Shown: in pieces, positions 1 through 64,000 of the stretch
Numbering within the stretch: position 1 is the first letter of the stretch
Layout of the letters: each line of letters begins with the position of its first letter
Origin: Capnocytophaga sp. oral taxon 338 str. F0234
GTDB taxonomy: Bacteria > Bacteroidota > Bacteroidia > Flavobacteriales > Flavobacteriaceae
Length of the DNA stretch: 64,000 nt
NCBI RefSeq assembly: GCF_000192225.1
Contig: NZ_GL872413.1
Coordinates: 1,878,828-1,942,827, forward strand
Reading direction: 5' to 3'
The notes under the pieces: model-generated
What the model was told of the DNA's origin: nothing
Databases searched by the model: none
The model's input: the letters and a program-made list of their open reading frames with translations, nothing else
Translations under genes and position numbers: made by a program

Positions 1-1
1 G

Positions 2-622
2 AAACTGGCTGATATTTGTAGTAAGTATCAAGTACTTATGATTTCAGATGAAATACATGCTGATCTTACCTTACCTTCTCACCAACATACTTCTTTGGCA
101 AGCCTTTCTAAGGAAGTTGCTATGAACTGTGTTACTTTCTCCTCAGCAAGTAAAACTTTTAATATGGCTGGTTTAGCTAGCGCTTACGCTATTATCCCTA
201 ATCCTGAAGTTCGGCAAAAATTTCTAGACAAAACTGTAGGGTATATGCTTACCGATGGAAATATCTTTGCTTTCCAAACTACAGTAGCTGCTTATGAAGA
301 AGGAGAAGAATGGTTGAGTCAACTCTTACAGTACATACAAGGAAATATCAATTTCTTACTTCAATATGTGGATAAGTACCTTCCTAAGGTAAAATATCTT
401 ATCCCACAAGCATCCTATTTAGTCTTCCTAGATTTTAGAGAACTGGGACTCTCTCAAGAAGAATTAGTATCTTTCTGTACTAACAAGGCTCATTTAGCCC
501 TCGTAGATGGAAGTGTATTTGGAAAAGAAGGAACAGGATTTATGCGAATTAATTTAGCATCTCCTCGTTCAGTAATTGAAAAAGCACTCAACCAACTCAA
601 AGAAGCTTTTTCTAATAATTAG
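2..622 (+). CDS. C-S lyase / MalY-PatB family aminotransferase, C-terminal part
   Basis: The gene enters from the left edge; the open frame runs from base 2, so only about the last 206 residues are present. It looks like a PLP-dependent fold-type I enzyme of the MalY/PatB group (cystathionine beta-lyase-like, releasing sulfide or thiol, ammonia and pyruvate from cysteine conjugates). The visible core motifs are ISDEIHAD, whose Asp would hold the PLP pyridine nitrogen, and SSASKTFNMAGL, whose Lys would form the Schiff base. The C-terminal small domain follows, ending with an Arg-containing FMRINLA segment that normally binds the substrate carboxylate. An internal ATG at 38 is not the real start, since coding continues upstream of it. 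In oral bacteria such enzymes make hydrogen sulfide, but the substrate cannot be told from this fragment. Confidence 0.85.
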   Translation, partial: KLADICSKYQVLMISDEIHADLTLPSHQHTSLASLSKEVAMNCVTFSSASKTFNMAGLASAYAIIPNPEVRQKFLDKTVGYMLTDGNIFAFQTTVAAYEEGEEWLSQLLQYIQGNINFLLQYVDKYLPKVKYLIPQASYLVFLDFRELGLSQEELVSFCTNKAHLALVDGSVFGKEGTGFMRINLASPRSVIEKALNQLKEAFSNN

Positions 623-630
623 TAAAACTA

Positions 631-673
631 AATGATTAATGGTTAATTCATTGATAATTAACCATTAATCATT
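631..673. terminator. Inverted repeat between convergent genes, probable bidirectional terminator
   Basis: An 18-base arm (AATGATTAATGGTTAATT) is repeated as its exact reverse complement after a 7-base loop. It sits between the stop of the C-S lyase and the stop of mltG, overlapping the latter. The arms are AT-rich and there is no long T tract, so termination is inferred from position and symmetry. Confidence 0.5.
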
Positions 674-1709
674 ATTCTATACCTCTGCTATTAAGCCACT
701 TTTTGTAAGCATCACGATTTTTATTATGTTCCATAAGAGTTCTGGCAAACTTATGGTATCCTATCCTTGCCGTATCAGCTACAAAGAATATATAATCATG
801 TTTCTGAGGAGAAAGTACCGCATCAATAGAAGAAATATCAGGCATACAGATAGGAGCCGGTGGTAATCCCGTATTCAAATAAGTATTATAAGGAGATACA
901 GTAGATAAATCCTTAATATGCACTCTCTTTATAATAGTATCATATTTTCCAGTGCTTTCCTTTATGGCATAGATTACAGTAGGATCTGCTTGAAGCAACA
1001 TCTTTTCATTCAATCTATTAAGATATACACCTGCTATCATGGGTCTTTCCTCCACTTTATAGGTTTCTTTCTGTACAATAGAGGCGAGAATTGTTACCTG
1101 TTGTGGTGTTAATCCTATAGCAGCAGCCTTTTCTCTCCTTTTATCATTCCAAAAATCTTTATATTCCTTCTCCATTCTTTGAGCAAATCCTTTGGCTGAA
1201 GTATTCCAATAGAAACTATATGTATTGGGAATAAATAACCCCAACACATTGAGTGAATCCATCTGATTTCTATATAGGAAATCAGGATCTAAAAAAGCAT
1301 TCATAAGGGAAGTGCTATCTGCTTCTATTTCTTTGGCGATTCTTCCAGCAAGATTTTGCAAACGCTCTTGATTATTAAAAGAAACTTTCACAGGCTCACT
1401 TAAATTTCTGAGCATACGAACCATCTCTAAGTTATTCATTCCCCTACGAATTACATAACGTCCTGCTCTTACATGTTCTGTATATTTGAGGTACTTTGCC
1501 ACCCAAAAAAAAGTACTCTTATTGGATAACATAGGATAAAGTTCATTTAAGATGAACCTATAATCACTTCCCGTAGGAATATACAATATCTGTTTTTTAC
1601 TTTGAAAAGAAGTGTTAGGATAAAATAGGACATAACAAATAGCTCCCCCTCCTATAAAAATAATTAATAGAAAGAGAATACTTATTATTTTTAAAGTTTT
1701 CTTTATCAT
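672..1709 (-). CDS. mltG: Endolytic murein transglycosylase MltG (YceG-like)
   Basis: 345 residues, the normal length for MltG. One N-terminal membrane segment (about residues 8-29) anchors the protein with the catalytic part in the periplasm. A LysM-like region precedes the YceG domain, which carries the signature ASIVQKET (Glu215 is the likely catalytic acid) followed by ERPMIAGVYLNRL and LQADPTVIYA, and further on an NTYLNTGLPPAPI motif. MltG cleaves nascent glycan strands within the chain and is thought to set their length. It is transcribed alone here, converging on the C-S lyase; only decayed DNA lies upstream. The family assignment is strong. Confidence 0.93.
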   Translation of the reverse strand: MIKKTLKIISILFLLIIFIGGGAICYVLFYPNTSFQSKKQILYIPTGSDYRFILNELYPMLSNKSTFFWVAKYLKYTEHVRAGRYVIRRGMNNLEMVRMLRNLSEPVKVSFNNQERLQNLAGRIAKEIEADSTSLMNAFLDPDFLYRNQMDSLNVLGLFIPNTYSFYWNTSAKGFAQRMEKEYKDFWNDKRREKAAAIGLTPQQVTILASIVQKETYKVEERPMIAGVYLNRLNEKMLLQADPTVIYAIKESTGKYDTIIKRVHIKDLSTVSPYNTYLNTGLPPAPICMPDISSIDAVLSPQKHDYIFFVADTARIGYHKFARTLMEHNKNRDAYKKWLNSRGIE

Positions 1710-1741
1710 TATACCAGTATAAAAATTTAAATCTTAAATAT

Positions 1742-2137
1742 TTACTTTATTTGTTTTGTAAAAGATAACTGTAACATCGGTACAAGCAGTAAAAAAGGTT
1801 TTTGATCGGGAGAATATACAGATTTATTATTGAATATTCCAGAGAAAGCAAGCGACCATCTTCCTTATTATATTATCGTATGGTGTACAACACTCATAGG
1901 GATCTACTCTTAAATATGTTTCCAAGTAAAAGATTCTGAATTATTTCCAAAATTAGCTCCTATTGATATCATTCCTGCCAATAACCATTGAGGAGGAACT
2001 CCCCATGGGATTCCTGTATATATTAGGGTATCTCTTTGTTGAGAATATATATTTATCGTATAAAATAGAATGAAAAGGACACTTACTATTTTTACCTTTT
2101 TATTTTTTATTACTTCATTATATTCGAAAACAAACAT
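1742..2137 (-). pseudogene. Decayed secreted / outer-membrane protein gene
   Basis: The 5' part is open for 75 codons (1910-2137) and encodes a signal-peptide-like start (VKIVSVLFILFYTINIYSQ) followed by about 40 residues. After a stop at 1910 several more stops follow. Reading then resumes in another frame as RWSLAFSGIFNNK...LLLVPMLQLSFTKQIK, which ends at 1742 and has the alternating pattern of a terminal beta-barrel strand. A Bacteroidota-type promoter (TACATTTG on the minus strand, 2309-2316) lies upstream. I read this as a small outer-membrane protein gene with an internal deletion and frameshift. The alternative is a genuine 75-residue secreted peptide followed by noise. Confidence 0.5.
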
Positions 2138-2474
2138 TTATAAAATAATTATCTCCTATATATAATTCAATATAATAGAATATTTTCCATTATTTAACTA
2201 CAGTATCCTCAATACCCATTTTTATCACAAAAATATTAAGATGATAACAATAATGGGAAAGAAAATATTTTACCCATTATACTACAATTATACTCTTTAT
2301 TAAGGGGACAAATGTACAAAAAAACTTATACTCACACAAAGGAAAAGATTTCTATTTAGTGAAAACCTCTACTTCACACCCACTTAGGAATTATATTTCT
2401 TATTAAAATATAATATATTCCCAATATAAGAAAATAATTCTCTTACGATTCTTGCTCAATAAACTTTAATTAAC
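2138..2474. other. AT-rich intergenic stretch
   Basis: No coding signal on either strand. It holds a minus-strand promoter-like TACATTTG (2309-2316) facing the decayed gene and an imperfect inverted repeat at 2250-2280 (ATAATGGG ... CCCATTAT). Nothing else stands out. Confidence 0.5.
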
Positions 2475-2482
2475 TAACTTTG
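2452..2482 (+). promoter_or_regulatory. Bacteroidota-type promoter of the ammonia-lyase gene
   Basis: TTG at 2452-2454 and TAACTTTG at 2475-2482 with a 20-base spacer match the -33/-7 pattern used by the primary sigma factor in this phylum. The ATG is at 2527, giving a leader of roughly 38 bases with no Shine-Dalgarno. Confidence 0.65.
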
Positions 2483-2526
2483 CTCCTGCTTGAGAAAACT
2501 ATATAAAAAATAAACACCTACAAGAC

Positions 2527-4044
2527 ATGGAACAATATTCAATCTCCTTTGATGAATTTATAGGGATTCTTTTTAACCATAAAAAAGTGGAAATTTCTCA
2601 TAAAACAGAAAAAATCATAATAGACAGTTATAATTTCCTGAAAGATTTTTCTAAAAATAAAGTTATTTATGGAGTAAATACAGGTTTTGGACCTATGGCT
2701 CAATATAGAATTGAAGAAAAAGATCAATTAGCCTTACAATACAATATCATCCATAGTCATTCTTCTGGAATGGGAACATATTTTTCTCCCGAGATAGTAA
2801 GATCAGCTATTCTATGCAGATTAAATACACTATCGTTAGGAAAATCAGGTGTCCATATCTCCCTTATCCATCTTATGAAGGAACTTATTAATAGAGATAT
2901 TACTCCTTTAATATTTCAGCATGGAAGTGTAGGAGCTAGTGGTGATTTAGTCCAATTAGCTCACTTAGCCTTAGTACTTATTGGAGAGGGAGAGGTTTTC
3001 TATAAAGGAAAAAGACGTTCCACAAAAGAGGTTTTCAAAGAGGAAGGACTTAAACCTCTGCAAATTCACTTACGTGAAGGCATTGCTCTGATGAATGGTA
3101 CCTCCGTCATGACAGGAATTGCTGTTATTAATGTCCATTATGCTTCTCTTCTTTTGGAATGGTCTATTAAACTCTCCATTGCTATAAATGAACTGGTTCA
3201 AACCTATGATGATCATTTTTCAAAAGAACTCAATGCTGCTAAAAAACATCACGGACAGCAAGTTATTGCCCTGAAAATGCGTAATTACCTCTCTGATAGC
3301 CTTCTTACCAGAAAACGATCTGAACATCTTTATACAGGAGAACATAAGGAATCTGTATTCAAGGATAAAGTTCAAGAATATTATTCCTTGCGCTGTCTCC
3401 CTCAAATATTAGGAGCAATCTATGATACTATTTGTTCCGCTAAGGAAGTTGTAACTAATGAATTTAACTCAGCTAGTGATAATCCTATTGTTGATTTAGA
3501 AACACAACAAGTATATCATGGAGGAAACTTTCATGGTGATTATATTTCCTTAGAAATGGATAAACTAAAATTAGCTATCACTCGCCTTAGTATGCTTAGT
3601 GAAAGACAATTAAATTACCTACTTAATCCTAAAATTAATGAAATTCTTCCTGCTTTTGTTAATGCAGGGAAATTAGGGTTTAACTTTGGTATGCAGGGGA
3701 TACAATTCACAGCTACCTCCACTACTGCTGAAAATCAAACTCTTTCAAATTCCATGTATGTACATAGCATCCCTAACAATAATGATAATCAGGATATTGT
3801 AAGTATGGGTACCAATGCAGCTACTATTACCCATAAGGTGATTGAAAATACTTTTGAAGTATTGGCTATAGAAGCCATTACTATAGCACAAGCGATTGAT
3901 ATCTTGGAAAATAAAGAAAAATTTTCAACCACTACCCAAAAGTGGTATCAAGAAATACGTAAAATCATTCCTTTCTTCTCGGAAGATATTACCCCGTATC
4001 CCTTTTTGGAAAAAGTGAAAACATTTTTAAAGTCTAATTCTTAA
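2527..4044 (+). CDS. Aromatic amino acid ammonia-lyase, probably tyrosine ammonia-lyase
   Basis: 505 residues of the HAL/PAL/TAL family, which eliminates ammonia from His, Phe or Tyr using an MIO group formed autocatalytically from Ala-Ser-Gly. The MIO triad is Ala137-Ser138-Gly139 in GASGDLVQLAHLALV; the conserved catalytic Tyr48 sits in YGVNTGFGPM. The sequence agrees closely along its length with what I recall of the characterised Flavobacterium johnsoniae tyrosine ammonia-lyase (FSKNKVIYGVNTGFGP, YHGGNFHGDYISLEMDKLK, HSIPNNNDNQDIVSMGTN). I therefore favour TAL, giving 4-coumarate as starter of flexirubin/aryl polyene pigments, over histidase. No hut genes and no aryl-polyene cluster are nearby. 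lnt begins 19 bases after its stop, so they may be cotranscribed. The HSHSSG loop is shared with histidases, so substrate is not proven. Confidence 0.85.
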   Translation: MEQYSISFDEFIGILFNHKKVEISHKTEKIIIDSYNFLKDFSKNKVIYGVNTGFGPMAQYRIEEKDQLALQYNIIHSHSSGMGTYFSPEIVRSAILCRLNTLSLGKSGVHISLIHLMKELINRDITPLIFQHGSVGASGDLVQLAHLALVLIGEGEVFYKGKRRSTKEVFKEEGLKPLQIHLREGIALMNGTSVMTGIAVINVHYASLLLEWSIKLSIAINELVQTYDDHFSKELNAAKKHHGQQVIALKMRNYLSDSLLTRKRSEHLYTGEHKESVFKDKVQEYYSLRCLPQILGAIYDTICSAKEVVTNEFNSASDNPIVDLETQQVYHGGNFHGDYISLEMDKLKLAITRLSMLSERQLNYLLNPKINEILPAFVNAGKLGFNFGMQGIQFTATSTTAENQTLSNSMYVHSIPNNNDNQDIVSMGTNAATITHKVIENTFEVLAIEAITIAQAIDILENKEKFSTTTQKWYQEIRKIIPFFSEDITPYPFLEKVKTFLKSNS

Positions 4045-4063
4045 GTTGTCTATATATTCTATA

Positions 4064-5653
4064 ATGAAAAATTTACTTTTGGCATTTCTCTCAGGAATTC
4101 TATTGGCTGTAGCTTGGCCTACTTATGGGTTTTCTCCTTTTATCTTTATAGCTTTTGTTCCATTACTCTTAATGGAATACCAGCTACGTTCTACAGGGAA
4201 ATCTTGTAAAGGCAAAGTTCTCTTACTTTCCTATCTTAGTTTCTTTATTTGGAATACTATCACAACTTGGTGGATATGGAATTCAACAGAATTAGGGGCT
4301 GGATTTGCTATTTTGGTTAATAGCCTTTTGATGTCTTTAGTTTTCCTTCTTTATCATTTAGTCGCTAAAAGGAATACTTTCAAAATTAGTAGTATCTTCT
4401 TTATAACAATCTGGATAGCTTTTGAAAAATTTCATCATCATTGGGATTTCTCTTGGCCTTGGCTCACCTTAGGAAATGTATTTTCAGAAAATATCGTCTG
4501 GATACAATGGTATGAATATACCGGTATATTTGGAGGAAGTCTTTGGATATTATTAGTAAATATACTGACATTCTATACCCTCCTATCTTTTATAAAAATC
4601 AGAGATAAAATTCTACTTTATAGAAGAATTTGTGGAATAGGATTAACTATCATTATACCAATAAGTTGCTCATTGTGGATATATACCTATTACAAAGAGG
4701 AAGGAAAACCTGTAGAGATAGTCGTATTGCAACCTAATATAGATCCTTATTCTGAAAAATATACACTTTCCAATAGAGAAACTATAACCCTTTTGCTTAG
4801 ACTTACTCAAGAAGAAATTAGCAAAAACACTCATTTTGTATTCACTCCAGAGACAGTAATATCTCAAGAAGTCAATAACCTAAATGATATTTTTGATAGT
4901 AAGGAAACCGATTCTTTCAGATCTTTCTTAAAAAGATATCCCCAATTGAACTGGGTAATAGGTGTTTCTATTTTTCAAGTAATTAATGACAAAGATAAGA
5001 TTACCCCACAAAGCAATTACAATCCCTACCAAGATTATTGGTTCAATGATTATAATAGTGCATTCCTACTTAATAGTTCTAAGGAAATAAATTTTTATCA
5101 CAAATCTAAATTGGTAGTAGGAGTAGAAAATATGCCTTTTCAATCCATCCTAAAGCCTATTTTAGGAGATATAATGATAGATTTAGGAGGAACTGTAGCG
5201 GTGAAAACTACCCAGAAAATGCCTACCGTTTTTATATCAAAAGAAGGAGAAAAAGTGGCTCCTGTTATTTGCTATGAATCCGTTTATGGAGAATATATAA
5301 CTAAGTATGTAAAACAAGGAGCTCAATTACTAGGAGTACTTACCAATGATGCTTGGTGGGGAAATACTCAAGGACATAAGCAATTACTCAGTTATACACG
5401 TCTCAGAGCAATCGAAACGCGTAAAAGCATTGCTCGGAGTGCTAATACAGGTACTTCAGCATTCATTAACCAACGTGGTAATATCATAAAACAATTGGCA
5501 TACAAAAAGCAAGGAAGCCTAAGAGAGACTATCCTTGCCAATGACAAAATTACCGTTTATGTTCGTTACGGAGATTATATAGCACGCATCAGTGCTTTTA
5601 TAGGATTAGGAATTCTACTCACTTCTTTTCTTAAAAAACGAAGCGAAGTATAA
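4064..5653 (+). CDS. lnt: Apolipoprotein N-acyltransferase
   Basis: 529 residues from the ATG at 4064 (an in-frame TTG at 4046 is less likely). The N-terminal half has at least six hydrophobic segments; the C-terminal half is a nitrilase-like domain facing the periplasm. The expected triad is visible: Glu263 in FTPETVIS, Lys347 in FYHKSKLV, Cys403 in PVICYESVYG. Lnt adds the third acyl chain to the N-terminal cysteine of lipoproteins after Lgt and LspA. It ends one base before the stop of the convergent DUF2807 gene. Lipoprotein maturation matters here because several genes in this window (24117, 26020, 32794, and three DKNYY genes) encode lipoproteins. Confidence 0.93.
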   Translation: MKNLLLAFLSGILLAVAWPTYGFSPFIFIAFVPLLLMEYQLRSTGKSCKGKVLLLSYLSFFIWNTITTWWIWNSTELGAGFAILVNSLLMSLVFLLYHLVAKRNTFKISSIFFITIWIAFEKFHHHWDFSWPWLTLGNVFSENIVWIQWYEYTGIFGGSLWILLVNILTFYTLLSFIKIRDKILLYRRICGIGLTIIIPISCSLWIYTYYKEEGKPVEIVVLQPNIDPYSEKYTLSNRETITLLLRLTQEEISKNTHFVFTPETVISQEVNNLNDIFDSKETDSFRSFLKRYPQLNWVIGVSIFQVINDKDKITPQSNYNPYQDYWFNDYNSAFLLNSSKEINFYHKSKLVVGVENMPFQSILKPILGDIMIDLGGTVAVKTTQKMPTVFISKEGEKVAPVICYESVYGEYITKYVKQGAQLLGVLTNDAWWGNTQGHKQLLSYTRLRAIETRKSIARSANTGTSAFINQRGNIIKQLAYKKQGSLRETILANDKITVYVRYGDYIARISAFIGLGILLTSFLKKRSEV

Positions 5654-5654
5654 C

Positions 5655-6364
5655 CTATAAGAATTTCACATCACCACTCCCTCTTATTTTAGTATCTCTT
5701 TTTTGTGGATTCCCACTTATAGTAACATCACCTGAACCTGAAATAGTTGCACTAAGTTCCTGTGAGACAAAAACATCCATATCACCTGAGCCTGATACAG
5801 AGAGTGTTGCCTTGTTAGCTTTTAGCTTTTTAGCTTCCAAATCTCCACTACCTACAATATCTGCTTTTAAAATATCCACATTCCCTTTAAGTTCAATATC
5901 GCCACTACCTTCCATAGAAATATTTAATGATTTTGCTCGTAGAGAAAGATCTAAATCTCCACTACCTGACATGTGGCAAGTCAAATCATTCAGTACCAAT
6001 TCCTTTGAGGAGTCAACATCACCTGATCCTGACATCGTTAGTTTATTAAAATTCTGATCAACAGGCACATAAACCTTTAATTTTTTATAGATCTATAAGT
6101 GTGACCCAATTTCAATCTCACCACCAAGGTACCTCTTTCTACCTCTGTAAGTACATAGGGTTCTATATTCTCAGAGGTTTCTACAATAAGATGCCCCACT
6201 TGCCCGTCTGTTAAAATGACATCTCCACTTCCAGTTATTTTAATCTGAGAGTAAGTAGGCACTTTTCGCTCCTTTGAAATAATTATCCTATTTCCCACAA
6301 TATCTTGTCCACAACTGACAGAGAAAAAAGTCAAAAAAAATAAAAATACAATTACTTTTTTCAT
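5655..6364 (-). pseudogene. DUF2807 (GIN-domain) secreted protein, frameshifted
   Basis: Two adjoining open frames form one gene. 6077-6364 encodes a signal peptide (MKKVIVFLFFLTFFSVSCG, possible lipobox Cys) and the first half of a DUF2807 beta-solenoid; 5655-6068 encodes the rest with the repeating GSGD turns typical of this family (at least nine). The join lies in a run of six A on the minus strand near 6084-6089. With one extra A the frame would read on through KKLKVYVPVDQNFNKLTMSG without a gap. So this is either a pseudogene, a sequencing error in a homopolymer, or a slippage-controlled gene. DUF2807 proteins are periplasmic or surface adhesin-like proteins of unknown role. It lies downstream of cbpA-cbpM. 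Confidence 0.8.
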
Positions 6365-6401
6365 GATATATAAATATTTAAGATTTCTTCTATAAAAAAT
6401 A

Positions 6402-6677
6402 TTACCTTCTCTTTAGTTTTTGATTTTCCTCCTGTAATAAACGAATTTTTTCTAACAGACGATGAATAATTTGCATACTAGGCACATTAATATCAAGATC
6501 ATAATGCCAATTTACAAAACGTTCAAGAGCAGGTAATTGATCATAATGTACATAAGTAACTCTATCTATCCTCTCTGTTTTTATTAGTCCATTGGACACC
6601 AATTCATTGAAAAAAGACGACTTTATTTTATAGAGTCTAATTATCTTTGTTTTTGATATTTTAAGCGGCTGTTCCAT
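6402..6677 (-). CDS. cbpM: Chaperone modulator CbpM
   Basis: About 91 residues from the ATG at 6677; a longer frame to 6704 would extend further into cbpA. The N-terminal part resembles a MerR-type winged helix (IRLYKIKSSFFNELVSNGLI) and the C-terminal part a short coiled coil (LLEKIRLLQEENQKLKRR). CbpM family proteins bind the J domain of CbpA and inhibit its cochaperone activity. Its start overlaps the 3' end of cbpA by 17 bases, which fits translational coupling and the usual cbpA-cbpM pairing. Confidence 0.85.
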   Translation of the reverse strand: MEQPLKISKTKIIRLYKIKSSFFNELVSNGLIKTERIDRVTYVHYDQLPALERFVNWHYDLDINVPSMQIIHRLLEKIRLLQEENQKLKRR

Positions 6678-7572
6678 TTTCTTGTAATTTTCGTAATTGT
6701 TCAAAAAGTTCTTTCTGTTTGTCTGTCAAATTTTTAGGGAGTTCCACACTATATGTAATAAATAAATCTCCAAATGTACCTCCTTTATATACAGGGAAAC
6801 CTTTCCCCTTTAGACGGACAGTAGTTCCTGGTTGGGTTTCGGACTTTACCTTTAGTTTCACCTTTCCAGAAAGAGTAGCCACTTGTACTTCCCCTCCAAG
6901 GATGGCTGTATACATATCAATTGTTACCTTTGTTCTCAGGTCATTTCCTACACGCTCAAAGATAGGATCTGGCAATACCCTAATGGTTATATACAAATCA
7001 CCATTAGGCCCACCATTTACTCCTTCTCCTCCATAACCTTTAAGTTTTATTTGTTGATTATTTTGAACTCCTGCAGGCAATGTGATTCGAATATTTTTTC
7101 CATTAACTGTAAATGTTCTCGGATGGGTAGTTGCAGCTTCTCTAAGAGTTAAAGTGAGTTCTGTTTGCAAATCTTGCCCCTTAAACTTTCCATAAGCTGA
7201 GCCATAATTACCTCTGGAAAAACCTGCTTCTTGACCAAATATCTCCTTAAAAAAATCCGAAAAATCACCTGCATTAGTATAGGTAGCTCCTTCAAAACCA
7301 TCAAAGGGATTTCCTCCTTGTTGTTGGGCTCTTTCAAAAGCTTCACTCTGTTGCCAGTCCTTACCATATTTATCATACTTAGCCCGATTTTTGGGATTCC
7401 CTAATACCTCATAAGCTTCATTAATTTGTTTAAATCGTTGCTCTGCTGTTTTATCATTTGGATTCATATCTGGATGATGTATGCGAGCAAGTTGATGGTA
7501 AGCCTTTTTTATGTCTTTCGAAGAAGCAGACTTATCTACACCTAATACCTTATAGTAATCAATATATGCCAT
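6661..7572 (-). CDS. cbpA: DnaJ-class cochaperone CbpA
   Basis: 303 residues: J domain at 1-70 with the HPD motif at His33-Pro34-Asp35, a Gly/Phe-rich region (about 75-120), then two C-terminal substrate-binding domains (KGQDLQTELTLTL, KLKGKGFPVYKGGTFGDLFI). There is no cysteine-rich zinc finger, which separates CbpA from DnaJ. It stimulates DnaK ATPase and binds unfolded clients. A TATATTTG element on the minus strand about 30 bases upstream (around 7602-7609) is the likely promoter. The downstream cbpM gene overlaps it. Confidence 0.93.
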   Translation of the reverse strand: MAYIDYYKVLGVDKSASSKDIKKAYHQLARIHHPDMNPNDKTAEQRFKQINEAYEVLGNPKNRAKYDKYGKDWQQSEAFERAQQQGGNPFDGFEGATYTNAGDFSDFFKEIFGQEAGFSRGNYGSAYGKFKGQDLQTELTLTLREAATTHPRTFTVNGKNIRITLPAGVQNNQQIKLKGYGGEGVNGGPNGDLYITIRVLPDPIFERVGNDLRTKVTIDMYTAILGGEVQVATLSGKVKLKVKSETQPGTTVRLKGKGFPVYKGGTFGDLFITYSVELPKNLTDKQKELFEQLRKLQENGTAA

Positions 7573-7705
7573 TTAAGTTTATTATTTTTTATGATGTGAC
7601 AAATATACTACAATTTATTGAATAAAACTAAATAATTTAGAAACTAATTTTAATATCACTATCTTTAAATACTTCTTATAGAAACTATAGAGACTTCCTA
7701 TAGAA

Positions 7706-8566
7706 TTATTTTCCTTCTCCTAATTTAAAGTTTATAGCTAGAAAACCTATCTGCGTTTGTGGAGCCTTTTCATCGGAATTAAAACGATAAGTCAATGCTG
7801 ATTTCTGAGCTGCCTCCAACAGACAAGGAGCATTATTTGTAGTACCTTTTTCTCCTGCCTTAGCCCTAACTACTTTGCCCGTTCTATCCACTTCTATTCG
7901 TACAATTACAAAACCCGACTCATTGCACTCTTGTTTCATATTCTTTCCACTTATATATTTACGTCCATTAAGTCCCCATCCCTTTCCTGCTCCTCCCCCT
8001 GAACCTTCTCCATTTCCTCCATAAAAGCTATTAGAATAAGGATCTCCTTTCGGATCCCCTTTATAACCTGCAACACCGTCATCTCCTTGATTCCCATTTC
8101 CTGTTCCTGTTCTTGGATTTTTTACAGAGGAATTTAATACACTTGATAGAGCATCTGTTGTAGAAGAAGAGGGTCTCTGTTCTGTTTTTTTAGGAGTTGT
8201 TTTCTCTGGTTTAGGAGTTTCTCTCTTAGGTTTTTTATTTTCTTTCTTAGGAATTACTACACTTTCTGCATCTGTATCTTGTGTTAGTACTTGTTCAGAA
8301 GGTTGTCTCTCAGGTGTATTCTCCACTTCTTGAGGTCTCTCTGTAGGTTGTGAATGAGATACAGCAGGCTCTACAGACTTAGGAGGATTGATTGCTCCCA
8401 TTCCTTTATTATCTGTTCCAAAAGTAATAGCAATCCCTCCTTCCTCATCAGGAGGGAGCGTATTAGAGGTAGTCATTTTTGCCAATAACAACAATAAAAT
8501 AACAAGTCCCATAATTATTGAAGTAATGACAAATGATTTTTGCTTATATACTGTATCTAACACCAT
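7706..8566 (-). CDS. TonB-like energy transducer
   Basis: 286 residues. One N-terminal membrane segment (about 13-30), then a long Pro/Lys/Glu-rich periplasmic linker (KPKRETPKPEKTTPKK), a Gly/Asn-rich stretch, and a C-terminal TonB-type domain (about 200-282) containing GFVIVRIEVDRTGKV. It would couple the proton motive force, via ExbB-ExbD, to outer membrane receptors or to a Tol-like envelope function. It is the third gene of an exbB-exbD-tonB operon, 8 bases after exbD. The Gly-rich stretch is common in flavobacterial versions. Which receptors it serves cannot be told. Confidence 0.85.
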   Translation of the reverse strand: MVLDTVYKQKSFVITSIIMGLVILLLLLAKMTTSNTLPPDEEGGIAITFGTDNKGMGAINPPKSVEPAVSHSQPTERPQEVENTPERQPSEQVLTQDTDAESVVIPKKENKKPKRETPKPEKTTPKKTEQRPSSSTTDALSSVLNSSVKNPRTGTGNGNQGDDGVAGYKGDPKGDPYSNSFYGGNGEGSGGGAGKGWGLNGRKYISGKNMKQECNESGFVIVRIEVDRTGKVVRAKAGEKGTTNNAPCLLEAAQKSALTYRFNSDEKAPQTQIGFLAINFKLGEGK

Positions 8567-8574
8567 AATATATC

Positions 8575-8964
8575 CTATTTAGGGCGAACGGCTAAAATAA
8601 GTTTGTATTGATTTTGATTAGCTATATCCATCACTAAAACTGCATTCTCTATAGGAACACTTTCCTCTACACGAAGAATAATTGTCGGATTTTCTACCCC
8701 ATTTAAAGCTGATTTAAGCTCTGTTTCCATCTCCGATGGAGTTATCACTTTATTATTAATAAAATACTGTAAATCCTTATTAATACTTACAGATACATTC
8801 TGTGAACTTGATGATTTTCCATGTGCTTTAGGTAACAACATATCCAATACTTTAGGATTATTGGAAGCAGTAAGCATGAAAAATATCAATAACAGAAATA
8901 CGATATCTGTCATTGAGGACATACTAAATTCTGGGGATACTTTATTACTTGACTTAATACTCAT
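8575..8964 (-). CDS. exbD: ExbD/TolR-family proton channel subunit
   Basis: 129 residues with one membrane segment (about 20-36) containing the conserved acidic residue Asp20 in MTDIVFLLLIFFM, which carries protons in ExbD/TolR, and a C-terminal periplasmic domain ending in the typical YKLILAVRPK strand. It starts 2 bases after the exbB stop, so the two are surely co-translated. ExbD and TolR cannot be separated on sequence alone, but the TonB-like third gene favours ExbD. Confidence 0.9.
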   Translation of the reverse strand: MSIKSSNKVSPEFSMSSMTDIVFLLLIFFMLTASNNPKVLDMLLPKAHGKSSSSQNVSVSINKDLQYFINNKVITPSEMETELKSALNGVENPTIILRVEESVPIENAVLVMDIANQNQYKLILAVRPK

Positions 8965-8966
8965 AT

Positions 8967-9662
8967 CTAAACAGGTTCGTTTAACATATCTAAGAAATCA
9001 ACTGTAGTAGCTTCAAGCTTTTGAGTTACATTATTAATCCTCATTACCAAATGATTATAAGCCAAATAAGCTACAATTCCAACAATAAGCCCTGCTACAG
9101 TAGTAGTCATCGCTGTATAAATACCTCCTGCGAGAATGGTCATATCGGCCTGCCCTCCACTTGTTGCCATTGCATGGAAAGACATCACCATACCTACAAC
9201 TGTCCCTAAGAAACCTATCATAGGACCTACCCCTGCAAGAGTTGCCAATAGTGATACATTTTTTTCCAATTTGTATACCTCTAAAGAGCCTGCGTTCTCA
9301 ATAGCTTTACGAATATCATCTATAGGTTTTCCTATTCGTGAAAGACCTTTACTTACCAAACGAGCCACAGGGCTATTATATTGGTAACAAAGGTTCTTAG
9401 CAGCGTCTATTCTACCTGAAGAAATATTATCACGAATTACATTCATGAAATTAGTATCTATTCGCTTTGCTGCACCAATAGCAAATGTCCTCTCAAAATA
9501 AATATAGAGAGCTGTAGCAAGCATCAAAAACAGAATACCAATAATAATGGTATTAGCCAGTCCTCCATCAAAAATAAGTTGCATAATAGAGAGGCTTTCT
9601 TCGTTCATTTCTGTTGTAGGTTGAGTTCCTTCTGTTAGTGGATTTGTTTGTAAAAATAACAT
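8967..9662 (-). CDS. exbB: MotA/TolQ/ExbB proton channel family protein
   Basis: 231 residues from the ATG at 9662; an upstream in-frame TTG at 9692 falls inside the promoter element and is rejected. Three membrane segments are visible: near the N-terminus after a short periplasmic tail, and two in the C-terminal half (LATLAGVGPMIGFLGTVVGM and TTTVAGLIVGIVAYLAYN). The second carries the Gly/Thr-rich signature of the channel family. It forms the pentameric ring around ExbD. A TACTTTTG element on the minus strand (9689-9696) is the probable promoter of the operon. Confidence 0.92.
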   Translation of the reverse strand: MLFLQTNPLTEGTQPTTEMNEESLSIMQLIFDGGLANTIIIGILFLMLATALYIYFERTFAIGAAKRIDTNFMNVIRDNISSGRIDAAKNLCYQYNSPVARLVSKGLSRIGKPIDDIRKAIENAGSLEVYKLEKNVSLLATLAGVGPMIGFLGTVVGMVMSFHAMATSGGQADMTILAGGIYTAMTTTVAGLIVGIVAYLAYNHLVMRINNVTQKLEATTVDFLDMLNEPV

Positions 9663-9862
9663 ACTTATAATTTTATCTGTTTTAAATAGCAAAAGTACAT
9701 CTTTTCTTATAAAGAAAAATTATTTTTAAATATTTTATCATTTTATCCTACAAACTATAATGATATTAACACTTTATAACAATTCTTTTTCTTTAATCAT
9801 CCTATACAAAAATTTAACTTTTTTTATCTATGAATACTACTTATTATTTCAGAAAATATTCA

Positions 9863-9870
9863 TACCTTTG
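9863..9870 (+). promoter_or_regulatory. Promoter-like element upstream of a candidate small RNA
   Basis: TACCTTTG followed by CACC matches the strong -7 pattern seen before other genes in this window. No clear TTG is present at the ideal -33 distance. No reading frame of useful length follows; a terminator hairpin does, about 115 bases later. Confidence 0.45.
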
Positions 9871-9876
9871 CACCGA

Positions 9877-10014
9877 AATAATAAAGAATATATTTATTCA
9901 TCGTTTGACAAATTAGTGTAGGTAATTTTTTAGTAAATTGCTTCATGGAAGATAATCTTATAATTGTTTAGTTTTTTCACGAAAGTCCGAGTTACGAAAG
10001 TTCTCGGATTTTTT
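9877..10014 (+). ncRNA. Candidate small RNA, about 140 nt
   Basis: The segment between the promoter-like TACCTTTG and the strong terminator at 9986-10014 has no credible reading frame (the longest ATG frame is 8 codons) and no gene immediately downstream to regulate. A free-standing transcription unit is the simplest reading. I do not recognise it as tmRNA, 6S, RNase P RNA, SRP RNA or a tRNA. Alternatively it could be a decayed 5' leader. Confidence 0.4.
9986..10014 (+). terminator. Rho-independent terminator
   Basis: Stem TCCGAG / CTCGGA with an 11-base loop, followed by seven T. It is oriented on the plus strand and has no protein gene before it, which is why a small RNA is proposed. Confidence 0.7.
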
Positions 10015-10470
10015 GATTCCTAAACGATATGATATATAAGAATTATATTTTTTAGCCTTTCCCGCCAATACGAAGTTATTAGAGAAGAAAAAACAAAACA
10101 CCTAATTTAGAAGTAAGTAATCAAAAAAATTATAAACCACAATTTGATCTTTTCAGAAAGAAGCGAAAAAGAATAGAGATTTTATTTTTGCAGTTATGCG
10201 ACCGATTTATGATAAAACGTAATTATGCTAAATCATTTAGGTGGGCTCAAGTTACTAATATTCATTAAGGTAACTTGCTTCAATTATAGGCTGTTCTCCA
10301 GTAATGATATCTAATAAGCTAAAGAGAAATACCTCCAAAAGAAGATGGATATTTTACTAAACAAACTCAAGAAACTGCCAATGAACTATAATCAGCAAAA
10401 CGAAATATACCAAAAGTCAAAACGAAATATACATTTTTTGAGTAGAGATACTATAGGACAAAGATAATAA
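10015..10470. other. Gene-poor stretch of about 450 bases
   Basis: No open frame of note on either strand. It contains a perfect 8-base inverted repeat, CAAGTTAC / GTAACTTG (10248-10277), and a direct repeat AAAACGAAATATAC in two copies between about 10397 and 10435. A plus-strand frame with several stops contains protein-like text (EIPPKEDGYFTKQTQ), so an old decayed gene is possible but not shown. Confidence 0.4.
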
Positions 10471-10500
10471 AAAGAGGCCATCCTTTTCCGACAGCCTCTT
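10471..10500 (-). terminator. Rho-independent terminator of arginine decarboxylase (repeated family)
   Basis: On the minus strand the hairpin reads GAGGCTGTCG, GAAAA loop, GGATGGCCTC, then TTTTTATTA. It follows the decarboxylase stop by about 12 bases. Near-identical hairpins, loop included, occur at 20188, 32079 and 49648. Confidence 0.8.
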
Positions 10501-10512
10501 AAAATTCTTCAA

Positions 10513-11904
10513 TTAATACCCTAATATCTTGAGCATCTCTTCTGCCTTTTGTTGCTCCATAAAAAGTCTAGAGATAATTTCACCATTTTTATTCTTATCA
10601 ATAAGCACTATCTTAGGCTGAGGTATCAAACAATGCTGTAATCCCCCCACCCCACCAATAGAATCTTGATAGGCTCCTGTATTGAAAAATCCTATATATA
10701 AGGGTTTATTTCTATTATACTTAGGTAAATAAATTGCATTCATATTTTGTTCACTATTATAATAATCATCTCCATCACAAGTAAGTCCTCCCAAGAATAC
10801 CCGTTCATACTCATCATTCCAACGATTAATCGGAAGCAATACAAAGCGCTTATTTATAGCCCATGTATCAGGTAAAGTTGTAATGAAAGATGAATTTATC
10901 ATATTCCATTTCTCACGGTCATTTTGCTGTTTTTGGTACATAATCTCATAAATAGCTCCGCCTGCTTCTCCTACTGTAAAACTGCCAAATTCTGTAAAAA
11001 TATTAGGGACAGGTACTTTCTCTTGATCGCAAGCTATCTTTATCTGACGAATTATCTCGTCTACCATATAAGCATAATCATATTCAAATGCTAAAGAAGT
11101 TTTTATGGGAAATCCTCCTCCTATATTAAGACTATCTAATTCAGGAGCTACTTTCTTCAACTGAATATACACTTTCAAGCACTTAAGGAGCTCATTCCAA
11201 TAATAAGCATTATCTTTTATCCCTGTATTAATAAAGAAATGTAACATTTTAAGTGACACCTTCTTGTTATCTTTTAATTCTTTATTATAAAAGGGGACTA
11301 TATTCTTATATCCAATTCCTAATCGGCTGGTATAAAACTCTGAACGAGGATCTTCCTCTGAAGCTATACGAATTCCTATATTATATTTTCCTTTTATCTT
11401 CTGGTCAAAAAGATTTATTTCTTCATAATTATCAATAATAGGTATACATCTATCGTAACCTCTATTAATTAAATCTGCTATTCCATCTATATATGCATCT
11501 CTTTTAAAACCATTACAAAGAATATAATTTTCCTTATTTAGAAATCCTTCTTTTATTAAATTATTAATAATATCAATATCAAACGCTGAAGAAGTCTCCA
11601 TGTGGATGTCATTCTTTAGAGCTTCTACCATTACATGTTTGAAATGAGAACTCTTAGTACAATAACAATAATTATAATCTCCTTTGTACTTGTGTTTTTT
11701 AATAGCCTTTTCAAACCAGCGTTTGGCTCGTTGAATATTTTCTGAAATTTTTGGCAGATACATGAACTTCAATGGAGCACCATATTGGCGAACTAGTTCC
11801 ATTAGGTCAATATTATGGAAGCGAAGTTCATCCCCTTCTAAAGTAAATTCCTCTTGAGGAAAATAGTAAGTTTGATCTATCAGATCTATATATTTATTTT
11901 TCAT
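10513..11904 (-). CDS. speA: Biosynthetic arginine decarboxylase, short flavobacterial type
   Basis: 463 residues of the PLP-dependent alanine-racemase-fold decarboxylases. Lys84 in YCYCTKSSHFKHVM is the likely PLP lysine; LNIGGGFPIKTSLAF is the Gly-rich phosphate loop; LGGLTCDGDD holds the catalytic Cys and Asp of the C-terminal beta domain; FNTGAYQDSIGGVGGLQHC ends the active site. It would convert arginine to agmatine, the first step to putrescine and spermidine. It lacks the long insertions of E. coli SpeA, as is usual in this phylum. Other polyamine genes are not adjacent. It has an unusually long structured leader (11905-12160). A lysine or diaminopimelate substrate cannot be excluded by eye. 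Confidence 0.8.
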   Translation of the reverse strand: MKNKYIDLIDQTYYFPQEEFTLEGDELRFHNIDLMELVRQYGAPLKFMYLPKISENIQRAKRWFEKAIKKHKYKGDYNYCYCTKSSHFKHVMVEALKNDIHMETSSAFDIDIINNLIKEGFLNKENYILCNGFKRDAYIDGIADLINRGYDRCIPIIDNYEEINLFDQKIKGKYNIGIRIASEEDPRSEFYTSRLGIGYKNIVPFYNKELKDNKKVSLKMLHFFINTGIKDNAYYWNELLKCLKVYIQLKKVAPELDSLNIGGGFPIKTSLAFEYDYAYMVDEIIRQIKIACDQEKVPVPNIFTEFGSFTVGEAGGAIYEIMYQKQQNDREKWNMINSSFITTLPDTWAINKRFVLLPINRWNDEYERVFLGGLTCDGDDYYNSEQNMNAIYLPKYNRNKPLYIGFFNTGAYQDSIGGVGGLQHCLIPQPKIVLIDKNKNGEIISRLFMEQQKAEEMLKILGY

Positions 11905-12160
11905 TTTATTTACATATTTATTTTATTGATAAGATAGTTTAGAATAAATAGAAAATAAAATTCAAATTCTTAAAGGAGAATATTTATTATTTGATCTTTG
12001 AAGTATATTTTTTGTGTTTAAAATATAGAAAAAGAAAGATTCTCTACCTCCTAAGTAAGGTAAAGAAAATCTTATAGAAAAAGAAATTGAGGGAGGCTCA
12101 ATAAGTTTTTTCATTGATTATTAATAAATTGTAAAAATAAATTAGTTGAAAAATCAATGG
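11905..12160 (-). promoter_or_regulatory. Long leader of the arginine decarboxylase with attenuator-like hairpin
   Basis: On the minus strand a TATATTTG element near 12154-12161 could start transcription, giving a leader of about 240 bases. Within it, AGATT..CTTTACC (12072-12059) pairs with GGTAGAGAATCT (12048-12037), and TTTCTTTTTCTATATTTT follows at once: a terminator-like hairpin far upstream of the gene. A smaller hairpin, ATTGAG/CTCAAT, lies just before it. This layout suggests attenuation or a riboswitch, but no known ligand-binding motif is recognised. Confidence 0.4.
11962..12114 (-). CDS. Possible 50-codon leader ORF upstream of speA
   Basis: An ATG at 12114 opens a frame of 50 codons (beginning MKKLIEPPSISFSIRF) that spans the terminator-like hairpin and ends 57 bases before the decarboxylase start. 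It could be a leader peptide whose translation affects folding of the hairpin. The composition is not clearly that of a real protein and it may be a chance frame in an untranslated leader. Confidence 0.25.
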   Translation of the reverse strand: MKKLIEPPSISFSIRFSLPYLGGRESFFFYILNTKNILQRSNNKYSPLRI

Positions 12161-12203
12161 GCAAATATAATACTTTTCTACAAAAATGGAAAATTTTTTT
12201 CAT

Positions 12204-12236
12204 AAAAAAAAAACCCTCCCAAGAGGGAAGGTTTTC
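12204..12236 (-). terminator. Terminator of the OmpA-family gene
   Basis: On the minus strand AACCTTCCCTC, TT, GGGAGGGTT with a long T tract (ten T). It lies about 20 bases past the OmpA-family stop codon. Confidence 0.85.
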
Positions 12237-12254
12237 AAAGATTTTCCTTTTAAA

Positions 12255-13439
12255 TTATTTTAATTCAAAAGTTACTCTACGTGCCAATTGGCGAGCATTA
12301 GGAGCTTTCACATTAACTGTCTTGTCTTCTCCTTTTCCTTCGAAAGAAAGTCTAGATGCATCTATACCTCTATCCACTAACAATTGTTTTATAGCTTCAG
12401 CACGCTTGTTAGAAAGTTTTTGGTTATAGTTTTCTCCACCAATTTCATCAGCATATCCTACAATATTCACACTAGATCCTGAATTTTGTTTCAAGTAATT
12501 AGCTACGAAATCTGCTGCCCACAAAGAAGATTTTTGTGGTTTTGAAGAATTGAAATCGAAGTATACATTAATATATCCTTTTTCAATAAGATCACGAGCT
12601 GTATCACCTGTAGCATAATTTTGGGCATTAGCTGAGTTTCCATATTTTTCATTAAGATAGTTTTCAATTTCATCAGGAATACGATTTCCATTGGTATCTA
12701 TCATTCTATCTTCTTTTTCATCTAATTTCTTAGCTAAAGAAGCCACATCACTTTCAGCCTTTGCGATACGTTCTTCAGCAGCTTGAAGCTTTCTTTCAAG
12801 CTCTTTGCCTTCACTATACCAGTCAGCATGGATCATGTGTCGTCCTAAAGCTATTTGAAGACCAACTGTACCTGTAAAATTAACTCCCTTAAATCCAGAG
12901 TGGGATACATTGCTTAATCCATCAAAGGTTCTATTTTGTTTTGCATACCAATAAAAAGAACCATCAATTAATAAGGAAATACGGTTACTAAGACGCACTT
13001 GTGGAGTAAGACCTAAAGTTACAAAAGCTAAGTTATCTGGATCATCAAAGTTCTTACCACTTAACTGTCCATAACCTACCCCAGTGTGAAGTAATAAGCC
13101 AATATCGCGTGTCCAATCTTCAAATGAAAGTACACGACCAACATTAGCTACTCCTTGTAAGTTAATATTCCAAATATTGGAATCAAACTTAGGAGAGTCA
13201 TCACTTTCTACAAATTTATCATAACCTCCTCCTAATCGCAAACCAAACTTATTATTGAACATATAACGAACTCCTCCGTTAACTGTCCAAAAGTTAGGTG
13301 TCTCTGTCGAATACCCTGATGTAAATTCTCGAGCAGGTTTATTTACTCCTCCATTTACATCTATCGACCATTTGTTGTATTCTTGAGCATTTGCACCCAA
13401 GGCTACAAAAGCTGTCAAAGCTAAAATTTGCTTTCTCAT
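12255..13439 (-). CDS. OmpA-family outer membrane protein
   Basis: 394 residues. Signal peptide MRKQILALTAFVALGANAQ, an eight-stranded-type beta barrel (about 22-205), a short coiled coil rich in Glu/Lys/Ala (about 210-245), a DTNGNRIPDEIE segment like a calcium-binding thrombospondin type 3 repeat, then an OmpA C-terminal domain (about 280-394) with NVYFDFNSSKPQ and the RAEAIKQLLVDRGI helix that binds peptidoglycan. It anchors the outer membrane to the wall. Transcribed alone from a TACCTTTG promoter on the minus strand (about 13490-13497), with a strong terminator, as expected for an abundant protein. Confidence 0.93.
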   Translation of the reverse strand: MRKQILALTAFVALGANAQEYNKWSIDVNGGVNKPAREFTSGYSTETPNFWTVNGGVRYMFNNKFGLRLGGGYDKFVESDDSPKFDSNIWNINLQGVANVGRVLSFEDWTRDIGLLLHTGVGYGQLSGKNFDDPDNLAFVTLGLTPQVRLSNRISLLIDGSFYWYAKQNRTFDGLSNVSHSGFKGVNFTGTVGLQIALGRHMIHADWYSEGKELERKLQAAEERIAKAESDVASLAKKLDEKEDRMIDTNGNRIPDEIENYLNEKYGNSANAQNYATGDTARDLIEKGYINVYFDFNSSKPQKSSLWAADFVANYLKQNSGSSVNIVGYADEIGGENYNQKLSNKRAEAIKQLLVDRGIDASRLSFEGKGEDKTVNVKAPNARQLARRVTFELK

Positions 13440-13578
13440 AAATGTGATTTTAAAATAAAATTCTTAATTAAATTTCATCAAACGTGGGGCAAAGGTAAAA
13501 CATTTTTTTTTCCTACCAAAAATATTTTTATCTTTTTATCCTACCTCTATTCTATTTTATGATTTTTTAGTTGTTCAT

Positions 13579-15495
13579 TTAGTAAATTTCATTTACTTGC
13601 AAATCCTCATAACGAAGGATATAAACTCCTTGATTTTCATATCCTCCCCCTCTGTGAGAGGTTTTCATATATTGAAATTTATTTTCCTGATAAGATGTTT
13701 CCCCTATATTTGCTTCTTTTATAAAGTTCCCTTCTATACTTGTTCGTAGAACCGCATCCATAGTAAGATCAAATCCCCGGAAGGCATATTTACTTGGAGA
13801 AATTTTATATGTTTTATAATATTTTCTTATAAAAGGATTTGTCTCTCCTGCATATCTATTAGCTGCCGGATAAGTAAATTTCAAAGCTGAAAGTTGTGTA
13901 TTTGAAATACTATTATGGTCATAAGCATCTCCTTTATCCAAGGTCGCCATGATAATGTTATAATTCTTATTCTTTCCTGAGATTCCTGCTATATTATATA
14001 AAATTCGTATAGCGTCCGAAAGGAACACAACATCATCAGAGGAAACAAACACAATATTCGTTGCTTCCTTTACCAATGCTTTCTGTACTGCTTGAATATT
14101 ATCTACATTTTTAGCTCGCCCAAAAGAGGATAAGAGCTTCTCATTCATATCTTTACTTTTAGCATCAGAAAGTAATACTATATTGGCATCAGGATATTTT
14201 TGATTTACAAAGCTAATCATACTATTTTGCTGCACTTCTATCGTAGGCACTGTCTGAAATACATTAGGTCTTAATTCTATATTCTTATTAGAAAGAGGTG
14301 CCAATATAGCTGTATTATCTGTAGAGATTCCTTCAGACAAAGCATTAAAAGCAGAAGGAGAAAAAGGCCCTATAATTACCTGTGAATTCTTTAAAGCCTC
14401 ACTGGATAAAATTGCCTTTACTCCTTGGGGATTCCCATTACTATCATACACATTCACTGTAAGAGAGAATCCCATTTTTTGTAAAGAATCCAAAGCAATA
14501 AGTGCTCCAGAATAGAAATCAGAAGCAATAGCAGTAATTTTTTCTTTTTGTAATTTTATTTTAATATCTGCTACATTCCCCGCTTGAATATTATTCACTC
14601 GGAAAGGTAATACAAAAGAAATTGTTTTAGCATTAGCCGGATGCATTCCTGATCTTATTTTAGGATTTGCATCAACGGCATTAGATATTCCTTCCTGTGA
14701 AACTCCTCCTAAAGTAGCTACATAATCCATGAAATTATTTTTAGGTATCCATATTTGTGCCTCCAATTTTATTCCATCTTTAAGTTCTGGATTAAGTTTT
14801 TCTAATTCCTTTTGAGAAAGTCCAAATTTACGCTCTAAACTCATAAATCCTTCCCCTTTTTCCACTTGATAAAGTACTAAAGATTTATTATCATTTCCTA
14901 TTTCAGGAGTTCCTGTCTTTCCTGCGGGCACCCATATCTCAGTCCCCTCTTTCAAAGGATTAGGCATGTTAGGATTTAATTTTTCCAAAGTCTCTTGACT
15001 AATCCCATAATTCTGAGCAATACGCCACTTGCCCTCTCCTGGCTTTACAATATATTTAGTTAATCCCTCTTTACCTTTGGTGATTTCCTTAGGAGCTTCC
15101 CTGTAGAGAGGGATAGTAAGTTCTTGTCCTTTACGAAGTTCTTTCTTATAAAGAACAATATTATAACGTCTCAAATCATCTTGTGAAATACTATACTTTT
15201 GAGCAAGCCCATAAAGTGTTTCTCCCTCCTTTACCGTATGTATCTCAAACCCTGTAGGTTGTTTCTTATTAAAATAACTTACTTCATTACCTGGAATCAC
15301 AAGAAGCATCCCTTTCTGTAATCCTTTTTCCAGAGAAGGGTTTAATGATTTTATATCATTAGGGGATACTCTGAAAATCTTAGCAATTGTTTCTAAAGTA
15401 TCTCCATCCTTTACTGTATAGCTATTGTGTTGTTTGGGTTGTGACCAAATCGAAAAGCTTATACCAAGACATAATAATAGTAATATTTTTTTCAT
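13579..15495 (-). CDS. LysM-repeat protein with periplasmic-binding-protein-like domain
   Basis: 638 residues. Signal peptide (about 1-18), then four LysM modules at roughly 25-70, 85-130, 147-192 and 207-252 (YTVKDGDTLETIAKIFRVS, HTVKEGETLYGLAQKYSIS and two weaker ones), which bind peptidoglycan. Residues about 290-620 have the two-lobed pattern of a type 1 periplasmic binding protein (VIIGPFSPSAFNALSE, NIVLLSDAKS, FVSSDDVVFLSDA), comparable with LpoA-like activators of cell-wall synthases. Such fusions are common in flavobacteria; the ligand or partner is unknown. It lies just upstream of the OmpA gene and 15 bases after trpS, so it may be in an operon with trpS. Confidence 0.85.
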   Translation of the reverse strand: MKKILLLLCLGISFSIWSQPKQHNSYTVKDGDTLETIAKIFRVSPNDIKSLNPSLEKGLQKGMLLVIPGNEVSYFNKKQPTGFEIHTVKEGETLYGLAQKYSISQDDLRRYNIVLYKKELRKGQELTIPLYREAPKEITKGKEGLTKYIVKPGEGKWRIAQNYGISQETLEKLNPNMPNPLKEGTEIWVPAGKTGTPEIGNDNKSLVLYQVEKGEGFMSLERKFGLSQKELEKLNPELKDGIKLEAQIWIPKNNFMDYVATLGGVSQEGISNAVDANPKIRSGMHPANAKTISFVLPFRVNNIQAGNVADIKIKLQKEKITAIASDFYSGALIALDSLQKMGFSLTVNVYDSNGNPQGVKAILSSEALKNSQVIIGPFSPSAFNALSEGISTDNTAILAPLSNKNIELRPNVFQTVPTIEVQQNSMISFVNQKYPDANIVLLSDAKSKDMNEKLLSSFGRAKNVDNIQAVQKALVKEATNIVFVSSDDVVFLSDAIRILYNIAGISGKNKNYNIIMATLDKGDAYDHNSISNTQLSALKFTYPAANRYAGETNPFIRKYYKTYKISPSKYAFRGFDLTMDAVLRTSIEGNFIKEANIGETSYQENKFQYMKTSHRGGGYENQGVYILRYEDLQVNEIY

Positions 15496-15510
15496 TTCCT
15501 GTTTTTTTAT

Positions 15511-16482
15511 TTATAAATACCCTAATTTTTTACGTACTCTTATTAAAGTTTCTTCAGCAATGATAGATGCCTTATTAGCTCCTTCTTTCAAAATATCATC
15601 TACCTCCGAAAGGTGTTGCATATAGTAAGCAAATTTTTCTCTCGGATGAGAGAATCTCTCCAATATAAGCTCATATAAAGCTGTTTTTGCATGTCCAAAT
15701 CCATAATTTCCTCCCTTATAATTAACTTCCATTTGCTTAATTTGTTCCGAGGAAGCTAATAACCTATATAAGGCAAATACATTACAAGTATCTGGATTTT
15801 TAGGCGCTTCTAATGGAGTACTATCTGTTTGAATTGACATTATTTGCTTTTTAAGTTCTTTTTCTGGTAAGAAAATATTAATGAAATTACGTCGTGATTT
15901 ACTCATTTTCTCACCATCAGTTCCTGGAATAATCATAATATCCTCCCTAACACTTTCTTTAGGAAGGACAAACGTTTCTCCCATCTGATAATTGAAACGT
16001 CCTGCCACATCCCGAGCAAACTCAATATGTTGAAGTTGATCCTTTCCTACAGGAACAATCTGAGCATCATAAAGTAGTATATCTGCTGCCATAAGCATTG
16101 GATAGGTAAATAGACCTGTATTAACATCTTCCAAACGATCTGCTTTATCCTTAAAAGAATGTGCCAAAGTAAGCCTCTGATAAGGGAAAAAACACTCTAA
16201 ATACCACGCTAATTCGGCTGTTTGGGGAACATCACTCTGCCTATAAAAAGTAACTCGGTGATAATCAAGACCAAAAGATAGCCAGGTAGCAGCCACTTCA
16301 TAAGTATTTTGTCGAAGAAGAGCCCCATCCTTTATTTGTGTAAGTGAATGAAGATCTGCAATGAAAAAGAATGAATCATTTTTGGGATTCTCTGCCATTT
16401 GTAAGGCTGGAAGAATTGCCCCCAACAAATTTCCTAAATGTGGAGTTCCTGTGCTCTGTATGCCTGTAAGTACACGTGCCAT
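15511..16482 (-). CDS. trpS: Tryptophan-tRNA ligase
   Basis: 323 residues from the ATG at 16482 (MARVLTGIQSTG); a frame extending to 16518 crosses the promoter region. The class I signatures are clear: TGTPHLGNLLGA (HIGH-like, near residues 12-22) and GEKMSKSRRNF (KMSKS, near residue 195). It charges tRNA-Trp. It is divergent from smpB, with a TACTTTTG promoter-like element just upstream on the minus strand. The LysM gene follows after 15 bases. Confidence 0.95.
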   Translation of the reverse strand: MARVLTGIQSTGTPHLGNLLGAILPALQMAENPKNDSFFFIADLHSLTQIKDGALLRQNTYEVAATWLSFGLDYHRVTFYRQSDVPQTAELAWYLECFFPYQRLTLAHSFKDKADRLEDVNTGLFTYPMLMAADILLYDAQIVPVGKDQLQHIEFARDVAGRFNYQMGETFVLPKESVREDIMIIPGTDGEKMSKSRRNFINIFLPEKELKKQIMSIQTDSTPLEAPKNPDTCNVFALYRLLASSEQIKQMEVNYKGGNYGFGHAKTALYELILERFSHPREKFAYYMQHLSEVDDILKEGANKASIIAEETLIRVRKKLGYL

Positions 16483-16568
16483 AATTGTTATTCCTAATAA
16501 TATTTCCTTATAAGGCACAAAAGTACAATTTTTAATTTACATAGAAGCTTTTTTACATAAAAATAACG

Positions 16569-16576
16569 TATCTTTG
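16569..16576 (+). promoter_or_regulatory. Promoter of smpB
   Basis: TATCTTTG followed by CACC, a strong Bacteroidota -7 element, 37 bases before the smpB ATG. Confidence 0.6.
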
Positions 16577-16613
16577 CACCTTCCGTTAGACAAATCATTT
16601 TATCTATTTAGCT

Positions 16614-17081
16614 ATGCAAAATAACAATATAAATATCCAAAACAAACGGGCTCATTTTGAATATGAGATTTTAGATAAGTATATCGCTGGCATTGTTCTT
16701 AAAGGGACTGAAATCAAATCTATTCGATTAGGAAAGGCTTCCATTGTAGAAAGTTTCTGTGAATTCAATGAAAAGGAAGAGCTTTTTGTAATCAATATGA
16801 CTATTGAAGAATATGCTTGGGGAACCTATTACAATCACAAACCTAAAAGTGAACGAAAATTACTCTTAAAAAAACAAGAACTTAGAAAGCTCCACAAAGA
16901 GGTTAAGAATACAGGTCTTACTATAGTGCCCTTAAGAATTTTCATACAAGAGAAAGGGTTGGCTAAAATGGAAATTGCTTTAGTAAGAGGTAAGAAGCTA
17001 TATGATAAACGAGAAACTATTAAAGAAAGGGATAATAAGCGGCAATTAGATCGCATAAAAAAGGATTTTAAACAAATTTAA
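16614..17081 (+). CDS. smpB: SsrA-binding protein SmpB
   Basis: 155 residues, normal length. The beta-barrel core shows [28 protein letters not shown], and the basic tail holds [19 protein letters not shown], which inserts in the mRNA channel during trans-translation. It binds tmRNA and rescues stalled ribosomes. trmN6 follows 6 bases after its stop, so the two are in an operon. The tmRNA gene itself is not in the window. Confidence 0.96.
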
Positions 17082-17087
17082 AGAAGA

Positions 17088-17792
17088 ATGTTTCAGTTCA
17101 AACAATTTTCCGTCAAACAAGAATATTCCGCTATGAAAATTGGGACAGATAGCGTTCTTCTTGGAGCTTGGGCTGCTTCAAATAACCCTCAAAGAATTTT
17201 AGATATAGGAGCCGGAACAGGTATTCTTTCTCTTATGATGGCACAAAGATTTCCTACTGCTTGTATTCATGCTATAGAAATAACCCCTGAAGCCACTCAA
17301 GAATGTAGAGAGAATATATCTTTATCACCTTGGAAGGACAGAATTTCAGTTTATCAAGAGGATATACGTATTTTCTCAAAAGTAGATAAGCACAAGTATG
17401 ATCTTATTATAAGCAACCCTCCTTTTTTCACTGAAAAAGTATTATCTCCAAATTTTCAACGCTCTCTTTCTCGTTCAAACTTGGAACTTCCTTTTGAGGA
17501 ACTCCTCTATTGTGTATCACAATTACTCTCTCCTATAGGAACATTTGCCGTAATTATTCCTTACAAAGAAGAATCCGTTTTTAAACAATTGGCTCAAAAA
17601 GATAATCTATACCCCTCTGATATACTTCATGTTAAAGGGAACATAAATACTCCTATTAAGCGTAGTCTACTCCTCTTCTCTTTTGAACAGAAGATAAATC
17701 CACTTATTAAAGTCCTCACTATTGAAAAAGAACGACACTTATATACAAAGGAGTATCAAGAACTTACCAAAAATTTCTATTTAAAATTCTAA
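17088..17792 (+). CDS. trmN6: tRNA1(Val) (adenine37-N6)-methyltransferase
   Basis: 234 residues. SAM-binding motif I LDIGAGTGILSLMMAQRF near residues 38-55 and the catalytic NPPFF motif (IISNPPFFTE) near 104-113 mark an amino-methyltransferase of the YfiC/TrmN6 group, which adds a methyl group to N6 of A37 in a valine tRNA. The N-terminus FKQFSVKQEYSAMKIGTDSVLLGAWA is typical of the family. It is co-oriented with smpB, 6 bases after it. Confidence 0.9.
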   Translation: MFQFKQFSVKQEYSAMKIGTDSVLLGAWAASNNPQRILDIGAGTGILSLMMAQRFPTACIHAIEITPEATQECRENISLSPWKDRISVYQEDIRIFSKVDKHKYDLIISNPPFFTEKVLSPNFQRSLSRSNLELPFEELLYCVSQLLSPIGTFAVIIPYKEESVFKQLAQKDNLYPSDILHVKGNINTPIKRSLLLFSFEQKINPLIKVLTIEKERHLYTKEYQELTKNFYLKF

Positions 17793-17831
17793 AAATACTC
17801 CTAAATACTTTCTCCATCTTAAAAAAAATCG

Positions 17832-17839
17832 TAATTTTG
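17832..17839 (+). promoter_or_regulatory. Promoter of the riboswitch-controlled receptor
   Basis: TAATTTTG followed by CAG, placed just before the riboswitch so that the aptamer lies at the very 5' end of the transcript. Confidence 0.55.
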
Positions 17840-17845
17840 CAGTAT

Positions 17846-17913
17846 CTCAAAGGGGTGCTGTAAAAAGCTGAGATTATACCCATAGAACTTAGGCTGGTAA
17901 TGCAGTCAAAGGA
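17846..17913 (+). promoter_or_regulatory. TPP riboswitch (thi-box)
   Basis: The conserved THI elements are all present in order: GGGGTGCTG, GCTGAGATTATACCC, ATAGAACTT, and GGTAATGCAG. The aptamer binds thiamine pyrophosphate. A terminator hairpin at 17942-17985 follows, so ligand binding would end transcription before the receptor gene at 18032. Confidence 0.93.
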
Positions 17914-17941
17914 AAAATAAAGTCTAATTACTATAATTGGT

Positions 17942-17985
17942 GGCTTATTTTTGCATCTGGGTAGCAAAGATAAGCCTTTTTATTT
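17942..17985 (+). terminator. Intrinsic terminator, expression platform of the TPP riboswitch
   Basis: Stem GGCTTAT..TTTGC / GCAAAG.ATAAGCC with loop ATCTGGGTA, followed by TTTTTATTT. It lies between aptamer and start codon, about 28 bases after the aptamer's 3' end. Confidence 0.85.
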
Positions 17986-18031
17986 AACAAACAAATAACA
18001 GCCTCTTTTATTTGTAAAAAATATTTTTACA

Positions 18032-20146
18032 ATGAAAAATGTATTGTTATGTGGAACAATGATGTTTTCTCTTCACTTATTTGCTCAAGAGACTTCCACT
18101 AGCAAAGATTCCCTTAGAGAGAATCCTATCCAACTTGATGCTGTAGTCATCCAAGGTATTCGTGCAAAAGAGAGTACTCCTATGAGTTTCTCCAATGTAT
18201 CCAAAAAAGAAATTCAACAAAAGAATTCTGGACAGCAACTCCCCATCCTTCTAGAAGGACTCCCTAATATAGTCTCTTATTCTGAAGACGGAGCAGGATA
18301 TGGTGCCACAGCGTTATTCATTCGAGGAAATGACTTATATCGTACTAATGTAACTATTAATGGAATTCCTTATAATGATTCAGAATCACAAGGAGTTTTT
18401 TGGTATAATCTCTCTGATTTTGCCTCTTCCGCCGAGAGTATCCAAGTACAACGTGGTGTGGGAACTTCTACTAATGGTGCTGCTGCCTTTGGTGCAAGCC
18501 TTAATGTACTTACAGAAGGACTTTCTGAAAAACCCTATGGAGAAATTGCTAACTATTTTGGAGCATATACTACTCATAAACATTCTGTAAAGCTATCTAC
18601 AGGGAAACTTAATGATCATTTCGAAATTTCTGGACGTTTTTCCAAAATCAACTCTAATGGTTATATTGATAGAGCATCCTCTGACCTAAAATCCTATTTC
18701 TTACAAGGAGCTTATTCTGATGATAGAACTCTTATTAAAGGACTTATTTTTGGTGGTAAGGAAAAAACTTATCTTACCTACAAAGGTATCAGTGCTGAAC
18801 AATTAGAAAAAGATAGAAGATATAATCCTGCTGGAAAATATACTATCAATGGGAAAACTTATTTCTATGATAATGAAACCGATAATTACCAGCAAGACCA
18901 TTCCCAATTACATTGGAGTGAAAAATGGGGAAATTTCTGGTATACTAACCTTTCTTTCCACTATACTAAAGGACGAGGTTATTGGGAACAGATGGATAAT
19001 TGGGGTGATACAAAAGGTAATTTCGTTATACGTTATCAATTAGATAATGATTTCTATGGGACAACTTTCTCTATTAATTACCGCAAACAAACAATAGACT
19101 TCACTTTAGGTGGAGCAGGAAACGTATACGAAGGCAGGCATTATGATGAAATTATCTGGACACAAAATGCAGTTGCCTCATACAAAGAGATTCCTTCTCC
19201 TGTTGTATATGGCAACAAAAAAGAAGGTTCTGCTTTCGCAAAACTCTCTTGGCAAGTCTCTCCAAGAATAAATCTTTTTGGAGATATTCAATATAGATAT
19301 GTTAACTTTAAATCTACTATCAAAAGAATAGATATAGATGAAAGTGTTCCTATGATTAATCCCAAAGCAGGTATTAGTTATCACATGAATTCAAAGAACA
19401 AATTCTTCTTTTCTTTTGCTTATGCTACTAAAGAGCCTAACAGAAGTGATTATAAAGAATATGCTGGAAACATCTCTAATGGAGCAGAACTTCCTAAAGA
19501 AGAAAAAGTAAATGATTTTGAATTAGGGTGGAGATATATTGCTGAAAAGATAAAAATAAATACTTCCTTATACTACATGCAATACAAAGACCAATTAGTA
19601 CTCACCGGTGATATTAGCAATACAGGATACTCTCTAAGAAAAAACAGTGGAAAGAGCTATCGCACAGGAATAGAAATAGATGCTAACATTACTCTTAGCC
19701 CAAAATGGGTATGGAATCCCAACATATCCTATAGTAAAAATAAAAATATTGATTATACAATTAAGGATCCCAACAATCCTACTAAAAAAATTAACTTGGG
19801 CAATACAGATATATCCTTTTCTCCTAATTGGGTAATAGGAAATACTTTTACATTTATTCCTATTGAAAACCTACAAATGAGCCTGAATTCTAAATATATA
19901 GGAGAAAGATATCTAACCAATGAGAATGAAGATAATGCTAAGTTAGAGGACTTCTTTATTCATTCCTTAAATATTTCTTATGAGATATTCCCCAGAAAGG
20001 TATTTAAATCTGTACTCTTTTCTATTACTGGAAATAACTTGCTAAACAGGAAGTATGTTTCCCATGGAAGATATAAAAAAGGTACCCCTTTATATTTTCC
20101 TGCTGCAGAAGCCAATGGAATAGTTGGGGTAGTTCTCTCTTTCTAA
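18032..20146 (+). CDS. TonB-dependent receptor, predicted thiamine (or precursor) uptake
   Basis: 704 residues: signal peptide (to about residue 19), plug domain (about 35-150; QLPILLEGLPNIVSYSEDG, ALFIRGNDLYRTNVTINGIP, VQRGVGTSTNGAAAFGAS), then a 22-stranded-type barrel ending in a C-terminal Phe (NGIVGVVLSF). There is no SusC-like carboxypeptidase-regulatory domain, so it is not a polysaccharide receptor. The TPP riboswitch in its leader points to thiamine or a thiamine precursor as cargo, as for the thiamine-related outer membrane receptors predicted and tested in Bacteroides. Energy would come from a TonB-ExbBD system such as that at 7706-9662. No inner-membrane thiamine transporter follows. 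Confidence 0.9.
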   Translation: MKNVLLCGTMMFSLHLFAQETSTSKDSLRENPIQLDAVVIQGIRAKESTPMSFSNVSKKEIQQKNSGQQLPILLEGLPNIVSYSEDGAGYGATALFIRGNDLYRTNVTINGIPYNDSESQGVFWYNLSDFASSAESIQVQRGVGTSTNGAAAFGASLNVLTEGLSEKPYGEIANYFGAYTTHKHSVKLSTGKLNDHFEISGRFSKINSNGYIDRASSDLKSYFLQGAYSDDRTLIKGLIFGGKEKTYLTYKGISAEQLEKDRRYNPAGKYTINGKTYFYDNETDNYQQDHSQLHWSEKWGNFWYTNLSFHYTKGRGYWEQMDNWGDTKGNFVIRYQLDNDFYGTTFSINYRKQTIDFTLGGAGNVYEGRHYDEIIWTQNAVASYKEIPSPVVYGNKKEGSAFAKLSWQVSPRINLFGDIQYRYVNFKSTIKRIDIDESVPMINPKAGISYHMNSKNKFFFSFAYATKEPNRSDYKEYAGNISNGAELPKEEKVNDFELGWRYIAEKIKINTSLYYMQYKDQLVLTGDISNTGYSLRKNSGKSYRTGIEIDANITLSPKWVWNPNISYSKNKNIDYTIKDPNNPTKKINLGNTDISFSPNWVIGNTFTFIPIENLQMSLNSKYIGERYLTNENEDNAKLEDFFIHSLNISYEIFPRKVFKSVLFSITGNNLLNRKYVSHGRYKKGTPLYFPAAEANGIVGVVLSF

Positions 20147-20187
20147 TTACTAAAATGTATTCCAACTAAGTTTATTCCTTATCAATA

Positions 20188-20219
20188 GAGGCTACCCTTT
20201 TGGGACAGCCTCTTTTTTT
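20188..20219 (+). terminator. Terminator after the TonB receptor (repeated family)
   Basis: GAGGCTACCC, TTTT, GGGACAGCCTC then eight T, 42 bases past the receptor stop. The T tract overlaps the stop codon of the convergent acyltransferase. It belongs to the same hairpin family as those at 10471, 32079 and 49648. Confidence 0.8.
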
Positions 20220-22026
20220 AAAATTCTCCTCGTTCTAATTGAGATTGGAATTCCTCTATAGCTGGCTTAATAGTGCTCTCCGGGAGATCATCTATCCTAA
20301 TATACATAAGTCCATCTACAGCATTATTAAAGAGAGGGTCTACATTGAAAGCAATTACCTTTGCATTTTGCTTAATATATTTCTTAATCAACACAGGCAA
20401 ACGTAAGTTTCCTGGCTCTAATTCATCAATAATTTTATCAAACTTATTTAAATCAGATTGTGTTTCATCAAATATAAAATCCTTATCGGCGTCCTTGAGC
20501 TTTACTTTATACTCTTTTTTAGGCTTTACATATTGAGCAATATATGGGTCATAGTAATTGGATTTCATAAATTCAATCATAAGTGATTTGGAGAAATCCG
20601 AGAACTGATTACTTATACTCACCCCTCCTAACAAATACTTATGTTCAGGGAAATGTAAGGTAGTTAATGCAATTCCCTTCCAAAGCAAAAACAAGGGCAT
20701 AGGTTTCTGTTGATATTCACTTACCACAAAAGCACGCCCCATTTCTATTGTTTGTCGCATCATTGTATAAAGTTCTGGTTCGAAGCGAAACAAACTATGA
20801 GTATAGAATCCATTAATGCCATATAAATCAAAAAAATCACTCCCAAGCCCCATACGATAGGCTCCTATTATGCGCTTAGTATCACTTTCCCAAAGGAAAA
20901 GATGGCGATAGTAAGTATCATATTCATCCAAATCAATAGAGAGATTTGTTCCCTCACCTACTTCACGAAATGTCAGTTCCCTTAGCCTACCTATCTCATG
21001 AAGAATATTTGGAATATCCTCTGCTTTCGCTAGGAAAATCTCATATTCCTTATGTTGTAAAAGACGTGTTACTTTCTTGGCTCTCAAGGCATTTATCTCT
21101 TCTTCTAAGACTTCAGGAGGAGTTGCTGGGGCTATTTCTTGTGGATCTTTATCAGCATCTTTACTTACTCTTATCATAGAAGCAAAAGACTTGAAATGTT
21201 TCTTTTGCTCATAAGTATTAGAAAGTAAGTAAGTTTTTCTACGAAGAAAGTTAGAAAATTCATATAAATCTTCTATTTCATCCTGTGTTTTTGGTGATAT
21301 AGGACGACCAATGCGTATTCCTATAGTCTTATTCTTTTGAGAAAGAAGTTCAGAAGGAAGCTTTGCAGTACGCAAAGTATCACTTTGTTTAGCTAATTGG
21401 TAGAATAAAGGGCTATTTTTTGCATGAAAATAAATAGGAATAACGGGGACATTTGCTTTCTTAATAAGCTTAATGGCAGACTTATCCCATGTTTTATCTA
21501 CATAAATATTACCACTGGGTTGTGTAGAGACTTCTCCTGCAGGAAACATACCTAAAGGTTTTCCCTCTTTCAGATGTTCTATAGATTGTTTGAATCCCAT
21601 TAAACTTGAAGAAACTTCTTTGTGATTTTCAAAGGGATTTACCTGAATAATATAAGGCGCCAATGGTTTTATCTTAGTGAGTAAAAAGTTAGCCATCACC
21701 TTATAATCGGGACGTTGCTCTATTAGTATTTTTAGTAGTAAAATTCCATCTAACCCACCTAAAGGATGATTGGATATAGTAATAAAAGCTCCTTCTTTAG
21801 GAATTTTTCGTAAATCATCCTCAGGAATTTCATAATGTACCTTAAACTCCTTCAATAAAGTATTAAGGAATTCCAATCCTTGAAGATCCTTATTTTTATC
21901 ATATATCTTATTCAAAGGAGCCAAACGCAATAAATGTAAAAGGCCCCAACCTATGGAAGTCCCTATAAATCCTAATTTATCTAACTTGATAACCTTTGCC
22001 AGTTCCTTTGCTGTGATTAAACTCAT
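20218..22026 (-). CDS. Bifunctional O-acyl/N-acyltransferase of OlsF/GlsF type
   Basis: 602 residues. The N-terminal half is a PlsC-like acyltransferase with the HX4D motif in ISNHPLGGLDGI (His87, Asp93) and FPAGEVS further on. The C-terminal half (about 325-530) matches the hemolysin/OlsB-type N-acyltransferase fold (REVGEGTNLSIDLDEYD, GAYRMGLG, EMGRAFV). Proteins with this order are known to make amino-acid lipids: OlsF of Flavobacterium johnsoniae and Serratia makes ornithine lipids, GlsF-like proteins glycine lipids. The N-terminal half would add the ester-linked acyl chain to the N-acylated amino acid made by the C-terminal half. It converges on the TonB receptor. Which amino acid is used cannot be read from sequence. 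Confidence 0.8.
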   Translation of the reverse strand: MSLITAKELAKVIKLDKLGFIGTSIGWGLLHLLRLAPLNKIYDKNKDLQGLEFLNTLLKEFKVHYEIPEDDLRKIPKEGAFITISNHPLGGLDGILLLKILIEQRPDYKVMANFLLTKIKPLAPYIIQVNPFENHKEVSSSLMGFKQSIEHLKEGKPLGMFPAGEVSTQPSGNIYVDKTWDKSAIKLIKKANVPVIPIYFHAKNSPLFYQLAKQSDTLRTAKLPSELLSQKNKTIGIRIGRPISPKTQDEIEDLYEFSNFLRRKTYLLSNTYEQKKHFKSFASMIRVSKDADKDPQEIAPATPPEVLEEEINALRAKKVTRLLQHKEYEIFLAKAEDIPNILHEIGRLRELTFREVGEGTNLSIDLDEYDTYYRHLFLWESDTKRIIGAYRMGLGSDFFDLYGINGFYTHSLFRFEPELYTMMRQTIEMGRAFVVSEYQQKPMPLFLLWKGIALTTLHFPEHKYLLGGVSISNQFSDFSKSLMIEFMKSNYYDPYIAQYVKPKKEYKVKLKDADKDFIFDETQSDLNKFDKIIDELEPGNLRLPVLIKKYIKQNAKVIAFNVDPLFNNAVDGLMYIRIDDLPESTIKPAIEEFQSQLERGEF

Positions 22027-22159
22027 AAGTTATTGTAAATCATTATATAATTTTGCAAGATAAAGCTTCTTCTCCTTTTCAGAAATAACACTTTTTCAAA
22101 ATGCAAATATAAGACTTTTTTTTCTAAAAAATAGTTATAGCTTTCAATTTTATAAACAA

Positions 22160-22199
22160 AAAGATACACTCTTACATAATACTTGCAGGAGTGCATCTT
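22160..22199 (-). terminator. Terminator of the greA-HIT operon
   Basis: On the minus strand AAGATGCACTC pairs with GAGTGTATCTT across a loop of about 17 bases, followed by TTTTGTTT. It lies 25 bases past the HIT gene stop. Confidence 0.7.
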
Positions 22200-22223
22200 A
22201 ATTAAGTTCAAAAAATAAAAACT

Positions 22224-22613
22224 TTATATAAAGGATTTTATTCTATCAGCTATCTCTTGAAATTCTGTTGGAGACAGGCTCACTTTTTCTTCGAAGGTCA
22301 TCTCTTTCATCCGAGAAATAGGGATTAAGTGTATATGAGCATGATGTACCTCAAGCCCAACTACAGCCATTCCTACTCGTTCGCACTCTATCGCCTTCTC
22401 AAGAGCTATTGCTACCTTTCTAGCAAATTCTAGCAAATGATGATATGATTTTTCATCCAAATCAAAAAATTTATCTATTTCTTTTTTAGGAATACAAAGA
22501 GTATGCCCTTTTGCATTAGGGTTTATATCTAAAAAAGCCAAACAATGTTCATCCTCTGCTATTTTATAGCAAGGAATTTCTCCATTAATAATTTTTGTAA
22601 AAACAGAAGCCAT
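22224..22613 (-). CDS. HIT family nucleotide hydrolase
   Basis: 129 residues with the histidine triad HHAHIHLIP (His91, His93, His95) that gives the family its name, preceded by FLDINPNAKGHTLCIPKKE. HIT proteins of this branch (Hint/YcfF-like) cleave nucleoside phosphoramidates or AMP-linked compounds; the cellular substrate is unclear. It starts 12 bases after greA and is surely cotranscribed with it, an arrangement common in flavobacteria. Confidence 0.92.
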   Translation of the reverse strand: MASVFTKIINGEIPCYKIAEDEHCLAFLDINPNAKGHTLCIPKKEIDKFFDLDEKSYHHLLEFARKVAIALEKAIECERVGMAVVGLEVHHAHIHLIPISRMKEMTFEEKVSLSPTEFQEIADRIKSFI

Positions 22614-22625
22614 TTTTATCCAGTT

Positions 22626-23096
22626 TTATCGTTTTATTTCAATAATTTCCATTTGAAGGACTCCATTAGGCACCTTAATCTCTGCTATGTCCCCTACAGA
22701 CTTACCAAGTAAACCTCTACCTATAGGAGAACTCACCGATATTTTTCCTGCTTTAAGGTCTGCCTCACTTTCTGCTACTAAAGTATAAGTCATTATAGCA
22801 TTATTTGCTTTATTCTTAAGTTTAACAGTAGAGAGAATCAATACTTTGGAAGTATCCAACTGAGATTCATCTATCACCCGAGCATTGGCAACAAGTTCCT
22901 CTAACTTAGCAATTTTCAGTTCTAACAAACCTTGTGCTTCTTTAGCAGCATCATATTCAGCATTCTCAGAGAGATCTCCTTTATCACGAGCCTCTGCTAT
23001 AGCTTGTGAAGCACGTGGACGTTCTACATCTCTCAATTGATCAAGTTCTGCTTTTAGTGCTTTCAACCCTTCTTCAGTATAATAAGCTACTTTCAT
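22626..23096 (-). CDS. greA: Transcription elongation factor GreA
   Basis: 156 residues, standard length. The N-terminal coiled coil (about 1-75; GLKALKAELDQLRDVERPRAS, GDLSENAEYDAAKEAQ) carries the acidic tip that enters the RNA polymerase secondary channel. The C-terminal domain shows SPIGRGLLGKSVGD. GreA rescues backtracked polymerase by stimulating RNA cleavage. A TATCTTTG promoter on the minus strand (23263-23270) gives a leader of about 160 bases; first gene of the greA-HIT operon. Confidence 0.96.
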   Translation of the reverse strand: MKVAYYTEEGLKALKAELDQLRDVERPRASQAIAEARDKGDLSENAEYDAAKEAQGLLELKIAKLEELVANARVIDESQLDTSKVLILSTVKLKNKANNAIMTYTLVAESEADLKAGKISVSSPIGRGLLGKSVGDIAEIKVPNGVLQMEIIEIKR

Positions 23097-23262
23097 AATT
23101 AAATTATTTTATTTCTTCTCAATTAAATAAATAATCCATAAAAAAATGACATCTCAGCAAAGACAGATTAAAAATTAAGGATTAATTCCTCTTTACTGAA
23201 ATGACGTATATACTAATAATCAACACTATAGATAATCCTATAGGCTATTCTCTTTCCTGATG

Positions 23263-23270
23263 CAAAGATA
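23263..23270 (-). promoter_or_regulatory. Promoter of greA
   Basis: TATCTTTG followed by CATC on the minus strand; TTGTTGG lies about 20 bases upstream. The 340-base interval 23097-23439 holds this, a plus-strand promoter for the next gene, and nothing else recognised. Confidence 0.6.
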
Positions 23271-23395
23271 CAAACTTATATTTATTTTCCAACAAAAAGC
23301 TCTTTATTTTTATGAAGAAAAATAATCTTATTCAAATGTGAATATCTTTTATGTTAAAAATTTGTACCTTTTATCCTTCGTTTTCCATTTTTTAT

Positions 23396-23403
23396 TACAT
23401 TTG
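23396..23403 (+). promoter_or_regulatory. Promoter of the barrel protein gene
   Basis: TACATTTG followed by CACAC, 37 bases before the ATG at 23440. Confidence 0.55.
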
Positions 23404-23439
23404 CACACTATTTAAACCTACTTTATTTTCAATACTATT

Positions 23440-24105
23440 ATGAAAAAAAATATTTTCATTTTCACACTTCTCTTGTTTTCTCAGTTTATTGGAAAAGCAC
23501 AAGAGTTTGATGTGGGAGTAAAGGGAGGCTTAAGCTATGTTACTTTAAGAGGAACCACTTCTGAGGTTTCTTCTTTAAAAGGAAAATTAGGAGCTTATGT
23601 AGGAGCTTATGGGGAACTCTTCTTAGGGCGTATTTTTTCGCTACAACCTGAATTTCTTTTCTCTCGACAAGGAGCAAAATGGGAAAGAGAAGGACTTCTA
23701 CCCAATGGAGAAGTTTTCAAAACCTCTATCAATACTGATTATGTCAACGTACCTATATTAGCCAATGTAAAGCTCTATGAGAAGTTTTCTCTCCAAGCAG
23801 GCCCTCAATTTGGGTTTTTAGCAGTAAAACCTGAAATTGGATCTGAAGAAAATATATTTGATGGAGAGAATTATTTAGATAAAGGGATCTATCGTTCTTT
23901 TGATTTTGCTATTTGCATAGGTTTTAAGTTTAGGTTCTACGAAAATTTCTCTGCTGAACTTCGTTATACCAACTCTCTTACTAACTTATTTGATAAGAAC
24001 CACCCAGCTCTTGAGACCGCCAATTTTGGTGAAAAAAATAATTTTCGTCACTCCTACTTCTCTGTTGGAGTAGAATATCGCTTAAAACAACTTACTATTT
24101 TTTAA
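23440..24105 (+). CDS. PorT-like outer membrane beta-barrel protein
   Basis: 221 residues. Signal peptide (about 1-20, ending in GKAQ), then FDVGVKGGLSYVTLRG and repeated amphipathic strands typical of the small outer-membrane-barrel families of this phylum (PorT-like). The last strands read NFRHSYFSVGVEYRLK. No enzymatic motif. The lipoprotein gene at 24117 follows after 11 bases, so the two form an operon and could act together at the cell surface. Function is unknown. Confidence 0.8.
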   Translation: MKKNIFIFTLLLFSQFIGKAQEFDVGVKGGLSYVTLRGTTSEVSSLKGKLGAYVGAYGELFLGRIFSLQPEFLFSRQGAKWEREGLLPNGEVFKTSINTDYVNVPILANVKLYEKFSLQAGPQFGFLAVKPEIGSEENIFDGENYLDKGIYRSFDFAICIGFKFRFYENFSAELRYTNSLTNLFDKNHPALETANFGEKNNFRHSYFSVGVEYRLKQLTIF

Positions 24106-24116
24106 AGGATTTCTAA

Positions 24117-25640
24117 ATGAAAAAATATTTCTTTTTCGTCATCATAATAGGGTTATTAGGTGCTTGTTCTGATGATATAGATGACAAAATTTCTAAGAAA
24201 ACACCTACCCCACCTATTCCTGTTCCCACTCCTGAGGAAAATATTCTTATCACTAATACTACGGATTCCAATGCAAATAATCTAGGAAGTAGCCAAACTG
24301 ATTTTAATGCCAATGACTTACTTTCCAATCATTCTTTTGACAAACAAGTCCATATTTCTTTCTCCGAGAATACTGTAACTACAGATATTATCCCTAACAT
24401 AGCTATTCACAAAGATAATGCTCATATTTCTATCACCTCTACCCTACCGAATGTAGAATATATCCTCTCTGGTAATTCAAATAAAGGAGGACTCAAAATA
24501 TCAAGTACTCATCCTTATAAACTAACTCTTGATAATATTACACTTTCCTCAGATAAAGGTTCTGCTATTGAATTACAAAGCAATAGCAAAGCTTTTGTAT
24601 ATCTTCCCAAGCATACTACTAATACTCTTTCTGACTCAGAGAATCATTCCAATAACTATGGACAGATTTCTACAGGAACTCTTTATAGTATAGCAGATAT
24701 AGTTATTGATGGAGAGGGTTCTCTTTCTATTAAAGGTAAATACAAGCACGGGATTGCTTGTAATGGCTACCTCCGTATTATAAATGGTGATATTTCTGTT
24801 ACCGAAGCTATAGAAGATGGCATTCATTCCCAAAATGCTTACATTGGAGATGGAGGAACTATTCAAGTAAATACTCAATCAGGTACAGGAGATGGTATAA
24901 GAGTTAATAATGGTCACATCATTATCAATAATGGGAAATATATCCTAAATACGAAAAAGAATGGTATGACTGCTCTTAATACCAATTCCACTGTAATACC
25001 CTATATTACAATTAACAGTGGTAAACTAAATATCAATGCATGGGCAAGGGGAATCTCAACTACTGGTATATTAACTCTTACTCAAGCAACCATGGATCTC
25101 AACTCCATTGATACTGCACTCTATGGAGAAAAAGCCATCTATATCAACAGTGGTATGTATCTTTTACAAGCCACTACAGGAAGTACTTTAGAGAGTCACG
25201 AGAAAATCGCTTTCACTGGAGGAAGAAGTATTCTCAAAAGTGGAGCCTCTCCTAAAACACCTATTGATATTTCTAATTCTGGTATATTTCTTATAAAAGC
25301 TGGAACTATCATAGCTATGGGAGGAACTCCACAGGATAGAGCCACTCTTAGCCAGGACTCGGCTCCTACCCTTATTGTTAACAGAAATCTTCAAGCAAAT
25401 ACTCTGTTACACCTAAGAGAAAATACACGTGAAGTCTTTACTTTCTTAACTCCTGTTCCCTTTACTTATTTTATTTTTAGCAGTAGTAAATTTCTTGCAG
25501 GAAAAAATTATATGTTTTACCAAAATGGAGAAACCCAAAACGCATCTCAAGAGGAAGGTCTTTATATAAATGGCTATTACAAAGGAGGCACACTTATAAA
25601 ACAATTTACCTCTAAAAGAGGTAGTAATTCAGTATTATAA
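24117..25640 (+). CDS. Beta-helix carbohydrate-binding-domain lipoprotein (DUF4353-like)
   Basis: 507 residues. A lipoprotein signal ends GLLGAC, and the mature protein starts Cys-Ser-Asp-Asp. This acidic tail right after the lipid-bearing Cys resembles the surface-export signals described for flavobacterial lipoproteins, so outer-surface display is likely. A Pro-rich spacer (about 32-45) is followed by a long right-handed beta-helix (about 80-420) with repeats such as NGHIIINNGKYILNT and GIACNGYLRIINGDISVTEA. This layout fits the carbohydrate-binding domain-containing protein family often located with polysaccharide or calcium-binding surface systems. It forms an operon with the barrel gene at 23440. 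The ligand is unknown. Confidence 0.75.
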   Translation: MKKYFFFVIIIGLLGACSDDIDDKISKKTPTPPIPVPTPEENILITNTTDSNANNLGSSQTDFNANDLLSNHSFDKQVHISFSENTVTTDIIPNIAIHKDNAHISITSTLPNVEYILSGNSNKGGLKISSTHPYKLTLDNITLSSDKGSAIELQSNSKAFVYLPKHTTNTLSDSENHSNNYGQISTGTLYSIADIVIDGEGSLSIKGKYKHGIACNGYLRIINGDISVTEAIEDGIHSQNAYIGDGGTIQVNTQSGTGDGIRVNNGHIIINNGKYILNTKKNGMTALNTNSTVIPYITINSGKLNINAWARGISTTGILTLTQATMDLNSIDTALYGEKAIYINSGMYLLQATTGSTLESHEKIAFTGGRSILKSGASPKTPIDISNSGIFLIKAGTIIAMGGTPQDRATLSQDSAPTLIVNRNLQANTLLHLRENTREVFTFLTPVPFTYFIFSSSKFLAGKNYMFYQNGETQNASQEEGLYINGYYKGGTLIKQFTSKRGSNSVL

Positions 25641-26019
25641 AAATATCAAAGATATAATTATTCTCTTGTAAGATATTCTTGCATAGGTACTAATAATGAT
25701 AACAATAAATTAATATTTTCCACATAAATGGTTTTTGAAGTATCGAATTCCTAATTTTATGTTCAATAATTTGTTATCTTAAGAGAACTCTTACGTCATC
25801 ACTTTCTATAGAGTATTCTGAATATATTCTATTATCTCTATATTGTTCCTTTTATAAAACTTTCATACCATAAGTAGGCAAATACATTTATTTTTTCTAT
25901 AGAGTTTGTTAAAATTAGATATCAAATAGTTAAAAATGTATTAAATAAAACACAAAGTTTATAATCTCTACATTTTTGGAACAATATTAGCTATATATAA
26001 GAAAAATTCAAATCCTTTT
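25641..26019. other. AT-rich intergenic stretch
   Basis: About 380 bases, very AT-rich, with no open frame, no clear terminator after the lipoprotein gene and no convincing -7 element before 26020. A small palindrome-like CTTAAGAGAACTCTTA lies near 25778-25794. Confidence 0.4.
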
Positions 26020-27000
26020 ATGAAAAAAATCTTTTTATACAATTTTATTACTCTATTATTAATAAGTTGTAATGAAGGAGAGAAAAAACAATACTTACCA
26101 CAATCCGTAGGAAGTATCAATTCATTAACTATTGTCATAGATCCTCCCTTATGGAATGGAATAGTAGGAGATAGTCTTCGTCATTATTTTGCTTCTCCTG
26201 TAGAAGAAATCTCTGGAGCACGCGAACCCATTTTTGATATTCAACAGATTCCTGAGGATATTTTCAAGGGGATGACACGTGCAAGCCGAAATGTTCTCAT
26301 CGTAACCACAGATTCCAAGAACCGCTTTGATATTCGTGATACTTTATTTGCTAAACCTCAGAAAGTAGCTTTTCTCATTGGAGAAACCACAGATGATCTG
26401 ATTAGTGAAATAAAGAGATTTGCTCCTGAAATTATTCTTACTTTCAAGCAAAATGAGATGAAGGAAGTACAGAATCGTTTCAGACAGACACTTAACAATA
26501 CCAAAGCTATCGAGCAAATCCTTAATATACACCTTACTTTCCCTTCTGTATATAATATAGTAAAACAAGAGAATAATTTCTTTTGGTTAGAGCGAAAAGT
26601 AAAGAATGGAACAGCTAATATCCTTATCTATGAAGTTCCTAAAGGGAAAATCTGTGCCAATAATAAGGATTGTACAGAACAAATTATCCACATGAGAGAC
26701 TCTATTGGAGCACAATATGTTCCTGGTCCTGAAGAAGGTATGTATATGATTACCAGTACTGCCTTTGCTCCTACTTATTCAAGAATTCATATTAATTCCT
26801 ATTCCACTATTGAGAGCAAAGGATTATGGGAAGTAAAAGGGTTCATATTGGGTGGTCCCTTCAGTAACTATATTATAGAGGATCCTAAGAGAGAGCGTTG
26901 TGTAGTAATAGAAGGGTTTATAGCTGCTCCAGGCACTTCCAAGCGAGACCTACTCTTTGAACTGGAAACTATTATAAAATCTGTAAGATTTTTAGACTAA
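26020..27000 (+). CDS. DUF4837 family lipoprotein
   Basis: 326 residues. A short lipoprotein signal ends LLISC, then NEGEKKQ. The body contains SVGSINSLTIVIDPPLWNG, GDSLRHYFASPVEEISGAREP and TRASRNVLIV, which I associate with DUF4837, a family found almost only in Bacteroidota and of unknown function. Its stop lies 3 bases from the stop of the convergent SDR gene. No enzyme motif is visible. Confidence 0.8.
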   Translation: MKKIFLYNFITLLLISCNEGEKKQYLPQSVGSINSLTIVIDPPLWNGIVGDSLRHYFASPVEEISGAREPIFDIQQIPEDIFKGMTRASRNVLIVTTDSKNRFDIRDTLFAKPQKVAFLIGETTDDLISEIKRFAPEIILTFKQNEMKEVQNRFRQTLNNTKAIEQILNIHLTFPSVYNIVKQENNFFWLERKVKNGTANILIYEVPKGKICANNKDCTEQIIHMRDSIGAQYVPGPEEGMYMITSTAFAPTYSRIHINSYSTIESKGLWEVKGFILGGPFSNYIIEDPKRERCVVIEGFIAAPGTSKRDLLFELETIIKSVRFLD

Positions 27001-27003
27001 ATT

Positions 27004-27678
27004 TCATGGTGTTGTGGTGGCTACCTGTAATATTTTCCCATTAAAATAAGGATATTGATAGAGAGCAAAGTCTTTAATATACTTAGCCATTTCCTCAGCA
27101 TTAATAGGTGCCTTATAATCTGGAAATGCCTCTAAAAGCATCTCTGTTTGTACCGCTCCCAAAGCTAAACAATTAAAGTGCCATTGACTATCCTTATATT
27201 CCTCGGCTAATAATTCTGTAAGAGAAATAAGAGCTGCCTTAGAAGAGGTATATGCAGAGAGTCCTGCAAACTTCATAGCTCCTTGTATCCCTCCCATACT
27301 ACTAATATTAACAACATGCACTTTTTCTGAAAAAAAAGGAATCAAGCACTGTAAAAGCCTAAATACCCCAAGTACATTGACCTCAAATATTTGTCTCAAA
27401 TAATAAGAAGAAAGTCGCTCAAATGGTGCATTTACAAGTTTTCCTGCATTATTAATCACTATATCCAAAAAGATATTTTGTTCTTTCAAAAAAGAAACTA
27501 ATCTCTGTATGCTTTCCTCCTTAGAAATATCAAATGAAATATAGGTAACATTGCCTTGTTGTGATTTCTTAGTATAGCTACGGGAAAGTGCTAATACTTT
27601 AGTATTCTCTTTTTCAAATTCTTTGACAAGCTTGGCTCCTATTCCTCTACTCGTTCCTGTAATTAGAACCGTTTTCAT
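27004..27678 (-). CDS. Short-chain dehydrogenase/reductase
   Basis: 224 residues with a Rossmann start TGTSRGIGAKL (residues 7-17), NNAG in VINNAGKLVNAP, the catalytic Ser in VVNISSMGG and YxxxK in YTSSKAALISL. It is a classical NAD(P)H-dependent SDR; the substrate is not predictable. It follows the serine hydrolase gene by 24 bases and is probably in its transcript. Confidence 0.9.
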   Translation of the reverse strand: MKTVLITGTSRGIGAKLVKEFEKENTKVLALSRSYTKKSQQGNVTYISFDISKEESIQRLVSFLKEQNIFLDIVINNAGKLVNAPFERLSSYYLRQIFEVNVLGVFRLLQCLIPFFSEKVHVVNISSMGGIQGAMKFAGLSAYTSSKAALISLTELLAEEYKDSQWHFNCLALGAVQTEMLLEAFPDYKAPINAEEMAKYIKDFALYQYPYFNGKILQVATTTP

Positions 27679-27702
27679 CCTCTATTACTTAATTCTATTT
27701 CT

Positions 27703-28905
27703 TTATGATTCTCTAGAAAGCTTCTCTGTTTCTTCTACTTTCTTAATAATTGGATAATTATTTGTTGTATATTCCTTATACTCAGCCCCCTTAAGAATAC
27801 AATCCATAATACGATGCATATAATCATTAATAGAAGGATTGGTTACATTAAATAGGAAAGTAAATACAATTTCTTCCTCTGGATATACATAAAACCAAGC
27901 ATATCCCCCAATGCCATTTCCTATATGACCATAGTAAGTACGTCCTCTCCAGTCTTTAGTTGACTGCCACCCAACACCATATCCTGTTTCTTGTCCGTTA
28001 TTCAGATGTTGAGAGGTAAGCATTTGCTCCTGATATTCAGTCTCCAGAAAAGATTTACTTAATATTGCTTGCCCTAACAGATTAACATCATAGGCTGTAG
28101 AAAGAAATCCCCCTCCTCCTAACTTGAAAAAGTTATTTACCTCTGACGCTTTTTTAAATTGTTTTTTCTTATCCACAGAATAGGGTACAGATTGATTAGG
28201 AGACAATCCTCCCATATCAGGAAAGGTATGATTCATTCCCAAAGGCTGGAGTACATTATGGGTTACATACCACTCAAAAGGTTCCTTCCTTGCCTCTTGC
28301 ATAGCCAATGCTATCAAATTAAAATCATAACTATTATAAAAATACTTAGTTCCTGGCTCAAAAAGTAAGGGATCTTGTGCAAATACACCTATACCTTCCT
28401 TAATACTCATAAATTTATCAAGGAAAACTTCTTTACCTTTGTATGCACGTATTCCAGCCAAATGCCCTGCCAACTGCTTTACCGTGAAATCATACTCCTT
28501 TTTAGGGAAATAGGGTACATAATCGTACAAAGAACAATTCCAGTCTATCCATCCCTGCTCTTGCATTAGAGTAAGTGATACCCCTGTAAGAGGCTTAGAA
28601 ACACTAGCAATACGATAAAGCGTCTCACGAGTATTGACAGGCACTTTATTCTCTATATCAGCATATCCATACCCTTGTTCCCAAATAGGGAAACCTCTCT
28701 TGGTTACACAAATAGAAATGCTGGGAGTATAGTGTTCTTGTAGGAGATACTTAACAACCATTTCCGCCTGTTCAATACCTTTTTCAAGAGAATTAATCTT
28801 AGAGAGTTCCTCAGCAAAGATTTGTTTCTGTGTGATTGTCTGTGCAAATAATTGTTGAAAAAAAGAAAAAACCGACATTATTATAAATATTGATTTCATT
28901 TTCAT
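27703..28905 (-). CDS. Secreted serine hydrolase, class C beta-lactamase/PBP fold
   Basis: 400 residues with a signal peptide (to about residue 22, LFAQ). The active-site motifs of the family are in order: SxxK in IASVSKPLTG (Ser101, Lys104), YxN in YFYNSYDFN, and an HxG-like GHIGNGIGG near the C-terminus. Such proteins include esterases, D-aminopeptidases and PBP4-like enzymes; there is no sign that it is a true beta-lactamase. It sits in a likely operon with the SDR gene. An ATG two codons later is an equally good start. Confidence 0.87.
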   Translation of the reverse strand: MKMKSIFIIMSVFSFFQQLFAQTITQKQIFAEELSKINSLEKGIEQAEMVVKYLLQEHYTPSISICVTKRGFPIWEQGYGYADIENKVPVNTRETLYRIASVSKPLTGVSLTLMQEQGWIDWNCSLYDYVPYFPKKEYDFTVKQLAGHLAGIRAYKGKEVFLDKFMSIKEGIGVFAQDPLLFEPGTKYFYNSYDFNLIALAMQEARKEPFEWYVTHNVLQPLGMNHTFPDMGGLSPNQSVPYSVDKKKQFKKASEVNNFFKLGGGGFLSTAYDVNLLGQAILSKSFLETEYQEQMLTSQHLNNGQETGYGVGWQSTKDWRGRTYYGHIGNGIGGYAWFYVYPEEEIVFTFLFNVTNPSINDYMHRIMDCILKGAEYKEYTTNNYPIIKKVEETEKLSRES

Positions 28906-28928
28906 ATTCCTTTCATTTACTTTTACCT

Positions 28929-28967
28929 AAAAAGACGCTCTAAAGATAATATTATCTTCAAAGCGTC
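28929..28967 (-). terminator. Terminator of prc
   Basis: On the minus strand GACGCTTTGAAGATAA pairs with TTATCTTTAGAGCGTC and five T follow. It lies 30 bases past the protease stop and upstream of the serine hydrolase gene. Confidence 0.82.
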
Positions 28968-28996
28968 ATGAATTAAACCTATAATATAAACAAATT

Positions 28997-31090
28997 TTAT
29001 TTTAATAAATCATCTAATACAGAAACTGCCTCTTCTACATAAATATCTTTCTGTAAATTCTCATGCCAACGATCTAATCGTATCTTCACATCTTCATTAC
29101 TCTTTGCTTTTTCTTCATCAGAAGGCAAAGATGAAAAATGTAGAGGAGATTTGTATTCAGTAAGTTCCTTAAACTTCTTAATCATAGCTTCACTCTCCTC
29201 TACCTGTTTTTTATAAGTATCATACTGAAGAGAATAAGTGTTTTCATCTCGCTGTTTCTGTACCCAACGTGCATTTTCATCAATTAATTTAAAAAGAGAA
29301 TTGGCTTCAATACGCTTTTTACTATTAGCAATTGCTTGTGCAAAATTTCTATTTTCTGTCCAAGGGGTATAATCAGCTTTAGTAATCTCATCCCATGACA
29401 TTGGGTTTTCCAGTTCTCTTTCTCCTACTTTAATATACTGATAACGATCTGGAATTACTATATCACTATTTACTCCTTTAAGCTGGGTAGAACCTCCATT
29501 CACACGATAGAATTTCTGTCGTGTCAACTTTATAGCTCCTAAATCCCCTAAAGAACTATTACGAATTTCCCGATTAAGATCTATAAGTTCCTGTACCGTT
29601 CCCTTCCCATAGGATTGCTTACTTCCAAGGATTATAGCACGTTTGTAATCTTGCATAGCAGCAGCCAATATTTCAGAAGCCGATGCCGAAAGTTCATTAA
29701 TAAGGATGATTAAAGGCTTATCCCACTGAATAGCCCTATCCGTATCGCGGAGTACTTGTATATTTCCATTGGCATCACGCACCTGTACCACAGGACCTTC
29801 CTTGATAAATAAACCTGCTATTTCCACCACCTTTGCCAAAGAGCCTCCTCCATTATTACGCAAATCTACAATGAGCCCATCTATATTTTGCTTCTTAAGT
29901 TTGGCTATTTCTAAAGCCATATCCGATGCAGAATTACGTTCACGAGTATCATTAAAGTTTATATAGAAACTAGGTAAATCAATTATTCCATAGGTATGCT
30001 CTTTATCTTTGATAAGAGCTGATTTAGCAAAAGTTTCTTCTATTTCTACTACATCACGGATAATAGGGATTACTTGAATGCTACCATCTACACGCTTCAC
30101 AGTAAGGCGTACTTCTGTTCCTTTTTTTCCTTTAATAAGCTTTACTGCATCTTTCAAACGCATTCCTATAACATCTACAGGGTCTTTTGTTCCTTGTCCT
30201 ACCTTAAGAATCAGATCTCCTACTTCAAGAAGTTTTCCTTTCCATACAGGACCTCCCATAATAATATCAGAAATGCGTATTCCATCAGATTTTTTTTGGA
30301 GCACTGCTCCTATTCCTTCAAATTTTCCTGATATATCCAAATCAAAGCGTTCCTTAATATCTGGAGCCAAATAACTTGAATGGGAATCTGTAGCTTCAAC
30401 ATAACTGTTAAGATATATACCGAACCAATCTTCCTCTGTAAGATCCTTATAAGAAACAAACATTTCCTCAAAAGCTTTTCGTGTAGTCTCTGTAGCTTCC
30501 TTCTTAAGTTCCTTATAGGATTTTTCTGTATACTTACTATCTTTTTCCTTTTTATGCTGTTCCTCTTTTTGCTTAATTACTAGGTTAGAGAGTATAGAAT
30601 ACTTAATAAGCTTACGCCAACGTTCACGAAGCCCTTTCTTATCTTTCGTATAAGGAATATTCTCATAATCTAAATCAACTGATTCTTTTTTAGAAAATTC
30701 ATAAGATTCCTTAAGAAGTTCTTGAGAAAGTTTGTCGGCTTCTTCCATTCTTTGACGCAAACGGTTATAGGTAAGAGTAAAGAAAGACACATCCATTTTT
30801 TTTAGATCATCATCCATTTTTGTCTCATTTTTCTTAAATTCATTAATGTCCGACTGGATGAAATAGCGCTTTTGAGGGTCTAAATATTGTAAATAACCCT
30901 TAAAAACACGTTTGGAATAGGCATCATCCAAAGGTTGTTGGTCATAATGCCCACGAGAAATCATATATTGGATAATCTCCATAAGGAGTTTTTCTCTATC
31001 TCCTGTGTATTCAAATTTTTTATCTGTAAAACTACAAGAAGCAAAGGAAATAATTCCTAAAAGGAAAAGAATAAAAATATTTTTTTTCAT
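28997..31090 (-). CDS. prc: Tail-specific protease (Prc/CtpA type)
   Basis: 697 residues, the long Prc form. Lipoprotein-like signal (FASCSFTDKK), an N-terminal helical region, a PDZ domain (about 240-325; KFEGIGAVLQKKSDGIRISDI, GGPVWKGKLLEVGDLIL) and a peptidase S41 domain with the Ser-Lys dyad: SASASEILAAAMQDYKRA then KQSYGKGTVQ. A C-terminal DUF3340-like segment follows. Prc degrades periplasmic proteins from their C-termini and trims wall hydrolases. It is transcribed alone from a TACCTTTG element about 20 bases before the ATG, with its own terminator. Confidence 0.93.
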   Translation of the reverse strand: MKKNIFILFLLGIISFASCSFTDKKFEYTGDREKLLMEIIQYMISRGHYDQQPLDDAYSKRVFKGYLQYLDPQKRYFIQSDINEFKKNETKMDDDLKKMDVSFFTLTYNRLRQRMEEADKLSQELLKESYEFSKKESVDLDYENIPYTKDKKGLRERWRKLIKYSILSNLVIKQKEEQHKKEKDSKYTEKSYKELKKEATETTRKAFEEMFVSYKDLTEEDWFGIYLNSYVEATDSHSSYLAPDIKERFDLDISGKFEGIGAVLQKKSDGIRISDIIMGGPVWKGKLLEVGDLILKVGQGTKDPVDVIGMRLKDAVKLIKGKKGTEVRLTVKRVDGSIQVIPIIRDVVEIEETFAKSALIKDKEHTYGIIDLPSFYINFNDTRERNSASDMALEIAKLKKQNIDGLIVDLRNNGGGSLAKVVEIAGLFIKEGPVVQVRDANGNIQVLRDTDRAIQWDKPLIILINELSASASEILAAAMQDYKRAIILGSKQSYGKGTVQELIDLNREIRNSSLGDLGAIKLTRQKFYRVNGGSTQLKGVNSDIVIPDRYQYIKVGERELENPMSWDEITKADYTPWTENRNFAQAIANSKKRIEANSLFKLIDENARWVQKQRDENTYSLQYDTYKKQVEESEAMIKKFKELTEYKSPLHFSSLPSDEEKAKSNEDVKIRLDRWHENLQKDIYVEEAVSVLDDLLK

Positions 31091-31225
31091 TGGTTCATTT
31101 TATAATTGGCAAAGGTACTACTTTATTATGAGAATAGAATATTTTTTTTATTTTTTAACAAAGAGAAAAATAGTTGTTTTAAGTACTGATATTTACACAT
31201 CTTAGATTTTATGAAAAAGTAAATA

Positions 31226-32005
31226 TTATTTTAGTTCTTGTGGTATTTTACAAATAGGAATAGGATTCATTTTATGTTGGTTTGCTTTATTCAATCGTTT
31301 GAAGATAGCAAGTACTTGATTTTGTCGTGGAGAAAGGAGAACAGAGTCATTACCACTTTCCACATATTGCATAGCCCATTCCAGTTCAGGATAGGAAGCT
31401 CCTAATTGATCCTCATCAGTACGGTTATCACCAAAAAGCCCATCGGTAGGGGGAGCTTGACGAATCTGTGGCAAAATATCAAGATATTCTGCTATTTCAT
31501 ATACCTGACTCTTCATTAGGTCAGCAATGGGACTTACATCTACTCCTCCATCGCCATACTTGGTAAAGAAGCCCACCCCAAAATCCTCAATTTTATTACC
31601 CGTTCCCACAACCATATATCTATGTAAACCGGCAAAATAATAGAGAGTAGTCATTCTAAGTCGAGCTCGGGTATTAGCAAGAGCTAAAGCATTGTTCTGA
31701 GCAGGGGGGAGTTGAGCTATGAAAGTATCAAAAACAGAGGTTAGTTCTACCTGCAGGTTGCTAACATTAGTATACTTTTCTTTAAGAAAATTAATATGTT
31801 GCTTTCCTCTGTTTATTTGATTCTGGGCTTGATGAATGGGCATTTCCAAACATAGGACAGGCTTACCTGTTCGAGCACATAGAGCAGAAACCACCGCTGA
31901 GTCAATTCCTCCAGAGATGCCTATAACCATTCCCTGAATATCTGTTTGTTGCAGATAATCCAAAAGCCAATGAACAATATATTCAGTTACTTTAGGTGTA
32001 TTCAT
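31226..32005 (-). CDS. nadE: Ammonia-dependent NAD+ synthase
   Basis: 259 residues from the ATG at 32005; a frame to 32026 overlaps the promoter elements. The ATP-pyrophosphatase loop is GISGGIDSAVVSAL (near residues 28-41), and VGTGNKIEDFGVGFFTKYGDGGVD is the NaAD-binding signature. No glutaminase domain, so it uses free ammonia to convert NaAD to NAD. Two TAATTTTG elements in tandem lie 5-30 bases upstream on the minus strand; the nearer would leave almost no leader. It reads towards prc. Confidence 0.93.
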   Translation of the reverse strand: MNTPKVTEYIVHWLLDYLQQTDIQGMVIGISGGIDSAVVSALCARTGKPVLCLEMPIHQAQNQINRGKQHINFLKEKYTNVSNLQVELTSVFDTFIAQLPPAQNNALALANTRARLRMTTLYYFAGLHRYMVVGTGNKIEDFGVGFFTKYGDGGVDVSPIADLMKSQVYEIAEYLDILPQIRQAPPTDGLFGDNRTDEDQLGASYPELEWAMQYVESGNDSVLLSPRQNQVLAIFKRLNKANQHKMNPIPICKIPQELK

Positions 32006-32078
32006 TTTCACAAAATTAGAGCACAAAATTAGGGATAATTATTGAACCTTGCAAGGAGAAAAATCATAGAAAAGACAA

Positions 32079-32103
32079 AGGCTATCCTTTTCAGATAGCC
32101 TCC
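32079..32103. terminator. Repeated-family hairpin at the end of a decayed gene
   Basis: AGGCTATC, CTTTTCA loop, GATAGCCT, with a T-rich flank on both sides. It is the fourth member of the family seen at 10471, 20188 and 49648. No intact gene ends here; the decayed outer-membrane gene (32091-32430) does, its stop codon lying in the hairpin. Confidence 0.6.
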
Positions 32104-32430
32104 TTTATTATCAAATAGTTATTAAAATGAACCGCTAAACTAAAACCTATCCCATCATACCCAACTCTATCAGAAGCCGCTGAACTATTTAACAATGTCT
32201 CTTGTAGAGAATTTGAAATAACAGTCAGATAAATCTCTGTTATTAGTTATAACTACCTTCCCTTGAAATAGGTAATTAAGTCCTAATCTCATTTTCCAAA
32301 AACCTGCACGAGAAATGATTATTCAGAGGAAGGTAACCTATATCATATACCATTTGGGAATAGATGTTTGCCTTATAAAACTCTATAAAAGTAAAACAAA
32401 GTACTCCACCATATTTTAATACAGGTATAG
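32091..32430 (-). pseudogene. Remnant of an outer-membrane beta-barrel protein gene
   Basis: No frame is open throughout, but minus-strand segments in shifting frames read as successive barrel strands: FYKANIYSQMVYDIGYLPLN, then AGFWKMRLGLNYLFQGK, then NSSAASDRVGYDGIGFSLAV followed by HFNNYLI and a stop at 32091. Alternating hydrophobic residues and a C-terminal aromatic/aliphatic strand are typical of flavobacterial outer membrane proteins. Several frameshifts and lack of a 5' end show decay. A repeated-family terminator still marks its 3' end. It lies between nadE and rpsU. Confidence 0.55.
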
Positions 32431-32477
32431 TTGAATTGACACATTAAAAAAGAAAAATGGAAGAAATGGAAAATATA

Positions 32478-32508
32478 TTTGTCAAAACAAAAAATAGTTG
32501 TATCTTTG
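32478..32508 (+). promoter_or_regulatory. Strong promoter of rpsU
   Basis: TTTG at 32478-32481 and TATCTTTG at 32501-32508 with a 19-base spacer: the best match to the Bacteroidota consensus in this window. The leader would be only about 25 bases. Confidence 0.75.
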
Positions 32509-32520
32509 CGCCCATAAATG

Positions 32521-32530
32521 AAAGGAGGTG
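32521..32530 (+). promoter_or_regulatory. Perfect Shine-Dalgarno of rpsU
   Basis: AAAGGAGGTG, complementary to ten bases of the usual 16S 3' end, lies 7 bases before the ATG at 32538. The other starts I examined here do not show such a sequence. In Flavobacterium johnsoniae a Shine-Dalgarno before rpsU is used by ribosomes lacking bS21, giving autoregulation. Confidence 0.85.
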
Positions 32531-32537
32531 TTATACT

Positions 32538-32732
32538 ATGCTTATTATACCAGTAAAAGAAGGAGAAAATATTGATAGAGCCCTAAAGCGTTACAAAAGG
32601 AAATTTGATCGTGTAGGGATTGTAAGAGAGCTTCGCTCACGTCAGCACTTTAGTAAGCCCTCTGTACTTCGCCGTAATGTAATTCAAAGAGCAGAGTTCA
32701 TCCAGCGATTAAGAGATTTAGAAGAAATATAA
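32538..32732 (+). CDS. rpsU: Small ribosomal subunit protein bS21
   Basis: 64 residues from the ATG at 32538; a longer frame back to 32457 runs through the promoter and is rejected. MLIIPVKEGENIDRALKRYK and FDRVGIVRELRSRQHFSKPS are clear bS21 features, followed by a basic tail. In Bacteroidota, bS21 with bS6 and bS18 hides the anti-Shine-Dalgarno of 16S rRNA. The strong Shine-Dalgarno of its own mRNA therefore makes it a sensor of bS21-deficient ribosomes. It is followed by a good terminator and is monocistronic. Confidence 0.96.
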   Translation: MLIIPVKEGENIDRALKRYKRKFDRVGIVRELRSRQHFSKPSVLRRNVIQRAEFIQRLRDLEEI

Positions 32733-32750
32733 TTTTTCTTTATAAAAAAG

Positions 32751-32775
32751 TCCCTGTTAAGCAGGGATTTTTTTG
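32751..32775 (+). terminator. Terminator of rpsU
   Basis: TCCCTG, TTAAG, CAGGGA followed by seven T; 18 bases after the rpsU stop. Confidence 0.88.
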
Positions 32776-32793
32776 TATAAATATAATTGAAAT

Positions 32794-33291
32794 ATGAGAA
32801 AATTTTTATTTTTATTTGTTCTTTTTATTTTTATCAACTGCGAAAGTGATGATATATGTGATGATCCTGTAGTGACTCCACGACTTATTGTACGCGTGTA
32901 TGATAAGGATACTCCACGCCGCACCAAACCAATCAATAACTTAGTAATTCTTGGAAAAGACAAAGCCCAAGCTATACAACCTCTTGCTACTACTGATTCC
33001 TTAGCACTTCCTTTGAAACTAACCTCCGGAGAATCGTCCTTTGTTCTAATAAAGGATGCGGTGGTGGATAATAATGGTAATATCACAGGGGGGACACGAG
33101 TAGAATTAAAAATTAATGCTATTGCTTCAGAAGTATTCTCTGGGAAAGGCTGTGGTTATAAAGTAATTTATGACCAAATCACTGCCACTTCCAATTCTAT
33201 CTCAGGATATACTCCTTGGATTGCCCGTGTACAAGTAATGTTTAGAAAAATAGAAGATGAAAAACAAGCCAGTGTTCGTATTTTTTATTAG
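32794..33291 (+). CDS. DUF6452 family lipoprotein
   Basis: 165 residues. Signal ends FIFINC, with mature start Cys-Glu-Ser-Asp-Asp, again an acidic tail after the lipidated Cys that could direct surface export. The body contains TPRLIVRVYDKDTPRRTKP and a Cys pair, a pattern I associate with DUF6452, found next to DUF6048 in flavobacteria. Its 3' end overlaps the next gene by 35 bases in another frame, so the two are translationally linked. Function unknown. Confidence 0.75.
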   Translation: MRKFLFLFVLFIFINCESDDICDDPVVTPRLIVRVYDKDTPRRTKPINNLVILGKDKAQAIQPLATTDSLALPLKLTSGESSFVLIKDAVVDNNGNITGGTRVELKINAIASEVFSGKGCGYKVIYDQITATSNSISGYTPWIARVQVMFRKIEDEKQASVRIFY

Positions 33292-34096
33292 TACTTTAGC
33301 TATTTTCTGTAGTTTTGCTCAGGATAATAAAGAGAAAAAACTCGATACCCTCCCTGAAAAGACTAAAATCAAAGAAAAAGTTTCCTCTCTTACAGATAAT
33401 AAGATAGATAATCCTGAAAAAGTATACTACCAACATTATGGATTACGTATTGGTGCTGATATTTCTAAGCCTATTCACTCTATTTTGGATAAAAAATACC
33501 AAGGATTAGAACTTGTTGCCGATTATCGTTGGAATTATCGGTATTACTTGGCTGGAGAAATAGGCAAAGAACGTAAGGAGAATCAAACTAACTACTTTGA
33601 CTATACTACTAATGGACAATATATTAAGTTAGGAATAGACTATAACTCTTATGATAATTGGTATGGTATGGAGAATATGATTTACTTTGGAGGTCGTTAT
33701 GGTTTTTCTATTTTTAATCAAGAAGTAAGCCACTATACACTACATACATTACATAACTACTGGGAAGAATCTCTCATAGGAACTAAATCAGATATTCTTA
33801 CCACATATAAGGGACGTACCGCTCATTGGCTGGAGGCTTTTTTAGGAATCAAGGTAGAACTATTTAAGCATTTCTATGCAGGTGCCTCTATACGATTTAG
33901 TTTTTTACTTTTCCAAAAGAAAAATGATTTTCCTAATTTCTGGATTCCTGGGATACAGCGTGTATGGGAAGGTAGCAATTTTGGTATCAACTACAATTAT
34001 ACTCTCTCCTATATGATTCCTCTCTATAAAAAAGTAAAAGAAAAAACTTATAAATCCCCTGAAAAGGAAAAAGATAAAATAAAAAAAGTACCTTAA
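33257..34096 (+). CDS. DUF6048 family outer membrane protein
   Basis: 279 residues with a signal peptide (about 1-21, FCSFAQ), a Lys/Glu/Asp-rich spacer (22-55), then a barrel region with YYQHYGLRIGADISKPIHS, YQGLELVADYRWNYRYYLAGE and a last strand NYNYTLSYMIPLYKKV. The tail is very Lys-rich. This fits DUF6048, the usual partner of the DUF6452 lipoprotein. The overlap of 35 bases with that gene supports joint expression and perhaps a lipoprotein-barrel pair. Function unknown. Confidence 0.75.
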   Translation: MKNKPVFVFFISTLAIFCSFAQDNKEKKLDTLPEKTKIKEKVSSLTDNKIDNPEKVYYQHYGLRIGADISKPIHSILDKKYQGLELVADYRWNYRYYLAGEIGKERKENQTNYFDYTTNGQYIKLGIDYNSYDNWYGMENMIYFGGRYGFSIFNQEVSHYTLHTLHNYWEESLIGTKSDILTTYKGRTAHWLEAFLGIKVELFKHFYAGASIRFSFLLFQKKNDFPNFWIPGIQRVWEGSNFGINYNYTLSYMIPLYKKVKEKTYKSPEKEKDKIKKVP

Positions 34097-34108
34097 GGTA
34101 TTTTTTTC
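34081..34108. terminator. Short bidirectional terminator
   Basis: The palindrome TACCTTAAGGTA is flanked by seven A on the left and seven T on the right. It overlaps the stop of the DUF6048 gene and lies 7 bases from the stop of convergent wbqC. The stem is short. Confidence 0.5.
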
Positions 34109-34114
34109 TACCTA

Positions 34115-34735
34115 TTATACCATCACTTTTTCTTTCAGATAGCCAAGTGCATGATTCCCTTCATGAAAAAGCAAATCCAAGGTACTAAGATTCCCTATAA
34201 ATCCATGCTTATCTGAAAATATTTGATAATAAGCATCTTGCTTTATATCATGCACTATTTTCGCGTGGGAAAGATAACGAAAATCATTTGTTTGCTGATA
34301 AACCTTTTTATATTCTGTAGTTTTTTCCCAGTCCAACTGTACATGTAAACAGTCTAAAATTACCTCCATAGTTCTAAAGTTCAAATCTAATAAAAAAGTA
34401 TACTTTTCTTCAAATATGGGTGCTATTCTATCTTCATAATATTCAAAATAGGGAGAAGTACGATAAGCTGTTTGCAGAGTTTTCCAATGCAATTTCTGCC
34501 AAGTTACACCATTATCTATCTGTACATCCTTATAGAGTTGCCTACCTGTTTCTCCTCCTGTATGTAAGATAGGAACTGTAAGAATTTGTTTGCCATTTGC
34601 CCCATAGATATAGGTACGATTACGGAAAGTTTGCTTTTGATAATTATCGGAAACCTCTAAAAGACAAGAGGTCTTAACTAGAATAGAAAATAAGGCAATA
34701 GAAGGAAAATAGGTAGGATGTAATAATGAGGTCAT
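34115..34735 (-). CDS. WbqC-like family protein
   Basis: 206 residues. LLHPTYFPSIALF at the start and RTYIYGANGKQILTVPILHTG, WQKLHWKTLQTAYRTSPYFEYY mark the WbqC family. Members occur in O-antigen clusters and as single genes throughout Bacteroidota; the reaction is not firmly known. It starts 3 bases after the stop of the nuclease-methyltransferase gene and is the last gene of the lepB operon. Confidence 0.88.
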   Translation of the reverse strand: MTSLLHPTYFPSIALFSILVKTSCLLEVSDNYQKQTFRNRTYIYGANGKQILTVPILHTGGETGRQLYKDVQIDNGVTWQKLHWKTLQTAYRTSPYFEYYEDRIAPIFEEKYTFLLDLNFRTMEVILDCLHVQLDWEKTTEYKKVYQQTNDFRYLSHAKIVHDIKQDAYYQIFSDKHGFIGNLSTLDLLFHEGNHALGYLKEKVMV

Positions 34736-34738
34736 TTT

Positions 34739-36976
34739 TTAAAAATTAAAAGAGAGTTGTCCTGTTTGTTTGAGTCGCCATTTATTCGTTTCATATTCTT
34801 CCGCAACAGTTATCAGAACATTTATAATTGTTTGTTTCTCAGGAGTAATGCCATTTTTAAGTAAAGGTATGATATCCAAGATAATATCATCTGTGGATGG
34901 GTATTCCTTATGAGATTCTTTCTCTTTAAGATAAGAGATCAAGAAATACTTAATTCGGAGATCTAAAGGAATTTTAGTCTTAAATTTCTGATTTTTACGG
35001 ATATAGAATTTTTTTGTTGAGGGCTCATAATCAAATTCTGCTTTGAGTAAAGGAGTAAGATCTTTGTATTCCTTACTTAATATATGTAGAAACCCGAATT
35101 GTAATCCTTTGATAATAAGCTCATCATTTATTTGTTCTAAGTTAGCTCCATCATTTGCAGCAATGACACTTTCAATCGTTTCTATCACTAAATCATAAAT
35201 ATCATTCCCTAACTTAAACTTTTGTATAGCCTTAGGTGTTTCTTTTTTAATAAAGTTGATAATCAATTGTCCTGAAAGCACAGAAAAAGGATTTTGTCTT
35301 TTCTTAAAGCTAGTTTGTCCATTACTTTGCTTGACAGTGCCCACATATTCAAACCCACATTTCTCAGCTGCTTCAACAATGATATGCCAATAATGAGGAT
35401 CTTTGTGAGAGAATACAAAAGAAAGCCAACGGTCGAACTTCAATACGCGATACATTTCTTTGATAGATTGGCTCAATAGATCACTATATTCATCTTTGGT
35501 TTTATGTAAACTACCACCTTCTATGGCTTCCTCCTTGCGATCTTCTTCTGTAATAGGTAGATCCAGCCAAGCATTCCACATTACAGAAAGGTCAAGATAG
35601 GGAATCTTATCTCCATAAGGAGGATCTGTATATATATAATCTATACTTAAGTCCTCAATAGTGCTTAAGTGCGTAGCGGAACCCTTGATAATTTGTAAAT
35701 TATTTATAGTAGATTCATTAATGAGAGGAGCTATTTCTTTTTTTGCATCAAAAATTTTTTTAAATCGTAATTCAAAATAGGTTAAAATATCTATATCCAC
35801 GGGATCTTTGGCAATGCGATATCGATAATATTGAAATGCACTTGCATTCCCTCCACCTTCCTTTTTAACATAAGTAGATGTATGATAAGTCAAATTAGCT
35901 TTTGTTAAAAGCCCAGAAAACATTAATAAGAAAGTCTTTCGAATAGATTCATCTTTAATTTGTTTAATAAGATATTTCAAAAGACCAAGCTGAGCAAGTT
36001 GTTTATCAGAAAATAAAGCATCAACAGTAGACACATCTGCTCCTTTCATATTTATTTCGGTTATAGGATAAGAATATCTTTTCTTAGCTTTTTGGATTTC
36101 ATCATCTGTTACTGGATATTTTTTCTTAAACTTATCCATCAGATAAGAATACTCCTCTAATAAATTATCAAAATTCACTGGACAAGTAAGTGCTGATACT
36201 AAGAATATAGCCAATGGGTTAATATCTATATTAATTCCTTTCCTTCCAAGCATTATAGCTTCAATAGCTGTGACTCCAGATCCACCAAAAGGATCCAATA
36301 TGACATCATTAGGTTTAGTAAAATGTTTAATATATTGTTGCACAACATCCCAACTTTGTTTAGTGAAATACCCATGAACTCCAAAATGTCTCTTTGTTGC
36401 TCTTTTTCTAACCTTTAATAATGGTTTAGGTAAGGGCAAATCCACATAAGAAAAATGCTCGTATTTATTCGTAAGAGATTTTTCTATATTAATCTTTTTC
36501 TCTGTAAAGCGATCGGGGCTTAGTAAGTTTTCCATCACTTCCCAATGCTTATCAAACTCTGAAAGGGGAAAATAAAGTAATGGTTCTTTTCTATCTCGAT
36601 CAAAAGCAACAAACTCTCTGCCGTTACATAAAGCAAATATTTGTACATTAATATCAGGATGTATAGCGTATGAATATACCTGTTCTATATGCTCTCCTGA
36701 TAAAATATTCTCTGTAGGAGCCTTGGCATCCAACACCCAAGAGTAACGACCATCTACTTCCAACAAATAATCAGGGACTATATTAATAGGTCGTTTTTGT
36801 GAGCCTATTTTCACAAAAGGATGAGATAAAGTTTTGCTATAAATGATACGATTATGTCCATAAGCCTTATACCCTAATTCCTTTAGGATAGGATTAATCA
36901 GTTCCTCTCGTACTGCATCTTCTTTAAAATCAGGTGAATTAAGAAGTTCAAAATCAAAGTTGTCATATAAACTCAT
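34739..36976 (-). CDS. PD-(D/E)XK nuclease - DNA methyltransferase fusion, candidate one-gene restriction-modification enzyme
   Basis: 745 residues. Residues about 15-135 resemble the N-terminal nuclease domain of type I HsdR subunits, with the PD-(D/E)XK residues Asp69 (NIVPDYLLEV) and Asp83-Ala-Lys85 (WVLDAKAP). Residues about 195-260 hold SAM motif I (DVILDPFGGSGVTAIEA, Asp228). Catalytic motif IV is TDPPYGDKIPY (450-460), so an amino-methyltransferase with motif I before motif IV; the roughly 190 residues between could recognise the target. The last 200 residues resemble winged helices. No separate specificity or translocase gene is adjacent. It lies 11 bases after lepB and 3 before wbqC. 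Expected role: modifies the host site and cuts unmodified DNA. It could also be a regulatory methyltransferase with a degenerate nuclease. Confidence 0.75.
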   Translation of the reverse strand: MSLYDNFDFELLNSPDFKEDAVREELINPILKELGYKAYGHNRIIYSKTLSHPFVKIGSQKRPINIVPDYLLEVDGRYSWVLDAKAPTENILSGEHIEQVYSYAIHPDINVQIFALCNGREFVAFDRDRKEPLLYFPLSEFDKHWEVMENLLSPDRFTEKKINIEKSLTNKYEHFSYVDLPLPKPLLKVRKRATKRHFGVHGYFTKQSWDVVQQYIKHFTKPNDVILDPFGGSGVTAIEAIMLGRKGINIDINPLAIFLVSALTCPVNFDNLLEEYSYLMDKFKKKYPVTDDEIQKAKKRYSYPITEINMKGADVSTVDALFSDKQLAQLGLLKYLIKQIKDESIRKTFLLMFSGLLTKANLTYHTSTYVKKEGGGNASAFQYYRYRIAKDPVDIDILTYFELRFKKIFDAKKEIAPLINESTINNLQIIKGSATHLSTIEDLSIDYIYTDPPYGDKIPYLDLSVMWNAWLDLPITEEDRKEEAIEGGSLHKTKDEYSDLLSQSIKEMYRVLKFDRWLSFVFSHKDPHYWHIIVEAAEKCGFEYVGTVKQSNGQTSFKKRQNPFSVLSGQLIINFIKKETPKAIQKFKLGNDIYDLVIETIESVIAANDGANLEQINDELIIKGLQFGFLHILSKEYKDLTPLLKAEFDYEPSTKKFYIRKNQKFKTKIPLDLRIKYFLISYLKEKESHKEYPSTDDIILDIIPLLKNGITPEKQTIINVLITVAEEYETNKWRLKQTGQLSFNF

Positions 36977-36987
36977 TTGTAAGAGTG

Positions 36988-38628
36988 TTATTTCTTAATC
37001 TTAGTTTTTCCTTTACGCCTTTTTCTATACACCTCATAACCAATGTAACTCAAAATACCTATTCCCAATACCCAATAAAGATAAGAGACAGGTTCTCCTT
37101 CTCCATTAACAGTAGTAAAGAGTCTGTTCCAACGAATTTTGTTAAAACCAGAGGCATTGCTATCCCAGCTCATCCAGATAAGTACAGGTTTACCTACAAT
37201 ATGATCAAAAGGCACAAAGCCCCAATAGCGGCTATCCTCAGAGTTATGTCGATTGTCACCCATCATCCAATAATAATCCTGAAGGAAAGTATAAGTGGTC
37301 GCCTTATGTCCATTTACATATATATCATTCCCTTTTACTTCCAATTTATTTCCTTCATACTCTGTAATAATACGCTTATACAAAGGTAAATTCTCTACAG
37401 AAAGTTGTATTGTTTTACCTTGTGCAGGAATCTCCACAGGACCAAAATTATCTTCACTCCAAGCAAAGTTCTTACTGTGAGGAAAAATAGCTGGATTATA
37501 TTCCTTAGGAGTTAGAATTTTAGTTACACTTTCTACATGAGGTAATTGACGTATCTTTTCTGCTACTTCCTCAGTAGCGGATTGAACAAGGAACTCTGTT
37601 TTATCTCTGAAGATAGAAGCATCTGTGATTCCAAAGTTCTGAAACAGAAAAACTGGAAGCAACTGTTCTGCTGTATATTGCCCTCCATAGAGTCCCATAA
37701 GATAACCTTCAAACTGAGGAGAGACGTGTACACTATAGGAAGTTTGTAACTTAGCCCTTACAGGATAACGTTCTTTGTTTCCATTGATAAAAACCTCTCC
37801 ATCACGTATCTCTAACTTATCTCCAGCTATAGCCACTGCTCTTTTCACGTAGTGTGATTTCTTATCCACAGGCTTATAAGCATAAATTCCTGAAGGATCA
37901 CGAAAGAAACGCACAGTATCCACAGGCCAGTTAAATACCACAATATCATTACGTTTTACTTTCTCAAGAGCCGGTAAACGCAAATAAGGCAATTGAAAAT
38001 GAGACAAATATGATTTAATTCCTACTAGAGGTAAAGTATCATGTACCATAGGAGTAGAGAGAGGTGTCATTGGAAGACGTGCCCCATAATGAAACTTACT
38101 CACAAAAAGGAAATCCCCCACCAAAAGGGTTTTTTCCAAAGAGGAAGTAGGGATTGTATAAGGTTGAATAAAGTAGGTATGAATGGCAGATGCAGCTACC
38201 ACAGCATAAATAATTCCATTGAGCCATGAGGGAACATTCTCTGCAATAATTGCTTCATTTTTTCCTACATATTGAGTCTTAGGTTGGTAAGTTATATATC
38301 CCAAATAAAGTCCTAACGTAAATATAGCTATAAGTGTATAACGCTTTTTGCGATAGCCAAAAACATGCAGCCACTCATACGCCAATACTATTGCCATAAT
38401 ATTCCCTATCACAGGCAGATATACTAAGAATATCCACCACCAAGGACGTTGAATAATCTTAAAAAGAATAAGCATATTCCATACAGGGACAAAAGCTTGC
38501 CAGCCCTTATATCCTGCTTTCTGGTAACCTTTCCATAGAAGGATCCCCTGTAGGAGTTGAACTCCTAAAAAAACAATAAGATAAGTTAACATAGATAATT
38601 GCGATAATTCTGTTATCAAATAATCCAA
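36988..38628 (-). CDS. lepB: Signal peptidase I
   Basis: 546 residues, long as in other Bacteroidota. The N-terminal 120 residues hold several membrane segments (DUF5684-like: GWQAFVPVWNMLILFKII). The peptidase S26 domain has the catalytic Ser in YTIPTSSLEKTLLVGDFLFV and the general-base Lys in KSHYVKRAVAIAGDKLEI. A large insertion of about 130 residues separates these from the MMGDNRHNSEDSRYWGFVP box. One more membrane segment and a Lys/Arg-rich tail end the protein. It cleaves signal peptides of exported proteins. TATCTTTG on the minus strand (about 38656-38663) is the promoter. First gene of the lepB - nuclease/methyltransferase - wbqC operon. Confidence 0.94.
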   Translation of the reverse strand: MDYLITELSQLSMLTYLIVFLGVQLLQGILLWKGYQKAGYKGWQAFVPVWNMLILFKIIQRPWWWIFLVYLPVIGNIMAIVLAYEWLHVFGYRKKRYTLIAIFTLGLYLGYITYQPKTQYVGKNEAIIAENVPSWLNGIIYAVVAASAIHTYFIQPYTIPTSSLEKTLLVGDFLFVSKFHYGARLPMTPLSTPMVHDTLPLVGIKSYLSHFQLPYLRLPALEKVKRNDIVVFNWPVDTVRFFRDPSGIYAYKPVDKKSHYVKRAVAIAGDKLEIRDGEVFINGNKERYPVRAKLQTSYSVHVSPQFEGYLMGLYGGQYTAEQLLPVFLFQNFGITDASIFRDKTEFLVQSATEEVAEKIRQLPHVESVTKILTPKEYNPAIFPHSKNFAWSEDNFGPVEIPAQGKTIQLSVENLPLYKRIITEYEGNKLEVKGNDIYVNGHKATTYTFLQDYYWMMGDNRHNSEDSRYWGFVPFDHIVGKPVLIWMSWDSNASGFNKIRWNRLFTTVNGEGEPVSYLYWVLGIGILSYIGYEVYRKRRKGKTKIKK

Positions 38629-38681
38629 TACTCTAATAAAGAGTTTAAGCGCACAAAGATAGAACTATTTATGCTTTTATA

Positions 38682-38718
38682 CAAAAAAACTACTTAGAAA
38701 ATTTCTAAGTAGTTTTCT
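38682..38718. terminator. Terminator of ric
   Basis: ACTACTTAGAAA / TTTCTAAGTAGT is nearly perfect, with seven T on the minus strand and a short T run on the plus strand. It lies about 25 bases past the ric stop and shields the lepB promoter. Confidence 0.85.
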
Positions 38719-38743
38719 CCTTAAATCAAATTGCTATGAGTTA

Positions 38744-39472
38744 TTAAGCGTTTCTCTCTCGTAATTTCTTCTCTAATTCAATGGCTTTAGGAAACAAAAC
38801 ATTATTCTCTAAATGAATATGTCGGTGCAAATCATTCTCAAACTCTTCCAACATAGAGAAAGTAACTTGATAGGTATTACAAGCATCCGCAGGAGGATTA
38901 TATCCTTGAGTAAGTTCCGCTATCTTAGCAAAACGATCTCCTTCTACAGTATGGTCATGCTTCATCATCTCAATAGGGTTCTCTATAGTTCCAAAATGAG
39001 TAGCTTCCAATGGTTCTCCTGTTTGAGATGCTTTCACCAATTTTTCTATAAAAGGGAAAAGTACTCGTTCTTCTTTTTGAAAATGTTCCGCCAAATCATG
39101 AGCACTTTCAGTAAAAAGATCCTTAATTTCAAACAATTCAGGATGTCTTTCTCCGTGCACCTTACAAATCTTATCAAGAAATTGTAATAAGATAGGTGTT
39201 TTCTCTCTTACATATTCATGATGTATTTTTACAATATAGTTGGCTAACAAATCCAGTGGCCACCCACTTACATCCACCATCTCTTCTTTCCCTGAAGGTA
39301 AAGCGGCAAGTTCTTCTATAAGTTCTTTCTCTGATTCCTTCTTTTTTTCACAAGCTTCTTCTATCGTTCTTCCTCCACGACAACAAAAGTCTATTTCATA
39401 TTTTTTAAAGATTGCTGCAGTACGAAAATCATCTGCTACTATCTCTCCAATTGTTTTATTCTTAAAATCCAT
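38744..39472 (-). CDS. ric: Iron-sulfur cluster repair di-iron protein (Ric/ScdA/YtfE)
   Basis: 242 residues. An N-terminal ScdA_N domain (IGEIVADDFRTAAIFKKYEIDFCCRGGRTI, with a Cys-Cys pair at about 29-30) precedes a hemerythrin-like four-helix bundle with the metal ligands in IHHEYVREKTP, HGERHPEL, HFQKEERVLFPF, MKHDHTVEGD and HRHIHLENNVLFP. It repairs Fe-S clusters damaged by nitric oxide or oxidants. Monocistronic, with a TACCTTTG promoter on the minus strand (39492-39499) and its own terminator. It fits an organism living in inflamed, NO-rich tissue. Confidence 0.94.
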   Translation of the reverse strand: MDFKNKTIGEIVADDFRTAAIFKKYEIDFCCRGGRTIEEACEKKKESEKELIEELAALPSGKEEMVDVSGWPLDLLANYIVKIHHEYVREKTPILLQFLDKICKVHGERHPELFEIKDLFTESAHDLAEHFQKEERVLFPFIEKLVKASQTGEPLEATHFGTIENPIEMMKHDHTVEGDRFAKIAELTQGYNPPADACNTYQVTFSMLEEFENDLHRHIHLENNVLFPKAIELEKKLRERNA

Positions 39473-39491
39473 CTTATTTTAAAATTTTTGG

Positions 39492-39499
39492 CAAAGGTA
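39492..39499 (-). promoter_or_regulatory. Promoter of ric
   Basis: TACCTTTG followed by CC on the minus strand, about 20 bases before the ATG. Confidence 0.55.
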
Positions 39500-39786
39500 C
39501 AAATTAATTTTTACTCTATCTCTATAAAAATACATAAAAATCCTTTTTTAACTATTTGAAAATATTTAAAAACACACTACATGCTTATTATAAATAATTT
39601 ACATATTATAGATAATTCTACATTAACAAATAATAACATTAAAAAATAAAATGAATCAAGAATCAGAGAAAGCAAACAGATATAGATTTTCCTTATATTA
39701 GAATCTATTTTTATAAGGATCATATAAAAAATTAAAAGGGAAAGTACTGAAAGTCTCTCCCTTTTTCTCAGAAATAATCTATTATC
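39500..39786. terminator. Intergenic stretch with the sucA terminator
   Basis: About 290 AT-rich bases without genes. The sucA terminator is at 39733-39766: on the minus strand AAAAAGGGAGAG pairs with CTTTCCCTTTT and a T-rich run follows. A second inverted repeat, ATAGATT / AATCTAT, lies at about 39679-39710. Confidence 0.55.
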
Positions 39787-42585
39787 TTATATAGCTAAGA
39801 AAACTTTATCAATAGCTTCTTGATGACGCGCTTTGTGTCGCATAGGACTACCCGGTGCTGGAGCGGCATAAGCATCCATTGCTGCTACTCTCCATTTTAC
39901 CATATCAAAGTTCATAAGCATATATCCGTAAGCTCCCATATTCTTAGGTTCTTCCTGTGCCCATACATAGTCAGTTATATTAGGATAACGAGCAATCGTT
40001 TCTTTCAATTGTTCAGTAGGCAATGGGAATAACTGCTCTATACGTACCAAGGCAACATCTCTTCTATCTAATTTTTCACGTTCTGCTAGCAAATCATAAT
40101 AGAATCGTCCTGAACAGAACACAAGTGTAGTTACCTCTTCAGGATTCACTTGAGTATCATCTAACACTTCTTGGAAATGCCCATTTGTAAGCTCCTCAAC
40201 GGAAGAAATTACTAAGGGATGTCTTAGGAGACTCTTTGGAGAAAGTGCAATAAGAGGTTTTCTGAAAGGAGCTTTAAGTTGTCGGCGGAGCAAATGATAG
40301 AGGTTAGCTGGAGTAGTACAATTGGTAACAAACATATTCTGAGAAGCACACAATTGTAAATAACGTTCCAAACGAGCAGAAGAGTGTTCCGCCCCTTGTC
40401 CTTCATAACCATGAGGAAGTAACATCACCAATCCACTTTGATTCTTCCATTTGTCCTCTCCACAAGATATATACTGATCTATCATGATCTGAGCTCCATT
40501 GGCAAAATCACCGAACTGAGCCTCCCAGATAGTAAGTGTTTGTGGAGAAGAAAGTGCATAACCATATTCAAAACCCAATACTCCATATTCAGATAATAAG
40601 GAGTTATACACATAGAATGTTCCTCCTCCTCCTTCATTTTTGATACGAGTAAGAGGAATAATCTCTTCTTCTGTATCCTCTACCTTAACTACTGCATGAC
40701 GATGAGAGAATGTACCTCTACCCACATCTTCCCCAGAGAGACGTACATCATGACCTTCAGCCAAGAGTGTCGCAAATGCTAAATGTTCAGCCATTCCCCA
40801 GTCTACTTTCTGTTGTTCAAAGTAAAGATTGTGTCGTTCTCTAATAATTTTAGTTATCTTATTAATAAATTTTTTGTCCTCAGGCAAAGTGGTTATAAGA
40901 GAAGCCAGTGCATCAAGTTTCTCTCTTTCAAAAGAAGTATCTACCCTTAGGAGCATATCCTGCTGAGAGGCAATATGATCAAAGCCTTTCCATTCATTTT
41001 GCATAATAGGATTTATAATGGTAAGATCCTTTAAGCGAGAAGCCTCCAATTCTGTATCCAAATGATTACGGTAATTCTCTTCATACGCCTCTATCTCCTT
41101 AGCTGAGATTATCCCCTGATTCACTAGCTTTTCGGTATAGATAACTGTTGGATTGCTGTGATTTCCTATAAGTTTATATAAAGCTGGCTGCGTAAATCTT
41201 GGCTCATCTCCCTCATTATGTCCATATTTTCTATAACCAATTACATCAAGGAATATATCTTGGCCAAAAGTCATACGATAATCCAAGGCAAGAAGCATAA
41301 CACGAACAACAGCTTCTGTGTCATCTGCATTTACATGTAAAATTGGTATTTGGAATCCCTTAGCAATATCTGTACAATAGGTAGTAGAACGGGAATCTGA
41401 AGGATTGGTCGTGAATCCTATTTGATTATTAATCACTATATGAATAGTTCCATGAGTTTTATACCCACGCAAGCGTTCCATCTGCATTACTTCATATACA
41501 ATTCCTTGCCCTGATACGGCTGCATCCCCATGCACTACTATTGGCAATACCTTAGAAGGGTTTTCTTTATAATGGTTATCTTGCTTAGCCCGTGTAATTC
41601 CCTGTAATACTGCACTAACTGTTTCTAAGTGTGAAGGATTCGGTGCTAAGTTCAATATTACTTCACCTCCTTTTTCCGTTGTATGAAGAGTCGTAAGTCC
41701 TAAGTGATACTTTACATCTCCATCAAATTCAGGATTTTCATAATCCTTCCCATCAAATTCGGAAAATACATCTTGAAGATTTTTTCCTAAAATATTAATA
41801 AGAACATTGAGTCGACCACGGTGAGCCATTCCTATCACTACTTCTTTAACTTCTTTCTGGTCAGTAGCCGTTTCTATAAGAGCATCCAAAGCAGGTATCA
41901 CTGCCTCATTTCCCTCCAATGAAAAACGTTTCTGTCCTACATATTTATTATGGAAGAAGTTCTCTAAGGTCGTGGATTCTGCTATTTTTTTCAGAATACG
42001 AACTTTTTCTTCTTTAGAGAAATCTGCTGTAAAAGACTTAGAGTACAATTTACTTTGAAACCACTTCCTTTCTTCAGGAGAATCTAAATGTTCAAATTCT
42101 ATTCCAATAGTTTGTGTAAAGGTATCCTGTAGTTTTTTCAGAATTACACTTAAAGTAGAAGGTTCTAATTGCAACTCTTTTGCTGCATCAAACACTGTAT
42201 TCAGATCAGCTTGGGAAAGTCCAAAACTCTCTAAATCAAGGGAGACAACGGTTGTTTTACGTTCTTTCAGAGGATCAATCTGAGCAAATAAGTGTCCATA
42301 TTGTTGATAAGCCTTGATAAGATTCAGTACTCTCAATTCCTTTTCAACCTTACCAGAAAGAGGTATGGCAACTTCCTGAGGAGTTTCTACAGGGATTGTC
42401 CTGCTTGTCTGTTCTGAAGATTCTATTTCAAAGAAATTCTCTCCATAACTCTCACGAGCAAAATCAAATCCTTGAAAAAAAGCTCTCCAACTAGCCTCTA
42501 CCGAATCTGGATTCTCCAAATATTGGTCATATAGATCTGCAAAAAACTGTGTGTTTGCTGCATTAAGAAAAGAATATTTATCCAT
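39787..42585 (-). CDS. sucA: 2-oxoglutarate dehydrogenase E1 component
   Basis: 932 residues, full length. The N-terminus (FLNAANTQFFADLYDQYLEN) is the E2-binding segment. The thiamine diphosphate core shows EVVIGMAHRGRLNVL, VVHGDAAVSGQGIVYE and IGFTTNPSDSRSTTYCTD; the C-terminal transketolase-like part has YGYALSSPQTLTIWEAQFGDF and GLVMLLPHGYEGQGAEHSSAR. It decarboxylates 2-oxoglutarate in the TCA cycle. The usual partner gene odhB/sucB does not follow it. A TATATTTG element on the minus strand about 45 bases upstream may be the promoter. Nearest genes are an acyltransferase and an E2 of the branched-chain type. Confidence 0.95.
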   Translation of the reverse strand: MDKYSFLNAANTQFFADLYDQYLENPDSVEASWRAFFQGFDFARESYGENFFEIESSEQTSRTIPVETPQEVAIPLSGKVEKELRVLNLIKAYQQYGHLFAQIDPLKERKTTVVSLDLESFGLSQADLNTVFDAAKELQLEPSTLSVILKKLQDTFTQTIGIEFEHLDSPEERKWFQSKLYSKSFTADFSKEEKVRILKKIAESTTLENFFHNKYVGQKRFSLEGNEAVIPALDALIETATDQKEVKEVVIGMAHRGRLNVLINILGKNLQDVFSEFDGKDYENPEFDGDVKYHLGLTTLHTTEKGGEVILNLAPNPSHLETVSAVLQGITRAKQDNHYKENPSKVLPIVVHGDAAVSGQGIVYEVMQMERLRGYKTHGTIHIVINNQIGFTTNPSDSRSTTYCTDIAKGFQIPILHVNADDTEAVVRVMLLALDYRMTFGQDIFLDVIGYRKYGHNEGDEPRFTQPALYKLIGNHSNPTVIYTEKLVNQGIISAKEIEAYEENYRNHLDTELEASRLKDLTIINPIMQNEWKGFDHIASQQDMLLRVDTSFEREKLDALASLITTLPEDKKFINKITKIIRERHNLYFEQQKVDWGMAEHLAFATLLAEGHDVRLSGEDVGRGTFSHRHAVVKVEDTEEEIIPLTRIKNEGGGGTFYVYNSLLSEYGVLGFEYGYALSSPQTLTIWEAQFGDFANGAQIMIDQYISCGEDKWKNQSGLVMLLPHGYEGQGAEHSSARLERYLQLCASQNMFVTNCTTPANLYHLLRRQLKAPFRKPLIALSPKSLLRHPLVISSVEELTNGHFQEVLDDTQVNPEEVTTLVFCSGRFYYDLLAEREKLDRRDVALVRIEQLFPLPTEQLKETIARYPNITDYVWAQEEPKNMGAYGYMLMNFDMVKWRVAAMDAYAAPAPGSPMRHKARHQEAIDKVFLAI

Positions 42586-42731
42586 AGGGGAATATATTTT
42601 TAAAAATTTCTTACAATTATATTAAGGGCAAATATACAAAAAATAATCATAAAAATAGCATGCTTTTCTATATTTTTTACTCATAGTTTATAAATAATAT
42701 TTTTATCTAATAATAGTTGCTATTTTAGAAT

Positions 42732-43610
42732 TTAATCATGAATTTTTGCATGTTTGAAGCGATTATGTGTCCATAAATAATATTGAGGAGCTTTTCTTAT
42801 CTGTGCTTCTAACATATTGGTAAAAGTATCTGTTATTTCGTATTTTGCTGTTAGGGATGGTTCTTGGGAAATTATGGTAAAAGTAGCTTCATAATAACCT
42901 CTCTTTACCTTTTGGATATCACAGAAAACCACTGGAAGATTAAACTGTTTAGCAATACGCTCCGCACCCGTGAATACAGGTACTGTTATCCCCATAAAAC
43001 TACGCCAATATCCCTTAGGAGAATCAGAAGGGGATTGATCACTAGCAAGTCCGTAAGCACATAATTCACCTCTGTGCTGTTGCTTACGTATCTCTTCTAT
43101 CGCCCTATAGCGAGAAATAAGATAACTATGGAACTTTTCCCTGAGATTACGTATAAACTGGTCAAAGTATCTGTTTGTAATAGGTGTATATAAGGCATAG
43201 GAAGTATGAGGAATCTGAGAAGCCAAAGAAAGTAACCATTCATAGCTATTATAATGCCCACACATAATAATAAAACTTTGCCTTTTTTGAAAAAAAATAT
43301 TTAAAAGTTCCTTATTAGGAAATACCATTCTTTGCTGCATTTCTTTTTGGGAAAAAGCCATAGTTTTGAGCATTTCCAAAAAAATATCACAAAAATGATG
43401 ATAAAACTCTTTTTCTATTTTCTTTATTTCAGCAAATGTTTTCTCAGGAAAAGAAAGTAACAAATTATTCCTTACTATCTTTCTTCTATAACCAATCACT
43501 CTATAAATAATAAAGTAGAGACCATCAGAAAGTCCATACAAAAGCCTATTAGGTAATCGTGAGATCACCCAAAGAAAAGGATAAATAAGGATAAAAACGA
43601 GCAATTGCAT
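42732..43610 (-). CDS. Lysophospholipid / lipid A acyltransferase (LpxL/HtrB-like)
   Basis: 292 residues with an N-terminal membrane segment (about 3-19) and the LpxL/HtrB pattern: GYRRKIVRNNLLLSFPEKT, CGHYNSYEWLLSL (HX4-type catalytic His and Glu), YALYTPITNRYFDQ, ASDQSPSDSPKGYWRSFMGI and PVFTGAERIAKQF. It would add a secondary acyl chain to lipid A on the cytoplasmic face of the inner membrane. It follows the E2 gene after 18 bases and is probably cotranscribed with it. Confidence 0.87.
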   Translation of the reverse strand: MQLLVFILIYPFLWVISRLPNRLLYGLSDGLYFIIYRVIGYRRKIVRNNLLLSFPEKTFAEIKKIEKEFYHHFCDIFLEMLKTMAFSQKEMQQRMVFPNKELLNIFFQKRQSFIIMCGHYNSYEWLLSLASQIPHTSYALYTPITNRYFDQFIRNLREKFHSYLISRYRAIEEIRKQQHRGELCAYGLASDQSPSDSPKGYWRSFMGITVPVFTGAERIAKQFNLPVVFCDIQKVKRGYYEATFTIISQEPSLTAKYEITDTFTNMLEAQIRKAPQYYLWTHNRFKHAKIHD

Positions 43611-43628
43611 TGAAATATTATAGCCGGA

Positions 43629-45479
43629 TTATACCTCTCTATTATTATCCCAATTTTCAAGATATTGAGCAACTCGTTGTACAAACATACCTCCCAATGC
43701 TCCGTTAATCACTCTATGATCAAAACTATGAGAAAGCATAAGCTTATAACGTATAGCTATAACATCTCCTTCAGGAGTTTCCACCACTGCAGGAACTTTT
43801 TGTATAGCACCAATAGCTAAAATACCTGATTCCGGTTGGTTTAGTATAGGGGTGCCAAAGAGATTACCAAAGGCTCCAATATTAGTTACTGTATAAGTAC
43901 CTCCCTTTACCTCTTCAGGCTTAAGCTTATTCTCACGAGCACGCTTAGCCAAATCATTCACATTCTTAGCTAGACCTACTAAACTTAATTGATCCGCATT
44001 CTTTATCACTGGTACTATTAAATCCCCATTAGGAAGCGCAGTCGCCATTCCTATATTGATATTCTTTTTCTTGAAAATACGCTCTCCATCTGTAGAAATA
44101 TTCATTAAAGGAAAATCACGTAACGCTTTAGCCACTGCTTCAATAAAAATAGGGGTAAATGTAAGTTTTTCTCCTTCACGAACCTCAAACTGTTTCTTGT
44201 ATTTGTTACGCCAATTCCAAATACGAGTAACATCCACCTCAATAAAGCTAGTTGCATGAGCCGCTATCTTCTTGCTTTCACTCATATAGTTAGCAATCAG
44301 TTTACCCATACGAGTCATCTCTATCACCTCTACATTCTCATCTACTGGAGAAGGTGTATAGGTAGTAGGTTTTTCTTCTGGCTTGTTCTCTGGTATTTGT
44401 AAAGTATTATTAGGCACCTCTGTAGTGGACACTTTCTTTACTTCTTCTTTTGTAGACTTCTGAGGAGATTCATCTTTAGTGTGTGTTGCAGTAAATGTTT
44501 TCATGAAATCCGCTATATCTGGATACTTTACTTCTTCTTGTACGGGTATTTCAGGAATAGGCACCTTTTCTTGTTCAAGAGTAGATGTAGCTAAAACCTC
44601 TTTCTCTGTCCTATTCTGATTAGGAAGTCCTTCTTGCACTTGAGTTTGGGCTTCATTCATTTGCACTTGAGATTCTGATATAGGATGTGCCAGAGAAGAT
44701 ATCATTGGTTCCTTTTGAGAAGGAATTGACTGCTCTTTGACATTTACTTGAGGATCATGCACCTCTATTTTATCATCAGTAGGAATAGAACTTTCCCTAG
44801 ACAAATTCTCCTGAGTAGAGACAGGAGTCTCCTCAACAGATTGCTGCACTGGTATAGGTTCTTTTTCTTCCCTTGGTTGTACAATTCCCTTTCTTGCCTC
44901 AATATAACGTAAAATATCATATTTGGTAACACGTCCTTCGGCTCCTGTTCCTTTTATAGAAGCTAATTCATCCTGAGAAATATTCTCCTCTTTTGCTATA
45001 GTTCTTACTAATGGAGAATAAAAAGTATTCATTCCACTTTCCTCCTTAGAGGCAATTGTAGGTACAGAAGTTGGCAAGTAAGGTACCTGTTGTATTATCT
45101 GCTTTTGTTCATCACTGAGTTCTTCCTCCTTAGTCTCCAAAGGAGATTTTTCTTCTTGAGTAGAAATTACAGAAACTTCTGTCACAGAAGGTTGTAGCGA
45201 CTCTGGCATAGAAATAGGTGCTATAGTAGGCTGTTGCACTTCGGTTTCTATAATAGCCATAAGCTGTCCCACTTTAACTACTGTTTTTTCAGGAGTTAAA
45301 ATATCCATAATTATCCCTGATACTTCACTAGGAATCTCAGAATCTACCTTATCGGTGGCTACTTCCACCAAAATATCATCAACCTGTACTGTATCTCCTA
45401 CCTTTTTAAGCCAAGAAGAAACTGTTGCTTCTTCCACACTTTCCCCCATTTGAGGTAATTTTAGCTCATATCTTGCCAT
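43629..45479 (-). CDS. Dihydrolipoyl acyltransferase (E2) of a 2-oxo acid dehydrogenase, branched-chain type
   Basis: 616 residues, long for an E2. One lipoyl domain (1-75) with the lipoylated Lys44 in VEVATDKVDSEIPSEV; a Glu/Pro-rich linker; a peripheral-subunit-binding domain at about 152-190 (YSPLVRTIAKEENIS, GTGAEGRVTKYDILRYI); a second very long low-complexity linker of about 190 residues rich in Gln, Glu, Pro and Ser; then the catalytic domain (about 385-616) with SHSFDHRVINGALGG. MARYELKLPQMGESVEEA resembles flavobacterial branched-chain (BkdB-like) E2 rather than OdhB. No E1 or E3 gene is adjacent. It acts in the cytoplasm; the acyl group moved is inferred. Confidence 0.85.
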   Translation of the reverse strand: MARYELKLPQMGESVEEATVSSWLKKVGDTVQVDDILVEVATDKVDSEIPSEVSGIIMDILTPEKTVVKVGQLMAIIETEVQQPTIAPISMPESLQPSVTEVSVISTQEEKSPLETKEEELSDEQKQIIQQVPYLPTSVPTIASKEESGMNTFYSPLVRTIAKEENISQDELASIKGTGAEGRVTKYDILRYIEARKGIVQPREEKEPIPVQQSVEETPVSTQENLSRESSIPTDDKIEVHDPQVNVKEQSIPSQKEPMISSLAHPISESQVQMNEAQTQVQEGLPNQNRTEKEVLATSTLEQEKVPIPEIPVQEEVKYPDIADFMKTFTATHTKDESPQKSTKEEVKKVSTTEVPNNTLQIPENKPEEKPTTYTPSPVDENVEVIEMTRMGKLIANYMSESKKIAAHATSFIEVDVTRIWNWRNKYKKQFEVREGEKLTFTPIFIEAVAKALRDFPLMNISTDGERIFKKKNINIGMATALPNGDLIVPVIKNADQLSLVGLAKNVNDLAKRARENKLKPEEVKGGTYTVTNIGAFGNLFGTPILNQPESGILAIGAIQKVPAVVETPEGDVIAIRYKLMLSHSFDHRVINGALGGMFVQRVAQYLENWDNNREV

Positions 45480-45560
45480 TTTTAATTCTTTTTAAACTGT
45501 TCAGAATCATGTTACTCTTAAAAGGTGAAATTTATTATCTACCTTTAATTTTATTACAAA

Positions 45561-46169
45561 TTACTGTACCTCAAAGGGTATGCGATGAAGAATACTTCTA
45601 CCCAAAGTTACCTCATCGGTATATTCCAATTCATCTCCTACAGAAATTCCTCTTGCTATGGTGGAAATAGTAATATCAAGACCTTCCAATTGTTTGAATA
45701 TATAAAAGTTGGTCGTATCTCCTTCCATTGTATTACTCAATGCAAAAATAATTTCCTTCACTGTTCCTTCCTTAGCCTTTTTTACTAAAGAAGCAATATG
45801 TAGCTCATTAGGTCCTATTCCATCTATCGGTGATATCCTACCACCAAGTACATGGTACAAACCATTATATTGTCCTGTGTTCTCTATTGCCATTACATCA
45901 CGTACATCCTCCACTACACAAATTACAGAAGGATCACGATTGAAACTGGCACAAATTTCACAAATTTCAGTATCCGATATATTATGACAATTTTTACAAT
46001 AAGTAATTTCATTACGAAATCTCACTAAAGAATTTGCCAATTGTTCTACTTGTCCATTAGGTTGTTTGAGCAAATGTAATGCCAACCGAAGGGCTGTACG
46101 CTTACCTATTCCTGGTAATTGAGATATTTCATATACTGCATTTTCCAATAATTTGGAAGAAAAGTTCAT
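45561..46169 (-). CDS. recR: Recombination protein RecR
   Basis: 202 residues, standard length. A helix-hairpin-helix ([17 protein letters not shown]), the four-Cys zinc site ([17 protein letters not shown]), and a Toprim domain ([48 protein letters not shown] with the [12 protein letters not shown] end). RecR acts with RecO/RecF in loading RecA on gaps. It starts 16 bases after pheT and is probably cotranscribed. Confidence 0.96.
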
Positions 46170-46185
46170 AATTTCTTATGGTTAA

Positions 46186-48612
46186 TTAAGACCGTAATTC
46201 CGCTCCTACTTCCTTACTAAATGTATCAAGCAAAACATTCATGACCTTATCAATCTGTTTATCTGTTAGAGTTTTATTCTTATCTTGAAGGACAAAGCTA
46301 AGCGCATAACTCTTCTTTCCTTTAGGAAGTTTATCTCCTTGATAAACATCAAATAAAGAAACCTTCTTAAGAAGTTCCTTTTCCGTTTTAAAAGCTATCT
46401 GATAGAGTTGTTCAAAAAGAACATTTTCATCCAAAAGTAGTGCCAAATCTCGGCGCACTTCAGGGTATTTAGGAATCTCTGTGTAAAATACTTTCTTCGA
46501 AAGATTCTCCAATACTTTATCCCAACTAATATCTGCAAAGAAAACCTCCTGCTTAATATCAAAATAATTTAAAATACTCCTTTTCACCTCTCCAAGGGAT
46601 GCTAAATGTATCTTTCCCAAACTAAGCTGAATACCTTCTTGAAAAACAGATTCATCAGTAGGACTTTCAACAACCTCCTTAATACCTAAGCGCTCAAGGA
46701 TCCTCATTATATATGCCTTCAGATAATAGAAATTCGTTCTCTGGGTAGGAGCATTCCACATTTCAGGATATACATTTCCTGTAAGAAAAAGTGTAAGATG
46801 CTTAGGCTCCTCAAAATTATCTCCTATCCTATGATAAGTTTTACCAAACTCAAAGAGAGCCAAATCACTACGCTTACGATTATTATTATAAGCAATAGTT
46901 TCCAATCCTGAGAATAGCATATTCTGCCGCATTACTGCCAAATCTTGACTTAATGGATTGAGTATAGCGACTGCTTGATTGGGATCAATATCTGTAGAAA
47001 GTTCATTATATTTTGCTGTAGTAAGGCTATTATTCATTATTTCAAAAAAGCCCTGTCCTGCAAGCTGTGCACCTATGATATTCTGTATATTAGTATCCTC
47101 ATACTTACTAGAATGAGCCATAGTAGCACTTACTTTGGAAGAATACTCTATTTTGTTATAGCCATATACACGCAGTATCTCCTCTATCACATCTACATCA
47201 CGCTGTACATCTACTCGATATGAGGGTACAGTGAGTCCCATTCCTATTTCAGTAATACTATTAATTTGAATATCCAAAGAGTGAAGAATGCTTTTAATTT
47301 CATCACGAGGAATTACCTGCCCTATAAGATTATCTATTTTTTCATAAGTCAAGAACACTTTGAAATCCTCTATCTTCTTAGGATAGAAATCAATCACATC
47401 AGAGGAAATTTCTCCTCCTGCCAATTTTTTAATAAGAATAGCAGCACGTAAAAGTGCATATTTGCAAGTATCCACATTGATGCCTCTTTCAAACCGAAAA
47501 GAAGCGTCTGTACTAATTCCATATCGTTTCGCTGTTTTACGAATAGCTATAGGGTTAAAGTAAGCACTCTCCAAGAAAATATGAGTAGTATCTTGGCTTA
47601 CTCCTGAATTATTACCTCCGAGTACCCCTGCAAGGCATAAAGGCTTGTCCATATCACAGATAACCAAATCCTCAGCGGAAAGACTGCGATCTACTCCATC
47701 CAAAGTTTGAATTCTCTCTCCCTCTGTGGCGTTACGTACAATTATCTTCTTACCTGAGATATGTAAGGCATCAAAGACATGTAAAGGTTGTCCCAAATCA
47801 TGAAGTACATAATTGGTTGCATCTACCACATTATTCTTAGGAATGATTCCTATGGCTCTCAATCTGTTCTGTAACCAAGCAGGTGAAGGAGCTACCTTAA
47901 TGTTAGAGATACTCACTCCACAATAACGCGGAGCTAATTCTTTGTTATCTACTAAAACATCTATTTTAAGTAATCGGTTATTAACAAAAAAATCAGTTAC
48001 TGAAGGGGTAATAATTTCTTTATTAATTCCTTGTTGTAAGAGTCCTGCTCTAAGATCACGAGCCACTCCCAGATGGCTCATAGCGTCAGCACGATTAGGA
48101 GTAAGCCCTATTTCAAAGATCACATCAGAGACCACATTGAACACCTCACCACAAGGCTTCCCATTAGGTAAGGTATTCTCCAAAACTATAATGCCTTCAT
48201 GGTTATCTCCTAAGCCAAGTTCATCTTCTGCACATATCATTCCAAAGCTCTCCTTTCCTCTTATCTTTCCCTTTTTTATCTTAAAAGGAACTCCTTCCTT
48301 ATCATAGAGTGTTGTACCTATGGTAGCAACAGCCACCTTTTGTCCTTGGGCTACATTAGGAGCACCACATACTATAGGGACTACCCCTCCCTCTCCTAAG
48401 TCTACCTTAGTAAGGCTCAACTTATCTGCATTAGGATGCTTAACACATTCCAATACTTCACCTACCACTACTCCTGCAAGTCCTCCTTTTATACTTTCAT
48501 AAGTAGTTATACCTTCCACTTCCAAACCTAAGTCTGTAAGAATCTCACCTACTTTTTCTTTAGGTAAGTCAATCTTAAGAAAGTCCTTAATCCAATTATA
48601 TGAGATTTTCAT
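46186..48612 (-). CDS. pheT: Phenylalanine-tRNA ligase beta subunit
   Basis: 808 residues. The tRNA-binding OB domain (about 40-155; VVGEVLECVKHPNADKLSLT), B3/B4 editing domain (about 215-385; NVVDATNYVLHDLGQPLHVFD), B5 domain (about 400-475), the catalytic-like core, and the C-terminal FDX-ACB anticodon-binding domain (about 715-808; TEIPKYPEVRRDLALLLDE). It forms the alpha2-beta2 enzyme with PheS, encoded elsewhere. TAATTTTG on the minus strand (48638-48645) is the likely promoter. recR follows. Confidence 0.96.
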   Translation of the reverse strand: MKISYNWIKDFLKIDLPKEKVGEILTDLGLEVEGITTYESIKGGLAGVVVGEVLECVKHPNADKLSLTKVDLGEGGVVPIVCGAPNVAQGQKVAVATIGTTLYDKEGVPFKIKKGKIRGKESFGMICAEDELGLGDNHEGIIVLENTLPNGKPCGEVFNVVSDVIFEIGLTPNRADAMSHLGVARDLRAGLLQQGINKEIITPSVTDFFVNNRLLKIDVLVDNKELAPRYCGVSISNIKVAPSPAWLQNRLRAIGIIPKNNVVDATNYVLHDLGQPLHVFDALHISGKKIIVRNATEGERIQTLDGVDRSLSAEDLVICDMDKPLCLAGVLGGNNSGVSQDTTHIFLESAYFNPIAIRKTAKRYGISTDASFRFERGINVDTCKYALLRAAILIKKLAGGEISSDVIDFYPKKIEDFKVFLTYEKIDNLIGQVIPRDEIKSILHSLDIQINSITEIGMGLTVPSYRVDVQRDVDVIEEILRVYGYNKIEYSSKVSATMAHSSKYEDTNIQNIIGAQLAGQGFFEIMNNSLTTAKYNELSTDIDPNQAVAILNPLSQDLAVMRQNMLFSGLETIAYNNNRKRSDLALFEFGKTYHRIGDNFEEPKHLTLFLTGNVYPEMWNAPTQRTNFYYLKAYIMRILERLGIKEVVESPTDESVFQEGIQLSLGKIHLASLGEVKRSILNYFDIKQEVFFADISWDKVLENLSKKVFYTEIPKYPEVRRDLALLLDENVLFEQLYQIAFKTEKELLKKVSLFDVYQGDKLPKGKKSYALSFVLQDKNKTLTDKQIDKVMNVLLDTFSKEVGAELRS

Positions 48613-48637
48613 AAAATGATGCTATGTTTTGGAGTCG

Positions 48638-48645
48638 CAAAATTA
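48638..48645 (-). promoter_or_regulatory. Promoter of pheT-recR
   Basis: TAATTTTG followed by CGAC on the minus strand, 26 bases before the pheT ATG. Confidence 0.55.
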
Positions 48646-48824
48646 CTATATTTTATTGTAATGAGAAAATTTTTTTTAATTGAATACATAATATCTTTAT
48701 TTGATAATTAAGTATTCTTTCTAATATAATTATAATTAAAAGAATTAAACAAAACATTTTCAGCAATTTTGTAAGAATAAAAATATTGTATCTTTGCCTT
48801 TCAAAAAAAGTAATTTATAAAAAA

Positions 48825-49634
48825 ATGAAAAAATTAGGATTAATCTTGCTTTTAGCAAGTACCATAGCCTTTAGTCAAAACAAAAAAAATGGTTGGGATG
48901 CTGTCAAACTTAAAGGAAAGGTAAAGATATATCGTATATTAGATTATCGAATAGATGAAGATGGGAAGCCTTTCAAAGGCAACTCAGAACTCCTAATAGA
49001 ATTCAGTCCTGTAGGGAGAACTACTAAAATTCAAATCAATAATAACGGAGTAATCATGTCCTATCATGACACCTATAATGATCAAGGGTATTTAGTAGAA
49101 TCAGTTTCAAAAGATGAAGATAACAAAACCTTTTCTACCAATCTTTACGAATATGATAACAAAGGCAATCGAATTAGGAACGACCTGCTCACCGCTGAAG
49201 GGAATCTTTCTATGAGTACTTTCTCAAAATATAATGATAAAAGTTTACTTATAGAGAAATCTAAATGTGTAAGAGGAAAATGTGATGAGAAAACTACTTT
49301 TACCTATGATAAGAAGGGATTTCTTATTCAAGAGGATAAGTATAAAAAGAATGTACTTACCAGTAAAACTCTTTATAAGAATGATGCTACAGGAAATCCT
49401 TTGGAAAAGTTCCTCTATGATTCCTCTGATAAGCTCTTAAAGAAAGTAACTTCTAAGTATGATATTCAGGGTAATGAGATAGAGACTATTACCTATGAAG
49501 GTGATGGAACCATCTCAGAAAAGAAGACCTATCTTTACGAATATGACAAGATGAAGAACTGGACGAAGAAAACCGAATTTCACAATGGGGAACTCTTTTC
49601 AATCATTGAACAACAATTTGAATATTATAAGTAA
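48825..49634 (+). CDS. Secreted protein with YD/RHS-like repeats, unknown function
   Basis: 269 residues from the ATG at 48825 (an in-frame start at 48786 lies inside the TATCTTTG promoter, 48790-48797). Signal peptide (about 1-17, AFSQ). The rest is a series of short beta-hairpin repeats of about 20-25 residues (LYEYDNKGNRIRNDL, FTYDKKGFLIQEDKY, SKYDIQGNEIETITYEGDG, LYEYDKMKNWTKKTEF), like the YD repeats of RHS proteins but without a core or toxin domain. It is 80 residues per four repeats, very Lys-rich, and probably periplasmic or surface-bound. It ends at a repeated-family terminator. Confidence 0.65.
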   Translation: MKKLGLILLLASTIAFSQNKKNGWDAVKLKGKVKIYRILDYRIDEDGKPFKGNSELLIEFSPVGRTTKIQINNNGVIMSYHDTYNDQGYLVESVSKDEDNKTFSTNLYEYDNKGNRIRNDLLTAEGNLSMSTFSKYNDKSLLIEKSKCVRGKCDEKTTFTYDKKGFLIQEDKYKKNVLTSKTLYKNDATGNPLEKFLYDSSDKLLKKVTSKYDIQGNEIETITYEGDGTISEKKTYLYEYDKMKNWTKKTEFHNGELFSIIEQQFEYYK

Positions 49635-49647
49635 TAAAAGAGAGGGA

Positions 49648-49679
49648 GAGGCTACCCTTTTCGGACAGTTTCTTTTTTT
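49648..49679 (+). terminator. Terminator (repeated family)
   Basis: GAGGCTACCC, TTTTC, GGACAGTTTC and seven T, 14 bases past the stop of the YD-repeat gene. One arm has two mismatches against its sister at 20188. Confidence 0.75.
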
Positions 49680-49709
49680 GTATTCTATAGATTATCAACC
49701 TGGGTTTTG

Positions 49710-49908
49710 CTTCCATTTTCCTTTTATCTCATCTATCTTAGTAACCATCCTTTTCTCAGGATTATAGGACTGATGGAGAGTCTTATATACATAGACTTGT
49801 TTGCTTAAGAGCTTTTGTAGCTGCTGAATACTACCCTAACTACCAATGCTTCTGCTGTGCCTGTAAAGAGAAGCAAAGCAATAGGAAAATTATTGAACAT
49901 ATTTTCAT
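49710..49908 (-). pseudogene. Truncated duplicate of the 5' end of the adjacent 304-residue gene
   Basis: On the minus strand ATG at 49908 begins MKICSIIFLLLCFSLQAQQKHW and then stops. The DNA continues to match the first 190 or so bases of the gene at 49915-50829 (shared blocks such as CCATTTTCCTTTTATCTC and AGGACTGATGGAG), with substitutions, an early stop and a frameshift. It lies directly downstream of that gene, so a tandem duplication followed by loss of the 3' part is the simplest history. Confidence 0.8.
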
Positions 49909-49914
49909 ATCAAT

Positions 49915-50829
49915 TTAATTAGTTAATTTGTTGATTTGCTCATTCTTAATAGGCGAGTAGAAATAACGATCTTCGTAGATAAATTCGTAGCCTCCTAAGG
50001 CCTTATGTCTGTACACTTTTTTAGAAAGAATGGCATTCTTAGGCTGTCGGTTTTCATTATTTTTTTTCCATTTGTCTAAGACTTCCTCATAAGGAATATC
50101 GGGGGCATAGGTATATACCCTTTTTTCTTCTTTTTTAAGTCCTATATTGGAATCTCTCGGTTCGTACAGTTCCAATTCATGGATATTTCCTAAATCATCA
50201 TAGGAGAGTTTTTGCTTATCTCTATAGCCATTCTCCCTTATATACAGTTTTTCTATAGCCTCCCCTTTACTGTTATACCTCACTTGGGGGGGTACACCTT
50301 TCTTGTAGGTTGTCTCTTGTATAGAGAAATGATACCATTCCTTGGGAGGGTCATAGGTAATGCCTCCCCAACCTTTTTCAGTATTATCTCGACTCTCATC
50401 TTTTTTGAGATATAACTTCCCGTCTATATTCTCAAAATAGAAGGTCCTAAAGGATTGCCAGTCTCCTTTTTCATTTTTATCATATATTCTCTCTTGGATT
50501 TCCGCTCCCATATATACATAATGGATCATTTCCCGCTCCCGCCAGCTTTCAGTAGCTCGGTCGTACTTATAGACTAACTTACTCAGTAGGCTATCTTGCG
50601 GGCTATACTCACATACATACTTATACTTATCGTTCCATTTTCCTTTTATCTCATCTATCATGGTAACCGTCCTTGTCTTGGGATCATAGGACTGATGGAG
50701 GGTCTTATATATATACTCTGTCTTATCCGAATGGAACTGGATCTGCTGGATACTATCCAATTGCCAATGTTTCTGCTGTGCTTGTAAAGAGAAGCAAAGC
50801 AATAGGAAAATTATTGAAACTATCTTCAT
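49915..50829 (-). CDS. Secreted YD-like protein, unknown function
   Basis: 304 residues. Signal peptide (1-17, FSLQAQ), then a Tyr/Lys/Glu-rich chain with loosely repeated YD-like hairpins (YKYDRATESWREREMIHYVYM, KLSYDDLGNIHELELYE, VYRHKALGGYEFIYEDRYFY). I do not recognise a named family. It is the last full gene of the DKNYY run, is preceded by the same CTCAAAA heptamer array next to its ATG, and is followed by a broken copy of itself. The shared promoter-proximal repeat suggests joint expression with the DKNYY genes. Confidence 0.6.
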   Translation of the reverse strand: MKIVSIIFLLLCFSLQAQQKHWQLDSIQQIQFHSDKTEYIYKTLHQSYDPKTRTVTMIDEIKGKWNDKYKYVCEYSPQDSLLSKLVYKYDRATESWREREMIHYVYMGAEIQERIYDKNEKGDWQSFRTFYFENIDGKLYLKKDESRDNTEKGWGGITYDPPKEWYHFSIQETTYKKGVPPQVRYNSKGEAIEKLYIRENGYRDKQKLSYDDLGNIHELELYEPRDSNIGLKKEEKRVYTYAPDIPYEEVLDKWKKNNENRQPKNAILSKKVYRHKALGGYEFIYEDRYFYSPIKNEQINKLTN

Positions 50830-50831
50830 AA

Positions 50832-50857
50832 GAGTTTTGAGTTTTGAGTTTTGAGTT
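50832..50857. repeat. Heptamer array, about 3.5 units
   Basis: TTTTGAG repeated (CTCAAAA on the coding strand), ending 5 bases before the ATG of the 304-residue gene. Confidence 0.85.
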
Positions 50858-50858
50858 G

Positions 50859-52529
50859 CTATTGTTGGTTTAATAATTTACTGGCTTGCTCATCAGTTAA
50901 TGGACACATTACCCCTGTTCCACCTAACTCGGCAAGCCAATACCCCTGGGCATTCTTAAAGAGATAGTAATTAGTACCAGGAGCAGTATCCATACCACAG
51001 CCCTTTCGGTAACCTGTATAGATAGCTAAGAGTTCTACATCTTTGTTTTGGAATAACCTTGTGGTACCATAATACCAATAATCTTTATCGGCTAAGAAAC
51101 CATTGCCCGCTGGGGTTAAGGTAGGTGTATCATACCCCTGAACAACCCGTAGCTTTTCTTTTTCTCCCCATCTGTCGTAATAATACACTTTGTCCTTATC
51201 CTTATAGAAACCACTGCCCAAACCTACAAATGTATTGGCATCTGCCCTTTGAGGCGTTTGTGCAACGTATATCTTATTATTAGCTTTGTACAAATTATAT
51301 GCAAAAGCATCTTGTATTTCAGCCTTTTTATCCATAGCATTATTCACCAAAAATAATTTTCCCTCTTTGAGATCTTTTACTTGTTTTGGGGTCAGATTAG
51401 GAAAATAGTCTTTTTTACCTTCTCCGAAAGGATAAAAAGCCTGATTGAGATAGATTACATAAGCTCCCTTGTCAAAATTATAGAAAGTATTCTTCCCAAG
51501 CACAGGAGGAACGGTATAGTGGAAAGGCATTTTTTCTTTACCATTGTAATAAATACCTTTTTTATCATACTTAAAATCTGATTTAGGAAGCATTCCAAAG
51601 GTAGGAGCATCGTAATTTGTTTTGTAATCAGCCTCTGAATAGACAGTTTTCCCATCGGAGATATACTCACTATTTACTTGGTCAAAAACACGTATATTAG
51701 CAAAGTTTTTCTTTTCTATAGGAGTCTTAGCTTTTCCATAGAATATGTGATCTTTGTCCATAGCATAGTGCCTTGAAAGTGGTCTAAGTGTCTTGGCATC
51801 AATATCCTCCACCTCTATCCATCTGAGTTCTTCTCCTATAGCAAAAGTAGGTGTATATAGCACATATTCTGAGGTTTTAAAAAGTATATTGTTTATATTT
51901 TCTATTTTTTGTCCTTTGTAAGAGACAGGCACTCCCTTATGGTAGGTATTATTTTTATCAGAGATCAGTTCCAAATAACTATGTGTTCTCACAGAAGGGC
52001 TATGAGAACCTACTATTTTATTTTCGTAATAATAGAGGTAGTCCTTATCCTTGAAATAACAACCATTAAAATACTCCACCGCCTTAAAGGAAGCTGGGTC
52101 TGCCACCTCTATTTCTTGGGTACCTAAAAAAGCCTTTTGATTGGTACGCCATAGATATTCCACCCCCTTATAGACGCCTCCTTCCCCTCTGGGGCGTTCC
52201 TTCTCCCCTACTACCTTAAATCCTGTAGTATCAATAGGAAAGAAAACACCTTGGTAATAAATACCATTTTTGTCCATCGCAAATCCATCTCTCTTAAGCT
52301 GAAAAGAAGGCATATCTGCCGAGAATTCATGGCGCGTATCACAGGTTTGGTATATCAACCTATTTTGGTTTAGGATATACCCCTCTACATATCGGCAACC
52401 ACTATTCCAGTTTTGCGATACGTCTAAGCTACTCACCTTAGTGGCATCGGTAACTTGTAGGATTTCTTTTTGGGCAAAAAGATAGGGGCTTACACAAAAA
52501 AGCCATAAAAGTAATATAAAAAATCTCAT
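50859..52529 (-). CDS. DKNYY-family secreted protein (paralogue 1)
   Basis: 556 residues with a cleavable signal peptide (ending LFAQ). The chain is built of recurring 30-40-residue modules with DKNxxYY-type cores: MDKNGIYYQGVFFPIDTTGF, FKDKDYLYYYENKIVG, MDKDHIFYGKAKTPI, YDKKGIYYNGKEKMPF, YKDKDKVYYYDRWGEKEK, LADKDYWYYGTTRLF. This matches the DKNYY family (unknown function, often lipoproteins). The final block (VELLAIYTGYRKG, YLFKNAQGYWLAEL, CPLTDEQASKLLNQ) is almost identical in paralogues 3 and 4. It lies in a five-gene tandem array reading leftward. Unlike 3-5 it is not a lipoprotein. Confidence 0.8.
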   Translation of the reverse strand: MRFFILLLWLFCVSPYLFAQKEILQVTDATKVSSLDVSQNWNSGCRYVEGYILNQNRLIYQTCDTRHEFSADMPSFQLKRDGFAMDKNGIYYQGVFFPIDTTGFKVVGEKERPRGEGGVYKGVEYLWRTNQKAFLGTQEIEVADPASFKAVEYFNGCYFKDKDYLYYYENKIVGSHSPSVRTHSYLELISDKNNTYHKGVPVSYKGQKIENINNILFKTSEYVLYTPTFAIGEELRWIEVEDIDAKTLRPLSRHYAMDKDHIFYGKAKTPIEKKNFANIRVFDQVNSEYISDGKTVYSEADYKTNYDAPTFGMLPKSDFKYDKKGIYYNGKEKMPFHYTVPPVLGKNTFYNFDKGAYVIYLNQAFYPFGEGKKDYFPNLTPKQVKDLKEGKLFLVNNAMDKKAEIQDAFAYNLYKANNKIYVAQTPQRADANTFVGLGSGFYKDKDKVYYYDRWGEKEKLRVVQGYDTPTLTPAGNGFLADKDYWYYGTTRLFQNKDVELLAIYTGYRKGCGMDTAPGTNYYLFKNAQGYWLAELGGTGVMCPLTDEQASKLLNQQ

Positions 52530-52532
52530 AAT

Positions 52533-52552
52533 AGTTTTGAGTTTTGAGTTGC
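52533..52552. repeat. Heptamer array, about 2 units
   Basis: Two TTTTGAG units followed by TTGCTGTTAATT, 5 bases before the ATG of paralogue 1. Confidence 0.8.
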
Positions 52553-52566
52553 TGTTAATTTGTTCA

Positions 52567-54180
52567 CTATCTAATAAGCAGATTATGTTCAGTTCCTAAG
52601 AACTCAACAAATACCCCGCCCCCTATCTTGACTAACCAATAACCTTCGAAATTTTTGAAGAGATAGAAATCAGAGACAGGCATAGAAGGATGACTACAAT
52701 AATGGCGATGTCCTTGGTAAGAGGCCAGAAGTTCTACTTTGTCACTCTTTATAAGCCGAATAGAAAAATAATATACATAATCCTTATCCTTTAAGAAAAA
52801 TTTATCAAAAGCAGTCTTCAAAGAAACTATGTCATATCCCTCTATAAAGGTTATTTTTTGTTGGACAGAGAAATACACTCTATTTTTATCTTTTCCTAAT
52901 GAATTATATAGTCCTGTATATAGCCATTTGAAAGTAGCTTCGTCTGCACTTTTGGGACAGGATTTTTTTGAAGTTTTCTCCCATAACTGATGTGGATAAA
53001 TATTTCTTCTTTTGACTTCTTCTATCTGCTCTTGAGTGAGGGTATACACTTTGTCCTTCCAATTATCATACACTTGATTATTATAAAAAACATTCCCCTT
53101 AAGATAAGATAGATTCTTTCCCAACCTAACGGGCGCTTTATAATCAAAAGGAATTTTCTCTGACACGTCATGACTTTTGTAGACCCCTTCTTTATCATAT
53201 AGATAATCGTCGCCTAATATTCCAAATGTCTTGGCATCAAGATTTATTTTTTCATTTCGTTCTCTGAAAATATCCACTCCATCAGTGATATATTCATTAA
53301 AAACCCGTATCTTCCTTTTGTTTTTGAGAGGAACGAGTAAGGTATCTGCCTTATAAGTTTGGGCATAATAGATGTTTTTCTTATCCATCGCATAAGTTTC
53401 GGATAATCCCTTAAGAGAATATACATCCACATAAGCAGGAAGTTCTACAAATTCATCCTTATGAGTATTCTTATTATTTTTGAATATAAGTGCATAATGA
53501 GGTGTTTTAAAGATATTACTTGTCAGCTGTGTTAGACTTTCTCCTTTGTAGGTGAAGACTTTCCCCTTGTAATAAGTATTATTCTTATCAGCGACAACCT
53601 CTGAAAGAGAATACGAGGGGCGAATACTTTGAACATCGGCTCCTTCTACTCTTTTGCCACGGTAGTATAGATAATTCTTATCCCTATGATATAAATCATT
53701 AAAATATCTCAGACTTTTGAAAGTCTGAGGGTCTGCCTCTGGGATTTCTTCTGTATTGAAATATACTTTATAATTGGTTCTCCAAATACAATCTTTGCCT
53801 GAGGGGAAGTACTCCCCCTGAGCAATAGGCTTATCCATGACAGCAATCAAATAACACCCAGAATCAGAAGGGAAAAACTTTCCTTCAAAATAGACACCAT
53901 TTTTGTCCTTGGCAACAATATTTTTATCCCCTATAAGATAATTATTCCAATCATCCAATTGGAAAGTCTCCATATCTGGATGGATTATTTCTCTTGACTG
54001 TTCTTCTTGATAAATTACATAATTATCATTGATAAGATACCCTTGGTTATAGATAAGCTGTACCTCTGCTTTGAGCCCTTCTTTAGTCTGAGCAGGTTTT
54101 ATATAAACTGTATCAGTATCTTCTTGAGCTACTGCTGAGTATATTCCTATACAGAAGAGGAAAATATAAAATATCTTCAT
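52567..54180 (-). CDS. DKNYY-family secreted protein (paralogue 2)
   Basis: 537 residues, signal peptide ending AVAQ. The same module series as its neighbours (KDKNGVYFEGKFFPSDSG, HRDKNYLYYRGKRVEG, MDKKNIYYAQTYK, YDKEGVYKSHD, LKDKDYVYYFSIRLIK) but the most divergent of the five; its C-terminal block keeps only FYLFKNFEGYWL and lacks the LTNEQASKLLNQ end. The signal peptide is of the SPI type. Tandem array, 37 bases from the stop to the next heptamer and start. Function unknown. Confidence 0.78.
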   Translation of the reverse strand: MKIFYIFLFCIGIYSAVAQEDTDTVYIKPAQTKEGLKAEVQLIYNQGYLINDNYVIYQEEQSREIIHPDMETFQLDDWNNYLIGDKNIVAKDKNGVYFEGKFFPSDSGCYLIAVMDKPIAQGEYFPSGKDCIWRTNYKVYFNTEEIPEADPQTFKSLRYFNDLYHRDKNYLYYRGKRVEGADVQSIRPSYSLSEVVADKNNTYYKGKVFTYKGESLTQLTSNIFKTPHYALIFKNNKNTHKDEFVELPAYVDVYSLKGLSETYAMDKKNIYYAQTYKADTLLVPLKNKRKIRVFNEYITDGVDIFRERNEKINLDAKTFGILGDDYLYDKEGVYKSHDVSEKIPFDYKAPVRLGKNLSYLKGNVFYNNQVYDNWKDKVYTLTQEQIEEVKRRNIYPHQLWEKTSKKSCPKSADEATFKWLYTGLYNSLGKDKNRVYFSVQQKITFIEGYDIVSLKTAFDKFFLKDKDYVYYFSIRLIKSDKVELLASYQGHRHYCSHPSMPVSDFYLFKNFEGYWLVKIGGGVFVEFLGTEHNLLIR

Positions 54181-54182
54181 AA

Positions 54183-54201
54183 TAGTTTCGAGTTTCGAGT
54201 T
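54183..54201. repeat. Heptamer array with variant units
   Basis: Two units of TTTCGAG (a T-to-C variant of TTTTGAG), next to the ATG of paralogue 2. Confidence 0.75.
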
Positions 54202-54205
54202 GCTA

Positions 54206-55891
54206 TTATTGGTTTAATAATTTACTGGCTTGCTCATTGGTCAATGGACACATTGCCCCCTCTCCGCTTAATTCGGCCAACCAATACCCCTGGGCATTCT
54301 TAAAGAGGTAGAAATTAGGAGTAGGGGCGGGATCCATACCCCAGCCTTTCTCATAGCCCTCATAGATAGCCAAAAGCTCCACGTCCTTGCTTGGGAACAA
54401 CCTTGTAGTACCATCATACCAATAATCTTTATCGGCTAAGAAACCATTGGGAACTACCTTTAGCGAGGCGTTGTCATAACCCTTTACTACTACATATCTA
54501 TGTTCGCTCCTCCAATCATGTTGGTTATTATCATACCACTCCTTATAGAGCAGATGATAAACTTGCCCTTGGTGTCTCCAAAAGGGATAGGAAAGCTGCT
54601 CAAAGCCTGTGGTGTCTATTTCTTTATTCTTTTGTTTATCGTCTTGGGAAGGGAATAATTCCCTTAGGGGTGTGTTTCCTTCTTTGAGCAACGCTAACTG
54701 CTGGGGGCTGAGGTGAGGTACATAGAGGCTATCTTCATAAGTCTTATAATAAGCCTGATCCTCATAGACAAATAGGTTCTGATTATCCATATAGAAAAAG
54801 TTTTTCCCATACTCAGGGCGGTTTGTATAGTGGAAAGGCAGCTTTTCACCCCATTTATACACCCCATTCTTATCATACTGATAGTAATAATGCCCTGGGA
54901 CAATCCCAAAAGTAGCCACATCATAGCCAGAGAGCAGCTCTTTTCCTCTGTAGAGCTTGTCCCCATCAGTTACAAAAACTTTAAACAGCTTTATTTTACT
55001 CAAATTCTCCTTGGGTATAGGCACTCTAAGGTCTTTATTTTCTAATGGATAGCTATTTTCATCATAATAGAGATGATTTTTATCTATCAAATAGAAATCA
55101 TTCAGCCTTCGTAAGGTAGGAATATCAAAATAATCAGGGAGTTCCACAAAATAATCCTCCGCCTTTTCCTCATCATCATCTCCTCCATTATAGCGCAATA
55201 CATGGGTAGTGGTTTTGTATATATTATTCGATACCAGCTGTACCCGCTCCCCCTTATAGATAAAGGGTTTTCCATGGTAATAGGTGTTGTTCTTGTCGGA
55301 GACAAATTCCCCATTTGCCAAATCCTTCTGAAGAGTAGCCACATCAGCCCCCTCTACCTTTCGGTCATAATAGTATAGATAGTTTTTGTCCTTGAAATAA
55401 CAAGTGGAAACCGACTCAAAGGTCGCAGGATCAGAGATAGCAATCGGTTTTGTTCCCCTAAAAGCCTGCTTATAAGTTCGCCAAATAGGTTCTTCCCAAT
55501 AGTCAGACGGCTTGTCATAGTGACTTATAAAGCCCACTACGCTAAAGCCTGTGATATCTATCTTTATTAAATCCCCTTGGTAATAGATCCCATTTTTGTC
55601 TTTGGCTAATACCGATACATCAAGGCGCGCGAAACTCGCCATATCAGGTTTTATGATCTTGCGGGTATCTTTTTCTTGGTAGATGACATAATCCTGATTG
55701 ATGATATAGCCCTCCACATAGGGGCGCTTATATTTCTTAAAGGAATGCCATAGGGAATCCGTGCGATGGATATCGGATACAAGTATGGTATCTTGTACCA
55801 CTACCTCCTTTTCGGCTGTAGTAGGGAGTTGCTCCACAGGCTTTTGCTTGCAAGCAACGAGTAATAACGTAAAAAGTAAGAGACGATTCAT
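54206..55891 (-). CDS. DKNYY-family lipoprotein (paralogue 3)
   Basis: 561 residues. Lipoprotein signal MNRLLLFTLLLVAC, mature start Cys-Lys-Gln-Lys-Pro. Modules KDKNGIYYQGDLIKIDITGF, FKDKNYLYYYDRKVEG, SDKNNTYYHGKPF, IDKNHLYYDENSYPL, YDKNGVYKWGEKLPF and LADKDYWYDGTTRLF. It is close to paralogue 4 over its whole length, differing by scattered substitutions and two small indels, so the pair arose recently or is kept alike by gene conversion. It is probably displayed on the outer membrane. Function unknown. Confidence 0.82.
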   Translation of the reverse strand: MNRLLLFTLLLVACKQKPVEQLPTTAEKEVVVQDTILVSDIHRTDSLWHSFKKYKRPYVEGYIINQDYVIYQEKDTRKIIKPDMASFARLDVSVLAKDKNGIYYQGDLIKIDITGFSVVGFISHYDKPSDYWEEPIWRTYKQAFRGTKPIAISDPATFESVSTCYFKDKNYLYYYDRKVEGADVATLQKDLANGEFVSDKNNTYYHGKPFIYKGERVQLVSNNIYKTTTHVLRYNGGDDDEEKAEDYFVELPDYFDIPTLRRLNDFYLIDKNHLYYDENSYPLENKDLRVPIPKENLSKIKLFKVFVTDGDKLYRGKELLSGYDVATFGIVPGHYYYQYDKNGVYKWGEKLPFHYTNRPEYGKNFFYMDNQNLFVYEDQAYYKTYEDSLYVPHLSPQQLALLKEGNTPLRELFPSQDDKQKNKEIDTTGFEQLSYPFWRHQGQVYHLLYKEWYDNNQHDWRSEHRYVVVKGYDNASLKVVPNGFLADKDYWYDGTTRLFPSKDVELLAIYEGYEKGWGMDPAPTPNFYLFKNAQGYWLAELSGEGAMCPLTNEQASKLLNQ

Positions 55892-55895
55892 GATA

Positions 55896-55953
55896 GTTTT
55901 GAGTTTTGAATTTTGAGTTTCGAGTTTTGAGTTTTGAGTTTTGAGTTTTGAGT
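55896..55953. repeat. Longest heptamer array, about 8 units
   Basis: About eight units of TTTTGAG, including one TTTTGAA and one TTTCGAG variant, filling the gap between paralogues 4 and 3 and ending 5 bases before the ATG of paralogue 3. The longest array in the window and the best candidate for length variation. Confidence 0.9.
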
Positions 55954-55955
55954 TG

Positions 55956-57674
55956 CTATTGTTGGTTTAATAATTTATTGGCTTGCTCATTGGTCAATGG
56001 ACACATTGCCCCCTCTCCGTCTAATTCGGCCAACCAATACCCCTGGGCATTCTTAAAGAGATAGAAATTAGGACTAGGGGCGGGATCCATACCCCAGCCT
56101 TTCTCATAGCCCTCATAGATAGCCAAAAGCTCCACGTCCTTGCTTGGGAACAGCCTTGTAGTACCATCATACCAATAATCTTTATCGGCTAAGAAACCAT
56201 TGGGAACTACCTTTAGCGAGGCATTGTCATAGCCCTTTACTACTACATATCTACGTTCGCTCTTCCAATCATGTTGGTCACTATCATACCACTCCTTATA
56301 AATCAAATGATAAATCTGTCCGTTATGCCTCCAAAAGAAATAGGAAAGCTCCTCAAAGCCTGTGGTGTCTATTTCTTTATTCTTTTGCTTATCGTCTTGA
56401 GAAGGGAATAATTCTCTTAGAGGTGTATTTCCTTCTTTTAGCAGCGCCAACTGCTGGGGGCTGAGATGAGGTACATAGAGGCTATCGTCATAAGTCTTAT
56501 AATAAGCCTGATCCTCATAGATAAATAGGAGCTGATTATCCATATAGAAAAAGTTTTTCCCATACTCAGGGCGGTTTGTATAGTGGAAAGGCAGCTTTTT
56601 ACGCCAATGATACACCCCATTCTTATCATACTGATAGTAATAATGCCCTGGGACAATCCCAAAAGTAGCCACATCATAGCCAGAGATTGGTTCTCTCCCT
56701 TCGTAGAGCTTGTTTCCATCGGTTACCAAAACCTCAAATAGCTTTATTTTACTCAAATTTTCCTTGGGAATAGGCACTCTAAGGTCTTTGTCCCTTAACG
56801 GATAGGTATTTTCATCATAATAGAGGTGGTTTTTATCTATCAAATAGAGATCATTCAGCCCTTTTAAGGTAGGAATATCAAAATAATCAGGGAGTTCCAC
56901 AAAATAATCCTTCGCCTTCTCCTTTTCCTTATCATCATCTCCTCCATTATAGCGCAATACATGGGTAGTGGTTTTGTATATATTATTCGATACCTGCTGT
57001 ACCCGCTCTCCTTTGTAGATAAAGGGCTTCCCTTGGTAATAGGTATTGTCCTTGTCGGAGACAAATTTCCCCTCTGCCCGTTCCTTCTGAAGGGTAGCCA
57101 CATCAGCCCCCTCTACCTTTCGGTCATAATAGTATAGATAGTTTTTGTCCTTGAAATAACAAGTGGAAACCGACTCAAAGGTCGCAGGATCGGAGATAGC
57201 AATCGGTTTTGTTCCCCTAAAAGCCTTCTTATGAGTTCGCCAAATAGGTTCTTCCCAATAGTCAGACGGCTTGTCATGATGGCTTATAACGCCCACTACT
57301 CTAAAGCCTGTGGTATCTATCTTTATAAAATCTCCTTGGTAATAGATCCCATTTTTGTCTTTGGCAAAAATCAGGATTATGTCATCTGCCAATCCCGATA
57401 CATTGAGGATTGCAAAGCTCGCCATATCAGGTTTTATGATCTTGCGGGTATCTTTTTCTTGGTAGATGACATAATCCTTATTGATGATATAGCCCTCCAC
57501 ATAGGGGCGCTTATATTTCTTAAAGGAATGCCATAGGGAATCCGTGCGATGGATATCAGATACAGCTATAGTATCTTGTACCACAGCCTCCTTTTCGGCT
57601 GTAGTAGGGAGTTGCTCCACAGGCTTTTGCTTACAAGCAACGAGTAAGAAAGTAAGAAGTAAGAGACGATTCAT
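55956..57674 (-). CDS. DKNYY-family lipoprotein (paralogue 4)
   Basis: 572 residues, MNRLLLLTFLLVAC then Lys-Gln-Lys-Pro. Nearly a copy of paralogue 3, with an 11-residue insertion (GLADDIILIFA near residue 100) and three extra charged residues (KEKEKAK) in the acidic loop. The module series and the C-terminal block (AELDGEGAMCPLTNEQANK) are retained. Its stop is TAG at the boundary of the heptamer array. Lipoprotein, likely outer membrane. Function unknown. Confidence 0.82.
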   Translation of the reverse strand: MNRLLLLTFLLVACKQKPVEQLPTTAEKEAVVQDTIAVSDIHRTDSLWHSFKKYKRPYVEGYIINKDYVIYQEKDTRKIIKPDMASFAILNVSGLADDIILIFAKDKNGIYYQGDFIKIDTTGFRVVGVISHHDKPSDYWEEPIWRTHKKAFRGTKPIAISDPATFESVSTCYFKDKNYLYYYDRKVEGADVATLQKERAEGKFVSDKDNTYYQGKPFIYKGERVQQVSNNIYKTTTHVLRYNGGDDDKEKEKAKDYFVELPDYFDIPTLKGLNDLYLIDKNHLYYDENTYPLRDKDLRVPIPKENLSKIKLFEVLVTDGNKLYEGREPISGYDVATFGIVPGHYYYQYDKNGVYHWRKKLPFHYTNRPEYGKNFFYMDNQLLFIYEDQAYYKTYDDSLYVPHLSPQQLALLKEGNTPLRELFPSQDDKQKNKEIDTTGFEELSYFFWRHNGQIYHLIYKEWYDSDQHDWKSERRYVVVKGYDNASLKVVPNGFLADKDYWYDGTTRLFPSKDVELLAIYEGYEKGWGMDPAPSPNFYLFKNAQGYWLAELDGEGAMCPLTNEQANKLLNQQ

Positions 57675-57677
57675 AAG

Positions 57678-57736
57678 AGTTTTGAGTTTTGAGTTATAGG
57701 GTTTTAGATAATGACAAGTAAGTGGTCACTTGTCAT
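57678..57736. repeat. Two heptamers and an inverted repeat upstream of paralogue 4
   Basis: Two TTTTGAG units abut the ATG of paralogue 4. Next to them is ATGACAAGT / ACTTGTCAT (57711-57736) with an 8-base loop; the arms are perfect 9-mers. There is no T tract, so it may be an operator or a weak processing hairpin rather than a terminator. Confidence 0.6.
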
Positions 57737-57742
57737 TAGTCA

Positions 57743-58912
57743 CTATTCATTAGTTGTTGGTTCATCGGTCATCCATTGCCATCGTTTACTGATATCATAG
57801 GTTTGTTGCTCATAGATAACCTTCTCGCCTTCTAAGAAAGCATTTTTTCCCCATACGAGCGGAGTGGTATATTTGAAAGGGAGTTTTTCTTTATTCATGT
57901 AAATACCATCTTTGTCATAAACAAGATCTCCAGGGTACTCTGGCACTATCCCAAAAGTATGAGCATCATAGGGTGTAGGGTCGCTCCCATGATAAATAGT
58001 CTTACCATCGGAGATATAAGAATAGGTTCCAAAAGTTTGTATCCTGTCAAAATCTCTTTTTTTGATAGGGAGTACTTTTTCTCTAAAGAACACATGGTTT
58101 TTGTCCATAAGATAATCTGAAGAAGCGCCTGAAAGGCTATCAATAAAAAGTCCCTTAATGGTAGCCACATCCATATAGGATACTTCCTTCCAATAAGGAG
58201 CGTCATCTCCCCCAACGTCCAATGTTAAAGCAAGTACATACCGAGAGGTCTTGAAAAAATCCTCTGTCACGAGCTCTACAGGCTCTCCCTTATAAGTGAG
58301 GATTTTATCCTTGTAATAAGTATGGTTTTTATCCGCTACTGCATAGGTAATACCAGATAATCTTATATATTGGCTATCAGAACCTTCTATCTTTTTCTCA
58401 CAGAAATACAAAAACTCCTTGTCCTTGAAATAATAGCATGGAGCACGATAATCATACGCCATTTCAAAGGATTCTGGGTGGGCTACATCCATAGGTTGCG
58501 TACCTAAGAACACTTTCTTATTGGTTTTCCAAATAGGCGTATTTTCCTCACTTAGAGGAATATCCTTTACCCCAACTATTTTAAAACCTGTGGTATCCAT
58601 TGGGAAGAAATAGCCACGGTAATAGATGCCGTTTTTGTCCATGGCAAACCCGTCTCCTTTCCCCTTGAAAGTAGCCATATCAGGGCTAAGGCGCAGTGTG
58701 GCTTTCTTGCCCTGATAGAGCACATAATCCTCATAGACAACATATTCTTCACTATAGCTATTACCATATTGGTCAGAGAAATAGCCTTTATAGTCATCTG
58801 GGTCAGTTATGGACACTATATGAGTTGTCAAACCCTCTGGGTAATCTTTTTGCTCCACAGGCTTCTGCTTGCAAGCGACGAGTAACAAAGTACAAAGTAA
58901 AAGACGGTTCAT
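57743..58912 (-). CDS. DKNYY-family lipoprotein (paralogue 5, short)
   Basis: 389 residues, MNRLLLCTLLLVAC then Lys-Gln-Lys-Pro. It has the same modules up to the YDKDGIYMNKEKLPF unit but ends with KRWQWMTDEPTTNE, so the C-terminal third and the conserved YLFKNAQGYWLAEL block of the others are missing. Whether it is a truncated copy or a natural short form is unclear. It is the first gene of the run, directly behind the TATATTTG promoter at 58979-58986, so it would be the most expressed. Confidence 0.8.
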   Translation of the reverse strand: MNRLLLCTLLLVACKQKPVEQKDYPEGLTTHIVSITDPDDYKGYFSDQYGNSYSEEYVVYEDYVLYQGKKATLRLSPDMATFKGKGDGFAMDKNGIYYRGYFFPMDTTGFKIVGVKDIPLSEENTPIWKTNKKVFLGTQPMDVAHPESFEMAYDYRAPCYYFKDKEFLYFCEKKIEGSDSQYIRLSGITYAVADKNHTYYKDKILTYKGEPVELVTEDFFKTSRYVLALTLDVGGDDAPYWKEVSYMDVATIKGLFIDSLSGASSDYLMDKNHVFFREKVLPIKKRDFDRIQTFGTYSYISDGKTIYHGSDPTPYDAHTFGIVPEYPGDLVYDKDGIYMNKEKLPFKYTTPLVWGKNAFLEGEKVIYEQQTYDISKRWQWMTDEPTTNE

Positions 58913-58914
58913 GA

Positions 58915-58936
58915 TAGTTTTGAGTTTTGAGTTGGT
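58915..58936. repeat. Heptamer array plus short ATTGGCTA-like repeats
   Basis: Two TTTTGAG units next to the ATG of paralogue 5. From 58937 to 58972 follow short degenerate repeats (TAGCTAATTG, CATTGGCTAATTGGCTTATT). The same ATTGGCTAATTAG motif recurs near 63953. Confidence 0.65.
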
Positions 58937-58978
58937 TATTAGCTAATTGACTCATTGGCTAATTGGCTTATTAGATTG

Positions 58979-59006
58979 CAAATATACTCATTTTTTCTTA
59001 ATTTTG
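58979..59006. promoter_or_regulatory. Divergent promoters: DKNYY run (minus) and AraC gene (plus)
   Basis: TATATTTG on the minus strand (58979-58986) faces the DKNYY run; TAATTTTG on the plus strand (58999-59006) faces the AraC gene. The two -7 elements are only 12 bases apart, so a regulator bound here could affect both. Confidence 0.6.
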
Positions 59007-59027
59007 TACCCTGATAGCTGATTATTT

Positions 59028-59852
59028 ATGACTTACCAGAATATTCATATCAACAATGCTACCCCTGAGGATTTTGCCCAAGGAGCACACACGACCCTAT
59101 ATTATATCTTTCTCTTACAGGGGGATAGCCTCTTTAGTGTCGACTTCAACGACTATACTTCCCAAGGCTATTCCCTGCTGTTCCTCTCCCCCTATCAGTA
59201 TTTTCAATGGAAAGAAACCGCACCCAAAATGGACTTTATTGCCTTCCATGGGGATTTCTATTGTATAGAGTACCACAAGAAGGAAGTGGCTTGCAACGGC
59301 TTATTATTCAACAATATATACCAACAACCCCACTTTGAGGTCTCTCAGGCGGTTTTTGGAGAATTGGAGCGTCTCTTGAAAAAAATGCAAGCCATTGCTT
59401 CAGACTCCAATCCTTACCAAATTGCAGTGCTTAAGAGCTACTTGCAACTAATCTTGGCCATCGGAAGCCGAGAAAAGCAGCATTTTTTGAGCCACTTGAA
59501 AGAAGAAAATCCTTTGCAAAACCCCGTGGCCAATTTCCAAGAGCTTTTGGAGGCCAACTTTCTCAAGGAAAAGGATATCAGCTTCTATGCTGAGGCCTAT
59601 CACCTTTCAATCAGTGCTTTCTCCAAGCGTATCAAGCAGTATTATGGGAAGACCCCTTCGGCGCTGCTAAGGGAGCGCTTGGTTTTGGAGGCCAAAAAGC
59701 TACTGCACCTCACCCATAAGTCGGTCAAGGAAATCGCCTTTGAACTCTGCTTTGAGGATGCTTTCTACTTCAGCCGTTATTTCAAGAAGGAAGTAGGGGT
59801 TTCCCCAAAGCAATTTAGGGAGAGTGTAGGAATTTCGATAGTGGCAAAATAA
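59028..59852 (+). CDS. AraC-family transcriptional regulator
   Basis: 274 residues. The C-terminal 100 residues are two helix-turn-helix units (LSISAFSKRIKQYYGKTPSA, KEIAFELCFEDAFYFSRYFK, VGVSPKQFRE) as in AraC/XylS. The N-terminal 160 residues form a cupin-like sensor region with two Cys residues at 79 and 89 and a third at about 248 in the second HTH. It is divergent from the DKNYY run and directly upstream of a DUF417 gene; that pair resembles rclR-rclC of E. coli (response to reactive chlorine), though the order and the missing rclA argue for caution. G+C is clearly higher than in the left half of the window. Confidence 0.85.
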   Translation: MTYQNIHINNATPEDFAQGAHTTLYYIFLLQGDSLFSVDFNDYTSQGYSLLFLSPYQYFQWKETAPKMDFIAFHGDFYCIEYHKKEVACNGLLFNNIYQQPHFEVSQAVFGELERLLKKMQAIASDSNPYQIAVLKSYLQLILAIGSREKQHFLSHLKEENPLQNPVANFQELLEANFLKEKDISFYAEAYHLSISAFSKRIKQYYGKTPSALLRERLVLEAKKLLHLTHKSVKEIAFELCFEDAFYFSRYFKKEVGVSPKQFRESVGISIVAK

Positions 59853-59899
59853 TCTATGTTTGTGGCAAAAAAGTCCATTCTTATTTGGAAAATGCTTTG

Positions 59900-59907
59900 T
59901 ATTTTTG
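59900..59907 (+). promoter_or_regulatory. Promoter of the DUF417 gene
   Basis: TATTTTTG followed by CATCC, 25 bases before the ATG at 59933. TTTGTGGCAAAAA lies just upstream and could bind a regulator. Confidence 0.55.
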
Positions 59908-59932
59908 CATCCTGAAAATAATACATAGTCAT

Positions 59933-60565
59933 ATGCAACAATTATTAGAAAAATTGGCTGGATTACAGTCACAGTTTATCAACTTTATTCGCATTGCGAT
60001 TTTTATCGTAATGGCGTGGATTGGAGGCCTCAAAGTATGTCAATACGAAGCTGATGGGATTGTTCCCTTTGTTACCAATAGCCCTTTTATGAGTTTCTTC
60101 TATGCCAACTCTGGTAAAACCGCTATCGATGAGAACGGTGTTACAGGTGAGGCTAACAAAGGTAAAGAAGTAGCAGAATACAAATTGCACAAAAACCCTG
60201 AGGGGAAAATGGTAGCTGCCAATATAGAATGGCATAAGCAAAACAACACCTATACTTTCTCTTATGGCTTAGGAGCGTTCATCTGCCTAATTGGTTTGCT
60301 TACGCTTTTGGGTATTTGGTCTCCTAAAATAGGACTTATCGGGGGATTACTTACTTTTGGTATGTCTATCGTTACCCTTTCGTTTCTTATCACTACCCCA
60401 GAGGTGTATGTACCTAACTTAGGGGGTGATATGCCTACCCCTAACCACGGCTTCCCTTACCTATCAGGAGCAGGACGCTTGGTACTGAAAGACATTATCA
60501 TGTCGGCTGGCGGACTTATTGCCGCTTCTGATGCAGCAAGACGCCTATTAGCAAAGAACAAATAA
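59933..60565 (+). CDS. DUF417 (YkgB/RclC-like) inner membrane protein
   Basis: 210 residues from the ATG at 59933; an in-frame ATG at 59892 falls before the TATTTTTG element. Four hydrophobic segments are visible (RIAIFIVMAWIGGLKV, YGLGAFICLIGLLTLLGIW, IGLIGGLLTFGMSIVTLSF, DIIMSAGGLIAAS) with ADGIVPFVTNSPFMSFFY in the first periplasmic loop, the DUF417 signature. In E. coli the family member RclC is induced by hypochlorous acid under RclR, an AraC protein. Its neighbour here is an AraC protein, so a role in oxidative or chlorine stress is plausible. The function of RclC itself is not known. Confidence 0.83.
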   Translation: MQQLLEKLAGLQSQFINFIRIAIFIVMAWIGGLKVCQYEADGIVPFVTNSPFMSFFYANSGKTAIDENGVTGEANKGKEVAEYKLHKNPEGKMVAANIEWHKQNNTYTFSYGLGAFICLIGLLTLLGIWSPKIGLIGGLLTFGMSIVTLSFLITTPEVYVPNLGGDMPTPNHGFPYLSGAGRLVLKDIIMSAGGLIAASDAARRLLAKNK

Positions 60566-60584
60566 AGAACCATTAAGAAATAAA

Positions 60585-60613
60585 CAGCCCCAAACCACTC
60601 GGTTTAGGGCTAT
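60585..60613 (+). terminator. Terminator between the DUF417 gene and the lldD-like gene
   Basis: AGCCCCAAACC, ACTC, GGTTTAGGGCT with TATTCTT; about 20 bases past the DUF417 stop and 20 before the convergent lldD stop. Confidence 0.75.
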
Positions 60614-60632
60614 TCTTATTTATATCATGATG

Positions 60633-61808
60633 TTATTTTCTGGTAGGTAGTGGATAAGTTCCCTCTACAAGGATACTCTTATCTACGTCTTGGATATTGC
60701 GATGACCAGAGAAAGCCATAGTGGTATCCATTTCGTCATAGAGGATTTGTAGAGCACGAGTTACCCCCTCTTCTCCATAGGCTCCAAGACCATATACGGG
60801 AGCACGACCGAGCATGATACCCTTAGCACCCAAAGCCCATGCCTTGAGCATGTTCTGTCCTGTATAGAAACCAGAGTCTATCCATACCTCTGTTTGGCTA
60901 CCTACAGCACTTACGATATCGGGTAAGGCTTTGATAGTGGAGATAGTATCGTCCATCTGGCGACCTCCGTGGTTGGAGACGATAATGGCATCAGCTCCGT
61001 ATTTTACCGCTTCTTGCGCATCTTCGGGGGTCATGATTCCCTTAAGGATAATAGGTCCTCCCCAAAGTTCCTTAATCTCAGCTATATCCTTCCAGCTAAG
61101 GCTTGGGTCAAACTGTTCTTTTGTCCAAGAAGAGAGTGAAGAAAGGTCGGATACGTTCTTGGCATGTCCTGCAATGTTGCGGAACGTCCAACGACGACTA
61201 CCAAATACATAACGCAAGCCCCAAGGAATTTTAGTAGAAAGATTAAGTAGATTAGGAATGGTAAATTTTGGAGGGGTAGAAAGTCCATTCTTAATATCAC
61301 GGTGGCGGTTTCCGAGCACTTGCAAATCCACAGTTACCATAAGAGCAGAACATTTGGCTTCCTTAGCACGGCGAATAAGGTCTTTCATAAACGCACGGTC
61401 ACGCATCACATAGAGCTGGAACCAGAAGGGTTCTACACCTGCCTCTACCAAATCCTCAATAGAACAGATGGACATAGTAGAAAGGGTAAAAGGAATACCG
61501 AACTTCTGAGCGGCTTTGGCCATGTGAATCTCCCCATCAGCCCACATCATTCCCATAAAGCCCACAGGAGCGGTCATAGCAGGGAATTTCACTTTTTGTC
61601 CCAACAGGGTAGTTTCAAGAGTACGGTTATCCATATCCACCAATATCCTTTGACGAAATTTGATAGGATTAAAGTCTGTTTCATTCTCACGATAGGTGGC
61701 TTGTGTCCAGGATCCTGTATCCACATATTCATAGAACATCTTAGGTACATTGTGCTTACAAACTACACGCAAGTCCTCAATATCAGTCATTTTTGTTAAA
61801 TCTCTCAT
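60633..61808 (-). CDS. FMN-dependent alpha-hydroxy acid dehydrogenase (L-lactate dehydrogenase-like)
   Basis: 391 residues from the ATG at 61808; a frame to 61883 overlaps the TACATTTG promoter on the minus strand (61881-61888), which excludes it. The TIM-barrel family motifs are clear: MTAPVGFMGMMWADGE, MVTVDLQVLGNRHRDIKNGL, the catalytic His in VSNHGGRQMD, and VWIDSGFYTGQNMLKAWALG with AIMLGRAPVYGLGAYG for FMN phosphate binding. It would oxidise L-lactate or a similar acid and pass electrons to the respiratory chain or oxygen. Solitary gene with its own terminator; no lctP permease nearby. L-lactate is the most likely substrate in a mixed oral community, but this is inferred. Confidence 0.85.
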   Translation of the reverse strand: MRDLTKMTDIEDLRVVCKHNVPKMFYEYVDTGSWTQATYRENETDFNPIKFRQRILVDMDNRTLETTLLGQKVKFPAMTAPVGFMGMMWADGEIHMAKAAQKFGIPFTLSTMSICSIEDLVEAGVEPFWFQLYVMRDRAFMKDLIRRAKEAKCSALMVTVDLQVLGNRHRDIKNGLSTPPKFTIPNLLNLSTKIPWGLRYVFGSRRWTFRNIAGHAKNVSDLSSLSSWTKEQFDPSLSWKDIAEIKELWGGPIILKGIMTPEDAQEAVKYGADAIIVSNHGGRQMDDTISTIKALPDIVSAVGSQTEVWIDSGFYTGQNMLKAWALGAKGIMLGRAPVYGLGAYGEEGVTRALQILYDEMDTTMAFSGHRNIQDVDKSILVEGTYPLPTRK

Positions 61809-62040
61809 TCTATAAATTTTTATTATATTGTTTTTATTAGAAATAAATTCAGTAAAAAAGTATCTTCTCCTTTTCGGTGGCAAATGTAAGAATTTATTTT
61901 AGTATATGTCATATTTATTTCTTATTTTTTTTATATATGGAAGAAAGATTCCCCATTCTTTATGATAGGATACAAGTTAAAGTCACTGAATACCTGTAGA
62001 CGAATATGTAATTCACATCAGTAAGATTTTGGGGTAGAAG
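61809..62040. other. Intergenic stretch with the lldD promoter
   Basis: Holds the minus-strand TACATTTG (61881-61888), leader bases, and AT-rich DNA with no further gene or clear hairpin. Confidence 0.45.
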
Positions 62041-62868
62041 CTAATAATCTTTACGATAGGTAGTCTTCCGTCTTCGCTTGAGAGGATCCTTGACCTCGGA
62101 GCGGAACATAGAGCGGAAAATCCTTACAATTACCATCACAAGTGACAAAGCGAAAAATATACACAGCACTTGTACCCATAGGGGTAATTCCTTGGTAAGC
62201 ACTCCATAGATAAGTCCCGCACATAGCCCCATAGTCATAGTGAGAATGACCCCATAGAGCAACCCTTGGGCTAAATAGTTGCCATAGTTCTTCATAGGTC
62301 GGTCGGTAAGATAGCCGTAAATTCCCCAATAGGCGAAAACTGCAATGACAAAAAATATAATTAGTGCTATGATTTTCACTACAATATATACATCTGTAAC
62401 AATGATCTCATCTGTGGAGGCTTTATAGCGAATGTCGTAGGAAGAATCCCCCCCTACATTAGTGGCAAAAGGCAGTGCTCGCTCTAATTCCTGCCCTGAC
62501 TCTACAGTAAACGTAACCACAGGCGTACCCATTTCTACATATCTTGTGCGTCCATCTGAATCTCTTTCCTCACTCGTATAGGTATCCTCATACCTTACCA
62601 CCTGAGCGGTATAGGGCTTAAAGTCACTATCAGAAGCCAGCTGATAGAGTTGTTTCACGGTACTTGTCCCTAAAAGTAACATAAAGGGGGTAAGCCCCAC
62701 CAATAGGGAGATAGGCACCCAGATAAAAAAGGCAGTGAGGCAGCCCGCTTTCCCTTTGTCTTTATCCTTAGACTTACGATTGCTTTTTCTGATAATCAGA
62801 TATGTAAGTCCTACTGAAATGGCAAAAAACAGGAAGACAATGATTCTATTGATAACTATTTCATCCAT
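62041..62868 (-). CDS. DUF3592-like membrane protein
   Basis: 275 residues. Four or five hydrophobic segments (about 7-25, 45-65, 160-180, 195-225, 225-250) and, between the second and third, a soluble loop with TAQVVRYEDTYTSEERDSDGR, VVTFTVESGQE and DIRYKASTDEIIVTDVY, the pattern of DUF3592 proteins of unknown function. The tail is Lys/Arg-rich. It follows the 338-residue secreted protein gene after 9 bases, in the same operon. Confidence 0.65.
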   Translation of the reverse strand: MDEIVINRIIVFLFFAISVGLTYLIIRKSNRKSKDKDKGKAGCLTAFFIWVPISLLVGLTPFMLLLGTSTVKQLYQLASDSDFKPYTAQVVRYEDTYTSEERDSDGRTRYVEMGTPVVTFTVESGQELERALPFATNVGGDSSYDIRYKASTDEIIVTDVYIVVKIIALIIFFVIAVFAYWGIYGYLTDRPMKNYGNYLAQGLLYGVILTMTMGLCAGLIYGVLTKELPLWVQVLCIFFALSLVMVIVRIFRSMFRSEVKDPLKRRRKTTYRKDY

Positions 62869-62877
62869 AAGCGGTTA

Positions 62878-63894
62878 TTATTGATATATCCTTCTTTTAG
62901 AAGGTTTTTCACATTCAGATACAAAAATGGTTTTAGGCTCCACCTTGAGCTTTTTAAGGTCTGTCTGATAACACTTGGGTTGTACAAAGTCAAACCTATA
63001 ATACTCAATATTATTTAGGGTATCCTTATAGATATTTTTACCTTTATCATACGCTAAAAAATCCCGATTAATAGGATCGGGCTTCACACTACCCCCTTTT
63101 ATCTTCATAAAAAACGCCTTAGGTTCTTCCAAGTTGGAGATACTAAGGAAGTCTTTAAGCTCCTTATCCCCTTGGTCTCCCGACTTCTCCTTAGCAAAAA
63201 GCACCTTTCTTAGCTCTTTCATAGGGATTTTATCAATTCCTTTTTTGAGTTCCCGTATAAGTTGCTTACTGCTCTCTACATCAGCTTGGTTAAAAAAGAG
63301 CAAACACTCATAGCCCTCTTTGGTTACCAAAGCGCCTGCCCCATCTATCTGGTATTCTGAAAGTTTCTGAAAAGAAATAAGAAAGTCATTATTATCCTGT
63401 AAGTCAATCTGATAGGTATTCTTTAGTTCACCAAAAAGTTGAGCAAACCCGAACGTTTTCAGATCTGTAATCAGAGAAAAAGAATTCCCTACCTCTTCTC
63501 TTGAGAACGTATGTACATAGCGAGAAGAAAGACAATTGGGGTTATCATTGAAAACTGAATATGTTTTTCCTTTCTCAAATCGGATATAGTTTTTCCCATC
63601 TTCAAAATTAGCAAAACGAATACGGACTTTGTCTTTCCCAATAGAGTCATTCCGCTGCCCATACACAACAAATAGTGGTTCCTTTTTCGGTTTGAAGAGG
63701 ATGATACCGTCCTTTTGAACCTCATAACTCCCTGGTACAGCTGTCATATAGCCCCAAAGGACAAATATTTTGTTAGGCAAGAGCATAATGCCCCCTCCAC
63801 GCCCTCTGTAATTGCCTGAAATATCTTTTTCTTGGGCATATACAAGGCTTCCTATAAAAGAGAAAGCCAGCAATAAGAGTATTTTTGTTTTCAT
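62878..63894 (-). CDS. Secreted protein of unknown function
   Basis: 338 residues with a signal peptide (1-20, SLVYAQ). The body is beta-rich and charged, starting EKDISGNYRGRGGGIMLLP; it has no motif I recognise. A SFQKLSEYQIDGAGAL segment and a Lys-rich middle are visible. It is the first gene of a pair with the DUF3592 gene. I would expect a periplasmic or surface protein. The end of another minus-strand gene lies upstream. Confidence 0.6.
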   Translation of the reverse strand: MKTKILLLLAFSFIGSLVYAQEKDISGNYRGRGGGIMLLPNKIFVLWGYMTAVPGSYEVQKDGIILFKPKKEPLFVVYGQRNDSIGKDKVRIRFANFEDGKNYIRFEKGKTYSVFNDNPNCLSSRYVHTFSREEVGNSFSLITDLKTFGFAQLFGELKNTYQIDLQDNNDFLISFQKLSEYQIDGAGALVTKEGYECLLFFNQADVESSKQLIRELKKGIDKIPMKELRKVLFAKEKSGDQGDKELKDFLSISNLEEPKAFFMKIKGGSVKPDPINRDFLAYDKGKNIYKDTLNNIEYYRFDFVQPKCYQTDLKKLKVEPKTIFVSECEKPSKRRIYQ

Positions 63895-63966
63895 GATATC
63901 AGTTTTAAAATTTCATCTTTCAACTGCTTGCAATTACGATTCCTTTGAAGATTGGCTAATTAGCCA

Positions 63967-64000
63967 TTATTTCTCTTCTTTGGGAAGGTCATTCACACTC
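63967..64000 (-). CDS. Possible C-terminal end of a gene continuing past the right edge
   Basis: On the minus strand the frame SVNDLPKEEK followed by a stop at 63967 is open to the window edge. Only ten codons are visible, so this is a guess based on its charged, tail-like composition. Confidence 0.3.
   Translation of the reverse strand, partial: SVNDLPKEEK

What the first reader, a model, noticed from the sequence alone, without database searches (positions are those of the whole stretch)
34739..36976. Single-chain nuclease-methyltransferase fused in one gene and inserted in the lepB-wbqC operon
Seen: an N-terminal PD-(D/E)XK core (Asp69, Asp83-Ala-Lys85) resembling HsdR_N, SAM motif I at 228 and the catalytic DPPY at 451, with about 190 residues between and a 200-residue winged-helix-like tail. 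Known: in related flavobacteria lepB and wbqC are usually adjacent. Inference: a one-gene restriction-modification (type IIG-like, but with an HsdR-type nuclease and motif I before motif IV), acquired by insertion so neat that it left 11- and 3-base gaps. No S subunit or helicase is adjacent, so specificity must be internal. This is the best candidate for an undescribed defence system here.
Basis: partly seen in the sequence, partly recalled or inferred. Interest (0 to 1): 0.68.

Follow-up and report, generated by a model that had tools for sequence, protein, structure and literature searches.

The report
Single-gene restriction-modification enzyme, unusual layout
One bacterial gene appears to encode a complete defence enzyme that marks the cell's own DNA and cuts unmarked DNA, built from a known type of cutter joined to a different class of marking enzyme than is usual, with its DNA-reading part in the middle, where relatives appear to swap it.

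Summary
The 745-aa ORF at 34739-36976 (-) is real and intact, one of 62 distinct (near) full-length proteins found here, labelled as 13 phyla. All keep the nuclease residues D69, D/E83, K85 and QxxxY, SAM motif I and DPPY. No partner gene recurs. In the genus it is accessory: 2 of 20 genomes, at two sites; lepB and wbqC lie under 100 nt apart in 15 of the 19 other genomes. Strongest evidence: residues 321-430, between motif I and DPPY, are exchanged independently of the rest. 23 of 62 sequences are discordant there, against 0-7 for non-overlapping blocks and 0-3 for 200 variability-matched column sets. That is the expected signature of a swappable target-recognition domain. Best reading: a self-sufficient single-chain restriction-modification enzyme ordered nuclease, motif I, TRD, DPPY, C-terminal domain. 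It differs from Type IIG as reviewed (gamma-class NPPY, specificity module C-terminal or separate) and from BtgZI (methylase first). New variant of a known kind; activity untested.

The parts
34739..36976 (-). Complete 745-aa nuclease-methyltransferase gene
   Evidence: 61 further distinct co-linear homologues aligned over more than 680 residues
36482..36976 (-). Residues 1-165: PD-(D/E)xK nuclease domain, HsdR_N / Type IIG-like, with QxxxY motif
   Evidence: HSDR_N 27.0 bits against a 25.1 cut-off; PADLOC REase_MTase_IIG in 30 of 36 domain sequences; invariant residues
36770..36772 (-). D69 (of P68-D69), metal ligand of the nuclease site (inferred)
   Evidence: identical in 65 of 65 rows
36722..36730 (-). 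D83-A84-K85, (D/E)xK of the nuclease site
   Evidence: K85 in 65 of 65; position 83 D in 61 and E in 4 of 65
36668..36682 (-). Q99xxxY103 motif
   Evidence: identical in 65 of 65 rows
36203..36316 (-). Residues 221-258: SAM-binding motif I (DPFGGSG) and following strand/helix
35687..36016 (-). Residues 321-430: embedded target-recognition domain (inferred from exchange)
   Evidence: independent exchange in 23 of 62 sequences; other non-overlapping blocks 0-7; 200 variability-matched column sets 0-3; profiles of close pairs
35777..35956 (-). Residues 341-400: core of the exchanged block
   Evidence: 60-residue windows starting at 321, 341 and 361 give 29, 35 and 32 of 62; every other 60-residue window tested gives 0-8
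35222..35656 (-). Residues 441-585: catalytic half of the methyltransferase, including motif IV
   Evidence: mean pairwise identity 0.80, the most conserved part; fold match over 182-578
35615..35626 (-). D451-P452-P453-Y454, catalytic motif IV
   Evidence: identical in 65 of 65 rows
34742..35221 (-). Residues 586-745: conserved mostly helical C-terminal domain of unknown role
   Evidence: predicted secondary structure; mean pairwise identity 0.63
36988..38628 (-). lepB, upstream flank of the insertion
   Evidence: name from the finding and recalled
34115..34735 (-). wbqC-like gene, downstream flank of the insertion
   Evidence: name from the finding and recalled

Best explanation
A self-sufficient single-chain restriction-modification enzyme. 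The middle block (321-430, core 341-400) reads a short DNA sequence. The methyltransferase, formed by motif I (221-258) and the DPPY half (441-585) folding together around that block, methylates an amino group in it, probably adenine N6. The N-terminal PD-(D/E)xK domain cuts DNA carrying the unmethylated site, probably after two molecules meet and at a short distance from the site. Because one recognition domain serves both activities, exchanging it changes cutting and protection together, which explains the swapping. Shown by sequence: intact active-site motifs, domain order, module exchange, no recurrent partner, patchy presence. Inferred: methylation, cleavage, target, dimerisation, phage defence.
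For: Both sets of catalytic residues are kept in all 65 aligned rows (62 distinct). The nuclease domain matches HSDR_N above its cut-off and a Type IIG nuclease-methylase model in 30 of 36 sequences. The methylase region matches N6_N4_Mtase, Type II methyltransferase models and PglXI, with a methyltransferase fold over 182-578 (best Z 17.9, rmsd 2.8, 174 aligned). Block 321-430 is exchanged: 23 of 62 sequences discordant, 0-9 in the 12 other blocks and 0-7 in those that do not overlap it. 200 sets of 110 columns from elsewhere, matched for variability, gave 0-3 (mean 0.4), and 60-residue windows peak at 341-400 with 35 of 62. The clearest pair, L070/L080, is 95% identical outside and 45% inside, and L080's nearest block partner is a Treponema sequence. 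No gene family recurs beside it in more than 8 of 72 loci, and the neighbours listed for 44 loci are varied. Accessory in the genus: 2 of 20 genomes, different sites. Phylum labels need 16 changes on the tree where 12 is the least possible.
Against: No activity data. The nuclease domain predicted alone is low confidence (pLDDT 52) and its best fold matches are weak (Foldseek E 0.014 or worse; VIA Z at most 5.3), though many rows are PD-(D/E)xK nucleases (fold assignment recalled) and some are unrelated. Whole-model pTM is 0.61 and the 10-residue blocks 361-390 have mean pLDDT 53-74. Lone nuclease-domain genes and lone methylase genes exist, so the halves can work in other contexts. The C-terminal block 631-740 also shows some discordance (7 of 62), so it could share in specificity. 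Block 376-485, which overlaps half of 321-430, gave 0. Very short windows are noisy: 161-180 gave 21. Many homologues are from metagenome bins, where assembly chimaeras and misbinned contigs could mimic exchange or wide distribution in individual cases. Phylum labels remain clustered on the tree (shuffled mean 30.0 changes against 16).
Confidence: 0.8

Rival explanations
1. A methyltransferase that works mainly as an epigenetic or BREX-like marker, with the nuclease domain retained as a DNA-binding or regulatory module that does not restrict.
For: The methylase half resembles PglXI (6.5e-43) and the DUF1156 antiphage model (far below cut-off). MTase-only relatives occur, e.g. in Thiospirochaeta plasmid pSpe.
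Against: The nuclease catalytic residues are identical, or D/E at position 83, in all 65 rows, which a mere binding module would not need. No gene family recurs beside it in more than 8 of 72 loci.
Confidence: 0.1
2. A Type IV-like or phage-marking enzyme: the nuclease attacks DNA that the protein itself or another enzyme has methylated.
For: Some R-M-like systems may use methylation as a mark for attack: a proposed but unproven model for Pgl, seen in a passage of PMC12839542. The C-terminal domain has no assigned role.
Against: A methylase in the same chain would modify the host's own sites and make such a nuclease suicidal without extra control (inference). No recurrent neighbour that could be a regulator was found among ORFs of 80 aa or more.
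Confidence: 0.05
3. An ATP-free degenerate Type I relative that needs other subunits encoded elsewhere in the genome.
For: HsdR_N match. A 531-aa frame with a methylase-like match lies at G000:C1:372141; that it is HsdM is recalled, not tested.
Against: No S-subunit or helicase match in the protein. The family occurs in unrelated hosts without a recurrent neighbour and carries its own exchanged block.
Confidence: 0.05

Closest known systems
Type IIG/IIC single-chain R-M enzymes (Eco57I, MmeI/Type IIL, BpuSI)
   Same: N-terminal PD-(D/E)xK nuclease (PADLOC REase_MTase_IIG matches 30 of 36 domain sequences; weak MmeI_N match below cut-off; BpuSI is the top, weak, structural row), methylase in the same chain, one recognition domain for both activities (inferred here).
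   Different: Described as gamma-class NPPY methylases with the specificity module at the C-terminus or separate (passages of PMC4081073, PMC3874165). Here DPPY, recognition block between motif I and IV, and only 745 aa against 919 (MmeI) and 997 (Eco57I).
BtgZI
   Same: Named in PMC4081073 (passage) as a Type IIC enzyme with an alpha-class methylase.
   Different: Methylase N-terminal and nuclease C-terminal with Q in place of E in the active site; here the nuclease is N-terminal with D/E-x-K.
Type II methyltransferase model PDLC03319 (503 aa) and MTase-only relatives such as L146 and Thiospirochaeta WP_246745129.1
   Same: Same methylase lineage and order; L146 matches the model at 2e-62, Thiospirochaeta at 1.4e-53, the window protein at 4.9e-33.
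   Different: No nuclease match listed for these two proteins; the Thiospirochaeta one has an N-terminal helix-turn-helix instead.
PglXI / BREX type 3 methylase
   Same: Distant relative of the catalytic half (6.5e-43).
   Different: 919-aa model from a multi-gene system (passage of PMC12839542); its members were not examined here.
REBASE 'Type IIG subtype alpha' proteins such as HVO_A0079
   Same: Annotated as single-chain Type IIG with alpha order (passage of PMC5867850).
   Different: 1088-1185 aa, NPPY and an Eco57I Pfam domain; that paper found no significant similarity in their N-terminal region.

Membership tests
Type IIC (combined R-M) | Nuclease and methylase activities in one protein | not testable with these tools
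   Both domains with intact motifs are in one chain; activities need biochemistry
Type IIG as described in PMC4081073/PMC3874165 | N-terminal PD-(D/E)xK nuclease domain | tested here: met
   motifs invariant, HSDR_N above cut-off for the domain alone, IIG model in 30 of 36; isolated-domain fold searches weak
Type IIG as described in PMC4081073/PMC3874165 | Gamma-class NPPY/F/W methylase | tested here: not met
   DPPY in 65 of 65 rows
Type IIG as described in PMC4081073/PMC3874165 | Specificity module at the C-terminus or as a separate subunit | tested here: not met
   exchanged block lies at 321-430 between motif I and IV; a contribution of the C-terminal domain is not excluded (block 631-740: 7 of 62)
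Type IIG | SAM-stimulated cleavage at a fixed distance from the site | not testable with these tools
   needs purified enzyme
[quoted passage not shown]
   motif I 228-234, exchanged block 321-430, DPPY 451; definition from a passage of PMC5867850. The order is met; descent from Dam-like alpha enzymes is not shown
BtgZI-like | Methylase first, nuclease last | tested here: not met
   nuclease at residues 1-165
Type I R-M | Helicase/translocase in the nuclease subunit | tested here: not met
   no helicase match in the protein in Pfam up to E 10; subunits elsewhere in the genome were not searched
BREX | Core BrxC ATPase and PglZ beside the methylase | tested here: not met
   direct flanks in the window are lepB and wbqC; no gene family recurs in more than 8 of 72 loci; remote copies in the genome were not searched

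The most novel reading that the evidence does not exclude
A separate, widely transferred subclass of single-chain restriction-modification enzymes in which a Type IIG/HsdR-type nuclease was joined to a non-gamma DPPY methylase of the PDLC03319/PglXI lineage, with a naturally interchangeable recognition module embedded inside the methylase fold. It would be a compact (745 aa) second solution to coupled specificity change, independent of the MmeI and BcgI designs.
Probability: 0.6. Interest if true: 0.55.

Novelty: new variant of a known kind. Interest (0 to 1): 0.42.

Why it matters
If active, the family would be a compact one-gene R-M system whose target-reading block nature already swaps, so many specificities could be obtained by matching blocks to methylation motifs. 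It also suggests that a Type IIG-type nuclease can be paired with a methylase class outside the gamma group, a layout that the passages read of two reviews (PMC4081073, PMC3874165) do not describe.

Tried and rejected
Phage records: no match at 1e-10. Plasmids: 21 records, none covering 80% of the protein. Viral contigs: 3 full-length relatives confirmed out of 47 candidate stretches; not examined for viral origin.

The nuclease predicted alone without an alignment was poor; the Foldseek and VIA lists from it are used only as weak support. The PDB profile search of the nuclease domain gave four matches up to E 1: an aminotransferase at 0.0014, an McrBC-component fragment at 0.054, a kinase and a pleckstrin-homology protein; only the McrBC one is a plausible relative. 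No C-terminal fold was identified; that region was not predicted alone.

Composition: gene GC 32.2% against window 34.9%, uninformative. Literature: nine searches listed no title or abstract start that describes this domain layout. They cover only the held open-access library. Only passages of PMC4081073, PMC3874165, PMC4833311, PMC12839542, PMC5867850 and PMC3983042 were seen. REBASE was not available.

Rows dropped: three duplicate rows before the exchange tests and the tree; homologues aligned over 680 residues or fewer were left out of the 65-row set, for example L055 and the broken copies. A1 used 49 sequences, chosen from the full-length ones. The recognition motif was not predicted.

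Full report
The object. The ORF 34739-36976 (-) is 745 aa with an ATG start. The gaps are 11 bases to lepB and 3 bases to wbqC. The host is a Capnocytophaga by inference: the same-genus genome G015 carries a gene identical to that on the named record 'Capnocytophaga sp. isolate S12M_Sa_22' (L002 and L098), on a contig of the same length.

Site and distribution. In the genus the full-length gene is found in 2 of 20 genomes: G000, the window's genome, and G015 (86% identical). In G015 it sits elsewhere, between a gene that reads as aat and an arginase-like gene (names recalled from sequence). wbqC is in 20 of 20 genomes. Among the 19 others, lepB lies within 1.5 kb upstream of wbqC in 17: the gap is under 100 nt in 15, and 105 and 377 nt in two. 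Of the remaining two, G004 has three ORFs of 129, 149 and 290 aa between them, and G016 has no lepB within 1.5 kb. So the interval usually lacks the gene, and here it is a private insertion. In the phylum sample, 8 of 395 genomes, the window's own included, have a full-length copy and two more (G116, G377) have a split or partial copy. One scan of genome contigs gave 72 loci. The 62-row tree carries 13 phylum labels: Bacteroidota, Cyanobacteriota, Pseudomonadota, Spirochaetota, Elusimicrobiota, Fibrobacterota, Ignavibacteriota, Chlorobiota, Planctomycetota, Nitrospirota, Acidobacteriota, Campylobacterota and Omnitrophota. It needs 16 changes of label where 12 is the least possible and shuffling gives 30 on average, so several transfers are likely while labels are still clustered. 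Labels come from record titles, and many records are metagenome bins.

Anatomy. Residues 1-165 are a nuclease domain. D69, K85, Q99 and Y103 are identical in 65 of 65 rows, position 68 is P in 64, and position 83 is D in 61 and E in 4. The predicted topology is helix 19-34, strands 70-74 and 77-84, helix 95-105, strands 113-117 and 121-126. Scanned alone, the domain passes the HSDR_N cut-off (27.0 against 25.1 bits), and 18 of 36 domain sequences match HSDR_N at 0.01. 30 of 36 match the PADLOC model REase_MTase_IIG PDLC03604; in the first member the match covers model positions 22-138 of 1011. One of the 36 is a lone nuclease-domain protein (L029). A methylase spans roughly 185-580, with motif I DPFGGSG at 228-234 and DPPY at 451-454. 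In the second-look alignment the model range 182-578 matches SAM methyltransferases, best Z 17.9 with rmsd 2.8 over 174 residues. A mostly helical domain of about 160 residues follows.

Recognition block. Mean pairwise identity is 0.80 in 441-585, 0.46 in 259-315 and 0.51 in 316-440. In close pairs the drop is local. L070 and L080 are 75-100% identical in every 20-residue window outside 261-440, 50-80% in 261-320 and 40-65% in 321-440. In a test over 62 distinct sequences, for each 110-residue block I counted sequences whose best partner in the block beats, by more than 0.15 in block identity, the partner that is best elsewhere. Block 321-430 gives 23 of 62. The other twelve blocks give 0 (six blocks), 1, 2, 3, 3, 7 (block 631-740) and 9 (block 276-385, which overlaps it); block 376-485, which also overlaps it, gives 0. 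Because a variable block could pass the threshold more easily, I drew 200 sets of 110 columns outside 255-445 with the same mean column identity (0.51): they give 0-3, mean 0.4. A contiguous block of equal variability, 71-180, gives 3. Windows of 60 residues give 29, 35 and 32 of 62 when starting at 321, 341 and 361, and 0-8 at all other starts tested; very short windows are noisy (161-180 gives 21). This is what exchange of a target-recognition domain looks like, and such movement is documented for other R-M systems (passages of PMC3983042). It says that specificity is internal and sits in the alpha position (N-FGG-TRD-DPPY-C; passage of PMC5867850).

Partner genes. Clustering 632 ORFs of at least 80 aa from 72 loci shows no family beside the gene in more than 8 loci. 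That largest group reads as ABC ATPases (recalled) and lies at various distances. Not every locus carries full flanks, and shorter ORFs were not looked at. Among 44 loci whose neighbours were listed, these are diverse, several reading as housekeeping genes (names recalled). So the gene probably works alone. Lone versions of each half exist: 291-307-aa proteins with the nuclease domain and a shared second domain (L141, L142, L144), and 535-539-aa methylases (L143, L146).

Mechanism and comparison. The most likely mechanism is coupled methylation and cleavage directed by one embedded recognition block. DPPY makes adenine N6 the likelier product (recalled knowledge). The reviews seen in passages describe Type IIG as gamma-class NPPY enzymes with a C-terminal or separate S module (PMC4081073, PMC3874165), with BtgZI as a Type IIC exception of the opposite order. 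The window protein meets the nuclease feature and fails the gamma-class and S-module features. It works like a Type IIG/IIC enzyme but should not be filed as a Type IIG as so defined. REBASE is reported to label some 1088-1185-aa Type IIG proteins 'subtype alpha' (passage of PMC5867850), which tempers the novelty.

Limits. No activity, target or methylation product is known. The nuclease fold rests on motifs, profile matches and topology; fold searches of the isolated, low-confidence domain model were weak. REBASE and most subscription literature could not be searched.

Noticed in passing
Function unknown.
   Followed up: partly
L067:6001-8211, L060:6001-8217, L120: The gene lies directly after a ruvA-like gene (name recalled) in both an Endomicrobiellum (Elusimicrobiota) and Chromatium; in C. 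okenii LaCa (L120) the copy is broken into several frames. Recurrent insertion at ruvA or chance was not tested.
   Followed up: no
L094, L103, L105, L112, L120: Several homologues have broken reading frames, fitting gain and decay of an accessory gene (or assembly error).
   Followed up: no
L146:2302-3405 and 3417-5036: A lone methylase of the same lineage is followed by a 367-aa protein with no Pfam or PADLOC match at 0.001 that may be an unrecognised restriction endonuclease.
   Followed up: partly
IMG/VR contigs L148, L149, L150: Three putative viral contigs hold full-length relatives (53-56% identical).
   Followed up: no
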